From: Gammaproteobacteria bacterium
Lineage (GTDB): Bacteria > Pseudomonadota > Gammaproteobacteria > Pseudomonadales > JAUIET01
Direction of reading: 5' to 3'
DNA: 64,000 nt
NCBI GenBank assembly: GCA_030429735.1
Contig: JAUIET010000001.1
Span: 62,001 to 126,000 of the forward strand
Below the pieces are notes generated by a model, which worked only from the letters and a program-made list of their open reading frames with translations, was not told the origin of the DNA and did no database searches. Positions 1 to 64,000 of the stretch are shown here, piece after piece (position 1 is the stretch's first letter; each line of letters opens with the position of its first letter). The position numbers and the translations under genes are program-made.

Positions 1-2
1 AC

Positions 3-479
3 GAAAATCTGCAGATGGCCAAACAATTGTGGTTTGATGCGCTTAGGTCCTTTTCGGCTGATGTGATTCTGAAGGCCTGCAGAAGCGCCATCGCGGAGTC
101 TGAATATCTGCCCAGCCTCCACGTCATGCACCGGCATTGCAGTAATCAGCTCGCCAGTGTTGGCCTGCCTGACGCATTAAGTGCGTACCGCGAGGCATGC
201 AATGCCAGTTCGCCCAAGTGCAATTACGAATGGTCTCACCTTGCTGTTTACTATGCGGGTCAGGCCTGTGACTGGCGTTTGCTCGCCTCTGAAACTGAAA
301 ACCAAATGCTGCCGATCTTTGAGCGTCACTATGAAAAGCTCTGTCAGGCCGTGCTTGGCGGTGAAAGACTGGAATCACCGGCCCAGGTTGCACTGACGCG
401 AACGGCCTCCGGTCGACGTTTAAGCCGGGATGAAAATCGCGAAAGATTAAAGGCTTTGCGTGCCAGCAGTCAGCTCTGA
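3..479 (+). CDS. Lambda P-like replicative helicase loader, 5' end outside window
   Basis: The visible C-terminal ~158 residues resemble phage lambda replication protein P, the loader that carries DnaB helicase to the origin. The shared pattern includes an early RxW-like segment (KQLWFDALRSF), LPS followed by a cysteine, GLPDALSAYREAC, a W...A.YYAG.......W stretch, and a C-terminal GRRLSRDENRERLKALRA segment like the GRPLNRAQALAKI tail of lambda P. The frame stays open upstream of the first ATG (base 15) to the window edge, so the gene is truncated by the window and not necessarily short. It converges on chromosomal dnaB, 20 bp away, which fits a role in helicase loading. Family assignment is by pattern; function is inferred. 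Confidence 0.7.
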   Translation, partial: ENLQMAKQLWFDALRSFSADVILKACRSAIAESEYLPSLHVMHRHCSNQLASVGLPDALSAYREACNASSPKCNYEWSHLAVYYAGQACDWRLLASETENQMLPIFERHYEKLCQAVLGGERLESPAQVALTRTASGRRLSRDENRERLKALRASSQL

Positions 480-499
480 CGAAGCAGGAAAGCAAAGCT

Positions 500-1888
500 C
501 TATTCGTCCGGGGCCTCATAAGTGCCATAGGCCAGATTTTCAAAGCGGGTATACTGTCCGAGAAAGGCCAATTTGCAGGTACCCGTCGGCCCATTTCTCT
601 GCTTGCCAATAATGATTTCAGCTACACCTTTCTCGGGACTGTCTTCGTTATAAAACTCGTCGCGATAAATAAAGGCAATAACGTCTGCGTCTTGCTCAAT
701 CGCACCGGATTCTCGCAGATCAGACAACACAGGACGCTTGTTAGGTCGTTGCTCAACACTACGATTCAGTTGCGACAGCGCGATCATAGGGCAATCAAAT
801 TCTTTCGCGATGGCTTTCAGCGACCGCGAAATTTCGGAAATTTCTGCAGTTCTGCCTTCAGAACCGCCTGTTTGCATCAACTGCAGATAGTCGATCATAA
901 TCAAGCTGATTTTGCCGTGCTCACGCATTACCCGACGCGCACGCGACCTGACTTCACTGGGTGACAATGCGGGTGTGTCATCAATAAACAAAGGTCTGTC
1001 TTTCAGCTTTCCAACGGCAGCGCTCAAACGTGGCCAATCATCTTCCTCCATATCGCCTGTACGAACGCGATTCTGCTCAATCTTTCCAATCGACGACAGC
1101 ATACGCATGATCAGCGACTCGGCCGACATTTCCATGCTGAATACCAGCACCGGGCTTTCTTCTACCATCACCGCGTTTTCGACAATGTTCATCGCGAAGC
1201 TGGTTTTACCCATTGATGGGCGGCCGGCCACGATAATCAAATCACTGCGCTGCAAGCCAGCCGTCTTCCCATCCAGCTCTTTAAAGCCGGTACTGACACC
1301 TGTTATCGAACCTTCGGTATTGAATAACTCATCAATGCGATCAAGCGCGCCTTTAAGCAAAGGGTTTACCGGCTGCGGGCCACCCGCCTTAGGTCTGCCC
1401 TCGGCGATCGCCATAATCTGCCGCTCAGCGTCTTCAAGAATATCGCCACTATTGCGACCTTCCGGGAAAAAGCTGTTATCGGCAATAGAGTTTGCGGAAC
1501 GTATCAACTGTCGCAAAATCGCTCGCTCGCGCACAATGGTGGCGTACGCTCGCACATTGCTGGCACTGGGCGTATTGTTGGCGAGCTCACCTAAATACGC
1601 CAGGCCGCCAACTTGCTCAAGCTCTTTCAGATCAGCCAGAGCATCAGCAACTGTAATCACGTCCAGGGGCTGATCAGCTTCAGCCAACTTGGCCATGACA
1701 TTAAAAACGCTACGATGGTCGCTTCTGTAAAAATCTTCAGCGCTGACCAGATCAGCCACCCGCTCCCACGATTCGCTGGACAATAATAAGCCACCCAACA
1801 CCGATTGTTCCGCTTCAACGGAATGCGGCGGAATCTTCAGATTACTGACTTCAGACTCGATGACGGCAGGAGCGAATTGCTCTTCCAT
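500..1888 (-). CDS. dnaB: Replicative DNA helicase DnaB
   Basis: Hexameric 5'-3' helicase that unwinds DNA at the replication fork. At 462 aa it has the family's full length. The N-terminal domain (about residues 20-120) carries PHSVEAEQSVLGGLL. A linker leads to the RecA-like C-terminal domain with Walker A GRPSMGKTS (about residue 220), the Walker B/DnaB motif ISLIMIDYLQLM, LSQLNRSVEQRPNKRP and DLRESGAIEQDADVIAFIYRD. The start ATG has only a weak purine-rich site upstream. The C-terminus faces the lambda P-like gene; upstream lies a repeat-rich gap and then rplI on the same strand, a common gammaproteobacterial order. Confidence 0.97.
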   Translation of the reverse strand: MEEQFAPAVIESEVSNLKIPPHSVEAEQSVLGGLLLSSESWERVADLVSAEDFYRSDHRSVFNVMAKLAEADQPLDVITVADALADLKELEQVGGLAYLGELANNTPSASNVRAYATIVRERAILRQLIRSANSIADNSFFPEGRNSGDILEDAERQIMAIAEGRPKAGGPQPVNPLLKGALDRIDELFNTEGSITGVSTGFKELDGKTAGLQRSDLIIVAGRPSMGKTSFAMNIVENAVMVEESPVLVFSMEMSAESLIMRMLSSIGKIEQNRVRTGDMEEDDWPRLSAAVGKLKDRPLFIDDTPALSPSEVRSRARRVMREHGKISLIMIDYLQLMQTGGSEGRTAEISEISRSLKAIAKEFDCPMIALSQLNRSVEQRPNKRPVLSDLRESGAIEQDADVIAFIYRDEFYNEDSPEKGVAEIIIGKQRNGPTGTCKLAFLGQYTRFENLAYGTYEAPDE

Positions 1889-1990
1889 TTATTTTGGCTC
1901 TGGGTTTTAAGCAGACAGTGATTGTCTGTGATTGCAAGTGTGTTGTCCACGATATGTCGAAATGCAGACGTGCATTGTTTAACTAGACCA

Positions 1991-2100
1991 GCGTCAAATC
2001 CACCTAGGCCTTTCGGGACACGCCGTGAACCCATCCATGGGGGCTCGTTGAAAAGGTCCCTCTTTTCAACGGTCCCGAAAGGCCTAGGTGGATTTGACGC
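1991..2100. repeat. Nested inverted repeat upstream of dnaB (copy 1)
   Basis: Perfect 29-bp outer arms at 1991-2019 and 2072-2100 (beginning gcgtcaaatccacctaggcc) enclose a second hairpin with arms gttgaaaag (2047-2055) and cttttcaac (2062-2070). Between outer and inner stems lies a segment (2018-2044) with the core cccatccatggggg. This core is present in inverted orientation in the neighbouring repeat at 2175-2288. The structure looks like a dispersed REP/MITE-like element rather than a gene; the ORFs crossing it are by-products of the repeat. Confidence 0.85.
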
Positions 2101-2174
2101 TTCAGTGCCACTGCAAGCTATGGTGGTGCTTGCTAAAAGTGGCTTGATTTGATCTTGGCACAGAGGTATCGGAT

Positions 2175-2288
2175 GCGATAACAACTTGCCGGACCTTCAA
2201 AAAGAGGGGCCTTTTTGAAGCCAACCGTAGGTGCTTTAGGCAAGCCCCCATGGATGGGTTTACGGCGTGTCCGGCAAGTTGTTATCGC
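2175..2288. repeat. Nested inverted repeat upstream of dnaB (copy 2)
   Basis: Perfect 19-bp outer arms, gcgataacaacttgccgga at 2175-2193 and its complement at 2270-2288, surround an inner hairpin with arms cttcaaaaag (2195-2204) and ctttttgaag (2211-2220). Between the inner and right outer arm, 2243-2270 is nearly the reverse complement of 2018-2044 in copy 1. The two elements have different outer stems but share the same middle segment, so they are related modular repeats. Together they fill most of the 438-bp gap between dnaB and rplI. Confidence 0.85.
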
Positions 2289-2326
2289 AACCGATGCCGG
2301 TACTCGATGTAAACTCTTCTGTCTAC

Positions 2327-2773
2327 CTACTCAGGAACTACCGCAATCTTAACGTCTTGCGAAACATCACTATGCAATTGCACGGAAATTTCATATTCGC
2401 CCAAGTCACGAATCACACCTTCTGGCAAACGAACTTCGCTCTTGCTGACTTCCACACCGGCGGCGGTAATGGCTTCAGCCACATCGCGTGTACCGATAGA
2501 TCCGAACAGCTTGCCTTCGTCGCCCGCGTTTGCAGGAATGCTCACGTTCAAAGCCGCCAGCTTTTCAGCCCGTGCAGTCGCCGCATCCAAACGTTCTTTG
2601 GCGGCCGCTTCCAGCTCGGACCGGCGCGCTTCAAACGCGGCTACGTTCTCTTTGTTGGCGGGCACAGCTTTGCCCTGCGGCAACAGAAAGTTGCGACCAA
2701 AACCCGACTTTACACTGACTTTCTCGCCCAAATCGCCGAGTTTGCCTACCTTTTCCAGTAATATGACTTCCAT
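2327..2773 (-). CDS. rplI: 50S ribosomal protein L9
   Basis: Binds 23S rRNA at the base of the L1 stalk of the large subunit. The 148-aa protein begins [19 protein letters not shown] and contains [16 protein letters not shown], both hallmarks of the L9 N-terminal domain. A charged helix (about residues 40-75, rich in A, E, R, K) connects to the C-terminal domain ending in [21 protein letters not shown]. The second of two adjacent ATGs (2773) is chosen: gagagg lies at the usual spacing, and L9 proteins normally begin MEVILL. Last gene of the rpsF-rpsR-DUF2232-rplI cluster. Confidence 0.96.
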
Positions 2774-2791
2774 CATCCACCTCTCTTTGAA

Positions 2792-3658
2792 TTAATCCTG
2801 CGGTTTAGAGCCTTTGCCCTGCCGCTGCCTAATATCGATAAAACTGTCTGCCAATGCCAGCGCACACACAAGTTGCGTCACCGGAGCAATGGTCAACAGC
2901 AGAAAATAAAACCCTGCCAATAAGCCGCCGCTGCCCGAGTAGCGGTTCACCAACCAGTGCACCAAACCAATGCCTGAAAAAAGCAAAGGCAGTAAACACA
3001 TCCAGGCCCACAAGCGATAGTGCTCACTGCTCAGCAATAACAGACCGAGCAGCACCAGCCCGATGGCTACCGGCTTTCGAAACCGAAGCGCTCGAAACTC
3101 TTCGCCAAAACCACCCGGGTTGTAAAGGCTTGCCTGCCAATACCTCCCAAGCACCAATGACAGCACCGCAAACAAGCCTGCTCCTGCGCTGAAGGAGCCC
3201 GCCACTTGTTGGGTGGTTACTCCCGCAATCGCTTCTTCCAGCGGTTTGTTGCTAGGCGCACCTTTAAGCAATTGCTCAAATACGCTGCGAAACAACTCCA
3301 GAATACTTTCCACATAGCCTGGAAACACAAATTGCAACACTATCGCCGAGACCAAACTGCACGCCGCACCGGCCAATAACGCCGTACTCCACTGCTGAGT
3401 TGTGCGCAGCACCATTGCCATCAAAAAGCTTGCCAGCAAGCACAACAAAGCGCCGGGAAACTTCAGCCACGCCAACACAGCGGCAGGCAACAGTGACCAG
3501 AGCAACAACATTAATCCGTGTTGCGGCCCTTTGCGCATGGTCACCAATGCAATAACAGCACCGCTGACCCAGAAAAAAAACTCTATGGCTACGCCGGTTA
3601 TGGCAACAACAGTGGCCTGTAGTCGGCCACGCATTACAAACTCAGCAAGCGCTTTCAA
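2792..3658 (-). CDS. DUF2232-type integral membrane protein
   Basis: Polytopic inner-membrane protein of unknown function. Hydrophobic segments occur near residues 15-40, 47-65, 70-90, 95-115, 160-180, 200-215, 220-240 and 245-275, so about eight helices. Its position between rpsR and rplI on the same strand is where Pseudomonas and relatives encode a DUF2232 (YybS-like) membrane protein; length (288 aa) and topology agree. The family call rests on context and topology more than on motifs. Probably cotranscribed with the ribosomal genes. Confidence 0.75.
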   Translation of the reverse strand: MKALAEFVMRGRLQATVVAITGVAIEFFFWVSGAVIALVTMRKGPQHGLMLLLWSLLPAAVLAWLKFPGALLCLLASFLMAMVLRTTQQWSTALLAGAACSLVSAIVLQFVFPGYVESILELFRSVFEQLLKGAPSNKPLEEAIAGVTTQQVAGSFSAGAGLFAVLSLVLGRYWQASLYNPGGFGEEFRALRFRKPVAIGLVLLGLLLLSSEHYRLWAWMCLLPLLFSGIGLVHWLVNRYSGSGGLLAGFYFLLLTIAPVTQLVCALALADSFIDIRQRQGKGSKPQD

Positions 3659-3742
3659 TTGGCGAGCCTCAGATCCAGCGAGTCCGTGTCCGGTTTACTG
3701 GGCACCTTGGCCAAGTAGCTCAACAATGCCGGACGCAGTTGC

Positions 3743-3970
3743 TCAACTATGGCTGTCTGAGTATGGTACCAAGGCCAAGTATCGCGCACGCTTAACAGCC
3801 GTTGCCAACTGCCGTTGATAACGTGCTTTCGTACCCGTAATTCTACTTGGCACAATTTTGCCGGTTTCTGAAATAAACTCCTTCAGAATCTCGAGGTCTT
3901 TGTAATCGATCTCATCAATGCCTTCAGCAGTGAACTTGCAATACTTTCTACGACGAAAATAACGAGCCAT
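3743..3970 (-). CDS. rpsR: 30S ribosomal protein S18
   Basis: Small-subunit protein that pairs with S6 on the 16S rRNA platform. The 75-aa sequence has the expected [17 protein letters not shown] start, the core [49 protein letters not shown] split over the middle and end, and the normal length. It follows rpsF with a 2-bp gap, so both proteins are made from one mRNA. Confidence 0.97.
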
Positions 3971-3972
3971 GA

Positions 3973-4395
3973 TTATGCCTCTCCAGAATTGTTGTCGGAT
4001 TCGCTTTCAGTGGCGCGCGGCTCGGGCGCTGGCGCCCGTGAGGAATCATTGCGTTGCTTGCGCTCTTTGCTCTCGCGCTCCTGCTTCATAATGGGCGACT
4101 CATCAGTCACGGCTGCGCTGCGCTTAATGATCAGGTTGCGAAGCACCGCATCGTTGTAACGAAACGCCGTTTCCAGCTCTTCAAGGGCTGTCGCGTCAAT
4201 CTCAACGTTCATCATCACATAGTGAGCTTTGTGCAGCTTATCGATGGAATACGCCAGCTGACGTCGACCCCAATCTTCAAGGCGATGAATTTTACCGCCA
4301 TCTTTCTCGATCGTGCTGCGATAGCGCTCGATCATGCTGGGAACCTGCTCACTCTGGTCAGGGTGGACCAGAAACACAATTTCGTAGTGTCTCAT
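3973..4395 (-). CDS. rpsF: 30S ribosomal protein S6
   Basis: Binds S18 and 16S r[22 protein letters not shown] at the N-terminus, [21 protein letters not shown] and [13 protein letters not shown] are diagnostic. At 140 aa it is a long form with an acidic/charged C-terminal tail, as in enterobacterial S6 that receives glutamates by RimK. First gene of the cluster; the start is preceded by aaggag at ideal spacing. Confidence 0.97.
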
Positions 4396-4400
4396 TAAGA

Positions 4401-4446
4401 CTCCTTACGGTTAACGCCCCCCGCGATCATACGGTGGAGCAAGGAG
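4401..4446 (-). promoter_or_regulatory. Candidate rpsF leader hairpin masking the ribosome binding site
   Basis: On the rpsF strand the ribosome binding site aaggag (4401-4406) can pair with ctcctt at 4441-4446, enclosing a 34-nt loop that contains ACCGTATG and AACCGT. Gammaproteobacterial rpsF mRNAs are known to carry an S6:S18-binding leader with a CCG bulge. The position and the two CCG triplets fit that idea, but the fold was done by eye. Confidence 0.4.
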
Positions 4447-4479
4447 AAGACCGAGCCTCAGGCTCAATCGCGGGCGCGC

Positions 4480-4508
4480 ATTCTATGCGAGCTGGCCCGC
4501 GGGCGCAA
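4480..4508 (-). promoter_or_regulatory. Candidate sigma70 promoter of the rpsF operon
   Basis: Reading the minus strand, TTGCGC (4503-4508) and TAGAAT (4480-4485) are separated by 17 bp, close to the sigma70 consensus. The predicted transcript would begin about 75 nt upstream of the rpsF start and include the candidate leader hairpin. Confidence 0.45.
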
Positions 4509-4565
4509 GCGCCTTTAGTACCAGCTTGCGGCTAAAACGGGTAATTGGTGGACAATATGCGCCGG

Positions 4566-5351
4566 CTATTCACCCACGCCAAGGCGACCACCTTTGCCTA
4601 ACCCGCCTTCCACGGTTTGAGCACGGTAATTTTTCAACGCCCCGATCATCTGATTCAGTGAATCTGCAAAGGCCGCAACAATGACTTTGCCTTCCGGTGT
4701 TTTGGTGTACCCACCCAATGCGCCGGCTGCACTGCCTCCGAACAGGCCCGTACCAAGGCTGAAGTCAAACTTCTTGGCGCTGCCCACGGCAGCCGCCAAT
4801 TGAACGCCCGATCGATTGTCGATAGCAATCAGCGTGGTTGACGCTTCATTTTTCTTCAGGCCACCCGCGAGTATGCCCAAATTGCGGTTCTTGGATCCCA
4901 GCAGACCACCGATTGCACCGCCCAGACCGCCCGTTTTGTCTGAAAACTGTATGGACGGATTCAAGGTGTAGTCTGCAGCAACAATCTGGCCTTTACCAAA
5001 GTTACTGCCGCTGCGCATTTCACCAGACTCCTGCAGTGCACGCTCGCCCATCATGTTATTCATGGCTCGGCCGCGCTCTACAACGACAAAACAATTGGTT
5101 TGCTGAATCATCATTCGCAATACAGGCACGGTGCTGCCCAATCGTGGGTAGCGTCGGTAATAATCCGCCCACCAGGGCTCGTTTTGATTTTCAACAACCG
5201 CGATGGTACCCAGTGTTTCCGCGCAGTGCTCCAAACCATCAGCACCAGATGAGTTCGCGCCTCCGGCAGCGCCTGATTGCGCAAACGCGGCTGCGCCCAA
5301 TGAACTAAACGCCAAACCGGCAAACCATTTAATGAGTGTACTTGAGGCCAT
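4566..5351 (-). CDS. CsgG/HfaB-family secreted protein
   Basis: Probable outer-membrane or periplasmic protein related to CsgG, the curli secretion channel. A signal peptide is clear (KWFAGLAFSSLGAAAFAQS). The CsgG-like core has VLRMMIQQTNCFVVVERGRAMNNMMGER, split around the conserved ERG, then IVAADYTLNPSI, STTLIAIDNRSGVQLAAAVGSAK and GKVIVAAFADSLNQMI. Glycine-rich runs lie at about residues 140-165 and 205-220. There is no N-terminal lipobox, unlike true CsgG. The ATG at 5351 is preferred over an upstream GTG because aggaga sits 7 bp before it. No curli genes are adjacent, so a specific export role is not assigned. Confidence 0.75.
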   Translation of the reverse strand: MASSTLIKWFAGLAFSSLGAAAFAQSGAAGGANSSGADGLEHCAETLGTIAVVENQNEPWWADYYRRYPRLGSTVPVLRMMIQQTNCFVVVERGRAMNNMMGERALQESGEMRSGSNFGKGQIVAADYTLNPSIQFSDKTGGLGGAIGGLLGSKNRNLGILAGGLKKNEASTTLIAIDNRSGVQLAAAVGSAKKFDFSLGTGLFGGSAAGALGGYTKTPEGKVIVAAFADSLNQMIGALKNYRAQTVEGGLGKGGRLGVGE

Positions 5352-5477
5352 GGTCACTTCTCCTGTGAACCCGAAATTATCCGTCTAAGGTACCAATAGC
5401 CACTGTTAATGGCAAGATTCTACTGATGAAGTGAAGGTTTCGGTGCCGGACGTCGCCAAAAGCTGTTACCAAGCCAG

Positions 5478-6236
5478 CTATTTTGCGCAGGCTCGCTGTC
5501 TACTGGCCTCAAACAAGGCAACGCCAGCACTCACAGAGACATTCAGACTTTCAATGCGCCCCGGCATCGGTATTTTGACTAGATGATCACATTCCTTACG
5601 GCTGAGCTGCCGCAAGCCTTTTCCTTCCGCGCCCATCACCATCACTGTTGGGCCAGTCAGATCCAAATCATAGATCGTCGTATTTGCCTCACCGGCCAAA
5701 CCAGATACCCATAAACCCATTTGTTTGAGTTGACGCAAGCAGCGTGCAAGATTGGTCACCCTGAAGACTGGCAGCAGCTCGGCAGCCCCACTGGCGACTT
5801 TGCGCACGGTTGGGGTCAAACCCGCCGACTTGTCTTTGGGTATGATCACGGCGTGCGCACCTGCCGCTTCCGCAGATCGAATGCACGCACCCAGGTTATG
5901 TGGGTCGGTCACGCCGTCGAGCACCAATACCAGCGCACTGCCCGTGAGCCCTGCTAAATAATCCGCCAGCTCATTCTCGTTTCGAACAGGTGACGGAGAA
6001 CAGTGAATGGCAACACCTTGATGGTTGCCATCCACAAGGGTTTGCAGCTCGGCCTTGCTGACTGCACTCGTCGGCACACCGACTGCTGCAGCCGCGTCGA
6101 GCACTGCGGCTACTCGATGATCCTCACGGTTGGCTTGCACGTAAAGCTGCCTGACACGGCGCGGGTGGCGCTCTAACATGGCTGCAACTGCGTGAAAGCC
6201 ATGCACCCATTGCAAAGGTTCTTGCTCGGTGCTCAT
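5478..6236 (-). CDS. rlmB: 23S rRNA (guanosine-2'-O-)-methyltransferase RlmB
   Basis: SPOUT-class enzyme that 2'-O-methylates G2251 of 23S rRNA. The N-terminal substrate-binding domain starts WVHGFHAVAAMLERHPRRV. The catalytic knot domain has LDGVTDPHNLGACIRSAEAAG (about residue 110), VIIPKDKSAGLTPTVRKVASGA, VMVMGAEGKGLRQLSRKECD and IPMPGRIESLNVSVSAGVALFE, covering motifs 1-3. Length 252 aa is normal. It follows rnr by 13 bp on the same strand, the usual rnr-rlmB operon. Confidence 0.95.
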   Translation of the reverse strand: MSTEQEPLQWVHGFHAVAAMLERHPRRVRQLYVQANREDHRVAAVLDAAAAVGVPTSAVSKAELQTLVDGNHQGVAIHCSPSPVRNENELADYLAGLTGSALVLVLDGVTDPHNLGACIRSAEAAGAHAVIIPKDKSAGLTPTVRKVASGAAELLPVFRVTNLARCLRQLKQMGLWVSGLAGEANTTIYDLDLTGPTVMVMGAEGKGLRQLSRKECDHLVKIPMPGRIESLNVSVSAGVALFEASRQRACAK

Positions 6237-6249
6237 GGTTGCTCAGTGA

Positions 6250-8580
6250 CTATCGGCGCTTTTTGCGCGCACCCGCCTTATCCGCAGCCCCCGCTCGGCT
6301 GCGTTTCTGTTTGCCGCGCTTGGGTGCCCCTACCAACTCAAGATCGATTTTGCGTTCATCCAGATTAACAGCGACTAACCGAACCTGAAGCCGGTCACCA
6401 AGATGAAAACTGACACCGGTGCGCTCGCCTTGAAGGCGTTGCCGCGCCGCATCGAAGTGATAATAATCATTCGCCAGCGCAGTGACATGTACCAGGCCTT
6501 CCACGTAAATGTCTTCGAGCTCTACAAACAAGCCGAAACCAGTCACTGCATTGACTATGCCTGGAAATTCTTCCCCAACGCGATCGCTAAGAAACTCGCA
6601 CTTCAGAAAGGCAACCACGTCACGCGTCGCATCATCGGCACGGCGCTCAGTCATCGAACTGTGCTCGGTATGCTGCAACATTTCCGCCGGCCCATAGGGG
6701 AATATAGTGCGTAGCGCCAGCGGTTTGGCCCCTTTGACACGCTTGACCTGCTTGATTGGCTTGCGTGAGCGCACGGCGGCTCGAATAGCCCGATGCACCA
6801 GCAAATCTGGGTAACGCCGAATTGGCGATGTGAAATGCGAGTACGCCGGGTAGGCCAGGCCAAAATGGCCTTTGTTCTCCACGTGATACACCGCCTGGCT
6901 CATCGACCTCAACATCATTGTTTGGATGATGTGCGCATCAGCTCGCTCTTTGGTTTTCTCCGATAACTGTAAATAGTCCTTGGGTGTGGGTTTTGCGCCG
7001 CCACCAAGACTCAAGCCCAGCTCCCCAAGAAACTCGCGAAGATTGTTTAGCTTGTCGCCACTTGGGCCCTCATGGATTCGAAACACACCGGGCCAATCCA
7101 GTGATTCGACAAACCGTGCCGCGCACACATTCGCGGCCAGCATGCATTCTTCAATCAGCTTATGCGCCACGTTGCGCACCACCGGCACAATGCGCTCAAT
7201 CTTTCGATCTTTACCGAACACAATCTGGGTCTCGTGCGTCTCAAAATCCATCGCGCCGCGCTGAATGCGAGCGCTGCGAAGACTTTGATACACATTATGC
7301 AATTCATCAAGCGCCGGGCGCAGGGCTTTATTAGCCAGCTTGCCGGTCTCCAGATACTTGCCTACCTGGGTATAAGTGAGGCGCGCAGCGGAGCGAAATA
7401 CGCCCTCATAAAAAGTGTAACTGGACACTCGCCCATTAGCAGAAATAGTCATATCACAGACCATGCACAAACGATCGACGCCGGGATTCAACGAGCACAA
7501 GCCGTTGGACAATAACTCAGGCAACATGGGTATCACCTGCCCGGGGAAGTACACAGAGTTGCCGCGCCGCGCCGCTTCATTATCCAGCGCACTGCCCACC
7601 TGTACGTAGTGTGACACATCGGCGATTGCGACCAGCAGTCGCCAACCCCCACCCTTGCGCGGTTCAGCGCAGACAGCGTCATCAAAGTCTCTGGCGTCTT
7701 CGCCATCAATAGTCACAAAAGGCAACTCGCGCAGATCAACCCGGTGCCGCTTGTCTTCTTCCTGGACCTGTTCATTGAAGCCTTTGATTTCTTCCAGCAC
7801 ATCAGCCGGCCAAACATGGGGGATGTCATGCGCTCTCAACGCAACATCTATTTCCATACCCGGGGCCAGATGATCACCCAACACCTCGTCAATGCGACCC
7901 GTAGCGGGACTTTCGATGGAGGGCTGAGTCAATATTTCAACAGACACGATCTGGCCATTCTTGGCACCACCGCGCTCTTTCTTGGGCACAATAATGTGGT
8001 GGCTGATTCGCTGATTTTCCGGGGTTACAAACCAGTAGCCTTGTTCGCCTTGCAGCCGGCCGACGATGTGTGAATGAATACGCTCAAGCACTTCAACGAT
8101 ATGTGCCTCGGCCTGCCCGCGGCGGGTAAAACCGATGGTACGCGCCAACACCAGATCGCCGTCATAGACTTGGCGCATTTGCCTTGGGCTGAGAAACAGA
8201 TCTTCGCCACCATCTTCCGGCTGCAAAAAGCCGAACCCATCGCGATGGCCAATTACCCGACCACGAATCAAGTCCATTTTGTCGATCAAACCATAGGCTT
8301 TGCGACGATTGCGCACCAGTTGCCCGTCTCGAACCATTGCTTTCAGGCGGCGATTCAAGGCGAACTCTTGCTCAACGGACAGCTTCAAGGCCTTGGCAAC
8401 CTGCTGCTCACTCAAGGGTTTGCCCGCTTTTTTCAATAGTTTCAGTATATGTTCGCGACTGGCAATAGGCTCGGAGTAGCGCTGCGCCTCACGCGCAGCG
8501 TGGGGGTCATCGCCTAAGCCGGTGTCTGAGGTTTTCTTCCTTGGCACGAGTGTTTTATCCGGAGTTATGACAACAGCCAT
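6250..8580 (-). CDS. rnr: Ribonuclease R
   Basis: 3'-5' exoribonuclease that degrades structured RNA. In order: an N-terminal HTH region (EHILKLLKKAGKPLSEQQVAKAL), cold-shock domains (GRVIGHRDGFGFLQPEDGGEDLF), the RNB catalytic domain with DARDFDDAV (about residue 295; the magnesium-binding aspartates) and later HFTSPIRRYPDLLVHRAI, then an S1 domain (FPGIVNAVTGFGLFVEL) and a lysine/arginine-rich tail of about 30 residues. The 776-aa length is within the RNase R range. Upstream of rlmB in the same operon. Confidence 0.96.
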   Translation of the reverse strand: MAVVITPDKTLVPRKKTSDTGLGDDPHAAREAQRYSEPIASREHILKLLKKAGKPLSEQQVAKALKLSVEQEFALNRRLKAMVRDGQLVRNRRKAYGLIDKMDLIRGRVIGHRDGFGFLQPEDGGEDLFLSPRQMRQVYDGDLVLARTIGFTRRGQAEAHIVEVLERIHSHIVGRLQGEQGYWFVTPENQRISHHIIVPKKERGGAKNGQIVSVEILTQPSIESPATGRIDEVLGDHLAPGMEIDVALRAHDIPHVWPADVLEEIKGFNEQVQEEDKRHRVDLRELPFVTIDGEDARDFDDAVCAEPRKGGGWRLLVAIADVSHYVQVGSALDNEAARRGNSVYFPGQVIPMLPELLSNGLCSLNPGVDRLCMVCDMTISANGRVSSYTFYEGVFRSAARLTYTQVGKYLETGKLANKALRPALDELHNVYQSLRSARIQRGAMDFETHETQIVFGKDRKIERIVPVVRNVAHKLIEECMLAANVCAARFVESLDWPGVFRIHEGPSGDKLNNLREFLGELGLSLGGGAKPTPKDYLQLSEKTKERADAHIIQTMMLRSMSQAVYHVENKGHFGLAYPAYSHFTSPIRRYPDLLVHRAIRAAVRSRKPIKQVKRVKGAKPLALRTIFPYGPAEMLQHTEHSSMTERRADDATRDVVAFLKCEFLSDRVGEEFPGIVNAVTGFGLFVELEDIYVEGLVHVTALANDYYHFDAARQRLQGERTGVSFHLGDRLQVRLVAVNLDERKIDLELVGAPKRGKQKRSRAGAADKAGARKKRR

Positions 8581-8709
8581 CTGCTGCCTGGCGGGTATTA
8601 TGCCTGCCTTGTCTTAAGAAGCGTTAACACATTAATACCGCCACGCTTGGTACTGTGCGGGCTCGCCTGGCGCAAGGCGCGGTGCGCTAAATGCTGTTAG
8701 GATAAGCCT

Positions 8710-9012
8710 ATGCCCTCATTTACGGTAAGCCATCAATCCAGACTGTCTGCAGAGGAAGCCTTTGCACGCGTATGTGATGTGGTTGAACATTCCTCAGAGT
8801 TTCACAATATCGACCCCGAATACCATTGCCAATTTGATGAACAAAGTCTTAGCGGGTCGGCCAAAAGCAAACTGTTTAAAGCGACATTGAACGTCAGCGA
8901 GCAGGGCCAGGGCTCACAGGTGGACATGACCATTGATCTGCCCATGAAATACGCACTGGCCAAAGGCATGATCAGTAAAGCGCTGAAACAAAAAATGCGC
9001 GCAGAACTCTAG
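8710..9012 (+). CDS. Small PHA_gran_rgn-like protein
   Basis: A 100-aa cytoplasmic protein. The layout (a short strand, SRLSAEEAFARVCDVVEHSSEF, a middle FKATLNVSEQGQGSQVDMTIDLP, and a C-terminal amphipathic helix KGMISKALKQKMRAEL) resembles the polyhydroxyalkanoic-acid system family (PF09650), whose members have a DLP...K motif before a final lysine-rich helix. The link to PHA granules is not supported by neighbours. agga lies 7 bp before the ATG. It is divergent from rnr and in the same direction as the sulfotransferase gene 43 bp later. Confidence 0.5.
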   Translation: MPSFTVSHQSRLSAEEAFARVCDVVEHSSEFHNIDPEYHCQFDEQSLSGSAKSKLFKATLNVSEQGQGSQVDMTIDLPMKYALAKGMISKALKQKMRAEL

Positions 9013-9055
9013 CCCGAAACCTGTATATCGCCATCACTGCGCTCAAGGAATACAT

Positions 9056-10210
9056 ATGCACGCTGTTGTTCAGCAAATGGTCGAGCAGGCCAGACAGGAA
9101 ACCGGTTTAAGCGATCTGGGCGACGAACGCTGCCTTGAAGGCCTGGAAGTCTACGTGCGCACGCTGGAGAACTGCTGCCCGGACGAGACTGGCAAGAGCC
9201 GGCTTCTGAAAATTCAGTTCAAGAAATTGCTCAGCCGCCTCAAAATTTTTGAGGCCTTGCGTCAATACCCGGAAATACGCGACGAACAAATTACAGCGCC
9301 GCTGTTTGTGACAGGCCTGCCACGCTCAGGCACATCAGCCCTGCTCAACGCGCTCGCAAAAGACCCTGACGCACGACCACTCGCGCAATGGGAACTGCGC
9401 CACCCGGAACCATACCCGGGCCTCAAACCGGGTAAACCCGACCCGAGGTATCTTGCTGTTGTAGAAAAAATGGCCGCGTTGGAAGGTAACGAGTTTCGTA
9501 AGATTCATTACGCCGATGCGGATACCCCGGAAGAGTGCGTGCTACTGCACCAGTTGTCATTCGACGGTGTACAAACCGGCTTTGAGATCATGTTCGAGCC
9601 TTATCACAGCTGGTTTTTAAACCATGACTTGCATTGGATGTACGAGGAATACCGCTTGTTTTTGAAAGTACTGCAATGGCAACGGCCTGGCAAACGCTGG
9701 GTGTTGAAAGCACCGGCACATATGTGGGCCATTGACGTCATACTCGACTTGTTTCCCGATGCATCCTTCGTTTGGGGTCACCGTGACCCGGTTGGTGTCA
9801 GCTCGTCAATCTGCAGCATGAACCAACAGGTCATGCGCATGTACATGGGCGACACCACGCAGCTGGACCAAAGTGCCGTGGCAAACACGGTTGTGGATTT
9901 TTACGCGCAATCCCTGGAGCGTGGTTTAGCCATGCGCAGTAAGCACAACAGAGAGCACTTTATGGATTACAACCATAAAGAGTTTATTCAGCAGCCTCTG
10001 CAACTCATTGAACGCGTGTTTGATACGTTCGACTTTGACATGCGCCCAGACCAACGTGCCGCCTTTGTTGATCATATTAAGAACCATCCTCAACATAAGC
10101 ATGGCAAGCACAAGTACACACTGGATGATTTTGGCCTGACGGAGAGCATTATTCGCAAACGATTTGCGTTTTACTCTTTCGAAGATAACTACTCACAGGA
10201 GGCATCGTGA
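9056..10210 (+). CDS. Sulfotransferase family protein
   Basis: Predicted PAPS-dependent sulfotransferase (Sulfotransfer_3 type, PF13469). The 5'-phosphosulfate loop is TGLPRSGTSALLNAL (about residue 85) and the 3'-phosphate region is SFVWGHRDPVGVSSSI. Length 384 aa. The substrate cannot be read from sequence. A good site (aagga, 6 bp) precedes the ATG. Its stop overlaps the GTG start of the next gene by 4 bp (GTGA), so the two are translationally coupled. Sulfotransferase plus DUF1214 pairs are seen in marine gammaproteobacteria and mycobacteria, where a lipid or steroid substrate is often guessed. Confidence 0.85.
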   Translation: MHAVVQQMVEQARQETGLSDLGDERCLEGLEVYVRTLENCCPDETGKSRLLKIQFKKLLSRLKIFEALRQYPEIRDEQITAPLFVTGLPRSGTSALLNALAKDPDARPLAQWELRHPEPYPGLKPGKPDPRYLAVVEKMAALEGNEFRKIHYADADTPEECVLLHQLSFDGVQTGFEIMFEPYHSWFLNHDLHWMYEEYRLFLKVLQWQRPGKRWVLKAPAHMWAIDVILDLFPDASFVWGHRDPVGVSSSICSMNQQVMRMYMGDTTQLDQSAVANTVVDFYAQSLERGLAMRSKHNREHFMDYNHKEFIQQPLQLIERVFDTFDFDMRPDQRAAFVDHIKNHPQHKHGKHKYTLDDFGLTESIIRKRFAFYSFEDNYSQEAS

Positions 10211-11304
10211 ATACCGACACCGACAATACGGACGCCGTAGTCGCCGCCTGGGAGACATTTTGTGATGATTTAAAAGACGCCGCTCAGATCTTGCGCCGTG
10301 ATGATCTGCAACTGAATAATGTTGACCGCGTTGAGGGGCTTAGATACCTGTCGCGCCTGGCCCGCTCAGGGATAAGCACCTTTGCCGAGCTGACAGGGCC
10401 GCGCAACCCGGTGTTTAGAACCCAACCCGACCTGGTAAAAATGGGTTTGGACAATCCGGACAATTACTACGTGGGCGCCTCGATCAAACCAGCCTTCGAC
10501 TACAGGATTAGCGGCAACCGAGGCAATATCCACTACATAAGCTTTGCCGCCCAAAATCAGAATTTTTCTGCCGTTGAGAAAATAACCGGCGGCGCCGGAC
10601 ACCTGAACGCATCAGAACTTGAAATGGACGCCGATGGCAATTTCGAAATCATCGCCAGCCGCAGCCCGCGGCCGGGTAATTGGCTGCAGCTTGCCGACGA
10701 CACCTCGCAAATTTTATGTCGGCAAACCTTCCTCGATCGGCGCACAGAGCGGGAAGCGCTTCTGAATATTGAATGCCTGGAACCCAGCGACCCGCCGCCG
10801 CCACTGCAACTGGAGCGCTTTGCCCAGCAATTGATCGGTGCCTCAATGTACGGCAAGGGAACGGCACGCTGGTTTGCGGATTGGGTTGTCGACATGGCCA
10901 ATCATGCCGCACCCAACGAATTGTATCTGCCACCCGCGGAGCAACACCGTAGAGTGGGCGGCGACCCAAACGTCAGAATTTACCTGGGGCGCTGGCAGCT
11001 TGAGCCCGATCAAGCGCTGCTGATTGATCTTGAACCACCAAACTGCGAATACTGGAACTTCCAATTAGGGAACATTTGGGCCGAGTCGCTGGATTACAGC
11101 CATCGCCCCGTGTACATCAATTCCGGACAGGCACGAGTCGCGGAGAACGGCCAGGTCAGACTGGTTGTTTCAGCCAGTAATCCGGGGGTCGACAACTGGA
11201 TGGATACCTCAGGACACAGCCATGGCACGATGTGTGTACGCTGGGTGCTTGCAGACCAGCATCCGCAGCCTAGAACCCGGGTAGTGGAACTCGCAAGCCT
11301 CTGA
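10207..11304 (+). CDS. DUF1214-domain protein
   Basis: A 365-aa protein of unknown function translated from a GTG start that overlaps the sulfotransferase stop; aggagg sits just upstream. The C-terminal part (roughly residues 240-350) has the DUF1214 features: PNCEYWNFQLGNIWAESLDY, a run of hydrophobic strands, NPGVDNWMDTSGHSHGTMCVRW. No signal peptide is seen. Coupling to the sulfotransferase suggests both act on one substrate. Confidence 0.7.
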   Translation: MNTDTDNTDAVVAAWETFCDDLKDAAQILRRDDLQLNNVDRVEGLRYLSRLARSGISTFAELTGPRNPVFRTQPDLVKMGLDNPDNYYVGASIKPAFDYRISGNRGNIHYISFAAQNQNFSAVEKITGGAGHLNASELEMDADGNFEIIASRSPRPGNWLQLADDTSQILCRQTFLDRRTEREALLNIECLEPSDPPPPLQLERFAQQLIGASMYGKGTARWFADWVVDMANHAAPNELYLPPAEQHRRVGGDPNVRIYLGRWQLEPDQALLIDLEPPNCEYWNFQLGNIWAESLDYSHRPVYINSGQARVAENGQVRLVVSASNPGVDNWMDTSGHSHGTMCVRWVLADQHPQPRTRVVELASL

Positions 11305-11440
11305 TTTTCAATAAGTTTAGTTTTTCACTCTTACTTGATAACCACCCGTCAGGTAGCGGTGGAAAAACGCCCAAATGACAAGAACATCGGGGCTCAACTG
11401 CTAGGCTTAAAGAAATAATATTGCCTAACGTTGGCACTGC

Positions 11441-13825
11441 ATGGATTTCAAGAGCCTCAGAGCACGGTTGCTGTTCTTTTTCTCGTCATTGTTGATACTG
11501 GTTCAGCTGATTGCGCTTGTGTTGATGAATACGTCAACCACGCAAATCAGTGACGAAGCAGCTGCCCAACAACTGAGCGATTCGCGCGGGATGATTAATC
11601 ATTACTTCGCTGCCCAACGTGAGTCCTGGGTGAATGCTGGAAAATTGATCGCGGCTGACAGAGAAGTGCTGGCCGCGCTGCGAACCAAAGAAAAACCGGT
11701 TCTTAATAACTTGCTTGAGCGCTATCGCGAGCCACTCAAGGTTGACCACCTGGCGGTGGCCAGTGATACCGCGGCGGAAAAGCAGCGCTTTCAGGATTTT
11801 ATTCGAACGCGCAAGGGTTTGTATCATCAGGTTATGGTGCCAATCAGTGATGGTGGCGTTAGCGCCTGGCTTCGGATTGCACGGCGCCTGGACAATAGAA
11901 CCGCTACTGAGATCAAGGACATCACCAATCTCAACGTTTCATTCATCAACAAACACGCCCAGGGTATAAATCTGGAAGGCAGTTCTCGTCTGTCAGCGAG
12001 CGCTGACAACGGCAGTGACAAAGCGGCCGCAGACGCTGCCGAACTGATCGCACAGTACGCCGCGCTACTCGCCGACAGATCCAATAAGTCGTCCAGTGCC
12101 AATAATTCCGCCACCGATGGGTCGAAGGCGATGTTAATGCCACTGGGCGAACCGCATCTGGAGATATACGCGGTTCTCCAGAAATCTTCAGACCATGGCA
12201 CGGCTATTTCGAGTTTGCGCACTAATCTCACCTTGCTGGCAGCGTTCAGCTTATTGCTGTCGCTGGGCGGCGGTTTCTTCATCGCGAAAACCGTTTCACA
12301 TCCGCTTAAGATGCTGGCTGAATTTGCCAAAGAGATTCAGCTGGGTAACTACGCCAAAACGGTGGAAATAACGCGCAAAGATGAGATCGGTGAATTGGCC
12401 TACACGCTGAACGTGATGAATCAGGCCATCGCATTGCGCGAAGAAGAAATGATGCACATGGCGTATTCGGACACGCTAACGAATTTGCCCAATCGGGCGA
12501 TGTTCAATGAGCGCCTGGCACGTGCGGTGTCGACTACGGACCGTACGCCTACACCATTTACGATCATGATGATCGATCTTGATCGTTTCAAGTTTATCAA
12601 TGACGTTTTGGGTCATGAGTCAGGAGATTTTGCACTGCGTGTCGTGGCAAAACGTTTGCTGGCCGTGTTGCGCAAATCAGACACGGTTGCCCGCTTGGGC
12701 GGCGATGAATTTGGCATTATTTTGCCCACTGCCGATAGGCGCAGGGTAGTTGATATCGCCCGCAAAGTTCTGCGCGCGCTCGAACAACCGGTTGCCATGA
12801 AAAGCCAACACGTTGACCTTGGCGGCAGCATTGGTATTGCATCGTTTCCTACGCACGGCACCGAAGCCAGCGCATTGCTAAGATTTGCCGACGTCGCCAT
12901 GTACGAAGCCAAGCGATCCGGAAGCGGATTTGCGTTTTTTGATCAAGACTCTGACGCCTACAAACAAACCCATTTATCACTGCTGGGCGATATCCGAAAA
13001 GCAGTTGCGAACAATGAGTTTGAGTTGTACTTCCAACCCAAGGTGGCGCTCAGACAGGCAGATACGCCTAACATGGAAGTATTGATTCGCTGGAATCACC
13101 CATCCCGTGGATTTATTCCACCGGATGAATTTATTCCGTTTGCAGAGCACACTGGTGCAGTGCGTCTGATCACGCATTGGGTTATCGATAATGCAATTGC
13201 CCAAGCAGGCCGCTGGCATGAACAGGGCACTGAAGTAAAAATTTCACTGAATGTATCGTCGCGCGATTTGCTGAACCCAAATCTGTCGACCATTGTTCAG
13301 AATGCCTTATCAAAGAGTAAATTGCCAATTGATCACTTGTGCCTGGAAATCACCGAAAGCGCTTTGATGGATGACCCCGACAAGGCACGTGACATGGTGC
13401 AAAGCCTGCACGACATGGGTATTCGCTTGTCGATTGATGACTATGGCACGGGTTACTCGTCGCTGGCTTACGTAGCGAACTTGCCCGTGAATGAGCTGAA
13501 GATCGATAAAGTATTTGTTAACAATATGCTCGACAGCGCGGAAGACAGTGCAATCGTTCGCTCAACCATCGAACTTGGCCACTACCTGAAAATGACCGTG
13601 GTAGCAGAAGGCATCGAGGAACGTGCCGAACTTGCGCGGCTAAGGGAGTTTGGCTGTGATTACGTGCAGGGTTATCTGGTGTGCAAGCCCATGCAGGAAG
13701 CTGAAATGCTGACATGGTTGGCACGCAAAGAATGGCGCGACTATGCCGGTGCGAGTTTGTTGATGGAAGAAGAATCCACTTCAGACGGCACGCTGCAGGG
13801 CTTACCGAAAGCCGCCAACAGCTAA
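11441..13825 (+). CDS. Membrane-bound diguanylate cyclase/phosphodiesterase (HAMP-GGDEF-EAL)
   Basis: Cyclic-di-GMP turnover protein. TM1 at about residues 9-31, a periplasmic sensor region to about 260, TM2 at about 262-286, a HAMP domain (SHPLKMLAEFAKEIQLGN), then GGDEF (YSDTLTNLPNRAMFNERLAR; intact RLGGDEFG near residue 420) and EAL. The EAL signature is modified to EVLIRW (near 545), but EITESALMDD, DDYGTGYSSLAYVANLP, LKIDKVFV and VAEGIEE are retained, so phosphodiesterase activity is plausible. Both activities may coexist. Its stop codon overlaps the convergent decarboxylase stop. Confidence 0.92.
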   Translation: MDFKSLRARLLFFFSSLLILVQLIALVLMNTSTTQISDEAAAQQLSDSRGMINHYFAAQRESWVNAGKLIAADREVLAALRTKEKPVLNNLLERYREPLKVDHLAVASDTAAEKQRFQDFIRTRKGLYHQVMVPISDGGVSAWLRIARRLDNRTATEIKDITNLNVSFINKHAQGINLEGSSRLSASADNGSDKAAADAAELIAQYAALLADRSNKSSSANNSATDGSKAMLMPLGEPHLEIYAVLQKSSDHGTAISSLRTNLTLLAAFSLLLSLGGGFFIAKTVSHPLKMLAEFAKEIQLGNYAKTVEITRKDEIGELAYTLNVMNQAIALREEEMMHMAYSDTLTNLPNRAMFNERLARAVSTTDRTPTPFTIMMIDLDRFKFINDVLGHESGDFALRVVAKRLLAVLRKSDTVARLGGDEFGIILPTADRRRVVDIARKVLRALEQPVAMKSQHVDLGGSIGIASFPTHGTEASALLRFADVAMYEAKRSGSGFAFFDQDSDAYKQTHLSLLGDIRKAVANNEFELYFQPKVALRQADTPNMEVLIRWNHPSRGFIPPDEFIPFAEHTGAVRLITHWVIDNAIAQAGRWHEQGTEVKISLNVSSRDLLNPNLSTIVQNALSKSKLPIDHLCLEITESALMDDPDKARDMVQSLHDMGIRLSIDDYGTGYSSLAYVANLPVNELKIDKVFVNNMLDSAEDSAIVRSTIELGHYLKMTVVAEGIEERAELARLREFGCDYVQGYLVCKPMQEAEMLTWLARKEWRDYAGASLLMEEESTSDGTLQGLPKAANS

Positions 13826-15153
13826 GTACTCTCTTTGTAGATTGCCCAAATTTTTTCCACCCACTGCAAATGCTCTGGTTTCATCAGGCAGGAGCGCAAA
13901 CAAGTAACAGACTCAGCATCAAACTCCACGCCAGTCCAGTGCGCGCGTAACAGAGTGCTTGGCAGATGTACCAGGGCCAGGTGCAAGTTATTTGCAGCGC
14001 ATTGCTCAAACGCGTTTGAACTCAGCGCTGAGATTTCGCTGGCTTTTACAGCCTTGGGTGCCCACAACACTATGTCCAGTTCAGGTTCAACTATCGACAG
14101 TTGACTGTGGTCATCGCAAATTCGCGCGTAGAGTGCCAACGCAGCCTGCCGACTGTCTTCCAGGCCCCGCGCGAATTCGCCTCCACGCTCCATCGGTTGT
14201 AACTGTTGGGTTGCCCAAAGTGCAGTGGCCGAAGCACCCGGACGCGAACACTCCAGACTTATTTCTCCCAGGTGCAGCTCATCTGAACTGAAATAGGTGT
14301 AGGGCGATTCGTGCTTGTAATGGCGCCCTATTTGCGGGTCACGAAACAGCACGCAACCGCAGCCATAGGGCTGTAAGCCATGTTTATGCGGGTCAATCAC
14401 TATGGAATCAACATCCGCGATCTGCGCAAACGCCTGCCGTGCATTATCCGCCAGTGAGTCAAGCAAACAGTGGTAGCCCCCGTAGGCTGCATCCACATGG
14501 ATGCGAAACGAGTGTGATTTTCGCAGCTCAAGGACCTTGTGCAGGGGGTCTACGCTCCCTACTCCCGTAGTCCCAAGAGTAACGACCACAGTGCCAATCT
14601 TTTCTTGCCGGAGCAGCGACTCCAGCGCGGCCACATCCATTTGCGCATTGGCATTAACCGGCACAGAATGAAATGGAATACCGAGCACCTCGGTAAGCCG
14701 CGAATGCGTATAGTGCGCCTGCTCAGACGCGACAACAGCCCCACCAAGCTCTTGCCTGGCAATCCAGAGTGCCTCCATATTGGCCATGGTGCCGCCACCA
14801 CACAAATGGCCTATGTGACTGTCCCAGGCAAACATCGCCGCCAGATTAGCCACTGCCTCTTTTTCCAATTCGGAACTTGCCCGGCCCCCGTCAAGTGCGT
14901 GATTGTTGGGGTTGATTTGCATCGCCAGGCTGTATGCCGCGCGGGCAATGGGGTGCGGCGGTTTTAACATCTGCCCTGCGTATAGAGGATGAGCGTACGG
15001 GTAGTTTTCCTGCATACGCCTGGCCACATCACTTAACACCGCAGCCGCACCAGCGTCCAGATGCGGCGAATCAAACTCCGGCAGGTCCGTAAAACCTTGC
15101 GCAAGCAGTTCAGTCGAACTTTTCAGAGCCGCCAGACCGTCCGTTTCAAACAT
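13822..15153 (-). CDS. PLP-dependent group II decarboxylase
   Basis: Predicted pyridoxal-phosphate amino-acid decarboxylase (glutamate/tyrosine/aspartate decarboxylase fold). Key segments: GGGTMANMEALWIAR near the cofactor site, VVTLGTTGVGSVDPL, HVDAAYGGY (aspartate bonding the pyridine nitrogen) and SIVIDPHKHGLQPYGCG, whose lysine (about residue 257) should form the Schiff base. The substrate is not determined by sequence. The ATG at 15153 is chosen because gaggag sits 7 bp before it; an ATG 6 bp upstream is too close to that site. It overlaps the NrtS-like gene by 8 bp, suggesting cotranscription. Confidence 0.87.
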   Translation of the reverse strand: MFETDGLAALKSSTELLAQGFTDLPEFDSPHLDAGAAAVLSDVARRMQENYPYAHPLYAGQMLKPPHPIARAAYSLAMQINPNNHALDGGRASSELEKEAVANLAAMFAWDSHIGHLCGGGTMANMEALWIARQELGGAVVASEQAHYTHSRLTEVLGIPFHSVPVNANAQMDVAALESLLRQEKIGTVVVTLGTTGVGSVDPLHKVLELRKSHSFRIHVDAAYGGYHCLLDSLADNARQAFAQIADVDSIVIDPHKHGLQPYGCGCVLFRDPQIGRHYKHESPYTYFSSDELHLGEISLECSRPGASATALWATQQLQPMERGGEFARGLEDSRQAALALYARICDDHSQLSIVEPELDIVLWAPKAVKASEISALSSNAFEQCAANNLHLALVHLPSTLLRAHWTGVEFDAESVTCLRSCLMKPEHLQWVEKIWAIYKEST

Positions 15154-15403
15154 GCTCATGCTCCTCACTACTCGTAGCAACGAAACCGTCGCGAACCGTT
15201 TGCACCGCCGCCCAAGTTGCGACGGAATAAGGCACCAGGTAAGTCAACAGTATCTTGAGCGCCGCAACTGCATCCAGACTACCCAAGAAAAGCCGATCTC
15301 CATGATTGATTAGCGCCAGGATTGTGCCAACCACAAGTGCAACTTTCGTACTGCGATACACAATATCCGGTCGAACAGCTATCGAAATCCATGACTTATT
15401 CAT
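15146..15403 (-). CDS. NrtS-like small nitrate/nitrite transporter
   Basis: An 85-aa protein with two membrane helices: ALVVGTILALINHGD (about residues 22-38) and the ILLTYLVPYSVATWAAVQ segment (about 52-70). These match NrtS, the small nitrate/nitrite transporter described in cyanobacteria and widespread in marine bacteria. The ATG at 15403 is preferred because it begins at the conserved region and has gcgagg upstream. The 3' end overlaps the decarboxylase start. Confidence 0.7.
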   Translation of the reverse strand: MNKSWISIAVRPDIVYRSTKVALVVGTILALINHGDRLFLGSLDAVAALKILLTYLVPYSVATWAAVQTVRDGFVATSSEEHEHV

Positions 15404-15527
15404 ACACCTCGCCCACCCAGCAACCGCCAAAACCGCAGTCTACCCCGCATTGAACCACGGAGCACCAGATTGACATTCAAAGTGATGACGATTAAAGTGC
15501 TCGCCGCTGCAAACCGCAGCTATATAT

Positions 15528-15550
15528 GCCCAGGCGGTGTTGTGGTAGAC
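15528..15550 (+). pseudogene. tRNA-Leu 5' fragment (remnant 1)
   Basis: These 23 nt match the first 24 nt of the intact tRNA-Leu at 15747 apart from a few substitutions and a 1-nt gap (gcccaggcggtgttgtggtagac). The sequence diverges after the D-arm and has no anticodon or T-arm. This is the oldest-looking of two remnants. Confidence 0.65.
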
Positions 15551-15620
15551 GATGTGCAGGATGCACAAGTGCCGTGAAGGACAGGAAGTCCAGGAACGGC
15601 CAATCCAGCGCAGCTGGATC

Positions 15621-15685
15621 GATCGAAGCTACAATATTGGGCATAGTTGAAATCCACTTGTAGCCCAGGTGGTGTTGTGGTGGAC
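15621..15685 (+). pseudogene. Decayed duplicate of tRNA-Leu promoter region and 5' half (remnant 2)
   Basis: This 65-bp stretch aligns without gaps for most of its length to 15705-15769, offset 84 bp. It includes attgggca, aaatcc.cttgtagcccaggtggtg and the D-arm start. Similarity ends inside the D-arm, so no functional tRNA can form. Because the match includes upstream sequence, a tandem tRNA duplication followed by deletion explains it better than island integration, which duplicates 3' ends. Confidence 0.7.
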
Positions 15686-15746
15686 AGTCCGGCAAAGCAG
15701 GACCGATCAATGCGACAAGATTGGGCACGTTTTAAATCCGCTTGTA

Positions 15747-15833
15747 GCCCAGGTGGTGAAATTGGTAGACACGCTAGCTTCAGGTGCTAGTGCTCGCAAG
15801 GGCGTGGAGGTTCAAGTCCTCTCCTGGGCACCA
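15747..15833 (+). tRNA. tRNA-Leu (CAG), probable ICE integration site
   Basis: An 87-nt class II tRNA with encoded CCA. Acceptor arms gcccagg (15747-15753) and cctgggc (15823-15829) pair perfectly, with discriminator A at 15830. The anticodon stem ctagc/gctag encloses loop ttcaggt, giving anticodon CAG for CUG codons. The variable arm is tgctcgcaagggcg and the T-arm contains gttcaag. Core genes lie to the left and mobile genes to the right, so its 3' end is the likely attachment site. Confidence 0.95.
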
Positions 15834-15863
15834 TTTTGAAAAACGTCGAAAGACCACGAGAGA

Positions 15864-15897
15864 CCATTTAAGATACTGATTCTTAAATGGTTTTTTT
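15864..15897 (+). terminator. Rho-independent terminator after tRNA-Leu
   Basis: Perfect 10-bp stem ccatttaaga (15864-15873) and tcttaaatgg (15881-15890), a 7-nt loop, then seven T residues. Placed 30 bp after the tRNA, it should end the tRNA transcript. Confidence 0.85.
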
Positions 15898-15948
15898 GTT
15901 TATGGCATCTCGATCGCTTGTCTCTCATCGTCTCAAATTGTCCCTTCT

Positions 15949-15981
15949 GTGGAACGCCAGTGGAACGTGAGTGGAACGCAG
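15949..15981. repeat. Three tandem 11-bp repeats beside the presumed att site
   Basis: Units gtggaacgcca, gtggaacgtga and gtggaacgcag follow one another without a gap, about 120 bp inside the mobile side of the tRNA. One-turn phased direct repeats near an integration site are typical of integrase arm-type or excisionase binding sites. The surrounding 15898-16055 has no gene. Confidence 0.6.
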
Positions 15982-16055
15982 AATTGGAAATTCAGCGTCC
16001 GTTTCGGACTCTCACACCGTCGTTCTGTTAGCCTTCCCACCTCTTTCTGCAATCA

Positions 16056-17270
16056 TCATAATCTGCGCGCCAGGGACTGCCGGACGAACGCGTTCCCCGG
16101 CCCCTTCGTCTGATCGAGCAGCGCGCGAATCTGATCCAACACATCATCTATGTGGGCTCTCTCGGCAGCAACCAGAGCAAGCTCATAGGCATCGATCACA
16201 TCGATACCGGCCACCTCGTAACCCCACCCCTCGTTCAGCCAGCGAAGAGCGGCCATTGCCGCACCGAAAGCAAACTCGGATTCCGTCTCAAGAAAATCCC
16301 TCGCTGCCCTGGTCAGCGTCTTCGGCTCGCATGGGCTCTGGTCAGCGAGCAGCAACGCGAATTCATAGAGTTTCAAATCCTTGGCTGTCGCAAACCACTT
16401 ACCCTCTTCCCCCGGCGTGGTCTTGATCAGATCCGTGAGAATATCTTCCGGCGCGATCATGGGATAGCGTTTTGCCACGGCACGAAACCGAGCAAGATAA
16501 GAGTTGCCCTGGGCCGCCCTTAACCCATAGCGACGATAGGCCTCGTCATGGAGGCCCGAGGAGATCAGGATCTCTTCGCAGGCCTTGTCAATCGTCGAAT
16601 CCGGTTGGTTGAGCCCTCTGGACGCCTCGGCGTATTTCAGGGCTTCTGACTTCCTGCCCATCGCCAGTAACGCCTCGACACCGTAGCGGCGGTAATGCCA
16701 GAAAGGTTTGCGGTCCAGCGCCAACAGATCGAGCAACTCCTGGTAGCGCCCCGCCACCAGCTGACAAGACAAGCAGGCCGTTGTGCCGTGAAAATAGTTG
16801 CCGGGATTCGGGTCGGTCCAATATGACCTCAGTGTCGGCAGCAACTCCTCCGTCCACTGATTGGCAGTTTCCGTCGAACCGCATAACTCTCCCCAGCGAT
16901 CGCCCACCGGCCCCAGATAGTCGACACCGTCGTCTTCCATGGCCTGCCACAAGCGTTCGAGCCATTTGTCACGAGTTTTGGCATCGGCCGGTGCTTTGAT
17001 GATGAGCGGAATCAAGTCATCGAGTGTTTTGTTCACCGCGGAACCCAGGGCGCCGCTGGAACTGTCGACATGCTCCAGCGCGGGCCAGAGCTTTTCCATC
17101 AAACGAACAGCGCCCTCCGCGCCATGGACAGGTTCCTTCTTCGCAACCTTCTTGATCTCGGAAACAGCTTCGCGAAGCCGCTGACACGCCAATTTGGAAG
17201 ATTTCCAGCCATAACCGCCTGCTCGGAAGCGGGCGGGAAAGCTCCATTTGTGCCGTATTTCAGTTGCCAT
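16056..17270 (-). CDS. Unrecognised 404-aa island protein, helical repeat-like
   Basis: No known catalytic motif was found. The sequence is largely helical and has TPR-like pairs: ELLDLLALDRKPFWHYRRYGVEALLAMGRKSEALKYAEAS in overlapping segments and LISSGLHDEAYRRYGLRAAQGNSYLARFRAVAKRYP. A cysteine pair occurs in GTTACLSCQL. It is the first gene on the mobile side of the tRNA, is encoded alone on the minus strand, and ends about 225 bp from the tRNA. Its neighbour is a defence-type system, but no functional link is visible. The 194 bp between it and the next gene appear empty. Confidence 0.75.
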   Translation of the reverse strand: MATEIRHKWSFPARFRAGGYGWKSSKLACQRLREAVSEIKKVAKKEPVHGAEGAVRLMEKLWPALEHVDSSSGALGSAVNKTLDDLIPLIIKAPADAKTRDKWLERLWQAMEDDGVDYLGPVGDRWGELCGSTETANQWTEELLPTLRSYWTDPNPGNYFHGTTACLSCQLVAGRYQELLDLLALDRKPFWHYRRYGVEALLAMGRKSEALKYAEASRGLNQPDSTIDKACEEILISSGLHDEAYRRYGLRAAQGNSYLARFRAVAKRYPMIAPEDILTDLIKTTPGEEGKWFATAKDLKLYEFALLLADQSPCEPKTLTRAARDFLETESEFAFGAAMAALRWLNEGWGYEVAGIDVIDAYELALVAAERAHIDDVLDQIRALLDQTKGPGNAFVRQSLARRL

Positions 17271-17464
17271 CAGAGAAACCGCTGGCTGATTTCTCTACAA
17301 CTCGTGGACATGAACGGAACCGGTCAGCACAGCGGTAGGAACTTGATATTGTGCTGCACAAAATACCCTTTACGGCCAAGGCACCCCAACGATCTGCTCA
17401 AGTATGTCTTATTTGGTCGCCGTGTTAATAATGCATTATTCGCTTAGGCGAAAAACAAAAATGG

Positions 17465-19162
17465 TTATATGCGGAACAGCTTATCGTCTTGTGAAAGTGA
17501 AACAATTGTGTATCGACCAATATCGATATCCGTCGGGAGTTTATCTCTCAGCACCGACATCACGTATTGACAATCGACCTCCGAAACGACCTCTGTCATG
17601 AGACTGGAAATCTGATTGTCATGTACGTTTTCTATCTGGTCTTGGAGAATAAAGTGAAGGCAATCTATGCTCGCCTGATCCGCATATTGTATATACGCCA
17701 AATCAAAAGCCGCCATTTGACCTTTCTTTTTTCCTGTTCCTAGATTCCCGCTAATACTGCTTATGTTAAGCTGGTAGCCTCTTTCCGTCTTATCTGGAGA
17801 TAGAACGAACTGCTCGCCATAAAGCCTTGAGGAGATATTTGAAAAATACTTGTTAAACTCGGAAATGCGCTCCTGCAATGTTTCATCAAGCGATGATATA
17901 CCCTTGTCAATCTCTTCGATTTCCTTCTCTATAGAGTCAGTCGTTTCCAGAGTGCTCTCCCATAAGCGTTTTTGTTCGAGCAAACTACCCTGCCTTGCTG
18001 AAAGCTGGGACAACTCGTCAAGAATGGACTGGAAACTTTCTTTTGCGCCCGTAGCTTGGAGAACTGAAGCAAGCCGCTCCTCTTCATCAAGAAGCGCGCC
18101 AATAGATGATTGTAGTTCGTTTATTGTCGAATCAAGCTGAGGCAATTCATTTGATATGAATCGTTTCTTTTCTTGAACCATCGCGTTGTGAAAAAACAAC
18201 GTATCTTCAAAAGTCTTTTGAAGCTTTGGAATTAATGCTTTCGCCTCATCATAAAGCGCGCGTATCTTTTCTACGTCAATATTCGATACTTCCAAGGCTA
18301 GTTCATCGATGCTTTCCCTAATAAGTTCCCTTCTCAATTCCAGTCTAGCAAGCCTGGTTGACAGTTTATTGAGGTCTGCCTTGACCTGGTTGAAGTTGGC
18401 TATATCAACCTCATAATTCTCGTTGACAACGAACGTTTCCTTACGTCGATTCACATCCTGAATCAATCGATTTACGACAATTAGAGACTGGTTGACTGAA
18501 GACAGGGTTCCTTCGGCCTTTAGCCGCTTCTGCAATGTGTCCTCAATCTTGCGTCTAGTAACAAGCTTCTGCTTTCTTTCGGAAACATCCAGATCAATCC
18601 CGAACCAGAATAAATAAAGCGCTTCGTATTCCTGATCGGTAGTAGTGGCATGGAGAACCTTCACCGTGTTCTGCAAACGGTTCTTCTCATCTCGGATATT
18701 TTTTGAAATTATCTGCCTGAAAGTGGGTTTGTCTGTCTTTGAGTGAAAAATGAGCTGTTTCAGCATTCGGGTAAATTCTTTGTCCTTATACTTCTCCCCG
18801 TCAATCTCCTGAATCTTACTGCCGTACGTCAAAAAATTTCTACGTATCGCGATTTCAGGGCTTTCTTCGTCATCCAGGTCTTTCTTCAAAATCAACGTAA
18901 TGATGATATTGTTTTTCTTTAGAAAGTCTTCTATTTCAGTATTTGTCTTGCTTTTAAACTCCGGGTCCTGGTAAATGTTTTTACCGTTACCACCAAAGCA
19001 ATAATCTACTAATCTAAGGACAGTCGATTTTCCTACGTTATTGCCGGACTCCTTCTTATCCTCTGTCTTTGTTTCGTCGACAATCAAATTAATACCCTTA
19101 TGAAAAGGAATATCTCGAATTATTGTCTCGTCTTTTTGTATGAGTAGCTTTTTTAAAAACAT
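17465..19162 (-). CDS. DUF2326 SMC-like ATPase of an ABC-three-component system
   Basis: Rad50/SMC-like ATPase, 565 aa. The N-terminal half-nucleotide-binding domain has Walker A SGNNVGKSTVLRLVDYCFGG (about residues 39-58). A long coiled coil rich in E, K, L and Q spans about 200-430, and the C-terminal half contains KKKGQMAAFDLAYIQYAD and HFILQDQIENVHDNQISSL, the position of Walker B and the DUF2326 core. It overlaps the middle-component gene by 10 bp and follows the HNH gene. ABC-3C systems are predicted anti-mobile-element systems in which the ATPase senses nucleic acid and activates the effector. The operon is clearly AT-richer than the flanking genes, a sign of separate transfer. Confidence 0.85.
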   Translation of the reverse strand: MFLKKLLIQKDETIIRDIPFHKGINLIVDETKTEDKKESGNNVGKSTVLRLVDYCFGGNGKNIYQDPEFKSKTNTEIEDFLKKNNIIITLILKKDLDDEESPEIAIRRNFLTYGSKIQEIDGEKYKDKEFTRMLKQLIFHSKTDKPTFRQIISKNIRDEKNRLQNTVKVLHATTTDQEYEALYLFWFGIDLDVSERKQKLVTRRKIEDTLQKRLKAEGTLSSVNQSLIVVNRLIQDVNRRKETFVVNENYEVDIANFNQVKADLNKLSTRLARLELRRELIRESIDELALEVSNIDVEKIRALYDEAKALIPKLQKTFEDTLFFHNAMVQEKKRFISNELPQLDSTINELQSSIGALLDEEERLASVLQATGAKESFQSILDELSQLSARQGSLLEQKRLWESTLETTDSIEKEIEEIDKGISSLDETLQERISEFNKYFSNISSRLYGEQFVLSPDKTERGYQLNISSISGNLGTGKKKGQMAAFDLAYIQYADQASIDCLHFILQDQIENVHDNQISSLMTEVVSEVDCQYVMSVLRDKLPTDIDIGRYTIVSLSQDDKLFRI

Positions 19163-19383
19163 TTGCTAACTACCCCTTCTTCAAGTTTAATCGCGCCCAG
19201 GAGAAACAACCAATCCAAGGTCAGAAAAAATATCTCGGAAGTAATATTTTCCTCTTTTCGCAGTCCTTCATAGATCGACAGGTAATCAACAGATTGTCCG
19301 GGATTAACCATTAATTTTTCTATGATTAGCGACCCTATGTAGTAGATTTTTCTGTCAGGTCTTACGTCCTTATTCAAAATCAC
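19153..19383 (-). CDS. ABC-3C middle component-like small protein
   Basis: A 76-aa protein with a winged-helix-like pattern: SLIIEKLMVNPGQSVDYLSIYEGL, then FFLTLDWLFLLGAIKLEEGVV. Small proteins of this shape between an effector and a DUF2326 ATPase are the middle components of ABC-three-component systems, thought to bridge the two. Its start overlaps the HNH stop by 4 bp (ATGA), and its stop overlaps the ATPase start by 10 bp, so the three are translated as a unit. Confidence 0.75.
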   Translation of the reverse strand: MILNKDVRPDRKIYYIGSLIIEKLMVNPGQSVDYLSIYEGLRKEENITSEIFFLTLDWLFLLGAIKLEEGVVSKCF

Positions 19384-20195
19384 TGTACTAACGGCTCCTC
19401 TAGTATCTTGCAGCGCATGAACGCATCAACCATGACAACGGAAATACCGAAAGAAATGTCTTCGTCGCAGTTGCCAGCAGCAAGGCCGTCGGTGTTGATC
19501 AAAATATCCTCAATATCTTCGATAATATTGTCGGCGTTGTCCTTGATTGACTCAATTTCATTATCCGAACTACTGATATAGTTGCCCTTTACTTTTAAGT
19601 AGATTCGGCGAATATTTCTAAGGAGCTTGTCTTTCTTGAATGATCCGTAAGACTCCAGCTCGTCATATAACGAAGAAAGCTGGTTATAGTAAACCTTGTA
19701 TTCATCAATGAGAGGCCTATTTCTAACGACTGCGTTGTATTTAATCTTCTTGTCGATTTGATATGGTGAGGTGCTTTCCTCCTCCTCATTACCGCCCTCA
19801 AAATTTCCATCAGCAATGGCGTCGATTGCCAATTTGAGAAGGGACTTTCTGGCCTGTAATCGTTGGGTTATCTTACTGTGGTGATTCGCCTTCCATTCCT
19901 GTAAAAGATCGACCGGATACAGCGCTTCGTTTTCTATGTTGTCAATTATCGTATGGCACTCGTCACAAAGAAGAATCAGGTTGTTAAAATGGCGGCGCTC
20001 ATCATCTGACATCTGTGGATTGTAACGAGGCCCATCAGAACTGGCCGCCTCAATGTGACATATCTTGCTAATAATGCTCACACCGTCTTTGGCAACAAGC
20101 GCCTTCTCGCAGTCTGGACCAGAACATTCGTTACCCGACAACGTATCTAATCTACGAACCGTAGAAGGCTTATATTGTCTTGCTTTGTTCGTCAT
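19380..20195 (-). CDS. HNH endonuclease effector of the ABC-3C system
   Basis: Probable nuclease effector, 271 aa. The N-terminal HNH fold (about residues 24-90) has CSGPDC, the catalytic ICHIEAA histidine, RRHFNNLILLCDECHTIID with the conserved asparagine and metal-binding cysteines/histidine. The remaining 180 residues are acidic and helical (KDKLLRNIRRIYLKVKGNY, EIESIKDNADNIIEDIEDIL), matching a C-terminal domain that would dock on the ABC-3C partners. First gene of the operon; the upstream ribosome binding site is weak. The 120 bp separating it from hsdR contain no gene. Confidence 0.83.
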   Translation of the reverse strand: MTNKARQYKPSTVRRLDTLSGNECSGPDCEKALVAKDGVSIISKICHIEAASSDGPRYNPQMSDDERRHFNNLILLCDECHTIIDNIENEALYPVDLLQEWKANHHSKITQRLQARKSLLKLAIDAIADGNFEGGNEEEESTSPYQIDKKIKYNAVVRNRPLIDEYKVYYNQLSSLYDELESYGSFKKDKLLRNIRRIYLKVKGNYISSSDNEIESIKDNADNIIEDIEDILINTDGLAAGNCDEDISFGISVVMVDAFMRCKILEEPLVQ

Positions 20196-20315
20196 CGATC
20201 GTACCGCTCAATCTCTATTCTCTTCATTGGGCGCAATGGACTGAAAGTGCTCATGCCAAATCCTCCAAAAACTCGAACCTCCAACACCGGTCCCACACTC
20301 GCCCCCTACTCCCAC

Positions 20316-23297
20316 TCAGTAGTACTGCCGGATATATCCGAACGCCTTGTCGAACAGATCCTGGTCCTTTACCTGGTACTTCACGTAAATCACTTTGCGC
20401 AGGGCCTTCTGGACCCCGCGTTCTCCGGCCTTGGTGTTTTGCCAGCCGGGAAACCGGACCAGGCGCACGATCTCGTCGATATCGGTCACGATCCGCTCGA
20501 CCACCATCGGCGTCTTGCCGTTCTTCACCTCAGCGAACAACTCGGTCAGGGCCGCTTTGGCCTTGGCCTCTTCATCGACCGGGTCCACCTGCTTCTCGGC
20601 CTGGACGACCTCCTTGGCCAGGGTCAGCAGCTCCTTGAGGAAGTCGAGGCTGTGGAGCAGCCCCTGTTCGTGCCGCTCCTTGAGCTTTTCGAGGCGTTCG
20701 CCCAGGGCGACGAACTTCGGATTGTCCTTGTGCTTGCGCAGGCGGGCGATGAGTTTGATCTCGATTTCCTTGGATTTCTTGTCCGGGTCCTTGGCATCGA
20801 GCAACCCTTCGAGGACCTCGGCGTCCATCACCAGGGTGTCCAGGTCGTCGCGCACCGTCTCCAGATGCACGTTCTCATGGACCAGCCCGATGGTCTTGGC
20901 CCCCAGGGCGTGCCAGAGCAGCTTGCCGTTGCCGCTCGGCGGCTTCACCGATTCATAGACCTGGGTCAGCCACTTGTAGTCCTTTTCATAGGGGCCGAGA
21001 CAGGGATCGGGCGACAGCGCCTCCCACAGTCGGGAGAGCACCGAGTATTCCGCCGCGAACTTGTCCCGGATCTCGTTGTCCGGCAGGCAATCCTGCGCCG
21101 CGATCAACCCCTCGTAACCGCCAACGGTGCGGTCCACCCCGGGGAAGAACGCCAGGCATCTTGCCACCACGCCGGGCAGCTCTTTCTTGAGGTCATCCAG
21201 ATTGGTAATGACCTTCTGCACCGCCTTTTCATCGAAATCGAGGGCCGTGGCCACGTCATCGAAAATGCCCAGGTAATCCACGATCAGGCCGTGGGTCTTG
21301 CCGGGATAAACACGGTTGGTGCGGCAGATGGCCTGCAGCAGGTTGTGATCCTTCATCGGCTTGTCGAGGTACATCACCTGCAAAATGGGGGCATCGAAGC
21401 CGGTCAGCAGCTTGGAAGTGACGATCAGGAACTTGAGCGGGTCGTTCGAATCGCGGAACCGGTCGAGGAGCTTTTCCTCCTCGTCCTTGGCCAATTTCCA
21501 TTCCGCGTACTCGTCGGACTTTCCGCCCTGGGTATGCATGACGATGGCGCTGGCCTCCGGGCCGACCAGTTCGTCCATGGCCTTCTTGTAGAGAACGCAG
21601 CATTCCCGGTCGAAGGTCACGACCTGGGCCTTGAAGCCGTTCGGCTCCACCTTCTCCTGGAAGTGCTTGACGATGTGCTGGCAAATGGCGCTCACACGGG
21701 CCGGGGCCTTGATCAGCACCGCCATCTTGGCGGCCCGCTTGGCCAGGTCGTCACGGTCCAGCTCGCTCAGCTCATCGGTCATCTGTGAGTAGGCTTCGTC
21801 GATGGCGTCCTTGTTGATCTGCAGCTTCACGTCCACCGCCTCGAAATGCAGCGGCAGCGTGGCCTTGTCCCGGATTGAGTCCTGGAACGAGTAACGGCTC
21901 ATATAGCCCTGCTCATCCTCGTCCGCGCCGAAGGCCCAGAAGGTGTTGCGGTCTCGCTTGTTGATCGGCGTGCCGGTCAGGCCAAAGAGAAAGGCATTGG
22001 GCAACGCGTCACGCATCTTGCGGCCCAAGTCGCCTTCCTGAGTGCGGTGCGCCTCGTCCACCATCACGATGATGTTCGAACGCTCGTTCAGGCGGCCGTC
22101 CGCCTCGCCGAACTTGTGAATGGTGGTGATGATAATCTTGCGGGTATCGGCCGCCAGCAGGCTTTGCAGCTCCTGTCGGGTGGCGGCTCCGATCATGTTC
22201 GGAATATCGGCGGCATTGAAGGTGGCGGTGATCTGGGTATCCAGATCGATGCGGTCCACCACGATCATCACCGTGGGGTTGCCGAGCTTGCGGTGCATCC
22301 GCAGCTTCTGCGCTGCGAACACCATCAGCAGCGACTTGCCCGAGCCCTGGAAGTGCCAGATCAGGCCCTTCTTGGGATAGCCCTTGACCACGCGGGCGAC
22401 CATCAGGTTCGCGCCTTCATACTGCTGATAGCGGCAGATGATCTTGATGCGCCGGTGCTTCTTGTCGGTGGCGAACAGGGTGAAATTCTGCAGGATGTCA
22501 ACCACCACATGGGGGCGCAGCATGGAGCGGATGGAGCGCTGCACGTCCGCAAGCGTCCCCTCGGCCTTGTTATCGCCCTCGTGCCACGGCCCCCATATAT
22601 CGATGGGCATGCGCACCGAGCCGTAGCGATAGCACTTGCCCTCGGTGGCAAAGGAGAGGACGTTGGGCACGAACATCTGCGGCACGCTCTGTTCATAGCC
22701 GTTGTGGATGTCGCTGGCCCCGTCCACCCAGGTCACCGCCGGGCGCACCGGCGTCTTGGCCTCGCCAACCACCAGCGGGATGCCGTTGACCAGCATGATG
22801 ATGTCGAAGCGGCGGCCGCCTTCCTTGACCGGATAGACCCACTGGTTGGTGACCACGTAATCGTTGTTGCTGAGATTCTCGAAATCAATCAGGCGCACCG
22901 GCGTGTGTTCGCCGCGCTCGCCGAAGGGCATGGATTTCTCGCCCCGCAGCCATTCGGCGAACAGCTCGTTGGCCCGCACCAGACCTTCGCTCTGCACCGA
23001 CAGCGGAATGGTCCGCAGACGATAGAGCACCTCGTCGGCGCGGTCGGGCTGGGCCTTGATTTCCCGATTCAGCCGGATGAGGGCGTCCCGCACCATCGAA
23101 TCCACCAGCACGTCGGAGTGTTGGCGGGGCAGCTTCTCGGCGGCCACGAAGCGCCATTTAAGGCTTGAAATCTGAAGGGTGAGGTGTGAATCGAGATAAT
23201 CAGCTTGGGGTTCTGCAACGCACCATTGATTGTCCCGATCAGACAGTGTGTCCAGCACGAGTTGTTCAACCGAATTTTCCTCATTGAAGTAGGTCAT
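20316..23297 (-). CDS. hsdR: Type I restriction enzyme R subunit
   Basis: Motor and nuclease subunit of a type I restriction system, 993 aa. It begins MTYFNEENSVEQLVLDTL; the nuclease domain has RFDIIMLVNGIPLVVGEAKTP (the D and E-x-K of the PD-(D/E)xK fold, near residue 180). SF2 motor motifs follow: FQGSGKSLLM (Walker A, about 318), MVDEAHRTQ (Walker B), FGLTGTPI (motif III), TGFDAPI and QAICRTNRVYPGKTHG (motif VI). The C-terminal region is charged and coiled. Its start overlaps the helicase stop by 4 bp. An N-terminal stub of a different hsdR lies upstream of the helicase, suggesting module exchange. Confidence 0.93.
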   Translation of the reverse strand: MTYFNEENSVEQLVLDTLSDRDNQWCVAEPQADYLDSHLTLQISSLKWRFVAAEKLPRQHSDVLVDSMVRDALIRLNREIKAQPDRADEVLYRLRTIPLSVQSEGLVRANELFAEWLRGEKSMPFGERGEHTPVRLIDFENLSNNDYVVTNQWVYPVKEGGRRFDIIMLVNGIPLVVGEAKTPVRPAVTWVDGASDIHNGYEQSVPQMFVPNVLSFATEGKCYRYGSVRMPIDIWGPWHEGDNKAEGTLADVQRSIRSMLRPHVVVDILQNFTLFATDKKHRRIKIICRYQQYEGANLMVARVVKGYPKKGLIWHFQGSGKSLLMVFAAQKLRMHRKLGNPTVMIVVDRIDLDTQITATFNAADIPNMIGAATRQELQSLLAADTRKIIITTIHKFGEADGRLNERSNIIVMVDEAHRTQEGDLGRKMRDALPNAFLFGLTGTPINKRDRNTFWAFGADEDEQGYMSRYSFQDSIRDKATLPLHFEAVDVKLQINKDAIDEAYSQMTDELSELDRDDLAKRAAKMAVLIKAPARVSAICQHIVKHFQEKVEPNGFKAQVVTFDRECCVLYKKAMDELVGPEASAIVMHTQGGKSDEYAEWKLAKDEEEKLLDRFRDSNDPLKFLIVTSKLLTGFDAPILQVMYLDKPMKDHNLLQAICRTNRVYPGKTHGLIVDYLGIFDDVATALDFDEKAVQKVITNLDDLKKELPGVVARCLAFFPGVDRTVGGYEGLIAAQDCLPDNEIRDKFAAEYSVLSRLWEALSPDPCLGPYEKDYKWLTQVYESVKPPSGNGKLLWHALGAKTIGLVHENVHLETVRDDLDTLVMDAEVLEGLLDAKDPDKKSKEIEIKLIARLRKHKDNPKFVALGERLEKLKERHEQGLLHSLDFLKELLTLAKEVVQAEKQVDPVDEEAKAKAALTELFAEVKNGKTPMVVERIVTDIDEIVRLVRFPGWQNTKAGERGVQKALRKVIYVKYQVKDQDLFDKAFGYIRQYY

Positions 23298-25879
23298 TTC
23301 TGTCCGCCTCCTGCCAATGAGGAAAGTTTTATGCTCGTCAAACGTGCCAGAATGTCATCGCTGCCCAGTTTCGTTTCGGCCAGCTTGCGTGCAGCAAGCT
23401 CCCTCCATTCAATAACTCCAGGCGACCGGAAAGAGTCCCATAGCGCTCGCATTGTTGCCATGCACTCTTCTGAAAACTTCTTGAAGTCTTCAACGCTGAT
23501 GTAAAAGACATCTCCCGTATGAGGCTCGGCAGCAAAATGCAATTTGTCCGACGTCGAGCAGAACACGACCGAGAAACTTACTCCTGGGTGTTCTGCTGCG
23601 AGGGTGTCCGGATGGGCCTTGGCCTGAAGTGTTTTCTCTTTTGAGACGACAGGGTTCTCTCCGGTTGCCGTGTAATCCTCAAAAACAACGCCATGTCGCC
23701 CAAAGATCCACCACGGGTCCGGGTCGCCAGATCGCTCAGTGTTCCCCGATTCAAAGCCCAGCAGGCGACCGAGCTTGACCTGCGCTTCTTCAAACGACTT
23801 TGCCTCCGTGCTTGAAAGCCCTTCCCGGATGCTCTGGAAATATTTTTCGATTTTTACGCTGCCGGACTTTCCAAACCGTTCGAGGACTCCTTCTATACGC
23901 TCGATGCGCTCTCCATAAATGACATCGACAGGTGCCTCCTGTGTCTGGCTGGAAAGCAACTTTTGAATCTGTTTGACCCACGGCAACGTACTGGCGCATG
24001 AAAAGGCCGCTGAAAAATGTTCCTGAGCTACCGGTGCTTGCTCCGCCTGGTAGGCTGCCGAGCCAGCAAGGTAGTTCCAAAGAGCAGAATATCCCTTCAG
24101 ATCATGACCACCGGCAAGGCTGGCCAACACGTCTTTTGCTGAAGAGAGAGCGCCGTCAAAATCGCCGGACCAAAGGGCGTCGTGAAATTTCACTTCATGC
24201 ACGACAGAGTTCCCGAGCGGACTTGCCGATGGTATGGGCGATTGAGTCAGTTCGTCTCTTGTTTCCAATATATGGTTATCAGCCGATTTCCACTCTGGCC
24301 CGTGGGCAACGAATATGTCGATGTTATCCCCCAGTTCAGAGGGATTATCGACTTTTGATTGTTCGACACCGAAATTGACTTCGGCCTGAAGTTCCGGATG
24401 CAGTGCTTCTCTCTTTTCCGGCATGTGGAAATACTGATGCACCTTGTCGCCGATGATAACCACCAGCGCGAAGTCGGTTGATGAACGTGTGCATCTTCCT
24501 ACCGCCTGAGTGATCCTGGTGCGGATGCGAACCTGGAAGAGGACAGAGGCCCCAAAGCGGCTGATGATGAAGCGCTCCTGCAGATTTGTGGATTCCGGAA
24601 GACCATAGATGATCAGGTATCTGCATTCGTCTCCGATCAGATCGATTCCGTCATACCTGTTCGCCAGAACCGCAATGGCGGAACCGGCCTGAGTGAATGA
24701 TTTCTTCGACGCCTCCAATTGTGCGGCGTCGAAGAGGGTATGACCCTGCGTCGCCGGAAGTTCGCCAATGGCTTCTCTGACTTTGGCAGCATCGCGGTTA
24801 CTTGGGGTGAGGACGAGTGCTCTGTCAAATTTCGTAGTCCAGGAAATCGCGAGACTCAATGAAGACGCTTCATCCCAATTCCGCATAGGAAACACGAAAA
24901 AGCGTCGACCGATTCCCTGCTTGTCCCAGCCCTCTGGAGCAGGTATACGCTCGATCTTTTTCCGCCCGAAAATTCTTTCGAGATCCCCACCTTCTCCGAG
25001 AGTCGCGGACATATAAATGCGCTGCCGTGCATTCTGAAACGGCGCAAAGCTCTTGGTGGGCGCGATAAGAGGACGAATGAGAATGGAATTGCTGGTGTAA
25101 TAGAGATGACAGGCGTGGAGGTGATCTCTGATCATGCGCCATCGATAACCGTATTCCTCTGGGCTCTCATCGTCTCTGGAGGCGTTGTCAATCGCTGCCG
25201 TCAGAGCAGTCCTGCACTTGAGTAAATATGGCGTCGGAATCTTGTTCACGAAGGACGTATCAAGCGATCCCTCACTACCCTGGTCGTAACGGAGCTGGTC
25301 ATTTTCCGTGGTGTACGGCGCGATGATCTGCCAGATTGCATCGAAGGTGGATTCATCCTGATAGCGCCGGACCTCCAACGACCAGAAACTCGACACATAA
25401 TTCTCGGCGGCGTGGGCATCATCAAAAATGAGGGTATGAACGTCGCTGAAAAACGGATTTGTGTTGAACAGAGCGCTATAGGTGGCAACGCCTATTGATT
25501 CGCAATTATTGAAAGCGGTCTTATCGGCCTCCGGGTACTGGTGCTTGGACCCCGAGAAATCAAGGGCGTTGATTCCGTATTTTTCTTTGCCCTGTTCAAC
25601 GACCTGGTGGACAAGCTGTTTGGTAGGACAGAGTAGTACACATCTCTCCCGTTTTGTTCTTCTGCGCCACTCAGCTATCAGAAGGCCAACCAGGGTCTTG
25701 CCACTGCCGGTGGGCAACTCAAGTGCGATATCACGATTGTCCACATGGTCCATGTAGTTGCGGAGCATGTCGGCCTGCTGCGCAAGAAGGCCTTCTACGG
25801 TACGGTCCCGCAGGTCACGGAACAACGATTCAGGATCTTTGATGGATACCGAAGACTTCTGAGGGATTTTAAAGGCCAT
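23294..25879 (-). CDS. SF2 helicase (Rad3/XPD-like) inside the type I R-M operon
   Basis: An 861-aa helicase with LELPTGSGKTLVGLLIAEW (Walker A, about residue 55), LCPTKQLVHQV (Ia), TLIFDDAHAAENYV (DDAH in place of DEAH), IYMSATLGEGGDLERIFG (III) and RTRITQAVGRCTRSSTDFALV (VI). The late SATLGEGGDL and QAVGRCTR motifs resemble Rad3/DinG-type helicases, but no four-cysteine iron-sulfur cluster is evident. The last ~350 residues have no recognised domain. The start at 25879 (MAFKIPQ) has aaggagg at good spacing. It sits between hsdS and hsdR and overlaps hsdR by 4 bp, so it is made with the R-M subunits. Its role in restriction is unknown. Confidence 0.82.
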   Translation of the reverse strand: MAFKIPQKSSVSIKDPESLFRDLRDRTVEGLLAQQADMLRNYMDHVDNRDIALELPTGSGKTLVGLLIAEWRRRTKRERCVLLCPTKQLVHQVVEQGKEKYGINALDFSGSKHQYPEADKTAFNNCESIGVATYSALFNTNPFFSDVHTLIFDDAHAAENYVSSFWSLEVRRYQDESTFDAIWQIIAPYTTENDQLRYDQGSEGSLDTSFVNKIPTPYLLKCRTALTAAIDNASRDDESPEEYGYRWRMIRDHLHACHLYYTSNSILIRPLIAPTKSFAPFQNARQRIYMSATLGEGGDLERIFGRKKIERIPAPEGWDKQGIGRRFFVFPMRNWDEASSLSLAISWTTKFDRALVLTPSNRDAAKVREAIGELPATQGHTLFDAAQLEASKKSFTQAGSAIAVLANRYDGIDLIGDECRYLIIYGLPESTNLQERFIISRFGASVLFQVRIRTRITQAVGRCTRSSTDFALVVIIGDKVHQYFHMPEKREALHPELQAEVNFGVEQSKVDNPSELGDNIDIFVAHGPEWKSADNHILETRDELTQSPIPSASPLGNSVVHEVKFHDALWSGDFDGALSSAKDVLASLAGGHDLKGYSALWNYLAGSAAYQAEQAPVAQEHFSAAFSCASTLPWVKQIQKLLSSQTQEAPVDVIYGERIERIEGVLERFGKSGSVKIEKYFQSIREGLSSTEAKSFEEAQVKLGRLLGFESGNTERSGDPDPWWIFGRHGVVFEDYTATGENPVVSKEKTLQAKAHPDTLAAEHPGVSFSVVFCSTSDKLHFAAEPHTGDVFYISVEDFKKFSEECMATMRALWDSFRSPGVIEWRELAARKLAETKLGSDDILARLTSIKLSSLAGGGQK

Positions 25880-26012
25880 GGAGCAACCCTCCTTGGTTTC
25901 TATTGCATGCGCCGCCGTAACTGGCGAGCTCTTCGGCAACCATGTTCGAAGTCACGCCGCCACAGAGCGTGTCGAGAACCATCTGTTCGACCGTGTTTTC
26001 TTCGTTAAACAT
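25869..26012 (-). pseudogene. N-terminal stub of a second hsdR
   Basis: A 47-codon ORF begins MFNEENTVEQMVLDTL, the start of type I HsdR proteins and close to the intact hsdR here (TYFNEENSVEQLVLDTL). It continues CGGVTSNMVAEELASYGG, again HsdR-like, then turns into sequence that carries the helicase ribosome binding site, and stops just inside the helicase gene in another frame. It overlaps the hsdS stop by 8 bp, exactly where an hsdR would start. This appears to be what remains after the helicase-hsdR module replaced an older hsdR. Confidence 0.75.
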
Positions 26013-27177
26013 GAGCGGCTCCTATCGTTTCATTGCTGAATAGCGAAAGCATTATTTGGGTCTTAGAAACGTGATTTGCTATCGCCTCACGATGCCTCTT
26101 CTGTTCATTGGATTCCGACACAATCCTTTTCTGGGTAGCAGGGTCTGGGACAGGGAATCTGAATTCAGCAAGGGTCTTCCTATTGATCTTTTTCATGCTG
26201 CTACTGGTGCCTGATGCCGTCTTCATCATGTGACGTCTACCCCGATTGGATAGAAGCACCAGTTCAAGATAATCAGGAAGCGCTTTTTGCGTATTTACTG
26301 GCAAACGCATCATGGTGTCAGGGAAAGAAACATCTGTGCGATCTTCGTCAAAAATCCCTGCAAACCCAACCAATTCGACCGTATTCGAGCGTGAAATGAG
26401 CAAATCACCTTTGGACAGGGTGGCTCCAATCATTTTGTTGGTTTTCGCGACCGGCTTAAGATTTCCTCGGACATACCCGTTGGAGGAAAGAGCAGCTAAG
26501 GACAATACCCAGTGACCAGTTTCATCGGATGATGATGGGGCAGAGCAACCACTCTCCGGGCTGCCGGAAAGAACATCTGGTAGCGACAATTCAGAACAAT
26601 TCAGAGTGTTGAGAATGTGCTCAAGACGAATTTGAGAAGCGATATTAATTTGGTTAAGGGCTTCTTGATAAGCCGATACCGCCTCATCCGCCGCCCAAAG
26701 GATCTCGGCAATACGCTTCTGTTCATCAAGGGTCGGCAGCGGGAATTCCTGCACTTTCAGCGTCTTCCAGTTGATAGTCGGCGAAAGTGAACCCACCGAT
26801 ATTTCGATGGCCCGCTCCATGAACATGTCGGATTGCAGGAAGAACGGCAAAAACTCCGGCAGAATCATCTTGGGCTTTGCACGGACGACCATGGCATGGG
26901 CCGAGCAGATGCCATCGAACTCCGCCACGGCGAGTTTGCGTTGATACGCACGGCGGCGGCCGAAAATCACATCGCCCTTTTTGAAAGCCAGCTTTTGCCC
27001 GGTGACATCGGTCGGGTGACCCCACTGGCGCAGATGAATCGTACTGGGATCGAGGTGTTCCAGCCCGACATAGACATCTGTCTTGGCATCAGCCGGGTCC
27101 ACCCGCACAGCAACGTTTTGGGCGATGTCGCCGAACTTGACCATCTTCCAGCCGGGCTTCAGGGATTGCGCACTCAT
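26005..27177 (-). CDS. hsdS: Type I restriction enzyme specificity subunit
   Basis: DNA-recognition subunit, 390 aa. TRD1 (about residues 1-140) ends at SLSPTINWKTLKVQEFPLPTLDEQKRIAEIL, followed by the first conserved helix (WAADEAVSAYQEALNQINIAS). TRD2 (about 190-340) ends at MKKINRKTLAEFRFPVPDPATQKRIV and the second helix. Two half-sites therefore give a bipartite target that cannot be predicted from sequence. It overlaps hsdM by 4 bp. Confidence 0.92.
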   Translation of the reverse strand: MSAQSLKPGWKMVKFGDIAQNVAVRVDPADAKTDVYVGLEHLDPSTIHLRQWGHPTDVTGQKLAFKKGDVIFGRRRAYQRKLAVAEFDGICSAHAMVVRAKPKMILPEFLPFFLQSDMFMERAIEISVGSLSPTINWKTLKVQEFPLPTLDEQKRIAEILWAADEAVSAYQEALNQINIASQIRLEHILNTLNCSELSLPDVLSGSPESGCSAPSSSDETGHWVLSLAALSSNGYVRGNLKPVAKTNKMIGATLSKGDLLISRSNTVELVGFAGIFDEDRTDVSFPDTMMRLPVNTQKALPDYLELVLLSNRGRRHMMKTASGTSSSMKKINRKTLAEFRFPVPDPATQKRIVSESNEQKRHREAIANHVSKTQIMLSLFSNETIGAAHV

Positions 27178-28682
27178 TTTGCACCTCCCATCACCCGTGC
27201 ATCCTCAAGTACCTCGAATAGGCCGTCCATCGACTCCCGCAATGCCATCGAGCTTTCCTGCCAGTTCGCAATGGTTTGTTTGAGGCTGACCGTTTCGGTC
27301 GAGCCGTTGCCATTGCCGTTTCCGTTGTCCGCCCGAACGTAGAGCGGGATGCTGAGGTTGCTGGCTTTCTCCCGGATCTCGTCATTGCCGACCACCCGGG
27401 CAAAGCCGTCCTCGTCTCCGAAAGCCTGGTAAGCATCGACAATGCGCTGGATATGATCGTCGGTGAGGAAGCTCTGCGCCCGCTCGCGGGTCACCTCGTT
27501 CACCGCGTTGATGAAGAGCACCTTGTTCCTGCGCTCCTTGGGTTTGTTCATCCGGCAGATGACGACGCAGGCTTCCATGGGCGAGTTGTAAAAGAGATTG
27601 GGACCGAGGCCCAGCACACACTCCACCACGTCGTGGGCGACCAGCTTCTCGCGCATGGCCAGTTCTTCGTTGCGGAAGAGGACGCCATGCGGAAACAGGA
27701 TGGCGCAGCGGCCGCTCTTGGCCTTCATGCTCTTGATGATGTGCTGCCAGAAGGCATAGTCGGCACGGCCCTGGGGCGGCGTGCCGTAGATGCTCCGGCC
27801 CCACGGATCGGCGGACCAGGCATCGCGGTCCCACTGCTTGATGGAGTACGGCGGATTGGCCAGGACCACATCGAACTGCATTAGCTGGTCGCCTTCGACA
27901 AAGGCGGGATTGGCCAGGGTATCGCCCCGAACAATACGAAAATCCTCGATACCGTGCAGGAACAGGTTCATCCGGCCGATGGCCGAAGTGAGCAGGTTGC
28001 GCTCCTGGCCGAACAGCCGCAGGTTGCGCCATTCCTTGTTGTGCCGCTTGAGGTGGGTAACGGCCGAGAGCAGCATGCCCGCCGAACCGCACGTTGGATC
28101 ATAGATCGACTCGCCTGGCTTGGGCTCGAGCATCTCGGTCATCAGATGAACCACGGTGCGGTTGGTGTAGAACTCCGCAGCGGTATGGCCGGAATCGTCG
28201 GCGAATTTCTTGATCAGAAATTCATAACCCACACCCAGCTCATCCTCCGGGCAGTTGGAAACTGAAAGCGTCTGAGAACTGAAGTGCTCGATCAGTTCGC
28301 GCAGCATGTGGTCCGGCAGGCGATCCTTATTGGTCCACTGGGCATCGCCAAAGACCCCGTACAGAGTGTCGGGATTGGCCGTCTCAATGGCCCGCAGGGC
28401 ATCCTGAATTGCCTTGCCCACGTTCTTGATCCTGGTTCGGGTGACCTTCCAGTGGGCGTCCTCCGGGATCTGGAAGCGGTGCTGTTCGGGAAGCGCGGCA
28501 TATTCCTGATCGCCGCCGGACTCCTCCAGCGCATCGGCCAGTTCCTCGTCATAGACGTCGCACAGGCGCTTGTAGAACAGCAGCGGGAAGATGAACTGCT
28601 TGTAGTCCCCGGCGTCGATGTGGCCGCGCAACAAGGTGGCCGCGCCCCAGAGGTAGGATTCGAGTTGGGATTGGGAAATCAT
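27174..28682 (-). CDS. hsdM: Type I restriction enzyme M subunit (second HsdM)
   Basis: N6-adenine methyltransferase, 502 aa. The N-terminal helical domain begins SQLESYLWGAATLLRGHID. Motif I is YDPTCGSAGMLLSAV (one residue off the usual GSGG) and motif IV is LANPPYSIKQWD (NPPY). AAEFYTNRTVVHLM replaces the commoner GEFYTPR. Near the C-terminus is a short NGNGNGNG run. The ATG at 28682 follows ggagg and overlaps the zinc-ribbon stop by 4 bp. Clearly paralogous to the HsdM at 28909-30429 but substantially diverged. Confidence 0.92.
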   Translation of the reverse strand: MISQSQLESYLWGAATLLRGHIDAGDYKQFIFPLLFYKRLCDVYDEELADALEESGGDQEYAALPEQHRFQIPEDAHWKVTRTRIKNVGKAIQDALRAIETANPDTLYGVFGDAQWTNKDRLPDHMLRELIEHFSSQTLSVSNCPEDELGVGYEFLIKKFADDSGHTAAEFYTNRTVVHLMTEMLEPKPGESIYDPTCGSAGMLLSAVTHLKRHNKEWRNLRLFGQERNLLTSAIGRMNLFLHGIEDFRIVRGDTLANPAFVEGDQLMQFDVVLANPPYSIKQWDRDAWSADPWGRSIYGTPPQGRADYAFWQHIIKSMKAKSGRCAILFPHGVLFRNEELAMREKLVAHDVVECVLGLGPNLFYNSPMEACVVICRMNKPKERRNKVLFINAVNEVTRERAQSFLTDDHIQRIVDAYQAFGDEDGFARVVGNDEIREKASNLSIPLYVRADNGNGNGNGSTETVSLKQTIANWQESSMALRESMDGLFEVLEDARVMGGAK

Positions 28683-28912
28683 TGCACCTGCCTCCGGAAA
28701 ATCTTGAGCCCGCAGTGGGTGCATTCCCACGCTGGATCGTCATCGCTGACACAGCAGCCGCCAAGCGTGATCCGGCCTTCATTCATTTTTCGATCTAACT
28801 CCTCATCGAAAGCGGGCATTTCATAGAGGATGCTGGCCAGAGGGGCCTGCCCGCATTCGGGACATTTCCGTGGTTTCTGCGCACGTTCGACTCTGGTTGA
28901 TGTGTTACTCAT
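28679..28912 (-). CDS. Small zinc-ribbon protein between two hsdM genes
   Basis: A 77-aa protein with two cysteine pairs, KCPECGQAP near residue 16 and ECTHCGLKI near residue 63, which would bind one zinc ion. Between them is a charged helix (EMPAFDEELDRKMNEGRI). It overlaps both neighbours by 4 bp (ATGA at each end), so it is fully embedded in the operon. Possibly a DNA-binding or assembly accessory for the methyltransferase; no specific family recognised. Confidence 0.75.
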   Translation of the reverse strand: MSNTSTRVERAQKPRKCPECGQAPLASILYEMPAFDEELDRKMNEGRITLGGCCVSDDDPAWECTHCGLKIFRRQVQ

Positions 28913-30429
28913 GCCATCAACCCTTCTTTTTCAAGCAGCGCCTTCAACCGATCCTCAGCCGCATATGCCGCCTGCAGCGATTCCTTGAGGTTAGCGATGG
29001 CCTGATCGATGGTCATGGATTCTTCCTCGATCACCGGCTCCACGTAGCGGGGGATGTTCAGGTTGAAATCGTTCTCGCGAATCTCGTCGAGCGTGACCAC
29101 CCGACAGATCCCTTCCACATCCTGATAGCCCTCGTACCAGCGATGGATGTTGTCCACGTGTTCCGGCAGCAGCTCGTTCTGGGCGCGGCCGGTTTTGAAC
29201 TCCTTGGAGGCGTCGATGAACAGCACTTTCTGGCGGTGCGTCTTGGGCTTACTGTCGCGGAAGACCAGGACGCAGGGCGCGAGACCGGTGCCGTAGAAAA
29301 TGTTCTGACCGAGACCGATCACCGCTTCGAGCATGTCCATCTCCAGCAGCTTGCGGCGGATCTCGCCTTCCTTGGACATGCGGAACAGCACGCCATGGGG
29401 AAGCACCACGGCCATGCGGCCGGTCTTGCGGGCCATGGACTTGATCATGTGCTGAACCCAGGCGAAGTCGCCGGACTTGGCTGGCGGCAGCCCGGCAAAG
29501 TTGCGGCCGTAGGGATCGTTGATCCAGACGTCATCTCCCCACTTTTCCAGGGAGAAGGGAGGATTGGCGATGACGCAGTCAAAGGTGGCGAGGCTGTCGC
29601 CTGAATAAAAGGCGGGCAAGCGCAGGGTGTCGCCACGTTCGATATGGAAATCTTCCGCGCCGTGGAGAAAAAGGTTCATCCGGGCGATGGAGGATGTGGT
29701 CAGGTTCTTTTCCTGGCCGTAGAGCTTGCCCAGCATGAGGTTCTCGTCGCCGCCATGCTCTTTGACATGGTGCAGCGCCTCAAGGAGCATACCGCCGGTC
29801 CCGCAGGCCGGGTCACAGATGGTTTCCCCGGCCTTGGGCGCAAGGATGCGAACCATCAGCGCGACCACGGAGCGTGGGGTATAGAATTCACCAGCCTTCT
29901 TGTTGGTCAGGTCGGCAAATTTCTTGATCAAGTATTCATAGGCCTGGCCGAGAATGTCCGCCTTGCAGTGCTCATTGCCCAGGTTGAGCGACGAGAAGTG
30001 TTCGATCAGGTCCTTGAGCAGCGCGTCCGAAAGGCGGTCTTTGTTGGTCCACTGGGCATCGCCGAAGATGCCGTGCAGGGTGTCCGGGTTGGCCTGCTCG
30101 ATGCAGCGCATTGCCTTCTGGAGCGCATGGCCGATATTGGCGCTCTTGGCCCGGACATCTTTCCAGTGGCAGCCCTCTGAGACCTGGAATCGGTGGTTCT
30201 CGGGGAACTGGGCAAATTCCACGTCGCCGTCGGACTCTTCCAAGGCCACGGCATACTCCTCGTCATAGACATCGGAGAGCCGCTTGAAGAACAGCAGCGG
30301 GAAGATGTAGGTCTTGAAATCAGCCGCGTCGACAGGACCACGCAGGATATTGGCCGCCTCCCAGAGATGCCCAGAGAGGGTCCCGATATCCAGATCGACT
30401 GAATGGTTATTTACGTTCCTTGGACTCAT
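28909..30429 (-). CDS. hsdM: Type I restriction enzyme M subunit (first HsdM)
   Basis: N6-adenine methyltransferase, 506 aa. The N-terminal domain is LSGHLWEAANILRGPVDAADFK; KKAGEFYTPRSVVALMVRIL precedes motif I CDPACGTGGMLLEAL (canonical), and motif IV is IANPPFSLEKWG (NPPF). The C-terminal coiled segment ends AEDRLKALLEKEGLMA. Its start overlaps the HTH stop by 4 bp. Having two complete HsdM genes in one operon is unusual: they might form a heterodimer or have different roles. Confidence 0.93.
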   Translation of the reverse strand: MSPRNVNNHSVDLDIGTLSGHLWEAANILRGPVDAADFKTYIFPLLFFKRLSDVYDEEYAVALEESDGDVEFAQFPENHRFQVSEGCHWKDVRAKSANIGHALQKAMRCIEQANPDTLHGIFGDAQWTNKDRLSDALLKDLIEHFSSLNLGNEHCKADILGQAYEYLIKKFADLTNKKAGEFYTPRSVVALMVRILAPKAGETICDPACGTGGMLLEALHHVKEHGGDENLMLGKLYGQEKNLTTSSIARMNLFLHGAEDFHIERGDTLRLPAFYSGDSLATFDCVIANPPFSLEKWGDDVWINDPYGRNFAGLPPAKSGDFAWVQHMIKSMARKTGRMAVVLPHGVLFRMSKEGEIRRKLLEMDMLEAVIGLGQNIFYGTGLAPCVLVFRDSKPKTHRQKVLFIDASKEFKTGRAQNELLPEHVDNIHRWYEGYQDVEGICRVVTLDEIRENDFNLNIPRYVEPVIEEESMTIDQAIANLKESLQAAYAAEDRLKALLEKEGLMA

Positions 30430-30635
30430 TCCGATTTATCCGACCCCGCAATATCCGCCGCGCCGCCAGCCTTAACCCACTCGTCGACTTCGTATTTCTT
30501 GAACTTCCAAAGACGACCCATGCGATGGGCAGGCATACCTCCCTTGTCGATCCACTTGTAAACGGTGTCATTACTGACCCCGAGGTGTTTGCATATCTCA
30601 CTGATCGACAACCAACGATCTTCCATCTCGGCCAT
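30426..30635 (-). CDS. Excisionase-family HTH DNA-binding protein
   Basis: A 69-aa MerR/excisionase-type helix-turn-helix protein (PF12728 pattern): WLSISEICKHLGVSNDTVYKWIDKGGMPAHRMGRLWKFKKYEVDEWV, split over the whole core. It is the first gene of the type I operon and overlaps hsdM by 4 bp, so a regulatory role on this operon is likely. The ATG at 30635 is selected because agga precedes it by 8 bp. Confidence 0.82.
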   Translation of the reverse strand: MAEMEDRWLSISEICKHLGVSNDTVYKWIDKGGMPAHRMGRLWKFKKYEVDEWVKAGGAADIAGSDKSE

Positions 30636-30922
30636 TACACTATTCCTCATGGGCGATTCGGGTTACTTGCTGTGCTCGCAGACAGAACTTGAGCCACATC
30701 CGAATATGGATATGACCCCCGGTTCAGAGCATAAGGCAGTATACGACCAGGGCGCCTGATATCAAACGATCTTTGCCGATTTAAGCCGATATGCATCTAT
30801 AATAGCGACGAAATGGTCTAGAACGGTTAACTTTTAACCAATGCCGAGGGGGATTTGGTGCGTAGAGCATGACGACCAACCTGGCTGTTTATAAAAACAG
30901 TAGTTTTTCGTAGTATTAGCGT

Positions 30923-31153
30923 ATGACTGAATCAACATCAAAAGATAGAAAGCTTGGCAGCGTTCTCAAGGCCTGTCGGCATTTGATGGTCAGCGTCTTG
31001 CTGATGCTATTGGGGGCAGGTCGCGAGCTTTTCGCTCTTTTGAACACTTCGGACGAAGACAATTCCGGTGAGATTTCCAGCGGATCGATCAACTACCGGA
31101 CCGGGGAACGCGATGATGGTACAGATCCCTACGGCTGGTACGACCACCGGTAG
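30923..31153 (+). CDS. Small membrane-associated hypothetical protein
   Basis: A 76-aa ORF with one hydrophobic helix, HLMVSVLLMLLGAGRELFALL (about residues 19-39, shown interrupted here only by context), and a hydrophilic, acidic C-terminal tail. It is the only plus-strand gene in this area and converges on TraG with a 4-bp gap. No strong ribosome binding site was found. Small proteins of this type occur at the border of conjugation modules, but the function is unknown. The region 30636-30922 before it contains only promoter-like sequence, including tataat at 30798-30803. Confidence 0.5.
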   Translation: MTESTSKDRKLGSVLKACRHLMVSVLLMLLGAGRELFALLNTSDEDNSGEISSGSINYRTGERDDGTDPYGWYDHR

Positions 31154-31157
31154 ATCA

Positions 31158-32723
31158 TTACTTTTTCATTCCTTTACTCATAACCGCCTTCCCGACCGCG
31201 CCACCCTTCTGACCAGCATCATTAGCCGGTTTAATAAATGGATGTGTGGCGTTATCCAGTGATCGGCCAACCTGTACGCCTGCCCACGCCATCATCCCAC
31301 TCCATAACAACGGTAATCCCAGATAGAGACTGGTGGTGATCATATTCAGCAGCATGCGCTTGGCGTCGTGTTCGCCAGGGTTGGCGAAGATCTGCAGGAA
31401 GACGTTGACGTCCGGGTACATCGAAAGAATCAGGTTCTGATCCACCCACATCGCCAGGTACCAGAGCACCGTCCAGAATTTGATGGTGAAGATCGCCATG
31501 CCAGCGACCACCATCATGGCAATGGAGTACCGGGACAGCACGACCACCAGCGGCAGCAGTGCATAGATACCCAGCAGCATAATAGCCTGGACGATGGGCA
31601 ATGACTGCAGCACGGCGGTCATGGTGACGGAAAACAAGGCTGATGCGGTGATCACGCCACCGGCGGCGAGGCCCCCTTTGACGATATTGCCCGCGGTATT
31701 GAACAAGCCCGAACCGGAGGCGTTGTTGGCGATCAATTCGTTGCTCGACCAGGAAGGCGGCGCATTGGTAAGCACGGTTTTGGCGACGGCGTCGTTTTGC
31801 TGCTCACCGGCCAGTGCAGGTGCGATGGCGACCACCAGACCGGAGAAACCCGCAGATGTGGCGTCCGCTTCACTGATCAGCTTCTCTCTTAGGCCGATCG
31901 CTGCATCTTCCCACCACTGTTTGCAGAAGGGCTTGCCCCAGGCCGGCGGCGCTGTCGGATCGTACTCCGTATCCCTGGCCGCGTTATAGGCCCAGCCTGT
32001 GATTTGGTTGGCCGGGCGCAAGGTGTCGTAATAGCCCGCGGTATCCCGGTAAACATGGGAGCCCATCCAGTCCGGGTCATCGGCGCCATAGGTAGCAAGA
32101 ATACCGCTGATGGCCGCGGTATACGGTCGCTCTGCCTGATACCTGGAACGGGCCGGTATATAGCACTGGCTGAAGAAATCGCTGACTTCCTGTCGAAGAC
32201 GAGGATCCGCAATCGTGGCCAGGTGGGCTTGCTGCTCGAATGTGCGCATATCCGCCACCGTTGGCAGGCCTTCGACGATCGCGTGGTTCAAACCCGAACT
32301 CAGCGCGATGACACCGTACCACCACACTGGAACATTGACGGTCGCAGCAGAGCCCGTAAACCCGGTCGTACCATAGGTACTCTGTGGCGCAGCCACGGTT
32401 GCAGCAGCCGGGGCTGGATCCACCAGGGTCGGCGGTGGGGAATACGACAAGGTTGCGGTGTTGAGGGGTGTCAGGGCAGCGGGTTGCCCTGCGAGCACGA
32501 CCACCAACAGTGCAATGAAGAGCTCAATCTCCATACGCCGCAGTGACAGGCCGCTGGCATGGCCCACTTCCCCGCCCTGCGCCGGTTCGCGCCAGTTATC
32601 GATCAGGATGCCCAGAAACGGGAGATAGACGATCCCGGTACTGACCAGCACATCCCACAGAATGCCGTAGAAGGCCCAGCCGAAGAGCGAGGTAAAGAGC
32701 TCCAGGTAACTGTCAACACTCAT
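31158..32723 (-). CDS. traG: TraG-like conjugative transfer membrane protein
   Basis: Inner-membrane component of the conjugation apparatus (TraG N-terminal domain type), 521 aa from the ATG at 32723. Helices occur at about residues 10-45, 55-75, 355-390, 400-440 and 465-485, separated by a large periplasmic-type segment (about 85-340) containing SQCYIPARSRYQ and GSHVYRDTAGYYD. TraG stabilises mating pairs in F-like systems. The start shares one base with the upstream stop (TGATG), so the two genes are coupled. Confidence 0.85.
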   Translation of the reverse strand: MSVDSYLELFTSLFGWAFYGILWDVLVSTGIVYLPFLGILIDNWREPAQGGEVGHASGLSLRRMEIELFIALLVVVLAGQPAALTPLNTATLSYSPPPTLVDPAPAAATVAAPQSTYGTTGFTGSAATVNVPVWWYGVIALSSGLNHAIVEGLPTVADMRTFEQQAHLATIADPRLRQEVSDFFSQCYIPARSRYQAERPYTAAISGILATYGADDPDWMGSHVYRDTAGYYDTLRPANQITGWAYNAARDTEYDPTAPPAWGKPFCKQWWEDAAIGLREKLISEADATSAGFSGLVVAIAPALAGEQQNDAVAKTVLTNAPPSWSSNELIANNASGSGLFNTAGNIVKGGLAAGGVITASALFSVTMTAVLQSLPIVQAIMLLGIYALLPLVVVLSRYSIAMMVVAGMAIFTIKFWTVLWYLAMWVDQNLILSMYPDVNVFLQIFANPGEHDAKRMLLNMITTSLYLGLPLLWSGMMAWAGVQVGRSLDNATHPFIKPANDAGQKGGAVGKAVMSKGMKK

Positions 32724-33100
32724 CAGACGATCTGTCCTGCGGTGATGCCGAGAAACTTCACAACCAAGCCCTGACCCAGCACCAGTTCGAGGATGGCCAG
32801 CCAGGTGACGGCGCGCCAGCGATACCGGCATAACTGCTCTGCCTGGGCGGAATGGATCTTTCCGGTTTTGGCGAGGTGTACAACGCCGACATTCCAACCG
32901 AATGCCACCAGCGCGATCACTGTCCACCGGCATAGCGTGAGCGTTACGCGCCAGGCGTCGATACTCTGTTGGATGGACTGCACAGAGTCGGTCGTCTGTA
33001 ATCGATGCATCAGCGAATAGCCCACCAGGGCCGTCAGCAGGGCGGCAACCAATGTAGCCATCAAGAAGCCCTTGCGCTTTGCCCCACGGTTATTGAACAC
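32723..33100 (-). CDS. Small conjugation-module membrane protein
   Basis: A 125-aa protein from a GTG start (MFNNRGAKRKGFLMATLVAA) with gaggtgg upstream. A first helix covers about residues 13-30, a second is around RWTVIALVAFGWNVGVVHL, and a third near WLAILELVLGQGLVVKFL. Overlaps its upstream gene by 11 bp and abuts traG. The GTG is preferred because the longer ATG-started frame would lie entirely within the previous gene. No named family is assigned. Confidence 0.7.
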   Translation of the reverse strand: MFNNRGAKRKGFLMATLVAALLTALVGYSLMHRLQTTDSVQSIQQSIDAWRVTLTLCRWTVIALVAFGWNVGVVHLAKTGKIHSAQAEQLCRYRWRAVTWLAILELVLGQGLVVKFLGITAGQIV

Positions 33101-34430
33101 GACCACCTCGCAACGGGTTCGGATCGAGGGTCGGCACTTCGGGCACGGTGAGCGAGCTCTGCCTTCTGGCTGCCGCGCGTTCGAGTAAGGTGGCAACGGT
33201 GTCGGAGACCACTTCTTTGCGCACACGGGTCTCAAACAGCAGATTTTCGATCTCTTTGTCGAGCTCGGCAATAGAGGTGTCTGCATGCTCGCGTGCGACT
33301 TCTGTTGCATAGACCTCAGGAACCTGTCGGCCCGACAATAACAATCGCCGTGCGAACAGTGCTTTCTCGACGGTGCGCGCAGTACTGATTTCAGAGACCA
33401 GGCGACCCATGATCAAGCTCTGCTCCGAGGGCGGCATCTCACGGATCGCTTCGATCACCTGGCGGGTGATGGCCACGCCGGGCGCGGTGATCTGATCGAG
33501 GTTAGCCAGCGTCGGCGGTGTCGCACCACTGACCAGATTCTGGATTTCGGTGGTGACGGCGGCGGACTCCTGATACAGCTTGGGTAACAGCCCGGTGCCG
33601 GGAATGCTGTCTTTGCGGCAGGTGTCGCAGGTGGTGACGATATTTTCGCCCACCACATCGACGGTCCAATCGCGGGCCTCCGCCGGCGATGACCAGATTT
33701 CAGACAAGCGCGTGGCCGATGCCGCCGGCACTGGCGTGGTATCGGTGACGGCCCGATTCATATTGATGTTGTAACCAGCCTCGACGATGTCGCCGGTGAA
33801 TTCCAGCACTGGCTGGCCGGTGCCGCCCGCCTGACCGCCGATCCAGGGCACCCCGTTATCGCCATTCGAGGACTCCACCGTATCTTTGGCAGTGACGGCA
33901 TCATTGCCGCCAATCCCCATCTGCACCTTCCAGTCGTTGCCTTTGGACAGAGTGATCAGATCAGCATAAGGGTTCTTGCCCTGGGCGATCTCGGCCTCCA
34001 TCTGCTCGCAGGACTTGGTCGCCAGCTGCATGGTTTCTTCGGCCTTGATCAGCGCGTTCTGAAATAGATCGTACAAGCCCGGGTTGGCGCGCTGCAGGAT
34101 CAATGCCGGCAGCGCCGCAATGGCACTGGTGGCCGCTGCGGTCATCGCATTCATCATATTATCGACACCGGCACCAATATCATTCAGCGTGTTGGTCACC
34201 GCCGCCACCGGATCAAATTTGCCACAACTGTAGCCGAGTCCCAGTTGAGCGGAACCTCCCAGGGTGACGGAGACCACTGCGGGGTTGGCCGGTACAGAGA
34301 CGGGCTCTGCCCCACCAATTTCGTAGTACCACAGGCTATCTTCGGTGGGACCCTGGGCCGCGTGAACGACGTGACACACACTCAGGGCGCCAAACAACAA
34401 CACGGTGCGAACAGACACTTTCATGCTCAT
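33090..34430 (-). CDS. ICE protein, PFL_4711 family (TraH-like)
   Basis: Exported conjugation protein, 446 aa, of the integrating-conjugative-element family TIGR03755. Signal peptide VRTVLLFGALSVCHVVHAA. The mature part has LGYSCGKFDPVAAVTNTLNDIG, cysteines at CGK and SCEQMEAEIAQGKNPYADL, and CDTCRKDSIPGTG, which may form disulfides. The C-terminal third is a coiled coil. Likely works in the outer-membrane/periplasmic part of the MPF-G channel. Confidence 0.87.
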   Translation of the reverse strand: MSMKVSVRTVLLFGALSVCHVVHAAQGPTEDSLWYYEIGGAEPVSVPANPAVVSVTLGGSAQLGLGYSCGKFDPVAAVTNTLNDIGAGVDNMMNAMTAAATSAIAALPALILQRANPGLYDLFQNALIKAEETMQLATKSCEQMEAEIAQGKNPYADLITLSKGNDWKVQMGIGGNDAVTAKDTVESSNGDNGVPWIGGQAGGTGQPVLEFTGDIVEAGYNINMNRAVTDTTPVPAASATRLSEIWSSPAEARDWTVDVVGENIVTTCDTCRKDSIPGTGLLPKLYQESAAVTTEIQNLVSGATPPTLANLDQITAPGVAITRQVIEAIREMPPSEQSLIMGRLVSEISTARTVEKALFARRLLLSGRQVPEVYATEVAREHADTSIAELDKEIENLLFETRVRKEVVSDTVATLLERAAARRQSSLTVPEVPTLDPNPLRGGRVQ

Positions 34431-35452
34431 GGCGGGTAATCGATCCAGTTAATGTCGAACAGAAAAAACTGGCCTTCCCTTTCACAACACTGGTACGGCC
34501 TCCATAGATTCCAGACGTAATCACCTTCCTCATCCACCCGACCACCACCCCAACCATTGGCGCTCGCGAGATCATTGGTGCCAAAAACAGCGCAGCTTGA
34601 TTCTGCTTTTGGGAGCAACATCTGCCACTCACCCGTTGAAGGATCATCCTCAACTAAGGGACCAGGCGACCAGATCCGCTGATCTGAGCTGGAGGACGGT
34701 TCGATCTGATCGTAAATGTGCGGCTGGCTGTCCCGGGTCACGATATCTCCGGCGCGCTGCGCATTGATTGCCGCTGCTTTGGGTTCCTCCGCCTGCGTAG
34801 TCCAGCCTGTTCTGGGATACACACCACCCCAGGTTTGAGTTGGCCAGTTACCTATCTCCCGCAAACCGGGAATCAGACTGGCGGCGTAGAACATCTCCGG
34901 GATCTCCATCCGCCACGAGAGCGCATCCAGGCTCGACATGAAGTAGGGGTAAAAGGAGGTAGTTTCTGACTCGCATAAGTAGCCGGTACCCGCAAGAACT
35001 CCAGAGAGGGAACCGAGAGGATGACCGATGACATCGGTCTCCCGAAAGATCAGATTCCGATGATCCTTGTTGCCCTGCCCGCCTTCTGTTCTATTGCCCG
35101 CACTGTCGATAGGCACAGCCAATAAGCTGCCGAGCAAACCATTCGCAGCGGAACTTTGAGCGGCACCTAAAATGCTACGGATCTCTGTCCAGGGATTGGC
35201 ACCGAGTTCGTTGTAGCTGCTGACCACTGCATCCGGCTGGTAATGACCGACTTTGATGGAGGTCTCGACATCGCATTCGTAAATGGAGCAGCGTAGCCAA
35301 AAACACATCCCCACCGGCATCCAGCGCATGCAGCTGAGTGCTGCACTGGTAGTCTGGGAGACAATCTCCGTAGTGGAGATGGCGCCAGCGTGGCTCATGA
35401 GGGAGACCCACATCAGCAGGAAGAGCCCGCAACTGCGGAGGAAGCGCATCAT
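34427..35452 (-). CDS. ICE protein, PFL_4710 family (TraU-like)
   Basis: Periplasmic conjugation protein of TIGR03756, related to TraU. After a signal peptide (FLRSCGLFLLMWVSLMSHAGA) it has SCMRWMPVGMCFWLRCSIYECDVE, rich in cysteines as in TraU, then GYLCESETTSFYPYFMSSLD and WRPYQCCEREGQFFLFD. The start at 35452 (ATGATG) lies over the upstream stop and overlaps the TraH-like gene at its 3' end by 4 bp. Confidence 0.87.
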   Translation of the reverse strand: MMRFLRSCGLFLLMWVSLMSHAGAISTTEIVSQTTSAALSCMRWMPVGMCFWLRCSIYECDVETSIKVGHYQPDAVVSSYNELGANPWTEIRSILGAAQSSAANGLLGSLLAVPIDSAGNRTEGGQGNKDHRNLIFRETDVIGHPLGSLSGVLAGTGYLCESETTSFYPYFMSSLDALSWRMEIPEMFYAASLIPGLREIGNWPTQTWGGVYPRTGWTTQAEEPKAAAINAQRAGDIVTRDSQPHIYDQIEPSSSSDQRIWSPGPLVEDDPSTGEWQMLLPKAESSCAVFGTNDLASANGWGGGRVDEEGDYVWNLWRPYQCCEREGQFFLFDINWIDYPP

Positions 35453-35910
35453 GATCTTGGCTCTCCCGCCTGCCATTGCCGATACCGTTGGATTGCTGTC
35501 TGAATGTCGGTGATGCCGTACACCACCGCTCTACCATCGAAGACAATGGCCGGGTAACGATCAATGCCGTACTGCGTCGCTTTAAGTAATCCGTTAGCTG
35601 CATTTTCCAACCCTCCGCTGAGTTGTCTGTCCATGCGCTGAAAGCGCTGCAGCACCGTTTTTTTGGCCGCTTCCGGATCCGTGGGCAGGTCTTTGGAGAG
35701 TACTTGCTGAAATCGGTTGATCCTATCGATCACATAGACGGTTGTATGGTCATTTCCAGACACAATCTGAAGACTCGAATCGGAGAACACTTCGATCGTC
35801 GGCGCTTTCTCAATGGCAGTCTCGATGGCAATCTCGCTGGCTTGCACAGACGCACAGAGGGCTCCTGTGAGCAGCAACGAGATTATGTATTTAGCCTTTG
35901 CGACATTCAC
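35449..35910 (-). CDS. ICE protein, PFL_4709 family (DUF1525)
   Basis: A 153-aa exported protein of TIGR03757/DUF1525. A signal peptide (KYIISLLLTGALCASVQAS) precedes a thioredoxin-like arrangement with TIEVFSDSSLQI, VYVIDRINRFQQVLSKDLP, AANGLLKATQYGIDRYPAIVFDG and AVVYGITDIQTAIQRY. This matches TrbC/TraW-type pilus assembly proteins without a CxxC. The 119 bp upstream, before the TraC-like gene, are empty. Confidence 0.85.
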   Translation of the reverse strand: MNVAKAKYIISLLLTGALCASVQASEIAIETAIEKAPTIEVFSDSSLQIVSGNDHTTVYVIDRINRFQQVLSKDLPTDPEAAKKTVLQRFQRMDRQLSGGLENAANGLLKATQYGIDRYPAIVFDGRAVVYGITDIQTAIQRYRQWQAGEPRS

Positions 35911-36029
35911 TGACGATCATCCAACCCGGGATGGCTTTGTGGAAGTCACCATCCTGCGCGATTACGGATTCGAGAAACACGGTTTATTCAGACAGAAGCG
36001 GTCGAAGTTTCTGGCAGACCTTAATACTG

Positions 36030-38750
36030 CTAACGCGACTGCTCGATACGCCGGGCAACCTCGTAAACGGCCTCCAGTTCGGAACAGTTCTTTTCACGCA
36101 TAATGGCGGCGCGCTCGGCCTTCTCGTGCTTTTCAGTCATGGCCAGCGCCAGTGACAGGGCCGGCGGAACGTTGCAAAACAGGGCTTCAACCTTGTCGGC
36201 CAGTACGACACCTTCTACGTATTTGCCCGGTTCCTTGCGGGCGGACAGTAGCAGGTTGCGTTGTTCATCGTTCAGATCCTTGAAGCGCGCGATCTGTTCC
36301 ACCTCCTCCTTTGGCATCACCAGGCACAGCCACCATTCCATCATATTGAGCATCTTGCGGCTGGCGTCCGGGAAGTCTTCCAGATTCTGGGTAGCTATCC
36401 AGAACCAGGCGCCGAGCTTGCGCCACATTTTGGTGATCTTGACCACGTAGCGCGCCAACAGCGGATTGGTTGTGATGATGTGACCTTCGTCGGTGACCAC
36501 CAGTGTGGGGCGATCATCGTGTTGGTGGCGTTCCACCAGATCGTTGATGTGGCTCATCATCGACAGGTAAGCGACTGTCAGTTGGTCCTCGTACCCCTCC
36601 CGGGCCAGCATGCCCATTTCGAGGATGGTGACATCGGCCTCCGGCCAGGACTGACCGGGCCGGTTAAAGAAATGACCGGCCAGGCCTGAACAAAACAGCG
36701 CCATACCATCGCCCATTTCCAGTGCGCGATTGCGCCGATGCTCGGGTAATTCCTTGTTGGTGGCGATGGCCTGAAAAGCATCGACCACGTCCTGGGTAAC
36801 CACCTGGGTATTGCCGGCTTCTTTCACGGTTTTCGCCGCAAGGAATATGGCATTGCGAATCAGCAACCGGTCGGCACGGGTCAAGCGCGCATCCTCGCGC
36901 TCATCGCCACCGGTAATCATGATGCGCGCGGCAATTTCCATTTCACCGAGAATATCGCGCCCGCCGCCCTCGTCTTCGATCTCATCGTCTTCGTCCAGCG
37001 TCTCCTCCAACGAGGGGTCATCGGCATCGAGCGGATTCAGGGCATGGCGTCGATCAAGCAGGCGAAGTGCATCGGCAAACGGTGGCAGACTCACATCGAC
37101 ATTCGGGTTCAACGTAATCTGGTTGACCGACAAGCCATGGTGCGCAAAATGCTGCCCCAACAGGGAAAACGACGCGCCCGCTTCGATAATGAAAATACGG
37201 GGACGGTGGCGCGCCATCATCTGTTGCAGCAGATACACCAGCAGTGCCGACTTGCCTGCACCCGTTGGCCCCAGGATCAGCATGTGGGCGTTCTTTTTGC
37301 GATCCTCCCGATGTAACGGGTCGAACACCAGCGGCTCGGCACCGCGGTTATAGAACACCAACCCCGGATGACCGGTTCCCCGCGAACGACCGTAGAACGG
37401 CAACATATTGGCGATATGGCGAGAGAAAATCAGTGGCGACCGGCGCCGGGATTTATCTAGATCCGCGTCATAAGCCATGGGCAGGTTGCGGATGTAGCTA
37501 TCAAGCGCCAGCAAGTCTGCTTCCTGGGTGATCGGTTGCAATCCATTCGGAAGGAGCAGCGCGTTGAGGCGATTCAAATTGTGACGCAGGGACTTTTGAT
37601 TCTCGCCGCGCACATAGAACGCCAGGCTGACAGGATAGAGTTTGTTGCCCTGCGCCATCTCTCGCTCCACTTGCTCTGCATCTTCTCGTGTGATCGACGC
37701 CTCTGCCGAGTCGCCCACCGAGGCACGTTTGATTTGCGCGATATGATTGCGGGTGGTGTCCTGTGGTTTCAGCGTGAGCGTTACCGCCATGATGGTGTGC
37801 TCGGGCAGACGATCAAAGAGCGAGAACACCTGATCCCCTGCCTGGCGCTCCGCCGTGAAGTGGCCGATGTCTGGCGCCCTTCGCAAGCTTTGAATCGTCA
37901 CGACGGTGTGCGGCAAATTATCGAAGTGCCAGCTCGCCGTTGCCTCGTCGGAGCGCGGCATCGACAGCGTCAACTGTTCCGCAAAGTCGTAGCCAAATGG
38001 TAAATCGTCGTCACCCGGATAGGGCGCCATCTGCAGCAACGATTCAGGTCTTTCATCGGTAAATGCTGGCTTGGGGTTAAACCAGCTCAGCATCCAGTGA
38101 TAAAACGCCTTGCCATCCGCACGCTGGATATGGATCCCTGCCGAAGCGAGAGCGGCAATCCATTTAGTCGCCACATCATTGAGCGCCTCCTCCACCTCGA
38201 TCGCTGCCGGAGTTTTGCCGTTGTGCTTCAAACGCCGGTAGAGCACCACCCGAATCCGACGCTGCTGGCCCTGCCAGCGCGAACCCGTGACCGTGGTATC
38301 GTCAAACAAGCCGCCCGGGCGGGAGATCGCCTGCAAATGCGCCGACATCACGGCCTGATAGTGTTGTGAATAGTCAGATGCGCGAACTTTCGGCATCGGA
38401 TAACGGGCCAGTGAGGCGTCGAACTGATTGAGCCGTGGTTCATCCTGCACATAGACCTGTAATACCCAGGGCGCATCGTCGCGTTCAGGAATAGCCTCAT
38501 TGATCGCGGTCTGGATAGTATCGCGCAGCTGCGCCATAAACGCCGGCGTGCGTGCTTCACAGCCGACCGGGGTGACTTCGAACAGCGCCCCCAGGCTGAT
38601 ACCGTCCTCCAACACAAAAGCTTTGCACTCAGGGATGTATTCCATCCAGGGCAACAGGTCGGTAAACGACGGCGGGCGGTCGTAGTGCCGCTTGATGGTC
38701 GCGTTAGTGAGCGGGGATGCATCCGAGTTTTCGGGTTGATTGATTGCCAT
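36030..38750 (-). CDS. Conjugative transfer ATPase, PFL_4706 family (TraC/VirB4-like)
   Basis: The energising ATPase of the type IV secretion channel, 906 aa. The N-terminal part contains ESTSL-like TraC regions; Walker A is LGPTGAGKSALLVYLLQQMM (about residue 497), Walker B is LVVTDEGHIITT (about 750), followed by WIATQNLEDFPDASRKMLNMMEWW. An acidic insertion lies between them (DEDDEIEDEGGGRD). Belongs to TIGR03744. Expected as a hexamer at the inner membrane. Confidence 0.92.
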   Translation of the reverse strand: MAINQPENSDASPLTNATIKRHYDRPPSFTDLLPWMEYIPECKAFVLEDGISLGALFEVTPVGCEARTPAFMAQLRDTIQTAINEAIPERDDAPWVLQVYVQDEPRLNQFDASLARYPMPKVRASDYSQHYQAVMSAHLQAISRPGGLFDDTTVTGSRWQGQQRRIRVVLYRRLKHNGKTPAAIEVEEALNDVATKWIAALASAGIHIQRADGKAFYHWMLSWFNPKPAFTDERPESLLQMAPYPGDDDLPFGYDFAEQLTLSMPRSDEATASWHFDNLPHTVVTIQSLRRAPDIGHFTAERQAGDQVFSLFDRLPEHTIMAVTLTLKPQDTTRNHIAQIKRASVGDSAEASITREDAEQVEREMAQGNKLYPVSLAFYVRGENQKSLRHNLNRLNALLLPNGLQPITQEADLLALDSYIRNLPMAYDADLDKSRRRSPLIFSRHIANMLPFYGRSRGTGHPGLVFYNRGAEPLVFDPLHREDRKKNAHMLILGPTGAGKSALLVYLLQQMMARHRPRIFIIEAGASFSLLGQHFAHHGLSVNQITLNPNVDVSLPPFADALRLLDRRHALNPLDADDPSLEETLDEDDEIEDEGGGRDILGEMEIAARIMITGGDEREDARLTRADRLLIRNAIFLAAKTVKEAGNTQVVTQDVVDAFQAIATNKELPEHRRNRALEMGDGMALFCSGLAGHFFNRPGQSWPEADVTILEMGMLAREGYEDQLTVAYLSMMSHINDLVERHQHDDRPTLVVTDEGHIITTNPLLARYVVKITKMWRKLGAWFWIATQNLEDFPDASRKMLNMMEWWLCLVMPKEEVEQIARFKDLNDEQRNLLLSARKEPGKYVEGVVLADKVEALFCNVPPALSLALAMTEKHEKAERAAIMREKNCSELEAVYEVARRIEQSR

Positions 38751-38758
38751 GGGTACCC

Positions 38759-39205
38759 CTACTGGCCTGATGGTGACTGACTGTTGTCAGACGGCATCTC
38801 GCCGGACACTTCCCCGGGCAGGGCGTACTCCACCGTTTCATAGAGGGGAAAGGTGGTCACATAACCCGGTATCGGGGTGCGCTCACTCCCCGACAGGTGA
38901 GGAAAGATGTACATCACCAGCGTGGGGTTGGGCAGGCGGGGAAATACGGTATCGATCTCGTTGGCCGCTTCCCGCACGAAGCCGCGGTAGTGCTCGATAC
39001 CCGATTGCGGTAGCGGCTGACCACCGATCACGCGACGATGGTCGGGCTTTTGAACGTCCACCATGTGCTGGTCGTAAATGGACTTCATAGTCGGGCCGTC
39101 CTGGGGCAACACCGTCTCTTTGGTGCTGGCGCAGCCGACCATCAACAGGCTAGTCCAGACCAGAACCAGTGGTAGTCGTCGCTTGTTGGAATAGATTCGC
39201 GTCAT
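38759..39205 (-). CDS. Conjugative transfer region lipoprotein (TIGR03751)
   Basis: A 148-aa lipoprotein: signal sequence RLPLVLVWTSLLMVGCAST with lipobox LMVGC, so the cysteine at about residue 20 would be acylated. The mature protein has YDQHMVDVQKPDHRRVIGGQPLP and YVTTFPLYETVEYALPGEV. The ATG at 39205 has ggcagga upstream and lies within the 3' end of the TraB-like gene, a 56-bp overlap. Functionally like TraV. Confidence 0.85.
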   Translation of the reverse strand: MTRIYSNKRRLPLVLVWTSLLMVGCASTKETVLPQDGPTMKSIYDQHMVDVQKPDHRRVIGGQPLPQSGIEHYRGFVREAANEIDTVFPRLPNPTLVMYIFPHLSGSERTPIPGYVTTFPLYETVEYALPGEVSGEMPSDNSQSPSGQ

Positions 39206-40586
39206 GATGAAGTTTCCTGCCATTGGAATGGAAATCGATGGGAAGTTCGTGATCGACATGAATTGCCAGCTCGACGCCAGCTTGTACAAAGACCGCATCG
39301 AAACTCTGCGCCTGGCGCTCCCGCAGCCACTGGGCCACTTCCTCGCTGCCGCCGCTCAGGGTTTTGCCCAACACATATTTGCCGGTCTCTCCGGAAACGA
39401 CGCTCGTTGCCGTACCGGCATCGTTGATCAGGGTGGTGGTTTCCGCCTGCGCGGCCGCTTCGCCCGCCGCTTCAAGCGCCATCACGCCGATACGCTGAGT
39501 AAGGAAGGCAGGTGCGTTGGTCTTGCGTTCGCCCGTGATACAGGGAATACCGCGCGCATCGGAAATCCAGCCGAGCGGCCGGTTATCGCCTCCCCCTGCG
39601 CTGTTTCCACTGGAACCACTCCGTTGATTGTCATCACTGGAGAGAGTCTGAATGGTGCCGTCCTCGAACACGAAGGTCACCGATTCCAATTTTCCGGTCA
39701 CACAGGAGAGGGTCCAGTCGCCGATCGCGGTGCCGCTCCAGATCATGCCTTCGATGCCCGGAATGCGTAGGCCATTGGCGGCCAGGTTTTCCTTACCGGT
39801 AATCACCTTGAATGGCATGGGATCCCGCACCTGCCCCTGAATAGGCACCCTGCCGACCAGGGCAGTCATGCCGGTGGAACCAATCAGGGTGGCATTGCGA
39901 GGCACCGTGTAGACCGGCAGTGTGCTGTTGAGGGCATCAGAGCCTTTGGCGACCAGCGATTGCACCGGCGGACCCGCGCTGTCGAGCGCGTTGCGACCGG
40001 TGCGACTGAATCGATTGAGTAGCGTCTCTTTATCCTCGTCGAGCGATGGCGAGAGCTCCAAGGGATTGACCCACACCAGCGACTCCGAGTTCGCAGAGGG
40101 CGTGCTGACACCCTCCAGCCCAAGCCCGACGGGGATGTCAGAACCCACAGCCGATGAAGGTTTTGCCGACTGGCCGTAGCGGTTGGTCAGGGAGTCCACC
40201 CTGGCGGTCAAGGCCGCAATGGCGGAGGTCGTCTCCGGTGACGCGGTGTCGCTCCGTTTGGCTGCCAGGGATTGCTGCACTCGGGTCAGCACGTTGTTCT
40301 CGATCTGTTTGCGGTCCTCGATCAACTCGCGGTTTTCTTGTTTGAGCGCCGTGTTATCCCGACGCAGGGCATTCAGCTCCGAGGTCATGGCGCTGACATT
40401 GGCGGTCAGCGTCTTGATGGTGTCTGCCGGCGAATCGGCATCCGGTTTCGGCGCCTGCGGCACCGCCTCCAAAATTTGTGCCTGCTCTTCATCCGGCGAG
40501 CAGGACTTCACGGCAACCAGCGCCGCCATCAAGACAACGGAGCCGGCAAGCAGAGGTAACAAGCGATTACTGGTGACCATCGACAT
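39150..40586 (-). CDS. ICE protein, PFL_4705 family (TraB-like)
   Basis: Inner-membrane-anchored periplasmic scaffold, 478 aa, TIGR03752. TM segment LLPLLAGSVVLMAALVAVK (about 9-27), then a coiled coil with ETSLNALRRDNTALKQENREL type heptads (about 60-115). The C-terminal beta region has IPGIEGMIWSGTAIGDWTL, SCVTGKLESVTFVFEDG and GWISDARGIPCITGER. Corresponds to TraB/VirB10 in the core complex. Confidence 0.87.
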   Translation of the reverse strand: MSMVTSNRLLPLLAGSVVLMAALVAVKSCSPDEEQAQILEAVPQAPKPDADSPADTIKTLTANVSAMTSELNALRRDNTALKQENRELIEDRKQIENNVLTRVQQSLAAKRSDTASPETTSAIAALTARVDSLTNRYGQSAKPSSAVGSDIPVGLGLEGVSTPSANSESLVWVNPLELSPSLDEDKETLLNRFSRTGRNALDSAGPPVQSLVAKGSDALNSTLPVYTVPRNATLIGSTGMTALVGRVPIQGQVRDPMPFKVITGKENLAANGLRIPGIEGMIWSGTAIGDWTLSCVTGKLESVTFVFEDGTIQTLSSDDNQRSGSSGNSAGGGDNRPLGWISDARGIPCITGERKTNAPAFLTQRIGVMALEAAGEAAAQAETTTLINDAGTATSVVSGETGKYVLGKTLSGGSEEVAQWLRERQAQSFDAVFVQAGVELAIHVDHELPIDFHSNGRKLHHDANLFQQATTTTGSGLD

Positions 40587-40607
40587 GGGGTAGATTCCAC
40601 TCCTCTC

Positions 40608-41414
40608 TCAAAGCGCCACATCGAATGGCCGATCCGAGATCAGATAGACCGCGGTGGTATCGGCTTCATCGCCCGCAGGTAGCAAGCGGTTGTGCTGAAA
40701 CGTCGCTGCCAACCAGGCCCCGCGTAGTTCACGCGGATCCAGCACCACCGGTCTTTGGGTGCGATTGGTCAACTTGACGGCAGTGACGTAGCGCAAACCC
40801 GCCTTCCAGGCGGCGACGGGGACCGCTTCGATCCGCGCGCCATGCACCAGCTCGACCGGTTCGGCGCTGACGGGAATGGCGACCACACCGGGCTGACGAG
40901 GGATCAGTCGTGTGGGTGCATAGAGTTGTTGCGCGGCATACCGGGTCAAGGCGGCATATCCCCAGGACAGGAATTGCTTGTTTGGTTGCGACTCGGCAGC
41001 ATCCTTGTCCGGTTCCGAATCCAGCAGTATCTGCACATCGGGTAGTGTGTGGCTGCCGGCCTCGGCAGGTTCTGCTGACACATCGAGGACATACATCGGC
41101 CCCTCGGTTTCCGATCGCACCATGATGCGGGTGGTGTCGAATGGCTCTCTGGCCAAGAGGTACAGGGTGCCGTTGATGCTTTGGCTGCGCAGCAGCGCTG
41201 TCAGTGACTGTGGCAGACCGATACTCACCGAGCCAGGGAAATGCACCAGACGTTCTTCGCCAACGACTAACGGAATCGCGATAGGCGTTTTGTTCCAGAC
41301 CACACGTTCAGGCGCATTTGATGCTGCATCGACTTGTGCAAGGGACAGCAGCGGAATGCAGAAACCGAGCAAGACGATCCACCTCACTGGCGCGACGAAA
41401 TGACGGGGATTCAT
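40608..41414 (-). CDS. ICE protein, PFL_4704 family (TraK-like, DUF3438)
   Basis: Secreted secretin-like protein, 268 aa, TIGR03749. A signal peptide (WIVLLGFCIPLLSLAQVDA) is followed by ERVVWNKTPIAIPLVVGEERLVHFP and many short strands, ending VVLDPRELRGAWLAATFQHN. Equivalent to TraK/VirB9, which forms the outer-membrane ring. Overlaps its upstream neighbour by 4 bp. Confidence 0.86.
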   Translation of the reverse strand: MNPRHFVAPVRWIVLLGFCIPLLSLAQVDAASNAPERVVWNKTPIAIPLVVGEERLVHFPGSVSIGLPQSLTALLRSQSINGTLYLLAREPFDTTRIMVRSETEGPMYVLDVSAEPAEAGSHTLPDVQILLDSEPDKDAAESQPNKQFLSWGYAALTRYAAQQLYAPTRLIPRQPGVVAIPVSAEPVELVHGARIEAVPVAAWKAGLRYVTAVKLTNRTQRPVVLDPRELRGAWLAATFQHNRLLPAGDEADTTAVYLISDRPFDVAL

Positions 41415-42088
41415 TGGGATGATTCCTTATTTGTAGTGGCGCCAGTCACGCCGGGTTCAGCCAGCTCGGCATCGGTCAATCGACGCGGGCCATCACTGGC
41501 GTACCCATCGAGTGCCAGCCCCCAGGGATTCGATTCCGGATCGATGGCCTGACGCACCACGCGAATCGGGTAGCGAATCGTGGTTTGCTTCACGGTCATG
41601 CCTTTTACTGACTCCAACAGGTCGAGATCCAGCCAGACGACCCAGACATCGGGCGACAGCACATCGACGCGACGTTCTTCATAACCGTGCCCTGGCACTT
41701 CATGAACACCGCGTACCCGATAGGTCAATTCGCCGCGGCGGGCTTTGAGTTCCATGTCGGCGATCAGGTCGTTGCGATAGCGCGGCGTCAGGTAGGGTGA
41801 GATGCGGAAAATCGCGCTACGGTAGTCCGTTGCGCCGTTGTCTGGCCAACGATTGAGTTGCTGGAAAATGTAGAATGCAAAGGCATACACATTGGCCGGA
41901 GGCACCTCCTCGGCCGCCAGGACCGCACCGGAGCGCAGATCCGGCGGCACGTAGACTCGCAATTGCTTGGGGGCCTGGCTCCAGCCGACCCAGAGCGCGA
42001 GGATGATCAGCCCTTGCAGAGCAATGACGATCCACAAGGAACGCAGATGGGCGCGCACGTTATCGATTTCGAGACGGTAGCGGCGCAT
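41411..42088 (-). CDS. ICE protein, PFL_4703 family (DUF2895, TraE-like)
   Basis: A 225-aa bitopic inner-membrane protein of TIGR03746. The N-terminal anchor is LWIVIALQGLIILALWVGW (about 17-36). The periplasmic domain has VYVPPDLRSGAVL, YAFAFYIFQQLNRWPDNG, SPYLTPRYRNDLIADM and DVWVVWLDLDLLE. VirB8/TraE-like role in channel assembly. The ATG at 42088 follows ggagg and lies 29 bp inside the upstream gene. Confidence 0.86.
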   Translation of the reverse strand: MRRYRLEIDNVRAHLRSLWIVIALQGLIILALWVGWSQAPKQLRVYVPPDLRSGAVLAAEEVPPANVYAFAFYIFQQLNRWPDNGATDYRSAIFRISPYLTPRYRNDLIADMELKARRGELTYRVRGVHEVPGHGYEERRVDVLSPDVWVVWLDLDLLESVKGMTVKQTTIRYPIRVVRQAIDPESNPWGLALDGYASDGPRRLTDAELAEPGVTGATTNKESSQ

Positions 42089-42440
42089 GCGACGTCCTCC
42101 CGATGTCCCAGGCGCCCGTACGCAATACCCAGGGCGCGCGATAGAGACCCGTCGACTGCAGGCGGATGCGCATCCATTGCTGGTAGTAACCTTCAGGCCG
42201 CCCACGTTTGATGCGCTGAAATACGGTTGCCATCACCACGACGGTGGCGACCACGCCGACACCGGCAATACCGAAACCCATGGTGATGGCACCGAGCATC
42301 CAGGCGAGGAGCAGACTGAGGGGCAGCCAGATCACTATGGCCAGCCCCACAATCATGCCAAGCTCAGAGGACGAGCAACCTTTGAAGATGACGGGCTCGG
42401 CATTGAGCCGGTCCGCCAGGATTTCATGGTCCTTCGACAT
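42060..42440 (-). CDS. Conjugative transfer region protein, TIGR03750 (DUF3487)
   Basis: A 126-aa inner-membrane protein with two helices (LGMIVGLAIVIWLPLSLLLA and ITMGFGIAGVGVVATVVVMA). Upstream is LNAEPVIFKGCSSSELG, and after them FQRIKRGRPEGYYQQWM. TraL/VirB3-like. Positioned between the TIGR03745 and PFL_4703-type genes, as in PFGI-1-related ICEs. Confidence 0.85.
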   Translation of the reverse strand: MSKDHEILADRLNAEPVIFKGCSSSELGMIVGLAIVIWLPLSLLLAWMLGAITMGFGIAGVGVVATVVVMATVFQRIKRGRPEGYYQQWMRIRLQSTGLYRAPWVLRTGAWDIGRTSHAPLPSRNR

Positions 42441-42478
42441 TCACACCTCCTGCCACTTTCTGCTCTTGATGTCAGGTA

Positions 42479-42856
42479 TCAGATGACACCGGCCGCTTCG
42501 GTCAGCAGATAGCTGGCGAAGATCAGGACGATGGCACCAACGATGCCCAAGACGCCCACTTCAGCCCATTCCGCTTTGCCCTGCCGGGCTTCATTGAATT
42601 TGGCAAAGCCCAGATAGGCGATCCAAAGAAAACCCAGAACCGCGATAGCGAGTCCGAGCACCAAGCCACCGTCTTTGATGTAGCCCTGGATCAGTCCGAT
42701 CCAGTCACCCGCCCCCGGAGCGGTACTCGGCGCGACCGGCGTCGGCAATGCCGCCCAGAGCGGCAATGGAAAAAACACCGCGGCCGTTGCCAATAGCGGC
42801 CTGCGAATGGCAACGGACGTTTTGCTGAACCCGTTTTGTGTGGTTGATGTACCCAT
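42479..42856 (-). CDS. Conjugative transfer region protein, TIGR03745 (DUF2976)
   Basis: A 125-aa pilin-like membrane protein. A leader (RRPLLATAAVFFPLPLWAALP) is followed by two helices, GGLVLGLAIAVLGFLWIAYLG and VGVLGIVGAIVLIFASYLL, joined by a charged loop (KFNEARQGKAEW). The arrangement is like VirB2/TraA pilins. Precedes the TIGR03750 gene by 38 bp. Confidence 0.84.
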   Translation of the reverse strand: MGTSTTQNGFSKTSVAIRRPLLATAAVFFPLPLWAALPTPVAPSTAPGAGDWIGLIQGYIKDGGLVLGLAIAVLGFLWIAYLGFAKFNEARQGKAEWAEVGVLGIVGAIVLIFASYLLTEAAGVI

Positions 42857-42956
42857 AGGAAATGTCCTCTTCTGTAACGCTGATAAAAATGGGGCCTATC
42901 CCCGCATCCCACTGCAATGCGCCGCCGCTTGCCCTTACCGGGCTTTCTCGATTGAC

Positions 42957-43187
42957 TCACCGCAAATAGAAACCCAACACCATCAACACAATGCTTGCCC
43001 TCAAGGTGCTCCAGGTCAGGTCGAAGACCGTGGCCTGACCTTCCTGCCAGGCCCTAAAGGTGCCGAAGGCGACCCAAATCACCCAGACAAACGACAGCAC
43101 TAGGACCATCGACGCGATCGCTGTCAGCATCGTCGCTGGGGTAATGCCGGAACCGGCCTGGAAGGCTGCTTGTTGCGCACCTGTCAT
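42957..43187 (-). CDS. ICE protein, PFL_4701 family (DUF3262)
   Basis: A 76-aa protein with two membrane helices, TAIASMVLVLSFVWVIWVAF (about 21-41) and SIVLMVLGFYLR at the C-terminus, and the motif GTFRAWQEGQATVFDLTW between them. Matches TIGR03758. May serve as a second pilin-like or membrane-channel component. Confidence 0.83.
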   Translation of the reverse strand: MTGAQQAAFQAGSGITPATMLTAIASMVLVLSFVWVIWVAFGTFRAWQEGQATVFDLTWSTLRASIVLMVLGFYLR

Positions 43188-43195
43188 CGCGCAAC

Positions 43196-43498
43196 CTAGC
43201 GACGGAAATCGCCGCGCAGGGGCGGGAAGGAACGTGGTTGGGCGCGAGGTGCATCGATGTGTGACTGAACGCCGTCCCTGATTTGCTTCAGGTCCTGACG
43301 CAGCCAGTCAAAACGAAAACGAACACGGGCATCTTGATCGGCATTTGCCTCGGCTTGCTTGATCAGGGGTTCAAGAGCATTCAGTTCATGGATGATTTTT
43401 GCCAATTCGTCGCGCTCGGCATCTGCATCGGCAAAGGCCAACGGCGTGATGAACAAGCCGATGATCAGAAAAGAAGGTGGCCAGAGGTGGCGTTGCAT
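43196..43498 (-). CDS. RAQPRD family ICE protein
   Basis: A 100-aa exported protein. Signal peptide FLIIGLFITPLAFADA precedes a coiled-coil segment (ERDELAKIIHELNALEPLIKQAE) and the family's name-giving motif, here RAQPRSFPP near the C-terminus. Belongs to the ICE RAQPRD family (TIGR01690). First gene of the inner conjugation run; the cargo cluster begins 141 bp upstream. Confidence 0.85.
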   Translation of the reverse strand: MQRHLWPPSFLIIGLFITPLAFADADAERDELAKIIHELNALEPLIKQAEANADQDARVRFRFDWLRQDLKQIRDGVQSHIDAPRAQPRSFPPLRGDFRR

Positions 43499-43639
43499 GG
43501 CACTGCTGCTCCCGTGTGTTGTTACGGGGCATAGTGCTGAAATCAGGAGTGCGGGACGATGGGAAATCTATTCGGTGGGTGGGGTGGTTATAGGCAACCT
43601 AATCATGTCGCTGAATTTTTCATCGTGAGCTTGCCAACC

Positions 43640-45097
43640 TCACGCTAATGCTGCCTCCGGTTGACCACCCCACAAAGCACTAACCACATCTTCACCAATG
43701 AAGTCTCTCATCATTCCGTTGGGGGTATTACCGCCCAAGAATTTCCCTACCCTGACGGTCCAAAGTAATTTTTTTGGGTCAAGGATGTCGGCTATCTCGT
43801 TTATGATATTTTTTATATCGCCATCACGCCGGTCTATTTCAGATATCCTTTGCAGCGCGTCACTTTTGTTCCCATAGTTGTTGCTCTCGCTTTGAATCTT
43901 GTTAATTGCTTCCTGCCATGTATATCCAAGTTCGGACAGCAAATTATCCGTCAAGTAAAGATTTTCAGATTCATGGCAATTTAGCTGTACGAATGGAACA
44001 TAAGTTTGGGGCGACCCTGACGTAGATTGTGGGGTTGGCTTGTCACCATCAAGTAGAGCAAGACCTCTAAGATTCATGTTCTCGGACAATGCGGAAAACA
44101 TGTTTTCTAACGTTCTACGGTACTTTTTAATTTCATCTCCATTGCAAGGCAATACACAAACATCCACCTTGCCTGATCGAGCTACTTGCACCCAGATTCT
44201 GTAATCGTCGTCTCCCTCCACGAGCAAGACTGGAGCGGCGAACAATGGCCCCATTATCAAGTGACCTCCTAGAAAATTTGCCAGTTCCTTACAAACCGAA
44301 TCATACTTTTCGCCACGAACAACTGTTTGATCTGGGCGCAAATACAGAATACTTACATCTTCTTTTCCGAACTGACCTAGCGCAGAAAGAAGAGTTGTCG
44401 AATGAGTCGCAACGATTATTCGAACATCGTATTCGCATGAGATCGTGTAAAGGAAATCAGCAAATTTAATCTGCAAGTCAGGATGGATATGCGCATCAGG
44501 CTCGTCGATTAGTAAGATTCGTTCGCCTACCTTTTCAAGCTCCCACACTCCAACAATAGTAAGAATATCCATTCCTAGCGTAAGAAGTTGAGATTCACCA
44601 CTGCTTAGCGCATTTACGGAAGTTACCGAACTTCCATCTTTGATGCGCTTCAAGTCGTAGAAAGGGTTTTCGCTTTTTACGCTTACCGTAAAATCAGGCA
44701 AGACAATCGAAAGAGACTTCATCAATTCGTCAGGATCATGATTGATATCGCCTATTTTTTTTGTTCCTCTGGTCGTGTAGTACGCCTGAATTCTTGTTAC
44801 AACGCCTTGCCTATAATTGGGTGAAAAATTGCTTTGAGACCGATTTCTTCTGCCAGTTGACGAAACTGATTCAACAATCAGACCAGCCTCAAAGGTAATA
44901 TCGCCGGTTCGCTCAGGGACAATATAGTGGGAATTGTCGGGTGAAAGATCTCTCAGCGCCCTCAACAAGATACTCTTACCTGATCCATTTCGCCCAAGAA
45001 GAACATTAACTCGATTTAATCCACTAAGCTCCCATTGCCCACCACCAAGATAACCTGGTCGATTTACCTGGGCGGATTTTATTTCATTGCTGTGCAC
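43640..45097 (-). CDS. AAA/ABC-type ATPase with TOPRIM domain (OLD-like)
   Basis: A 485-aa cargo protein with Walker A LLGRNGSGKSILLRALRDL (about residues 33-51), signature LSSGESQLLTLG, Walker B ILLIDEPDAHIHPDL and the switch histidine IIVATHSTTLLS. The C-terminal TOPRIM-type region has APVLLVEGDDDYRIW and LRGLALLDGDKP. This combination is the OLD-family layout, whose members are nucleases often used in phage defence. It is much AT-richer than the conjugation genes around it, indicating separate acquisition. 53 bp downstream of the exonuclease. Confidence 0.85.
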   Translation of the reverse strand: MHSNEIKSAQVNRPGYLGGGQWELSGLNRVNVLLGRNGSGKSILLRALRDLSPDNSHYIVPERTGDITFEAGLIVESVSSTGRRNRSQSNFSPNYRQGVVTRIQAYYTTRGTKKIGDINHDPDELMKSLSIVLPDFTVSVKSENPFYDLKRIKDGSSVTSVNALSSGESQLLTLGMDILTIVGVWELEKVGERILLIDEPDAHIHPDLQIKFADFLYTISCEYDVRIIVATHSTTLLSALGQFGKEDVSILYLRPDQTVVRGEKYDSVCKELANFLGGHLIMGPLFAAPVLLVEGDDDYRIWVQVARSGKVDVCVLPCNGDEIKKYRRTLENMFSALSENMNLRGLALLDGDKPTPQSTSGSPQTYVPFVQLNCHESENLYLTDNLLSELGYTWQEAINKIQSESNNYGNKSDALQRISEIDRRDGDIKNIINEIADILDPKKLLWTVRVGKFLGGNTPNGMMRDFIGEDVVSALWGGQPEAALA

Positions 45098-45150
45098 TAT
45101 TTTAAAATTCCTACGTCAAGATTATTGAAGCCTCAATGGTTATCCGCAAA

Positions 45151-45750
45151 CTACTGACAAGCGCGAAATCTTTCCCTGATTTTTTCTATCGCATCAGCAG
45201 TTTGCTTTGCATCAATCTCGGCTCCGTGCATTCCTTTCCCTTCAGATCTAATATCTTTAACATCAAACGCTTTCGTCAACGTATCTAACGACGGTCCCCT
45301 TGGGCTGCATGGCAAATTTATTGCCTGCGCCCATGGGATGGCCGCTTTCTGACTGCAGAACACGCCTTGAATCAGTGGCATTTCCATTCCGTATCGCTCA
45401 ACGTGATCCAAGAGAATCGGCCAGTCGAAACTGGCGTTGTGAATGACAATGAGCTGATCCTTCAGGTAGCCAGCAATCCGTTGCCACTGCGAATCGAAGG
45501 ACTCGAACGCGGCGGCCTGTTCGTTGGTGATGCCGTGTATCGACTGCGCTTCGTCTGAAATTCGTTTTTGCGGTTGTGTCTTGAACTCGATGGTTTCCGC
45601 GATCTCTCTATTCCTAACCACGGTGATGCCGAGCGTTACGATATCCGGCAAGCCGTTTTCGTCCGGCAGTCCCGTGGTCTCTGTATCGAGGACGATATAA
45701 TCGTCAGGGAGTTGTGTGAATATCCACAGCAGTTCGTTGTACATCGCCAT
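45151..45750 (-). CDS. DEDDh 3'-5' exonuclease
   Basis: A 199-aa DnaQ-like exonuclease. The catalytic motifs are YIVLDTETTGLPDENGLPD (Exo I, D and E near residue 20), LIVIHNASFDWPILLDHV (Exo II) and KGMHGAEIDAKQTADAI (Exo III with the H and D). The ATG at 45750 overlaps the toxin stop (TGATG), so it is coupled to the RES-Xre pair; a GTG one codon upstream is the alternative. Not part of the replicase here; more likely a cargo nuclease. Confidence 0.86.
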   Translation of the reverse strand: MAMYNELLWIFTQLPDDYIVLDTETTGLPDENGLPDIVTLGITVVRNREIAETIEFKTQPQKRISDEAQSIHGITNEQAAAFESFDSQWQRIAGYLKDQLIVIHNASFDWPILLDHVERYGMEMPLIQGVFCSQKAAIPWAQAINLPCSPRGPSLDTLTKAFDVKDIRSEGKGMHGAEIDAKQTADAIEKIRERFRACQ

Positions 45751-46442
45751 CACCGTCCACTGCTGCCATCGAGGGATTCAACCTGGACTATCGATCCCTG
45801 GTCATAGTGGTACCGCAGGTAGCGCCAATGGATGGCATCCGACAGTACCCTGGGACGCATAACGCCAAAGCAGTCACCCGCTGCTCTCACGCTCCGAAAG
45901 TGAACACCGTAACTGTTTGCATCTCGCAAGTTGTAGCCGAGCTGCTGTGCCTCGCGGTAGTCATCCGGATCGTAAATCGCCTCACCGACCAGGTGTCGTA
46001 TATCGTGCAGGGTAGCCGGCCCCAGTTGTGCACGGATAACGCGCATTTCCTGGGTGGTCTTGTCGATTCGTGACTCCCTCAGGAATCGTGCGCGATGAAA
46101 CGAGGATTCGGCCACAGCGATCGACTCGTCAGCGGCGCAGTAAAAGATACCGAAGTCCCGGTTGAAGCGACCCCCACGACCATCGACAGGCGGGTGGGTA
46201 AATGCCGCCATGATCCAGGAGGCGCCATCACCATAGACACGGTCTTCCGGAGGCACCAGGCGAATATCACCCACTTCATCGCGCAACCTGGGATTGGTCA
46301 GTGACTCTACGGCGTACAACACATCCCAATCCTGGGGATTGGAGACGCGCTCGAACAGGTGGATCTGTGGGTAGCGCGAGAGGATGATCCGGTAAACCGG
46401 TTCATTGACTTCGCTGCTGGGTAGCGTTGCGATATCGATCAC
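45750..46442 (-). CDS. RES-domain toxin
   Basis: A 230-aa RES family protein (NAD+ phosphorylase-type toxin). It contains VYRIILSRYP at the N-terminus, GGRFNRDFGIFYCAADESIAVAESSFHRARFL in pieces, with the R, E and S residues that name the family, and later RDANSYGVHFRSVRAAGD and SDAIHWRYLRYHYD. It follows the Xre-like antitoxin with a 4-bp overlap and is longer than minimal RES toxins. Confidence 0.87.
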   Translation of the reverse strand: MIDIATLPSSEVNEPVYRIILSRYPQIHLFERVSNPQDWDVLYAVESLTNPRLRDEVGDIRLVPPEDRVYGDGASWIMAAFTHPPVDGRGGRFNRDFGIFYCAADESIAVAESSFHRARFLRESRIDKTTQEMRVIRAQLGPATLHDIRHLVGEAIYDPDDYREAQQLGYNLRDANSYGVHFRSVRAAGDCFGVMRPRVLSDAIHWRYLRYHYDQGSIVQVESLDGSSGR

Positions 46443-46840
46443 CAGCCACCGCGCTCCGCATCGAGGAAGTTCCTGACCACAGCCAGGTCCACGACCTGAC
46501 CGGCCAGTAAGCGATCCAGCGGTGCCGTGCCGTTGAACAGCGGATTGTCATTAGGGGTAGACAGCCACTGATCGGCCAATGCCTGGTCGGGCAATAGAAT
46601 CTGCAGAGATTTGTAGATCCCCAGGATATAGCTCGCCCGCTCCAGCAAGTCCCGGGTCAGCTTGGCCTTTTCGGGCTGGCTCTTCCAGTTGTAGAGGGTC
46701 TTCTCATTGCTGAGCCCCAACAGGGTCATCTGCTGAGCGCCAGTCAGGCGCCACTGGCTGAAAATAGCGAAAATCGCCGGCAGCAGTGAACTGGTGACAC
46801 TGGAACCACGCTGCAGTAATTGTTCGGCTTGTGCGATCAT
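46439..46840 (-). CDS. Xre/MbcA/ParS-type antitoxin
   Basis: A 133-aa antitoxin. The N-terminal DNA-binding half contains AIFSQWRLTGAQQMTLLGLSNEKTLYNWK. The C-terminal toxin-binding half has RASYILGIYKSLQILLPD, WLSTPNDNPLFNGTAPLDRLLAG and LAVVRNFLDAERGGW, the DUF2384 signature. First gene of the operon; two palindromic operators lie directly upstream. Confidence 0.88.
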   Translation of the reverse strand: MIAQAEQLLQRGSSVTSSLLPAIFAIFSQWRLTGAQQMTLLGLSNEKTLYNWKSQPEKAKLTRDLLERASYILGIYKSLQILLPDQALADQWLSTPNDNPLFNGTAPLDRLLAGQVVDLAVVRNFLDAERGGW

Positions 46841-46852
46841 GCCTAACTCCGT

Positions 46853-46868
46853 ACTGTATTTTTACAGT
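46853..46868. promoter_or_regulatory. Operator 1 of the RES-Xre operon
   Basis: 16-bp palindrome actgtatttttacagt, 12 bp upstream of the antitoxin start. Same arms (actgta/tacagt, 4-bp centre) as the second site at 46889-46904, start-to-start 36 bp. Such paired sites are typical of antitoxin autorepression. Confidence 0.75.
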
Positions 46869-46878
46869 GCTTTAATGC

Positions 46879-46907
46879 AGCCTAGCAAACTGTAATAGTA
46901 CAGTCAA
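46879..46907 (-). promoter_or_regulatory. Sigma70-like promoter of the RES-Xre operon with overlapping operator 2
   Basis: Minus strand: TTGACT (46902-46907), 17-bp spacer, TAGGCT (46879-46884). The second palindrome, actgtaatagtacagt at 46889-46904, covers part of the -35 and the spacer, so a bound antitoxin would block RNA polymerase. Confidence 0.7.
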
Positions 46908-46912
46908 GTGTA

Positions 46913-47644
46913 TCAGAGATACTTTTTGAAGGTGCTGGCCGTGATGGTGACGGCAAAGGCAAAGGCCAGAGCGAACGGCAGGATGATCCAGGACGGATGA
47001 AGGCTGAATGGCAGCGCCAGGTAGAGTACCCAGGCCATGATGATCAGCGGAATAGCGGCTTTCTTGGCGTAGTGATAGACAAAAGAACTCTCCCGACCCC
47101 CGCCCCAGCGCCGTAAATCCCGTCGCACCAGACCATCCACCAGTGCCACCAGAGTGAAAAGCCCAAATACCGGGGTGGCCAGGGCCAGAATGGCCAGTCT
47201 CACCGCAAATACTTGGGTGATCTGCATGCCGGCCAACACATAGTCAGCCGCAGGCCGATAAAGCCGGTGCAGCAGGGGGCGCACACCGGACTCTTCGGTG
47301 GAGGGAACCGGCGTGACCCACTGAATGAGATCGATAAGGCCGGTCCACTCGAAGGCGATGGTGTAGAAGCGTTCCGACAAATCACTGGCGAACTGCATGG
47401 GCTGCGCGGTCAACCAACTGCGATGAAAATCTGCCCCGAGGAACTGCAGCTCATTCACCAGCATCTGTCGGCTGTGCGCCACGCCCTGCTCCTCCCACCA
47501 GAATGCCATACCGATCCATTCGATCAGGATGGAAAAGACCAGCGAGAGGATCAGCCATTTGAGGCACTGGGCGAAACCCGTCAATACCAGGGAGATCGCT
47601 CCGGGACGGGCAACGGTTCGACGAGGATCGGTCGGTTCCGCCAT
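46913..47644 (-). CDS. ICE membrane protein, PFL_4697 family (DUF4400)
   Basis: A 243-aa integral membrane protein, TIGR03747. Helices near residues 25-50 (CLKWLILSLVFSILIEWIGM), 140-170 and 195-235. Between the first two is a soluble segment with FWWEEQGVAHSRQMLVNEL and FYTIAFEWTGLIDLIQW; GLVRRDLRRWGGGRESSFVYH precedes the last pair. Its C-terminus is next to the TA promoter, so the cargo cluster lies immediately after it in transcription direction. Confidence 0.86.
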   Translation of the reverse strand: MAEPTDPRRTVARPGAISLVLTGFAQCLKWLILSLVFSILIEWIGMAFWWEEQGVAHSRQMLVNELQFLGADFHRSWLTAQPMQFASDLSERFYTIAFEWTGLIDLIQWVTPVPSTEESGVRPLLHRLYRPAADYVLAGMQITQVFAVRLAILALATPVFGLFTLVALVDGLVRRDLRRWGGGRESSFVYHYAKKAAIPLIIMAWVLYLALPFSLHPSWIILPFALAFAFAVTITASTFKKYL

Positions 47645-47646
47645 GC

Positions 47647-49776
47647 TCAGTCTGAGACACTCGATTCTGCAGGCTCAACCGTCGCCTCAGAGACGCCGTG
47701 CCACCAGTGCTCAGTCACCCGATACCAGTGATCGTTGGTGATGTAGCTGCGCCGCATGGCCTCGGCCATTTCCTCAAAATTTCCTGGCATGGCGGCATCG
47801 GCGCGATCATCCGGCAACGGAATACGAATTTTCCAGAGCTGGCCCCCTTCCAGTAACGCGAAAGCCTGCCCCTTGGGGAGCGTAACCATATCGGCGGCGG
47901 TAAGCATTGGCACTTCGGAGACACTGATCCGATCCTCATTGCGGGAACTGAAGTCGACGCCGGAACCGGGATCCGAAGAATCATCGACACCGGAGACACT
48001 CATCAGGGTGAAGACCTCCACCCGGGGCAGCTGTTCGGTCAGCATCTCGGCGGTAGCCAGCTCCTTCACCCGCAGCATCAGCATCGTATTGAAGTTGCCC
48101 GCCACCTGCCCGGCCTTAGCGCGGCTGCCGATGCGCGCCTCCACGTCCGACCAGGTCTGGGTATAGGCCGTAACCTGAAAACCCGCCCCACCCGCCTTGT
48201 TCAGCAAGGGCACGAACTCATCCCCGATCAGCTCGTTAAACTCATCCGCGTGCAATGATATGGTGGGCAGCGACTGTCGCGCGTTTTCCGGGAGTGACGT
48301 ATCGGAACTCGGCGCCACGACACCGTGCTTATAGATCGTGCCCGCGACGGATACCAGGTCCGCGAACATGGAATTGCCCACTGCACTGGCGACCGTGGTG
48401 TCGGTGAGAGCATCGAGCCCGACATACACGATGCCCTTGCGCCGCACCACCTCCATCCATTCGAAGATCGGCCTCGCATCCTGCTCGTCCTGGTAATCCG
48501 GCGAGATCAGCGCGGCGATGGTTCCGGTCGTCAGCTTTTCCATCAGGGGGCCGACGGAGCTGACGATCTTGTCGAAATAGGTCTTGTCGTATTTGAACGC
48601 CGAAATCAGGCCATCCAGAACGGGGTCGTAAATGGCCCTCTCCTGCAATAACCGCATACAGGCGATGGCTTCCATCGACCGGCCACGCAGCGCGTTGGGC
48701 AGGTTGCGCTCCTTGATGTCCGCGGCGCGCTCTTCCACCAGCGATGCCCAGGCGTCGATACCGGCCACCTCGGCGCAATGGCCGGCATACTCGACAAACA
48801 GGGGCTCGATGTCGTTGATGTAGCGGCGAATCTGTTGATAATCCGGTCTACGCTTCAAGGCCACCAGAGCACGCGCAATGATATTGACGAAGCGCCAGGC
48901 AAACTCCTTGAAGGCCGCGGAGTTCCCCTCGTTCGGTAATTGGTTGGCGATACGGGTCGCGACCTCGGTGATGCGCGAGAAGTTGCCAATGGCGTTATAG
49001 CGCGCCGACAGTTCGGGGAAGCCAAGATGGAATAGATAGAAGTTGTCAAGTCGACCGACGCGCTTGGCCTCGGCATAGATGCGACGTAAGAGATCGGCAT
49101 CCCCCTTGGGATCGAAGACGATGACGACATCGCCCCGGCGAATATCCTGGGTGATCAGCAGTTCGGCCAGGCGTGTCTTGCCAACACGCGTGGTGCCGAG
49201 TACCAGGGTGTGCCCGACGCGTTCACCGAGATCCATCCACACGGATTGCTCAAGGGGTTCAACGGCGTGTAGCGCCGGCTTGCCGCCGACCGCCGGTAGC
49301 GGCGCCAGCGGGTTCCAGCGGGAACGGCTGCGCAAGCCTTTGGCCAGCACCGAGAGCACGGGGATCGACTCCCAGGCTACTTCCTTTTGTCTCGCCCATT
49401 GATAGAGCCTGCCCGGTTGCACGTAACGCTGCACCTCGGGCTTTAGCGTATCGCGAAGCCGCTGCGTGTGTCGCTGTGTCCAGCGAAAGCCTTTGCCCAA
49501 AAACAGCTTGTGCCGACTGACGGGAATCTGCGCTGCCCGCACGCGAAACTCCGGCAGCCGCTTCATGTGATGCTGGTAGCGCAGAACGCGCCAGGCCTGA
49601 CGCCCACGCCACACGCCAAATCCGAAAAAGGTCATACCAGTCGCTGCCGCGATACCCGGTGGCATCATCAGGGCCCAGGGTGCCAACCAGGCCAGAGTGC
49701 CCGCCGCGAATGCGGTGGCGGTGGACCACAGCTCGACGGGAGGCCGCAACAATTCCTCCATCGGATGCGTGCTCAT
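47647..49776 (-). CDS. traD: Type IV coupling protein TraD
   Basis: Coupling ATPase that delivers the relaxase-DNA complex to the channel, 709 aa, TIGR03754 (TOL-type TraD). Membrane helices at about residues 20-58; Walker A LGTTRVGKTRLAELLI (about 199); Walker B VVIVFDPKGDADLL; a further motif ISLHADEFNELIGDEFVPLLNKAGGAG in parts with GFQVTAYTQTWSD. An acidic C-terminal tail. Two bases separate it from the DUF4400 gene. Confidence 0.92.
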   Translation of the reverse strand: MSTHPMEELLRPPVELWSTATAFAAGTLAWLAPWALMMPPGIAAATGMTFFGFGVWRGRQAWRVLRYQHHMKRLPEFRVRAAQIPVSRHKLFLGKGFRWTQRHTQRLRDTLKPEVQRYVQPGRLYQWARQKEVAWESIPVLSVLAKGLRSRSRWNPLAPLPAVGGKPALHAVEPLEQSVWMDLGERVGHTLVLGTTRVGKTRLAELLITQDIRRGDVVIVFDPKGDADLLRRIYAEAKRVGRLDNFYLFHLGFPELSARYNAIGNFSRITEVATRIANQLPNEGNSAAFKEFAWRFVNIIARALVALKRRPDYQQIRRYINDIEPLFVEYAGHCAEVAGIDAWASLVEERAADIKERNLPNALRGRSMEAIACMRLLQERAIYDPVLDGLISAFKYDKTYFDKIVSSVGPLMEKLTTGTIAALISPDYQDEQDARPIFEWMEVVRRKGIVYVGLDALTDTTVASAVGNSMFADLVSVAGTIYKHGVVAPSSDTSLPENARQSLPTISLHADEFNELIGDEFVPLLNKAGGAGFQVTAYTQTWSDVEARIGSRAKAGQVAGNFNTMLMLRVKELATAEMLTEQLPRVEVFTLMSVSGVDDSSDPGSGVDFSSRNEDRISVSEVPMLTAADMVTLPKGQAFALLEGGQLWKIRIPLPDDRADAAMPGNFEEMAEAMRRSYITNDHWYRVTEHWWHGVSEATVEPAESSVSD

Positions 49777-50348
49777 TGCCGAATACCGTAAGGGGTGATC
49801 AACACCGGGTAGCGATTGATGCCCAATGCGGCAGCCAGGTCACTCCCGGATCCCAGGGTGATAGACAAGCCTTGCGCCACCTCCGCGACCCGTCGCACAT
49901 CGTTTTCGGTCTCGGCTTGGATCAGCATACCCACGGCGCCAAGATCTTCCAGGACGTCTCGGTGCGAGGCCAACCACCGCAACGACGTGGCATCCGATCC
50001 GATCAGAAAAAACGGCCTTGGATTGCCTTGTGCCAGCCGCGCCAGCACCTCGGGACGCAAGGCACTGCCGGCGATATCGCCGACAGTTAGACCGGGTGAG
50101 CGCACTGGCAATAGATTCCGAAGATCTGCTGGACCATAACTGGACGAGGGATTGAGCGTGGCGCTTTCGGCTGGCTCGGACGATGGCGCGTCGTCCGCCA
50201 TGAGTGGCTCAAGCAACGGTACCAGTGGCCGCGTTTGACCGTTGTCGTAAATGAGCGTCAACTCGGCAAGCGCTTTAGCACTCAGGCCGAGCGAGAGTAA
50301 CAGTCCCAGCCCATAGATGAGCAACAGAGTTCGATTACTGAGCATCAT
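49773..50348 (-). CDS. ICE protein, PFL_4695 family (TIGR03765)
   Basis: A 191-aa exported protein. Signal peptide LLLIYGLGLLLSLGLSAKALA; mature part with LTLIYDNGQTRPLVPLLEPL, PVRSPGLTVGDIAGSA, PFFLIGSDATSLRWLASHR and GINRYPVLITPYGI. The ATG at 50348 has gaggagg 7 bp upstream and lies within the 3' end of the transglycosylase gene. Overlaps traD by 4 bp. Confidence 0.84.
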   Translation of the reverse strand: MMLSNRTLLLIYGLGLLLSLGLSAKALAELTLIYDNGQTRPLVPLLEPLMADDAPSSEPAESATLNPSSSYGPADLRNLLPVRSPGLTVGDIAGSALRPEVLARLAQGNPRPFFLIGSDATSLRWLASHRDVLEDLGAVGMLIQAETENDVRRVAEVAQGLSITLGSGSDLAAALGINRYPVLITPYGIRQ

Positions 50349-50895
50349 CGGGAACCTCCTCGGTCGCATCGAGCACTTGCGTCCAGCGCGCCTGTACACG
50401 GCGGCCATAGCGGTGTGCGCGGGCTGGATTATTCGGCGCGTGGTAACAACCGGCGCTCTCGATCCAGGTACGGTGTTCAATTAAGCAATCGCGCAACAGC
50501 GCGGCCGCCACCCGCATATTGTGGTAGGGATCGAGCGCCTGCCAGGATGAACCCAGGGATGACTGGTGGTAGCGCCAGCTGACCTGCATCAGCCCGATAT
50601 CCACGGACGCATCGGTGTCCGCCAACGCCGTCTGCAAGGCCTGCCACGCGCTCTGGCGAGACGGAAAATACTGCCCCTTGCCGTCGATATTCAGCGCCCA
50701 CGGCCAAGGACGAAACTCTCCATGACTCAGTGAACTTTGACCGCTCTCGGTGAGGGCTACCGCATAGAGCAGCGCAGGCGGCAGACCATATTCACCGGCG
50801 ACCTGCTGATACCCGGCAGGGACCGGTTGCGACTGCGCCGTCATCGGTCCACACAATAGGCCGACCGCACAGACGATGATCGAGCGGCTTGCCAT
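50335..50895 (-). CDS. Lytic transglycosylase (SLT domain)
   Basis: Periplasmic peptidoglycan lytic enzyme opening the wall for the conjugation channel, 186 aa. Signal peptide SIIVCAVGLLCGPMTAQSQ; catalytic glutamate in ALLYAVALTESGQSS (about residue 51); SVDIGLMQVSWRYH; LDPYHNMRVAAALLRDCL, the usual SLT arrangement. The ATG at 50895 fits better than the upstream GTG. Typical of the PFGI-1-type module between PFL_4693 and PFL_4695 members. Confidence 0.87.
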   Translation of the reverse strand: MASRSIIVCAVGLLCGPMTAQSQPVPAGYQQVAGEYGLPPALLYAVALTESGQSSLSHGEFRPWPWALNIDGKGQYFPSRQSAWQALQTALADTDASVDIGLMQVSWRYHQSSLGSSWQALDPYHNMRVAAALLRDCLIEHRTWIESAGCYHAPNNPARAHRYGRRVQARWTQVLDATEEVPDDAQ

Positions 50896-50907
50896 GACCA
50901 ACACTCG

Positions 50908-51720
50908 TCAAAACCGCGATACCGGCAGGGGTGCCAACTGACCCTCCCGGCGGAGTATCAGTACCGGCAGATCCTGCCCCTGCTGGCCCGTGTGGCCAGC
51001 GACCTGCTCGAACGCGCCCGCATCGATGTTCAGCGTCATTCGGTGGTCGCTGACCCACTGCGGATCGATCTGCTTCGCTGCCGCCCAATCGCGTATGCGG
51101 GTTTCCTCGCCGACGGACACATCGACCAGATACAAATCAATGCCGGAGTATTGTTTGATCTGACTGACCAGTCGCTCCAATACGGCGTCGCAACGCGGGC
51201 ACTGCGTCTCGGTAAAGAACAACACCCGGTCATCGGGTTGCCACGTCATTTTTTCGGTTGCTGTTTGATTTGGTGCGGCTAAGGCCAGGGCATTGGCATC
51301 GATAAGCAAGCCATTGGGGAACAGGCGCCGCTGGGCATCATCGTAAGCACGTTGGAACGCCAGGACCCGCTCGGCGTCGTCACGCATCATCACGGCCCAC
51401 TGTTCGGCGTAGCGACGGCGCTCATCAGCAGTACGTGCATGAATACCCAGGACCTCCAGAGGTGACAACTTCGCCGGGCTCACACTGCCCCGAATCCCCT
51501 GCATCAGGGATTCATACCGTTGCCACTCGGTGGCATCCAAACCCCACTGCTCTGCGCGGGAAGTTTGGGATTCGATCTGTTGGGTCGTCGACTGCTCGAC
51601 AGCCTGGAGCTTCGAAGTGTCCGAACCTGGCCCGGTGTCTGCGTTGATCGGCAATGTGATGCAAAGCCAGAATCCTAGAATCCCGATGCGCGAGGGTCGC
51701 GCTATGCGCTCAGCGGTCAT
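50908..51720 (-). CDS. ICE protein, PFL_4693 family, thioredoxin-like
   Basis: A 270-aa exported protein of TIGR03759. Signal peptide GILGFWLCITLPINADT; the thioredoxin-like half has DDRVLFFTETQCPRCDAVLERLV with a CPRC redox pair (about residue 175), then GIDLYLVDVSVGEETRIRDWA. Likely helps disulfide formation of the cysteine-rich TraU/TraH-like proteins. Confidence 0.85.
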   Translation of the reverse strand: MTAERIARPSRIGILGFWLCITLPINADTGPGSDTSKLQAVEQSTTQQIESQTSRAEQWGLDATEWQRYESLMQGIRGSVSPAKLSPLEVLGIHARTADERRRYAEQWAVMMRDDAERVLAFQRAYDDAQRRLFPNGLLIDANALALAAPNQTATEKMTWQPDDRVLFFTETQCPRCDAVLERLVSQIKQYSGIDLYLVDVSVGEETRIRDWAAAKQIDPQWVSDHRMTLNIDAGAFEQVAGHTGQQGQDLPVLILRREGQLAPLPVSRF

Positions 51721-51937
51721 CGTCGTTGCCCTGCTGATCGACCGTTACGGTCAGATCGCGTTGAACAATGGTCCGATGCGACGGGTCGCAAAGTTGTACT
51801 GGGGATTGACCGGTGACGCCCTGCTCACTCGTCAGCGTCGCCGTATGGACGGAACGCTGCTCCTGATCAGGTCGTTCAGACTCGACGCCAACGAAAAATG
51901 CAGTGACCAAAACAACAATTAGGAAAAACCCTTCCAT
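51710..51937 (-). CDS. Small membrane protein of the conjugation module
   Basis: A 75-aa protein with an N-terminal anchor EGFFLIVVLVTAFFVGVES (about 2-20) and a hydrophilic tail (VQRDLTVTVDQQGNDDDR). ggagg precedes the ATG by 9 bp; the start shares one base with the PilL stop (TAATG), and the 3' end overlaps the next gene by 11 bp. That tight packing supports it as a real gene. Family not recognised. Confidence 0.7.
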   Translation of the reverse strand: MEGFFLIVVLVTAFFVGVESERPDQEQRSVHTATLTSEQGVTGQSPVQLCDPSHRTIVQRDLTVTVDQQGNDDDR

Positions 51938-52431
51938 TAGTCTGCGCCTCCGGTTGATGTGTGGTGAGAGGCATCGGTGCAACGCTCGAAGGCAATGAGG
52001 CGATGCACAGGATCCTGAACCAGGTGAAACGCCGGGCCTACCATCAGCCCGATCACCGTCTTTAGCGGCATCGGCTCGAAAGCGCGATGCGCATTTGGCA
52101 ACGGCAGATCGAGCATGTCGATGGTTTCCTTAGACAGAACGGCATGATCTGCCAGGCGATAACCGGAATCGCGCAACAACCAGTGCATGGCATCACCGAC
52201 AGTATCGATGTCGTTCGGAATGGTGATCGACCTGGTGACCGACAACAGGTCTTGCTGTCCGGCTGTTGGCGCGACAGCAATGACGGAATAGCGGCCAATC
52301 TGGGCCTGAGCGCCTTTCACTGAATTCATTTGCTGTGCGGCCCATGCGGAGTGACCCGTGATGGCTACGCCAGTGCAGCACAACCATATCGTTAGGCGTT
52401 GCGGGATTGCGGAATGCTTGGACGAAGACAT
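51937..52431 (-). CDS. PilL-like ICE protein (TIGR03748)
   Basis: A 164-aa exported protein. Signal peptide LTIWLCCTGVAITGHSAWA. The mature part has IGRYSVIAVAPTAGQQDLLSV, TVGDAMHWLLRDSGYRLAD, LPLPNAHRAFEPMPLKTVIGLMVGPAFHLVQD and a final region, matching PilL/TcpQ-like toxin-co-regulated pilus domains. First gene of the conjugation operon. The 115 bp upstream run to the original 3' end of the integrase gene now displaced by the RIT element. Confidence 0.85.
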   Translation of the reverse strand: MSSSKHSAIPQRLTIWLCCTGVAITGHSAWAAQQMNSVKGAQAQIGRYSVIAVAPTAGQQDLLSVTRSITIPNDIDTVGDAMHWLLRDSGYRLADHAVLSKETIDMLDLPLPNAHRAFEPMPLKTVIGLMVGPAFHLVQDPVHRLIAFERCTDASHHTSTGGAD

Positions 52432-52546
52432 GTTTGGCTCTTGATCATGATGATGCGCGTCATGATCGCCAACCGATCCTCACCCGTGAACGATCAATCC
52501 GTTCCGTGGGTGTCGGGTTTTCTGTCAAACGGCTCTCTGCTAATGA

Positions 52547-52564
52547 CTATCGACCTAAATAAAC
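52547..52564 (-). pseudogene. Displaced original 3' end of the integrase gene
   Basis: On the minus strand these 18 nt read GTT TAT TTA GGT CGA TAG, or V-Y-L-G-R-stop, the same last five residues as the integrase across the RIT element (GTG TAT TTA GGA AGG TAA). The shared TATTTAGG is the insertion core. It is the natural gene end before insertion, apart from the uncertain third base of the valine codon. Confidence 0.8.
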
Positions 52565-52586
52565 CTTATGGAAAGCTTTTCATAAC

Positions 52587-52620
52587 GTGTATTTAGGAAA
52601 GTAGGTGTTTATGTAATGTT
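52587..52620. repeat. Left inverted repeat of RIT element
   Basis: 34 bp starting gtgtatttaggaa, matching the reverse complement of 56092-56125 at 29 of 34 positions. Just outside it, 52554-52575 is a near inverted copy of 52576-52597 (19 of 22), giving a palindrome centred on aag/ctt at 52575/52576. Confidence 0.85.
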
Positions 52621-52732
52621 GGGGATGAAAGTCCAATCATGTCAGGCACTTACCTCTGGAGTACATTGCATAATGTTTCCGGTAGCGTGGTTGTTGGCCA
52701 TTCGGCCAGCAACCACCGACGGAGAATTATGT

Positions 52733-53995
52733 ATGATTTCCCATCCAACTAAATCCAAAAAGCCGACACTGGATGAACTGGTTTTTCGTGCGTTAAGCCA
52801 GCTCCAGGTACACCACTACAATGCTCGCTCGATACGTCGCTATCAAACGGTCTGGCGCAAGCTCATCGCCTTTGCTGAACAGCAGGGTTACAAGGGCAAA
52901 CTTCGAGAACAACTCATCCTCGATTTTCTAGCACATCATCAGATCGATCCGCAGCGGCCCACGCAATCCTTCTCAGGATGGAAGAAGCACGCCGAATATA
53001 GTCTAAAGCTCTTGTGGCACTACCACCGCTTCGGCTATTTCGAGCGCAGCAATCTCCGGGCTGCCCGATACAGGATCCCAAGGGCGATGCGAAAGAGCCT
53101 GGAGGAGTACAACCAGTATTGTGACAAGGCGCGTCACCTCAGCCCCTGCACGCTCAACGAATACATGCGACAAACCAGCGCGTTCCTGGATTTCCTCAAT
53201 AAACGCGGCATCAAGCACTTCAGCGAGATCAGCCCGGAGGATTTATCAGACTTTGTCTATTCCTTATCGCACTATCGCCAAAAAACAGTAGCGAGCATTG
53301 TTTACTGCATACGGGTGTACCTCAGATTCCTCTTTCACAAAGGGTATTTGAATCAGGACTTGAGCGGCAGCGTGCCCAGTGTGAGTTTTTCCGAGCGGGC
53401 CAAGATTCCATCGGCCTGGGAGAAGACGCAACTTGAGCAGTTACTGAATAAAGTCGACCGGCGTGCACCGCGAGGCAAAAGGGATTATGCCATCATGCTG
53501 TTGGCGTGCCGCTTAGGCATCCGTTCCGGGGACATCAAAGCACTGACGCTTGATGATATCGATTGGATGGAGGAAACCATCACCTTCGTCCAGAGTAAAA
53601 CCCGGAGGTCATTGCGATTGCCGCTCACCGATGAAGTAGGCAACGCCTTGATCGACTACATCAAATCCGTGCGTCCGCAGACATCGCATCGTGAAGTCTT
53701 TCTCAGCCTCAAACCGCCGATCCGGCCGTTCGGAACCAACGCCCCCCTGAGTCATATTGTCAGTTACTGGCAGGAACTGGCAGGTATTCAATTTAGACGT
53801 CCGCAGCGGCGCGGTCTGCATTCCCTGAGGCATAGCCTGGCAACGCACTTGCTGGAAGACGACGTACCCTTCGCAGTCATTGCCGACATCTTGGGGCACG
53901 CCTCCATGGGGTCGACGATGATCTATGCCAAGGCCAGTGTTGAGTCATTGCGCGACGTTGCGCTACCGGTTCAGGAGGTGCACCATGCCAGCTAA
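52733..53995 (+). CDS. RIT tyrosine recombinase A
   Basis: A 420-aa tyrosine recombinase. The N-terminal SAM-like domain is around LDELVFRALSQLQVHHYNAR and a core-binding region follows. The catalytic half has LACRLGIRSGDIKALTLDDIDW (Arg I), SKTRRSLRLPLTDE (beta-hairpin lysine region), HSLRHSLATHLLEDD (H-x-x-R), ILGHASMGSTMIYAKAS (His and nucleophilic Tyr). The ATG at 52733 has ggag 8 bp upstream; ATGs further upstream lack a site. Overlaps RitB by 11 bp. Confidence 0.9.
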   Translation: MISHPTKSKKPTLDELVFRALSQLQVHHYNARSIRRYQTVWRKLIAFAEQQGYKGKLREQLILDFLAHHQIDPQRPTQSFSGWKKHAEYSLKLLWHYHRFGYFERSNLRAARYRIPRAMRKSLEEYNQYCDKARHLSPCTLNEYMRQTSAFLDFLNKRGIKHFSEISPEDLSDFVYSLSHYRQKTVASIVYCIRVYLRFLFHKGYLNQDLSGSVPSVSFSERAKIPSAWEKTQLEQLLNKVDRRAPRGKRDYAIMLLACRLGIRSGDIKALTLDDIDWMEETITFVQSKTRRSLRLPLTDEVGNALIDYIKSVRPQTSHREVFLSLKPPIRPFGTNAPLSHIVSYWQELAGIQFRRPQRRGLHSLRHSLATHLLEDDVPFAVIADILGHASMGSTMIYAKASVESLRDVALPVQEVHHAS

Positions 53996-54977
53996 GCGTA
54001 AATTGCTCGTCTACAAAAGCCCTCTGGCGCCACTGATGGAACGGCTGGTTCAGGAAAAACAGGCCGCCGGCTACAAGTATCACACGCCGGCGGAGGTGCT
54101 CCAGAGCCTCGACCAGTTCCTGTGCAGCACGGCTGTGAAGCCGAATGAACTGCCCAAATCCATCGTGATGCAGTGGCTAGCACGCTATCCCCAGGACAAG
54201 GCCTCGACGCAACAGCGCCGGATTATCCTGGTGCGTCAACTGGCTCGGTTAATGATCAGGCTGGGCTATCCGGCATACCTTCCGCCTGACGGCATAGGGC
54301 CGCGGCGATCGTACGCCTTCTCTCCAAGGATCTTCACTCACGAGGAGGTGCGCCGATTCCTGCACGCCGTTGACGGCCTGCCGCCGAGCGCAAAATCACC
54401 CCACCGGCAGATCATCCTGCCTGAGGTCTTTCGACTGTTGTATGGTTGTGGCTTCCGGTTGAGCGAAGTCCTGAACCTGAGAATCCGCGATGTCGACCTG
54501 AATCAAGGTGTCATCACAGTGCGGCAGGGCAAGTTCGCCAAAGACCGCCTCGTCCCACCTGCTGTGGACATGGTTGAACGACTGAGGCGCTACGACGAAC
54601 AGCTCGAAAAAAGTGCCCTGGCAAGCCGCCAGCCGGATGCGTACTTCTTCCCATCGGCGAGACAGGCTGCCTGGGCTTGTTCAACGATTTATCACCTCTT
54701 CCGCAGAGCACTGCTGCAATGTGGCATTCCTCATGGTGGCCGGGGCAAAGGGCCCAGAGTGCATGACCTGCGTCATACGTTTGCCGTTCACCGGCTCCTG
54801 CGATGGTATGAGGAAGGTGCCGATCTGAATGCCAAGATTCCCTTCCTGGTGGCATACCTGGGCCACAAGGATTTTACCGGCACGCAGAAATACCTACACC
54901 TCACCGCTGAGCTATTCCCCAACCTGACAGCGCGCATGAATGAGCAGTTTGGCGGTGTCATACCGGCGGGGAGGTGA
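53985..54977 (+). CDS. RIT tyrosine recombinase B
   Basis: A 330-aa tyrosine recombinase. Catalytic segments: LLYGCGFRLSEVLNLRIRDVD (Arg I), RQGKFAKDRLVPP, HDLRHTFAVHRLLRWYEE (H-x-x-R) and AYLGHKDFTGTQKYLHLT (His and Tyr). The ATG at 53985 is preceded by aggagg. Overlaps RitA; its stop lies 2 bp before the RitC start. Confidence 0.9.
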   Translation: MPAKRKLLVYKSPLAPLMERLVQEKQAAGYKYHTPAEVLQSLDQFLCSTAVKPNELPKSIVMQWLARYPQDKASTQQRRIILVRQLARLMIRLGYPAYLPPDGIGPRRSYAFSPRIFTHEEVRRFLHAVDGLPPSAKSPHRQIILPEVFRLLYGCGFRLSEVLNLRIRDVDLNQGVITVRQGKFAKDRLVPPAVDMVERLRRYDEQLEKSALASRQPDAYFFPSARQAAWACSTIYHLFRRALLQCGIPHGGRGKGPRVHDLRHTFAVHRLLRWYEEGADLNAKIPFLVAYLGHKDFTGTQKYLHLTAELFPNLTARMNEQFGGVIPAGR

Positions 54978-54979
54978 TC

Positions 54980-55987
54980 ATGAAGCCAACGACTTTATCG
55001 GTACACGTCAGTCACTTCCTCAACCACTACCTGGCCAGCCAACGTAATTTGAGCCCCAACACCATCAAAGCCTATCGGGATGTATTTGTATTGCTCCTGC
55101 GGTTTTGCCGGGATAGTAAAGGGGGCGCCGTGGAAAGGCTTGAGCTGCAGCAGATCGATGTGGCGCTGGTAGATGCGTTCCTCGATTACCTGACGCAGGA
55201 ACGGCGTTGCTCTGACCGCACCGTCAATCAACGGCTGGCTGTATTGCACGCGTTCTTCCGATACCTGCAGGTTGAGGAACCCTCTCTGATACAGCAGTGC
55301 CAGCGAATACTGGCGATCCCATTACGTCGCTTTGTGCGTCATGAGGTGGGTTATTTGCCAAAAGAACTCCTTGCAGCATTATTGGCGCAGCCGGATCTGG
55401 ATCGCTCCGATGGCAGGCGGGATGCGGTGTTACTCAGTGTGCTCTATGACACCGGTGCCCGGGTGCAGGAACTCATTGATCTGACAGCGGGTGACGTGCG
55501 GCTCGAGGCTCCCGCGCAGGTGAGAATCCTGGGCAAGGGACGCAAGGTGCGCGTGGTGCCGCTGATGGATAACACCACAGGATTTCTGCAGCAGTACTTC
55601 GACGAAAGCAATCTGGCGCTGCCCGAGAACTATAGCCGCTCATTGTTCTTAAATCGGCAAGGAAACGCGCTGACGCGAGTGGGCGTCAACTACATCCTGC
55701 AAAAACACTTGCAGCAGGTACGAGAAGCCCATCCTGAGTTCACACAAACAGTCAGCCCCCATACGCTCAGACATACAAAGGCCATGCATCTGGTCCAGGG
55801 CGGGGTGTCCCTGGATATCGTGCGTGACTTCTTAGGCCACGTCGATATCAAGACCACCGAGCTGTATGCGAGAGCCAACCTTGAAATGAAGCGGGCAGCC
55901 ATTGAGAAAGTCAGCCCGACACCCACACCGGACATCCCCTCATGGAAAGCCAACAAATCCTTACTGCAATGGCTGCAAGGATTATGA
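54980..55987 (+). CDS. RIT tyrosine recombinase C
   Basis: A 335-aa tyrosine recombinase closest in layout to XerC/D. N-terminal HFLNHYLASQRNLSPNTIKAYRD; catalytic LYDTGARVQELIDLTAGDVRL, GKGRKVRVVPLMDNT, SPHTLRHTKAMHLVQGGVS and DFLGHVDIKTTELYARAN. The ATG at 54980 follows a strong ggggaggtg site. All three RIT proteins keep the catalytic residues, so the element may be active. The 104 bp after its stop lead to the right inverted repeat. Confidence 0.9.
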   Translation: MKPTTLSVHVSHFLNHYLASQRNLSPNTIKAYRDVFVLLLRFCRDSKGGAVERLELQQIDVALVDAFLDYLTQERRCSDRTVNQRLAVLHAFFRYLQVEEPSLIQQCQRILAIPLRRFVRHEVGYLPKELLAALLAQPDLDRSDGRRDAVLLSVLYDTGARVQELIDLTAGDVRLEAPAQVRILGKGRKVRVVPLMDNTTGFLQQYFDESNLALPENYSRSLFLNRQGNALTRVGVNYILQKHLQQVREAHPEFTQTVSPHTLRHTKAMHLVQGGVSLDIVRDFLGHVDIKTTELYARANLEMKRAAIEKVSPTPTPDIPSWKANKSLLQWLQGL

Positions 55988-56091
55988 AGGGGTGAAGGAA
56001 ATGATTTTTTATCGTGGCCCACCCCGGTGGACGAAATATTATGCAAAGACAATTGGAGGCAAGCGTATGAATGTACTGAGATTTTATCTGC

Positions 56092-56125
56092 AACTTTACA
56101 TAAGTACTTACCTTCCTAAATACAC
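56092..56125. repeat. Right inverted repeat of RIT element
   Basis: 34 bp whose complement resembles the left repeat (29 of 34). Its outermost part encodes the last residues V-Y-L-G-R and stop of the integrase gene on the minus strand, including the insertion core cctaaata at 56115-56122. Confidence 0.85.
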
Positions 56126-56974
56126 AGCGCTGATCTGCTCGCGGGTATGGCCGAGTTCGCGACTGATGATGAGTCGTGCCTGGTGATCCAGCTTGCGTTG
56201 ATCGGCGCTGAGACTGGCAGCGATCGGCCCACCCGCGGCAGGACAGGCCCAGCCAGTCAATTGCTCAAAGCGTAACTGGGCGTAGGCATGGCGCAGTCCA
56301 TGCAGCTTCGACAGCCCCGCTTGTGTGGTATGTCGCTCGTAGGCTCTCAACTGCTGGATATAGCTTTTCTGGGAAGGGATCAGGGATCCATTCCCGGCCA
56401 ATCGGTGCGCACGATCCAGGACGGTTCGCTGGTCCTGACGGAGGATCGGCACGACGCGCGACTTGCCGCCCTTGGTCCAGGACGCCTTGAGCCGGATATG
56501 ATCGCCCTGATCGGCGAAACCGGGCATGAATTTGATGGCCTCCTCTCTTCGCAAACCGAAGGAGCGCTGCAGCTCCAGGCTCATACGCACGTAGTCATCC
56601 TGGATACTGGTCAGTGCCTGGCTATCGACCGCGACCGCCTTAGACTCGTTACTGACGAATTGCCGGTCGGGGATGCCGTAGAACTCGTTCGAGCGGGCAA
56701 TGACATTGCGCCGATCCACTTTCGCTGCCCACCAGCGTAGGCAGTTCATGCGGTTCTTGATGGTACCGGCCGCCATGCCCTCACCGAGCCAGCGTTTTAC
56801 CAGGGCATCCACATGCTTTGGCTTCAGGGATCGGGTGGTCATCCGCCGATACCCCATCTCCTGCAACTGATTCGCGATCTGGTTGAGCATACGCGCACGG
56901 TTGGCTTGCGTGCTGTAGCTGCCATCGCGGTTGCGTTTGCACAATTGTTTCAATTGGTAGTTCAGGTCTCTCAT
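56108..56974 (-). CDS. Integrase_1-type tyrosine recombinase
   Basis: A 288-aa integrase of the PF12834/PF12835 type found in ICEs. N-terminal SAM-like part LNYQLKQLCKRNRDGSYST with QANRARMLNQIANQLQEMGYRRM; catalytic part SLELQRSFGLRREEAIKFMPGF (Arg), KASWTKGGKSRVVPIL, KLHGLRHAYAQLRFEQLTGW (H-x-x-R) and ISRELGHTREQISAVYLGR (His and Tyr). The start at 56974 has ggaag upstream. The final arginine and stop now come from the RIT element, but the protein is unchanged. Probably not the enzyme that inserted the ICE at the tRNA, since it lies far inside the element. Confidence 0.86.
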   Translation of the reverse strand: MRDLNYQLKQLCKRNRDGSYSTQANRARMLNQIANQLQEMGYRRMTTRSLKPKHVDALVKRWLGEGMAAGTIKNRMNCLRWWAAKVDRRNVIARSNEFYGIPDRQFVSNESKAVAVDSQALTSIQDDYVRMSLELQRSFGLRREEAIKFMPGFADQGDHIRLKASWTKGGKSRVVPILRQDQRTVLDRAHRLAGNGSLIPSQKSYIQQLRAYERHTTQAGLSKLHGLRHAYAQLRFEQLTGWACPAAGGPIAASLSADQRKLDHQARLIISRELGHTREQISAVYLGR

Positions 56975-57010
56975 CGTGTACTTCCATATCTGGTAAGTGT
57001 TTATGACCAA

Positions 57011-57809
57011 CCGCAGGCACGTAGCCTGACAGGGTCCGCCGAGGCGGAAGGGTCAAGGGACACTACTCCCCGTTCGACCTGATAAGCCTGGTCGCAGGCA
57101 ACCTGGCTGCTCTTCTGTTGAAGATGGTGCCGGGTAAACCAAGGGCTCGAAGAGCCGTCGTTGATGGTGAGCGTTTCACCTCCTGTTTAATGGGCGGAAC
57201 CATCGGTCCGCATGTTGAAAGAAACCGTCGATGTAACGGCGTGCTGAAAGTCGGCTGATTGCCAGCCGGATTTTTGGCGATAGCCAGGTTGAAGCGAGGA
57301 CGACGTCCTGCAATTGAAGAAGCATTGAAGATGAGCTGCAGCCGAGGCTGTGCGCCGTTGAAGCTCTGACGACGCTGTTGTTGTTTCTGCCATTTTGGAT
57401 GGCGAGGGCAACTTCCCCCATCCACGTTACCGCCGTGGCCGCGTATGAAACTCTCTGCGATGCATGGCCGCCAGTATAGCCAGACTGAATTCGCGCTGAA
57501 CGCATCAATTCGAGCGCAAGCCGTTGTTGTTCCGGGCTCCGCCGCCCTCGTCACTACCCCGCTTCGCTTGCCAGTGACGAGGGCTTCGTGCGAATCAACC
57601 CCCTCGCCAGGTCTTCGACCTGTCATGGGGGTCGAGCAGGCAACGTTAATCGAGCCGTGGTTACAGTGGAACCAAGACAAAAGTGAAGGATAGGTTAGGT
57701 ATTGGCACTTCCAGGTGGAGGCAGTATTAAGTGAAATGGTGTGCCGGCGGAGATGAGGTGCCACTTTATCCCAAGTGGCCAGGGCAAGGAGCCGATTGTA
57801 TCGGCGCTA
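57011..57809. other. About 800-bp structured non-coding region of unknown role
   Basis: No ORF here shows protein-like features. Several hairpins are present: a perfect 12-bp stem at 57544-57555/57573-57584 (gccctcgtcact), aggtc-ttc-gacct within 57601-57640 bracketed by ccccc and ggggg, and ggctc-gaa-gagcc at about 57144-57156. It lies between the integrase and the DUF6573 gene. Possibilities are a regulatory RNA, oriT or an intron remnant; the sequence shows no group II domain V. Confidence 0.5.
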
Positions 57810-58235
57810 TTAATCTTCATTTGGCAGCATGATCGTGACGACCGGTTCTCCGGCATCGCCGGGGCCAACCATCAGTTTCAAGCTCACCTCCTCGTCTTCT
57901 ATCGAGTGTCCGTCTCTGGGCACTCGATACAGCGAGAAGGATAACCGATCACCAGGAGCCGTGGCCGTCCGAATGGCGTAGAACGCCATAAACAGCACGT
58001 CCCACAAACGACCGGCCTCGTCCTGGTGAACCTGAGAACGGCTATCCCCCTCAGTCCAGGCAACGCAATCGTACCAGGCCGCACGTGTCAGTGCCGCCGG
58101 CCACTTGAAACCGGCTTCACGCGCCATACTGGTGACATCGACCAAGACGCCGTCATCGATAGCCTGTGCTCGGCTATAACTTGAAACCACAGGACCAAAG
58201 ACGTCCTCTATCGATTCCCTTGATTTAGTTTTCAT
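57810..58235 (-). CDS. DUF6573 family protein
   Basis: A 141-aa ICE protein of unknown function. The family's core is visible: YSRAQAIDDGVLVDVTSMAREAGFKWPAALTRAAWYDCVAWTEGDSR in consecutive pieces, QVHQDEAGRLWDVLFMAFYAI, FSLYRVPRDG and GPGDAGEPVVTIMLPNED at the end. The ATG at 58235 follows ggag by 6 bp; an ATG 12 bp upstream is the alternative. A structured leader precedes it. Confidence 0.83.
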   Translation of the reverse strand: MKTKSRESIEDVFGPVVSSYSRAQAIDDGVLVDVTSMAREAGFKWPAALTRAAWYDCVAWTEGDSRSQVHQDEAGRLWDVLFMAFYAIRTATAPGDRLSFSLYRVPRDGHSIEDEEVSLKLMVGPGDAGEPVVTIMLPNED

Positions 58236-58265
58236 AAGATTCTCCATGAGGATATAAACTGAAAT

Positions 58266-58318
58266 CACGGAGCACCTCCTTCCCATTGGGAAGCAGGGAC
58301 TCCCCAATGGGTTGAGTA
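58266..58318 (-). ncRNA. Structured leader upstream of DUF6573 gene (radC-motif-like)
   Basis: Perfect 9-bp stem cccattggg (58282-58290) with cccaatggg (58303-58311). On the transcribed strand the order is ACTCAACC, stem, GGGGAGTCCCTGCTTCC, stem, then AAGGAGGTGCTCCG. The same order occurs in the leaders at 58866-58910 and 59404-59452. Confidence 0.6.
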
Positions 58319-58326
58319 AACGGCAT

Positions 58327-58842
58327 TTAAAGCAATCCGCTCTCGGCAAACGATAGCGATTCACCGGAAGTCACGATGAAATGATCCAGCACACGGATGT
58401 CCACCAGTGCCAGAGCATCTTTCAACCGCTGGGTTATCGCCTTATCAGAATGACTAGGTTCAGCGACACCGCTCGGATGATTATGAAAAAACAGCACCGC
58501 AGCAGCATTGAGCGTCAGTGCCTGCTGCACCACCACACGTGGGTACACTGATGCGCCGTCAATCGTGCCTTGAAACAGCTCGGCGGCTTCAATGACGTGA
58601 TGCCGGTTATCCAGATACACGCAACCAAACACTTCCGCTTTCCTATCCGCCAACAACATCCGCAAATATTCACGGGTACGATTGGGGCTGGGCAGCTCGG
58701 TTCCTGGTCGATGCATCTCCCCCAAAACTGCGAGGGCTAATTCCAACAGGGATTGCTTTTCCAGGTCGTTCAGCGATGCGATCTTCAGCGCCGCCACACG
58801 GTTCTTATTACTTGCCTTTGCAAGCGATGATTTCGAAGCCAT
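58327..58842 (-). CDS. radC: RadC-like JAB-domain protein
   Basis: A 171-aa RadC family protein (MPN/JAB fold). It has VFGCVYLDNRHHVIEAAELFQGT, YPRVVVQQALTLNAAAVLFFHNHPSG (the H-x-H metal site), SHSDKAITQRLKDAL (catalytic D) and VRVLDHFIVTS-like end (here IRVLDHFIVTSGESLSFAESG). Mobile-element RadCs like this lack the HhH domain of full-length RadC. A metalloprotease-like role is possible; the molecular function is not established. Confidence 0.9.
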   Translation of the reverse strand: MASKSSLAKASNKNRVAALKIASLNDLEKQSLLELALAVLGEMHRPGTELPSPNRTREYLRMLLADRKAEVFGCVYLDNRHHVIEAAELFQGTIDGASVYPRVVVQQALTLNAAAVLFFHNHPSGVAEPSHSDKAITQRLKDALALVDIRVLDHFIVTSGESLSFAESGLL

Positions 58843-58865
58843 GACTGGTCTCCTTTAAAGGTGCG

Positions 58866-58910
58866 GGGAGACCAATCCCACGAGGAATAGGTTTCCTCGC
58901 TAGGTTGGAA
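58866..58910 (-). ncRNA. Structured leader upstream of radC (radC-motif-like)
   Basis: Stem cgagga (58881-58886) with tcctcg (58894-58899), extended by ccaa (58872-58875) with ttgg (58905-58908). Transcribed-strand order is CCAACC, stem, GAGGAAACCTATTCCTC, stem, then TGGGATTGGTCTCCCCG. Similar to the leaders of the DUF6573 and STY4534-type genes. Confidence 0.6.
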
Positions 58911-58947
58911 GACTGGCAGCATCGGTGGATGCTGCCAGGTATTGCAG

Positions 58948-59373
58948 TTAGGCGACGGCGTTGCTGGTCGCTGACGTTCCCAGGAATGGCTTACCGTCTA
59001 CCTTGATCCATTGGAATCGCAGCAGACGTGACTTCAAGCCAACACCTGTCGTACCGGCACGTTCGCCCTGTTTAAAGGTAAACGTTTGAGCCTGCAGATC
59101 GCTGAGGTGAAATCCCACCAACACTTTCATGTCGGCTTCGACCGCAGGCATCAGCTGGCGCACCAGGTCCTTTGCTTCCTCGCCCGATACCACACAATCA
59201 AAATGGGTATGCTGGACGTTGTCGGCCGGCCCTCGTAGCGCAGCGATTGTGACACTGAGAAAGGGAAATCCGTTCTCTGGCGTCACTTCGCGTACACGGT
59301 TGAGATAACCGATGCCGTGTATATCAAGATCGAAATACTTCGGTTTTTCAGACGTAGTTTGTCTACTGGTCAT
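58948..59373 (-). CDS. STY4534-type ICE replication protein (DUF3577)
   Basis: A 141-aa OB-fold-like protein: YFDLDIHGIGYLNRVREVTPENGFPFLSVTIAALRG at the N-terminus, HFDCVVSGEEAKDLVRQL, VLVGFHLSDLQAQTFTF and GVGLKSRLLRFQWIKVDGKPF. This pattern matches DUF3577/STY4534 family proteins, found with ICE replication genes. A single-strand binding role is suggested for the family but not shown by the sequence. aaggaga lies before the ATG; a hairpin leader is upstream. Confidence 0.83.
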   Translation of the reverse strand: MTSRQTTSEKPKYFDLDIHGIGYLNRVREVTPENGFPFLSVTIAALRGPADNVQHTHFDCVVSGEEAKDLVRQLMPAVEADMKVLVGFHLSDLQAQTFTFKQGERAGTTGVGLKSRLLRFQWIKVDGKPFLGTSATSNAVA

Positions 59374-59403
59374 GACACATTCTCCTTGAACATGAGTGAA
59401 TGC

Positions 59404-59452
59404 CGGAGAACGCGATTCCCTGGCGGGAAGTCGTTTCCCGGCAGGGTGAGTA
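59404..59452 (-). ncRNA. Structured leader upstream of STY4534-type gene (radC-motif-like)
   Basis: Stem ccctggcggg (59418-59427) with cccggcaggg (59437-59446), one G-G mismatch, 9-nt loop. On the transcribed strand: ACTCACC, stem, GGGAAACGACTTCCC, stem, then GGGAATCGCGTTCTCCG. Third copy of the same layout. The rest of 59453-59562 is empty. Confidence 0.6.
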
Positions 59453-59562
59453 AAGTCAGGGCAAGCCCAGACGTTGGATTGACGGTAAAACCGCGATGTC
59501 GCTTACACAATCCGATGACATCTTCTTTGCCACTGAGACCGCAGTGGCCACGTACAAAGTCG

Positions 59563-60651
59563 TTACGCCGCCCTCCCGGGGCCATCGCAGACAAACTGCA
59601 GGTACTTGAGCATGCCACGTGCATTGGCAAAGGCGGCATGGTCGGCAATTGTCTGGTTGGGAAACCAGTTGGCAATATCGTCAGACAATGCCGCACTGCC
59701 ACCCCCGACGAACAGCACCCGGTCCAGCTCCACCCCGAGCCCGAGCTTGCGGCGTGTTTCCGTGTAGAGCCTTTCCACCAACTCCCGCTTCGCCAACTTC
59801 ACCAGGTCGGACACGTCGTGATCCTTCCCATGAAGCCGTAATCTGTGCGTTTCAACGGCCCTAGCGATACTTTGCTCACCCAGTTCATCGACATCAAATT
59901 GTTCCTGGATGCCGTTCGCCACATGTATCTTGACATTGAGCATGCCGCGATTCAGAGAGCCCGACGATTCGTGGACTATGCCCTGATCCCGGACCACCAC
60001 GTAGTCAGTCGTCCGACCACCAATATCGACAATGGCAATGGGCGCGTTGACGCGATCGGCATCAAGCGTTACGCCATCATCTGCCGTGACGATCACGAAG
60101 TCATACCAGGCAGCCAAAGCCTCCGGAATCACCTCGTGGTACGCAATACTGGTTTTGAGCGTTCGCTGCGCTGACGGGTGCGAAACGACAGGCTCTACCG
60201 TCAATTTCAGGCCGTCTCTCTTTGCCTCGATCGCCTGTCGCCGTTGCTGACCATCATTGCGGTAGAAAGCTGAGACCGGTAATCCGGTGACCACGTGCAC
60301 AGATCGACCCGAGAGGCCAGCTTGATGTAATGCATGTTGAACGATCACCCGGTTTAGTGCCGAACCCGGATATTCATTGAATTGGGTGGGCTCACCATCC
60401 ACCGCGCCAACGGAGTACACGCTGCCCTCGGTTTCGTACTCAAAGATTTTCTGCTCCTCCTCCCGAATCCAGGTGACACCCGCTGACCCCATCCGCGCCC
60501 GGGACGGCACCGCCACAAGACGTCCGTCCGGCAGCGCCACTTTGGTGTACGCATAGCCGTCATCCAGGCCTACCGGAACAACTTCCATGGGGTCGACCTG
60601 TAACGGTGATAGGTCATCGTCAATATATTTTTCGTCGATTAGTTCGGTCAT
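59563..60651 (-). CDS. ParM/StbA-like actin ATPase
   Basis: A 362-aa actin-like protein for element segregation or stability. GLDDGYAYTKVALPDG is the phosphate-1 loop; the connecting region has VVTGLPVSAFY; phosphate 2 is IAIVDIGGRTTDYVVVRDQ; the adenosine motif is DRVLFVGGGSAAL near residue 320. The ATG at 60651 has agga 8 bp upstream. Next to a small possible partner gene, giving a parMR-like arrangement; ICEs that replicate autonomously often carry such genes. Confidence 0.87.
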   Translation of the reverse strand: MTELIDEKYIDDDLSPLQVDPMEVVPVGLDDGYAYTKVALPDGRLVAVPSRARMGSAGVTWIREEEQKIFEYETEGSVYSVGAVDGEPTQFNEYPGSALNRVIVQHALHQAGLSGRSVHVVTGLPVSAFYRNDGQQRRQAIEAKRDGLKLTVEPVVSHPSAQRTLKTSIAYHEVIPEALAAWYDFVIVTADDGVTLDADRVNAPIAIVDIGGRTTDYVVVRDQGIVHESSGSLNRGMLNVKIHVANGIQEQFDVDELGEQSIARAVETHRLRLHGKDHDVSDLVKLAKRELVERLYTETRRKLGLGVELDRVLFVGGGSAALSDDIANWFPNQTIADHAAFANARGMLKYLQFVCDGPGRAA

Positions 60652-60683
60652 GGAGTACATCCTGGCTTATCTATCAAGTATCG

Positions 60684-61079
60684 TTATTCACCGATCACTC
60701 GTCTCAAGTGGGCAAAGGGCTTACCGAGAGGGCCTTTTGGCATTGGATCGGAATTTGGATCAGTGTGAGCAATTACGTGACCTTGCCTGGTTTCTTCACC
60801 GGGCATATCTACCGATTGGTGACCGTCCGCGCCGATTGGGTCACAGCCCTCAATCACGGTGCGCGTACTCCACGCCCGCGGGATTAACTTGGAGGTGGGC
60901 AAAATTTGCTCAGATTTGATGACCTGGCATTCACTGCGAAATCCCACTGCAAGAAGTTGCCTCAACCACTCGTTCTGTCTGTCCCTGGGTAGACGTTGTA
61001 AGCGCTGCAGCAGAATCGCTTCGAGGGGTATCCGCCGATCGAGGGATAGGCTGATCCGCTGGAGCGAGCTGGCGCCCAT
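60684..61079 (-). CDS. Small protein upstream of parM, possible ParR/StbB partner
   Basis: A 131-aa protein with a predicted alpha-helical N-terminal region: ISLSLDRRIPLEAILLQRLQRLPRDRQNEWLRQLLAVGFRSE. This RHH-like start is common among ParR/StbB DNA-binding adaptors, which bind the centromere and hold ParM filaments. The C-terminal 70 residues are low in hydrophobics and have no recognisable fold. It ends 32 bp before the parM-like start and follows the PFL_4669-type gene by 5 bp. Confidence 0.6.
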   Translation of the reverse strand: MGASSLQRISLSLDRRIPLEAILLQRLQRLPRDRQNEWLRQLLAVGFRSECQVIKSEQILPTSKLIPRAWSTRTVIEGCDPIGADGHQSVDMPGEETRQGHVIAHTDPNSDPMPKGPLGKPFAHLRRVIGE

Positions 61080-61084
61080 GGCGA

Positions 61085-61825
61085 CTAAGCCCCATCTCCG
61101 GCCTGGCGGGCGCTGCCTTCGATCTGTTGATACGCCACCGGGCGCAGGGCAGGTAGTCGCTCACCGCGCAGGATGTCGTCCGGCAGGTCACCCATCCGCT
61201 CCCTCGCCTTGATGGCCAAGGGTGTTTGTTGTCGAACGTCCTGTCGGCAAATATCCAGGGAGTGATACCCGAGTGGCAACGCAAAAATCCGGCGCACCCA
61301 GCGGCCACTACCCGCGACCTGCTCGGCCAGATCCGTCGGCATCTCGATACCCAGATGACGCAAAGTCCTATCTGCACACATCAACTGGTCATACTCACCC
61401 AGCAACTGCGCCGCACGAAAGGCGTAGGGATTGGCAAACTGCAATGATACCCGCTGGGGTCGGCTCGATTGCGCCACAACGAACTCCAGCGAGCTGCTGT
61501 GTGTTGCCATAAGCGCAGCCATCCTTTGCTGCAAGCCCCCAAGCTGAACACGGATATCAGCAATACCCTCCTCCACTTTGAGTAGCCACCAGTCTGCATA
61601 AGGGTCGTCGAAGCGAATGGCGTGCCAAAGTGATTTCAATCGATCAGCGAACCCGATCAGGCCGATGATAGCGGGCTTGCCATCAGCAGCCCGTCGACCG
61701 CGAATAAGGCCCTGAGCCTGATATGTCTGGATCGTCAACCAGACGTCACCCTGCAGTGCACCCAGCTCTGACTCAGGTGGCTTTGAATCTGTGGTTTGGT
61801 GGGGCAGCTCGGCGCTCGAACTCAT
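61085..61825 (-). CDS. ICE protein, PFL_4669 family (TIGR03761, DUF1845)
   Basis: A 246-aa protein. Family hallmarks: LTIQTYQAQGLIRGRRAADGKPAIIGLIGFADRLKSLW in sequence, DDPYADWWLLKVEEGI, SLQFANPYAFRAAQLLGEYDQL, and RQDVRQQTPLAIKARERMGDLPDDILRG. Function unknown, but always in ICE maintenance regions. The ATG at 61825 follows gggag by 8 bp; two in-frame ATGs just upstream are alternatives. 61826-62011 contains no gene. Confidence 0.85.
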   Translation of the reverse strand: MSSSAELPHQTTDSKPPESELGALQGDVWLTIQTYQAQGLIRGRRAADGKPAIIGLIGFADRLKSLWHAIRFDDPYADWWLLKVEEGIADIRVQLGGLQQRMAALMATHSSSLEFVVAQSSRPQRVSLQFANPYAFRAAQLLGEYDQLMCADRTLRHLGIEMPTDLAEQVAGSGRWVRRIFALPLGYHSLDICRQDVRQQTPLAIKARERMGDLPDDILRGERLPALRPVAYQQIEGSARQAGDGA

Positions 61826-62011
61826 TGACATCGCTCCCATGCAAGCTCGTTTCTGTCGTGCTATGAACCCACGATTCGTAGCACGAGACCATGGGATATC
61901 CATCCGACCCGTGCATGGCTTTCATGGGTGACGGATCAAGTGGTTCCAGTGGAAACACCAGGGCGATGCGTCGAACGCCGTTATTGCTGCCAGGGCGGCG
62001 CGGCGAAGGAT

Positions 62012-63268
62012 TCAGGTGTCATCGTTTAACGAAGCTCGCAACTTGGCCAGCTGCTCCCGGCCATAGGCCTGGGAACGTTCTCGTTCCTCAGCAGTTTTGG
62101 CTTTTTGGGCTTCGTCCTCGGGTGGCGGCGCGTGATGTGCCCGCGCCTGCCTGGCTTCAACCACTTTGATGCCAAGATTAGGCACGAACTCGCCTTGTTG
62201 CGCGGCCTTACACAGAGAGTGTAAAAACCGCAACTCGTCGTAAACCGGTTTCATCCCTTTTTGCTCGGACGCTAGTCGACCCTGGAGCTCATCGAGCACC
62301 AGCTGACGATCATCAGGGTCGATCATCGCAAGATACCGATCCGCCAGGTGTTTCTGATTCTCTGACAGTCGCGGTGGATAAATCAGCGCTTGATCCGACG
62401 GCGGGGATATGGGTTGATCGGTTTCTGAAAATCCTTTTCTCTCATTGTTCGTATTTGGTGTAGTGGTTGTTGTAGTTGTTTTTTTATAATCACTACTACA
62501 ACGACTACCGTAGTGTTCTTGTGCCTCCACCTTTGAATTTTGGTGCTGGTCAGATTGCTCAGATATTCTTGCTCCTGACGGCTTATTCAGCTGATCGAGG
62601 CTGGCGGCATGAAATGTGAAATAGCGACCTTGTTGGTCGTGGTTTCCGCGGCTATCTGAGAGTTGCTGATTGGCCTGCAAGCGACGCTCAATGGCTGACT
62701 CCTGCCGGCCGAGGTATTCTCCTTGCTGAATATCTCTATCCAGGCTCTCTAACACTGCCTCGGCCACTCGGCGAACACGCGCATGGTGGTGCTCCTGGGA
62801 TTGTGTGACGAAGGCCATGTAGGCCTCATCCAGGTACAGGGCATCCGCCAGCGGTAAAGGCTCATCATGGAGGGTGTAGACATTACCGGTGAAGCGACCG
62901 CTCTTCTGACGCACTTTGGCGCACAAGGTCAACCAACGCGTAAGGCGCAGGATCGCTATGGCGCGGGAGACCGTAGATGTGGAAGAAACGTTGGTTTTTC
63001 TGGCAATGGTGTCGTAATCAGGAAAGGCCGTTCGCCCACCGGTCTCCCGCGCATGTAGCATGATGACCATCCATACCAGCTTGTCGACCGGCTCCAGTAC
63101 CGGATCCTGGATGACCATGGCGGGCACCGCCTGATGCCAGTTACCCACAAACAACATGGCATCCGGCGACGATTGATCACTTTGCGTCTGAACTTTGGCA
63201 ATGGTCGCCTTGATTAGTGCATCGAGCGCAACGGTTTCTGGACGCAATCTGTCCTCATCATGGGCCAT
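62012..63268 (-). CDS. STY4528-type pathogenicity-island replication protein
   Basis: A 418-aa protein with a winged-helix-like N-terminal part: AMLFVGNWHQAVPAMVIQDPVLEPVDKLVWMVIMLHA, FPDYDTIARKTNVSSTSTVSRAIAILRLTRWLTL, FTGNVYTLHDEPLPLADAL. The middle (about 220-290) is low complexity with a T-rich run (KKTTTTTTTPNTN). The C-terminal part ends in a charged helix. Resembles replication initiators of the STY4528 family. The ATG at 63268 overlaps the DUF2857 gene by 11 bp. Confidence 0.83.
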   Translation of the reverse strand: MAHDEDRLRPETVALDALIKATIAKVQTQSDQSSPDAMLFVGNWHQAVPAMVIQDPVLEPVDKLVWMVIMLHARETGGRTAFPDYDTIARKTNVSSTSTVSRAIAILRLTRWLTLCAKVRQKSGRFTGNVYTLHDEPLPLADALYLDEAYMAFVTQSQEHHHARVRRVAEAVLESLDRDIQQGEYLGRQESAIERRLQANQQLSDSRGNHDQQGRYFTFHAASLDQLNKPSGARISEQSDQHQNSKVEAQEHYGSRCSSDYKKTTTTTTTPNTNNERKGFSETDQPISPPSDQALIYPPRLSENQKHLADRYLAMIDPDDRQLVLDELQGRLASEQKGMKPVYDELRFLHSLCKAAQQGEFVPNLGIKVVEARQARAHHAPPPEDEAQKAKTAEERERSQAYGREQLAKLRASLNDDT

Positions 63269-63860
63269 TCTCGGCAACCCGCTCGGCCGGTATGCAGCCG
63301 ATGCTTTCACCGTACGTTTCCCAACGCTGCACAAGCGCCCATAGCGATCGCAGTCCGATACCCGTTTGTCGCTGCAGCTCGAGATAGTCCGTAGCGGCCA
63401 AGGCGTTTTTGTCTTCTGCAGTCAGGCGTTCTTGCCAGGCATACCAGAGCCTGTGAGTATCCGCTTCGTCCAGCTCGGGCGGCCTACCCACGGCAGGCGC
63501 CAGCGTCAACAATCGGCGCCAGCGGGTGTATTCCCGCGAACTCAAACCGAACAGCTGTTGCATCATCTCCAAAGGCGCGTCGGCAACCAGCAATTCACGC
63601 TGCAGATCTTCGGATTCTCGCTGATGCTGCAGGTGTTCCAGCATCGGCCAGAAGACATCCCGATTAAGACCGATCTGCAGGCAATGCACCCGCAGCGTGT
63701 CGACTCGATAGAGATCAGCCAGGCTCATTGCTTTCAGGGCATCCAGCTCTTTGGGGCCAAAATTCATCGCCCGTAGCGCCTGCTGGTCCCCCTCCGCCAG
63801 ACATCGCATGGCATATAACAGAACGGCGGTGGTGAGATCCGCCTCTTTATTGGACGACAT
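63258..63860 (-). CDS. DUF2857 protein
   Basis: A 200-aa protein: DLTTAVLLYAMRCLAEGDQQALRAMNFGPKELDALKAMSLADLYRV at the N-terminus, then LFGLSSREYTRWRRLLTL and LDEADTHRLWYAWQERL, WALVQRWETYGES, which fit DUF2857. Helical, possibly DNA-binding via FGLSSREYTRWRRL. The ATG at 63860 overlaps the ParB-like gene by 14 bp. Usual neighbour of STY4528 and ParB in ICEs. Confidence 0.83.
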   Translation of the reverse strand: MSSNKEADLTTAVLLYAMRCLAEGDQQALRAMNFGPKELDALKAMSLADLYRVDTLRVHCLQIGLNRDVFWPMLEHLQHQRESEDLQRELLVADAPLEMMQQLFGLSSREYTRWRRLLTLAPAVGRPPELDEADTHRLWYAWQERLTAEDKNALAATDYLELQRQTGIGLRSLWALVQRWETYGESIGCIPAERVAENGP

Positions 63861-64000
63861 CGCCCTCACCCTGGTCGGATACCCACAACTCGATGCCACG
63901 GTCGTAGGCCAGTCGTTTGATAGCGCGGTAAGCATCCATTAGTTGCAGTAAATGCAGCCACTCCGGCGGGTTTAGCTGTTGCCAGAGCTGACTGCTCAGA
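63847..64000 (-). CDS. C-terminal end of an ICE ParB-like protein, truncated by the window
   Basis: About 50 codons are visible, ending in the stop at 63847. They read SSQLWQQLNPPEWLHLLQL, MDAYRAIKRLAYDRGIELW, VSDQGEGDVVQ. The LW...P..W..L..LMDaYR pattern is like the C-terminus of PFGI-1-type ParB proteins (TIGR03764), which precede DUF2857 in related ICEs. The assignment depends on this short part and on context. Confidence 0.6.
   Translation of the reverse strand, partial: LSSQLWQQLNPPEWLHLLQLMDAYRAIKRLAYDRGIELWVSDQGEGDVVQ

What the first reader, a model, noticed from the sequence alone, without database searches (positions are those of the whole stretch)
52547..56125. RIT element inserted precisely in the last codons of an integrase gene, preserving its C-terminus
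Seen: the integrase ends GTG TAT TTA GGA AGG TAA inside the right repeat, and on the far side of the element the minus strand reads GTT TAT TTA GGT CGA TAG. Both give V-Y-L-G-R-stop. The shared TATTTAGG (cctaaata on plus) occurs in direct orientation at both element borders. Known: Integrase_1 proteins tend to end in a conserved YLG motif. Inference: this RIT element uses the conserved codons at the end of tyrosine recombinase genes as its attachment site and carries replacement codons, so insertion does not damage the host gene.
Basis: partly seen in the sequence, partly recalled or inferred. Interest (0 to 1): 0.82.

Follow-up and report, generated by a model that had tools for sequence, protein, structure and literature searches.

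The report
Recombinase-trio element targeting recombinase active-site codon
A small bacterial mobile element made of three recombinase genes sits exactly at the codon for the catalytic tyrosine of another recombinase gene and supplies the codons behind it, and related elements do the same in many other recombinase genes.

Summary
An unnamed relative (G179) holds the uninterrupted integrase, ending GTG TAT TTA GGT CGA TAG, with both window flanks joined (96.2% over 1,995 nt, no gap). The insert is a RIT (recombinase-in-trio) element, 3,561 bp from core to core. The shared TATTTAGG begins with the codon of the integrase's catalytic tyrosine; the element end restores Y-L-G-R-stop.

This is a lineage rule. 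In the window's RIT clade, 41 of 48 loci with enough flank carry the body and/or severed tail of a tyrosine-recombinase gene cut at that codon (three of the 41 doubtful by eye), in both orientations. Hosts include Integrase_1 proteins and integron integrases. The same script gave one false hit in 52 distant RITs. In 15 of 18 loci with a located tail-side core, the tail restarts with TAY exactly 28 nt further out, mostly across a palindrome. Distant RITs split other conserved motifs, such as the IstB P-loop and group II intron PQGG.

Sparing of the host gene holds here and for short-tailed integrases; elsewhere tails of up to 35 residues are replaced. Mobility and mechanism are inferred. No paper found in the held library describes this targeting.

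The parts
52547..52561 (-). severed end of the host integrase gene (TAT TTA GGT CGA TAG), beginning with its own Tyr codon; holds the left border core CCTAAATA 52554-52561
   Evidence: continuous with the body of the gene in G179
52562..52589 (.). 28-nt palindrome between the host tail and the left inverted repeat
   Evidence: same length in the related loci
52590..52656 (.). left inverted repeat; begins TATTTAGG and would encode Y-L-G-K-stop if joined to a gene body
   Evidence: arms 52587-52656 / 56056-56125, 71% complementary
52733..53995 (+). ritA, tyrosine recombinase, 420 aa
   Evidence: PF00589
53985..54977 (+). ritB, tyrosine recombinase, 330 aa
   Evidence: PF00589
54980..55987 (+). 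ritC, tyrosine recombinase, 335 aa; 66% identical to RitC of pHG1
   Evidence: (PF00589)
56056..56122 (.). right inverted repeat; its outer end is the right core CCTAAATA (56115-56122) and carries the replacement codons TAT TTA GGA AGG TAA (minus strand)
56108..57010 (-). host integrase gene (Phage_int_SAM_2 + Integrase_1); native up to 56123, last codons supplied by the element

Best explanation
It is a RIT element whose lineage inserts site-specifically at the DNA that encodes the active-site tyrosine of tyrosine recombinases. Shown by comparison: insertion falls at the catalytic Tyr codon; the gene body is joined directly to one inverted repeat, whose first codons supply Tyr plus a new C-terminus; the severed gene end restarts with its own TAY codon beyond a 28-nt palindrome; either end of the element can be the one joined. 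Inferred: the excised circle joins inverted repeat, 28-nt palindrome and inverted repeat, so that its attachment site is one large palindrome with two inverted Tyr-codon cores 28 nt apart. RitA/B/C bring one of the two cores together with the host motif (G-H-x8-Y, in DNA GGNCAY, 24 nt, TAY) and exchange strands over about 6 bp, the four bases before the Tyr codon plus its TA. Use of one core or the other gives the two orientations, which explains why the gene body meets an inverted repeat and the palindrome lies on the tail side. The conserved catalytic codons are a lasting, widespread target on mobile vehicles. In short-tailed integrases such as this one the vehicle keeps a predicted intact integrase.
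For: Empty site in G179. 41 of 48 clade loci with enough flank positive, against 1 (false by eye) of 52 distant RITs. Recombinase domains in 21 of the 24 motif-bearing host bodies scanned; two hosts are integron integrases above cut-off, matched to profile position 298 of 315. TAY at +28 in 15 of 18 loci where +20 to +36 was allowed. Body and tail on opposite ends in 15 loci, 9 with the body at the ritA end and 6 at the ritC end. The four host bases before the Tyr codon recur beside the palindrome (43 and 45 of 68 against 25 by permutation). The clade is one branch of 52 rows, SH-aLRT 100.
Against: Five informative clade loci show neither half (L071, L077, L081, L083, L084 or L097, six in all; L098 has lost its ends). 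L063 and L094 have a recombinase body but no TAY tail at +28. L058, L075 and L086 have palindromes on both sides. No Pfam match for three bodies (L046, L059, L076). No excision or integration was observed; the circle, its two cores and the 6-bp overlap are inferred. Why host bases are copied on the repeat side of the palindrome is unexplained.
Confidence: 0.82

Rival explanations
1. The neighbouring recombinase is a fourth gene that belongs to the RIT element and travels with it.
For: A recombinase gene adjoins most elements of the clade.
Against: The host gene exists without the element in G179, G105 and G159; it adjoins either end; it is of different families (Integrase_1, Phage_integrase, integron integrase); its tail lies on the other side of the element.
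Confidence: 0.02
2. Insertion is little specific, and only insertions that leave the host recombinase nearly intact survive.
For: In short-tailed hosts the replacement is nearly neutral, and native and supplied tail lengths correlate (rho 0.73, n 15, relatedness not corrected). A few clade members lie in unrelated sites (L071, L077, L081, L083, L084, L097).
Against: The junction is at one codon, with a fixed 28-nt spacing; 8 of 15 hosts lose 17-35 native residues; survival alone would not select recombinase genes over intergenic DNA.
Confidence: 0.06
3. The target rule holds, but the route is a folded single strand, as for integron cassettes or strand-biased circularizing elements, not a double-stranded circle with two alternative cores.
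For: The 28-nt palindrome and the flanking inverted repeats could fold into one long hairpin; host bases recur beside the palindrome, reminiscent of the 6-bp footprint told in PMC10214605 (passages).
Against: A palindromic double-stranded site accounts for the junctions and both orientations; no strand bias could be tested here.
Confidence: 0.3

Closest known systems
RIT (recombinase in trio) elements of Cupriavidus metallidurans CH34 and C. necator pHG1
   Same: Three adjacent tyrosine-recombinase genes, about 3.5 kb, terminal inverted repeats and a palindrome near an end (PMC3414803, passages); pHG1's RitC is 66% identical and that RIT also sits at a recombinase Tyr codon.
   Different: Papers seen report insertions in radC, an IS66 tnpA and a Tn6049 transposase gene and call target specificity untested (PMC10214605); none of the passages seen reports the Tyr codon, the two-core geometry or replacement codons.
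[quoted passage not shown]
   Same: Several recombinase genes in a row; preferred gene targets with altered C-termini (PMC5385486, passages).
   Different: GInts need a fourth gene, ginD, and favour the ends of ssb genes; no fourth gene is listed here.
Strand-biased circularizing elements and Tn554
   Same: Multi-protein tyrosine-recombinase elements with a roughly 6-bp footprint (PMC10214605, passages).
   Different: Their gene sets hold non-catalytic partners (Tfp, Srap, TnpC); here all three proteins carry the recombinase domain.
Inteins, homing endonucleases and mobile introns (recalled, no call)
   Same: They too settle in the most conserved, often active-site codons of genes.
   Different: Neither splicing nor an endonuclease here: a tyrosine-recombinase element that replaces codons at DNA level.

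Membership tests
RIT element | three adjacent tyrosine-recombinase genes, short overlaps | tested here: met
   ritA/ritB overlap 11 bp; ritB/ritC overlap 4 bp (GTG start) or 2 bp apart (ATG start)
RIT element | RitC related to that of a named RIT | tested here: met
   66% identity over 335 aa to pHG1, whose RITs are named in PMC2864759
RIT element | catalytic residues in all three proteins | tested here: met
   by eye: HxxRH, GH and Tyr in each; PF00589 in each
RIT element | terminal inverted repeats and a palindrome near an end | tested here: met
RIT element | mobility | tested here: inconclusive
   an empty site in a relative shows gain or loss; no movement was observed
GInt | fourth conserved gene ginD | tested here: not met
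   no fourth gene in the ORF list of 80 aa and more; shorter frames not examined
Strand-biased circularizing element | Tfp lacking the catalytic Tyr, and Srap | tested here: not met
   all three keep the motif with Tyr
Tn554 | third protein TnpC, not a recombinase | tested here: not met
   the third gene has PF00589

The most novel reading that the evidence does not exclude
RIT elements as a whole are homing-like DNA transposons: each lineage has come to insert into the codons of one conserved, often catalytic motif (recombinase Tyr or HxxR, IstB or ParA P-loop, group II reverse-transcriptase PQGG, IS66, DDE-transposase and methylase motifs), in many cases in genes of other mobile elements, using a palindromic attachment site with two alternative cores.
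Probability: 0.65. Interest if true: 0.92.

Novelty: new variant of a known kind. Interest (0 to 1): 0.85.

Why it matters
The 2023 table seen here lists RIT target specificity as not tested (PMC10214605). A fixed target codon, a fixed 28-nt geometry and an empty site make it testable: sites can be predicted in genomes, minimal substrates built, and the question why three recombinases are needed addressed. It also shows mobile elements that parasitise other mobile elements at their most conserved point: nearly neutral in short-tailed integrases, truncating in integron integrases, and splitting in IstB, ParA and reverse transcriptases, so that RITs may switch their vehicles off. For annotation it explains recombinase genes that end a few codons behind the tyrosine beside a recombinase trio.

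Tried and rejected
A DNA search of 194 related genomes with the whole element gave matches in 8, the own genome included; beyond it one other RIT (G069, 65%) and the 26-nt border match of the empty site; the rest were short. A loose motif scan was too permissive (150 of 1,126 control stretches) and was replaced by the script. Alignment of the inverted repeats failed for eroded or interrupted loci. In one search, L072 had its core set wrongly (one search finds its tail at +28); L063 and L094 stay without a TAY tail. In one search the row L074 is misregistered (right reading) and L096 shows only four host bases. In one search the 'body' of L086 and the second 'tail' of L057 are false by eye. The matrix scan and its tally (257 of 262) are nearly circular: the matrix spells G-H-x8-Y and the loci are rich in recombinases. 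ArdC as a target (L049, L055) is adjacency only. 25 of 52 distant RITs could not be assigned, many for lack of flank. Not analysed: viral loci L149-L153 (5 of 18, weak matches) and 29 of the 40 plasmid rows listed.

Considered and rejected: a fourth cargo gene (empty sites, either end, different families); chance (fixed codon and spacing); YLG as the target (hosts also read YTHV, YSHL, YLHV).

Literature: searches (listings). Passages seen of PMC3414803, PMC10214605, PMC5385486, PMC2864759 and PMC8138268. Not held: Ricker 2013 and Nielsen 2017, so a description there cannot be excluded; Van Houdt 2009 was not looked up.
Full report
What is in the window. Three adjacent tyrosine-recombinase genes (ritA 52733-53995, ritB 53985-54977, ritC 54980-55987; PF00589 in each) lie between inverted repeats. 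Convergent to them lies an integrase gene with Phage_int_SAM_2 and Integrase_1 domains (56108-57010 minus). Its last codons, TAT TTA GGA AGG TAA, lie in the right inverted repeat. CCTAAATA stands at 52554-52561 and 56115-56122, 3,561 bp apart. Between the left copy and the left inverted repeat lie 28 nt that form a palindrome around AAGCTT, and the left repeat begins TATTTAGG, inverted relative to the border copies.

The empty site. A search of 194 related genomes with the integrase found matches in 30, the own genome included. In G179 contig 71 the protein is 99% identical and the gene ends GTG TAT TTA GGT CGA TAG, followed by the window's own left flank. With the two window flanks joined, 1,995 nt align at 96.2% without a gap across the junction. 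G105 and G159 carry integrases 88% and 85% identical that also end AVYLGR-stop.

The tyrosine. In the host protein the Y of V-Y-L-G-R follows the H of L-G-H by nine residues (RELGHTREQISAVY). That is the place of the nucleophile tyrosine in this enzyme family (established knowledge, recalled). The core TATTTAGG thus begins with the catalytic codon.

A rule of the lineage. In the RitC tree (104 rows, quick method) the window falls in a branch of 52 rows (SH-aLRT 100). A script asked, for the 53 loci of this clade (one has too short a RitC for the tree), whether a recombinase motif ends at a Tyr codon 115-165 nt outside ritA or ritC, and whether a TAY codon restarts 28 nt further out across a palindrome. 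Five loci had too little flank. Of the other 48, 41 were positive: 13 body only, 12 tail only, 16 both. Seven were negative. By eye the body of L086 is false (it has host tails on both sides), L062 and one side of L075 abut another RIT end, and the tails of L075 and L118 are weak; without L062, L075 and L118 the count is 38 of 48. Some loci are near copies of each other (L057/L102, L060/L061, L077/L083, L089/L091/L098). The same script on 52 distant RIT loci gave one body, false by eye, and no tail.

Who the hosts are. Of 24 motif-bearing bodies scanned, 21 have Pfam recombinase domains; L046, L059 and L076 have none. Seven further flank frames without the motif, scanned, gave ParB_N (L071), MerR (L091), an N-terminal integrase domain just before ritA (L097) or nothing. 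In a scan of 81 flank frames taken without regard to the motif, Phage_integrase and Integrase_1 were the commonest families, 11 members each. L064 and L110 are integron integrases above NCBIfam's cut-off, matched to position 298 of 315. The tails of L078 and L090 look like integron integrases too (recalled motif, YTHV...SP).

The geometry. In one search, 29 loci with a body were read; in 18 a core was located on the other side. In 15 of these the severed tail restarts with TAY exactly 28 nt beyond the core, although +20 to +36 was allowed (L073 also has a chance TAY at +21). L072 had its core set wrongly and shows +28; L063 and L094 show no TAY there. Reading on gives the C-termini expected: YLGR-stop, YTHVMNRGGRGVRSP, YSHLSPEHLRF, YLHV. 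In the 15 loci with both halves (L086 left out) the body meets the inverted repeat and the palindrome lies on the tail side; the body is at the ritA end in 9 and at the ritC end in 6. L058, L075 and L086 have palindromes on both sides. The four host bases before the Tyr codon recur beside the palindrome more often than by permutation, on the tail side (45 of 68) and on the repeat side (43 of 68), against 25 expected, 0 of 20,000 as high (17 rows, one misregistered). I read this as an overlap of about 6 bp, NNNNTA. Why the copy also appears on the repeat side is unexplained; flipping of the element in place would do it.

Replacement codons. Native and supplied tails were compared in 15 loci. 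Seven short native tails (2-5 residues behind Tyr) are replaced by 2-3 residues: window and L079 YLGR by YLGR, L088 YVGR by YLGR, L057 YLGR by YCG. Eight long tails (17-35) are replaced by 3 to 26 residues. Lengths correlate (rho 0.73, p 0.002, relatedness not corrected). The sparing of the host gene is thus real for the integrase type of the window and not general.

Target DNA. Over 29 host bodies G at -30 (27), G at -29 (29), C at -27 (28), A at -26 (29) and C at -8 (27) are nearly invariant, and TA begins all 23 tails listed there: GGNCAY, 24 nt, TAY, the codons of G-H-x8-Y. Recognition of this DNA would suffice; a test on the whole genome was not possible.

Beyond the clade. Distant RITs split other conserved motifs (Pfam). 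IstB P-loop: L119-L123, the profile broken at 103|104 in L120 and 102|103 in L123. ParA P-loop: L140 (tail by Pfam, body by eye). Group II intron reverse transcriptase at PQGG or its variants: L048, L127, L138 (profile broken at 122-124), L133, and by eye or with weak matches L124, L130, L132. IS66 transposase: L050. C5-methylase: L142, L146. Amidoligase: L106, L108, L115, by eye L139. A KG-x-V/I-E stretch that looks like the DDE-transposase glutamate motif (recalled): L116 (match below cut-off), L112, L117. Recombinase HxxR: L147, and by eye L053. I could assign 27 of 52; 19 of them have a Pfam match above cut-off, two of these (L049, L055, ArdC) by adjacency only. Targets cluster on the tree: all 12 label groups, 'unknown' and 'other' included, need 30 changes against 56 in shuffles, 0 of 200 as low; near copies favour this. 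Earlier reports of RITs in radC twice and in an IS66 tnpA (PMC2864759, passage) fit.

Exceptions. L071 lies in a ParB_N-like gene; L077, L081 and L083, from one genome, have altered ends and unrelated sites; L084 and L097 have no TAY tail; L098 has lost its ends. The target can shift or relax.

What is not shown. No excision, integration or protein function was observed. A description in Ricker 2013 or Nielsen 2017 (not held) cannot be excluded; searches of the held library gave none.

Noticed in passing
window 47650-60660: The element lies among conjugation and plasmid-type genes: TraG/TrwB coupling protein, DUF2859, SLT transglycosylase, RadC, DUF3577, ParM/StbA-like protein, as in an integrative conjugative element.
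   Followed up: no
L064, L110 (and by their tails L078, L090): RITs inside integron integrase genes, cut at the catalytic Tyr codon.
   Followed up: partly
L086; L053 1889-2773 and 5951-6793: L086 has the same host tail on both sides of the RIT, L053 two recombinase genes truncated at the same HxxRH on both sides: possibly products of recombination between two RITs.
   Followed up: partly
L062, L075: The palindrome runs straight into the inverted repeat of another RIT end, as expected for the circle junction or a tandem insertion.
   Followed up: partly
L077, L081, L083: RITs of one Pseudomonadales genome with changed outer ends (GCATTATGTGG, CGATTGAGG) in unrelated sites: a possible shift of target.
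   Followed up: partly
L089, L091, L098: The same MerR-containing region lies directly behind ritC (frame ends 23 nt from it) and has replaced the right end of the element.
   Followed up: no
W, L057, L064, L068, L070, L078: Host bases before the Tyr codon recur on the inverted-repeat side of the palindrome, 3.5 kb from the host copy.
   Followed up: partly
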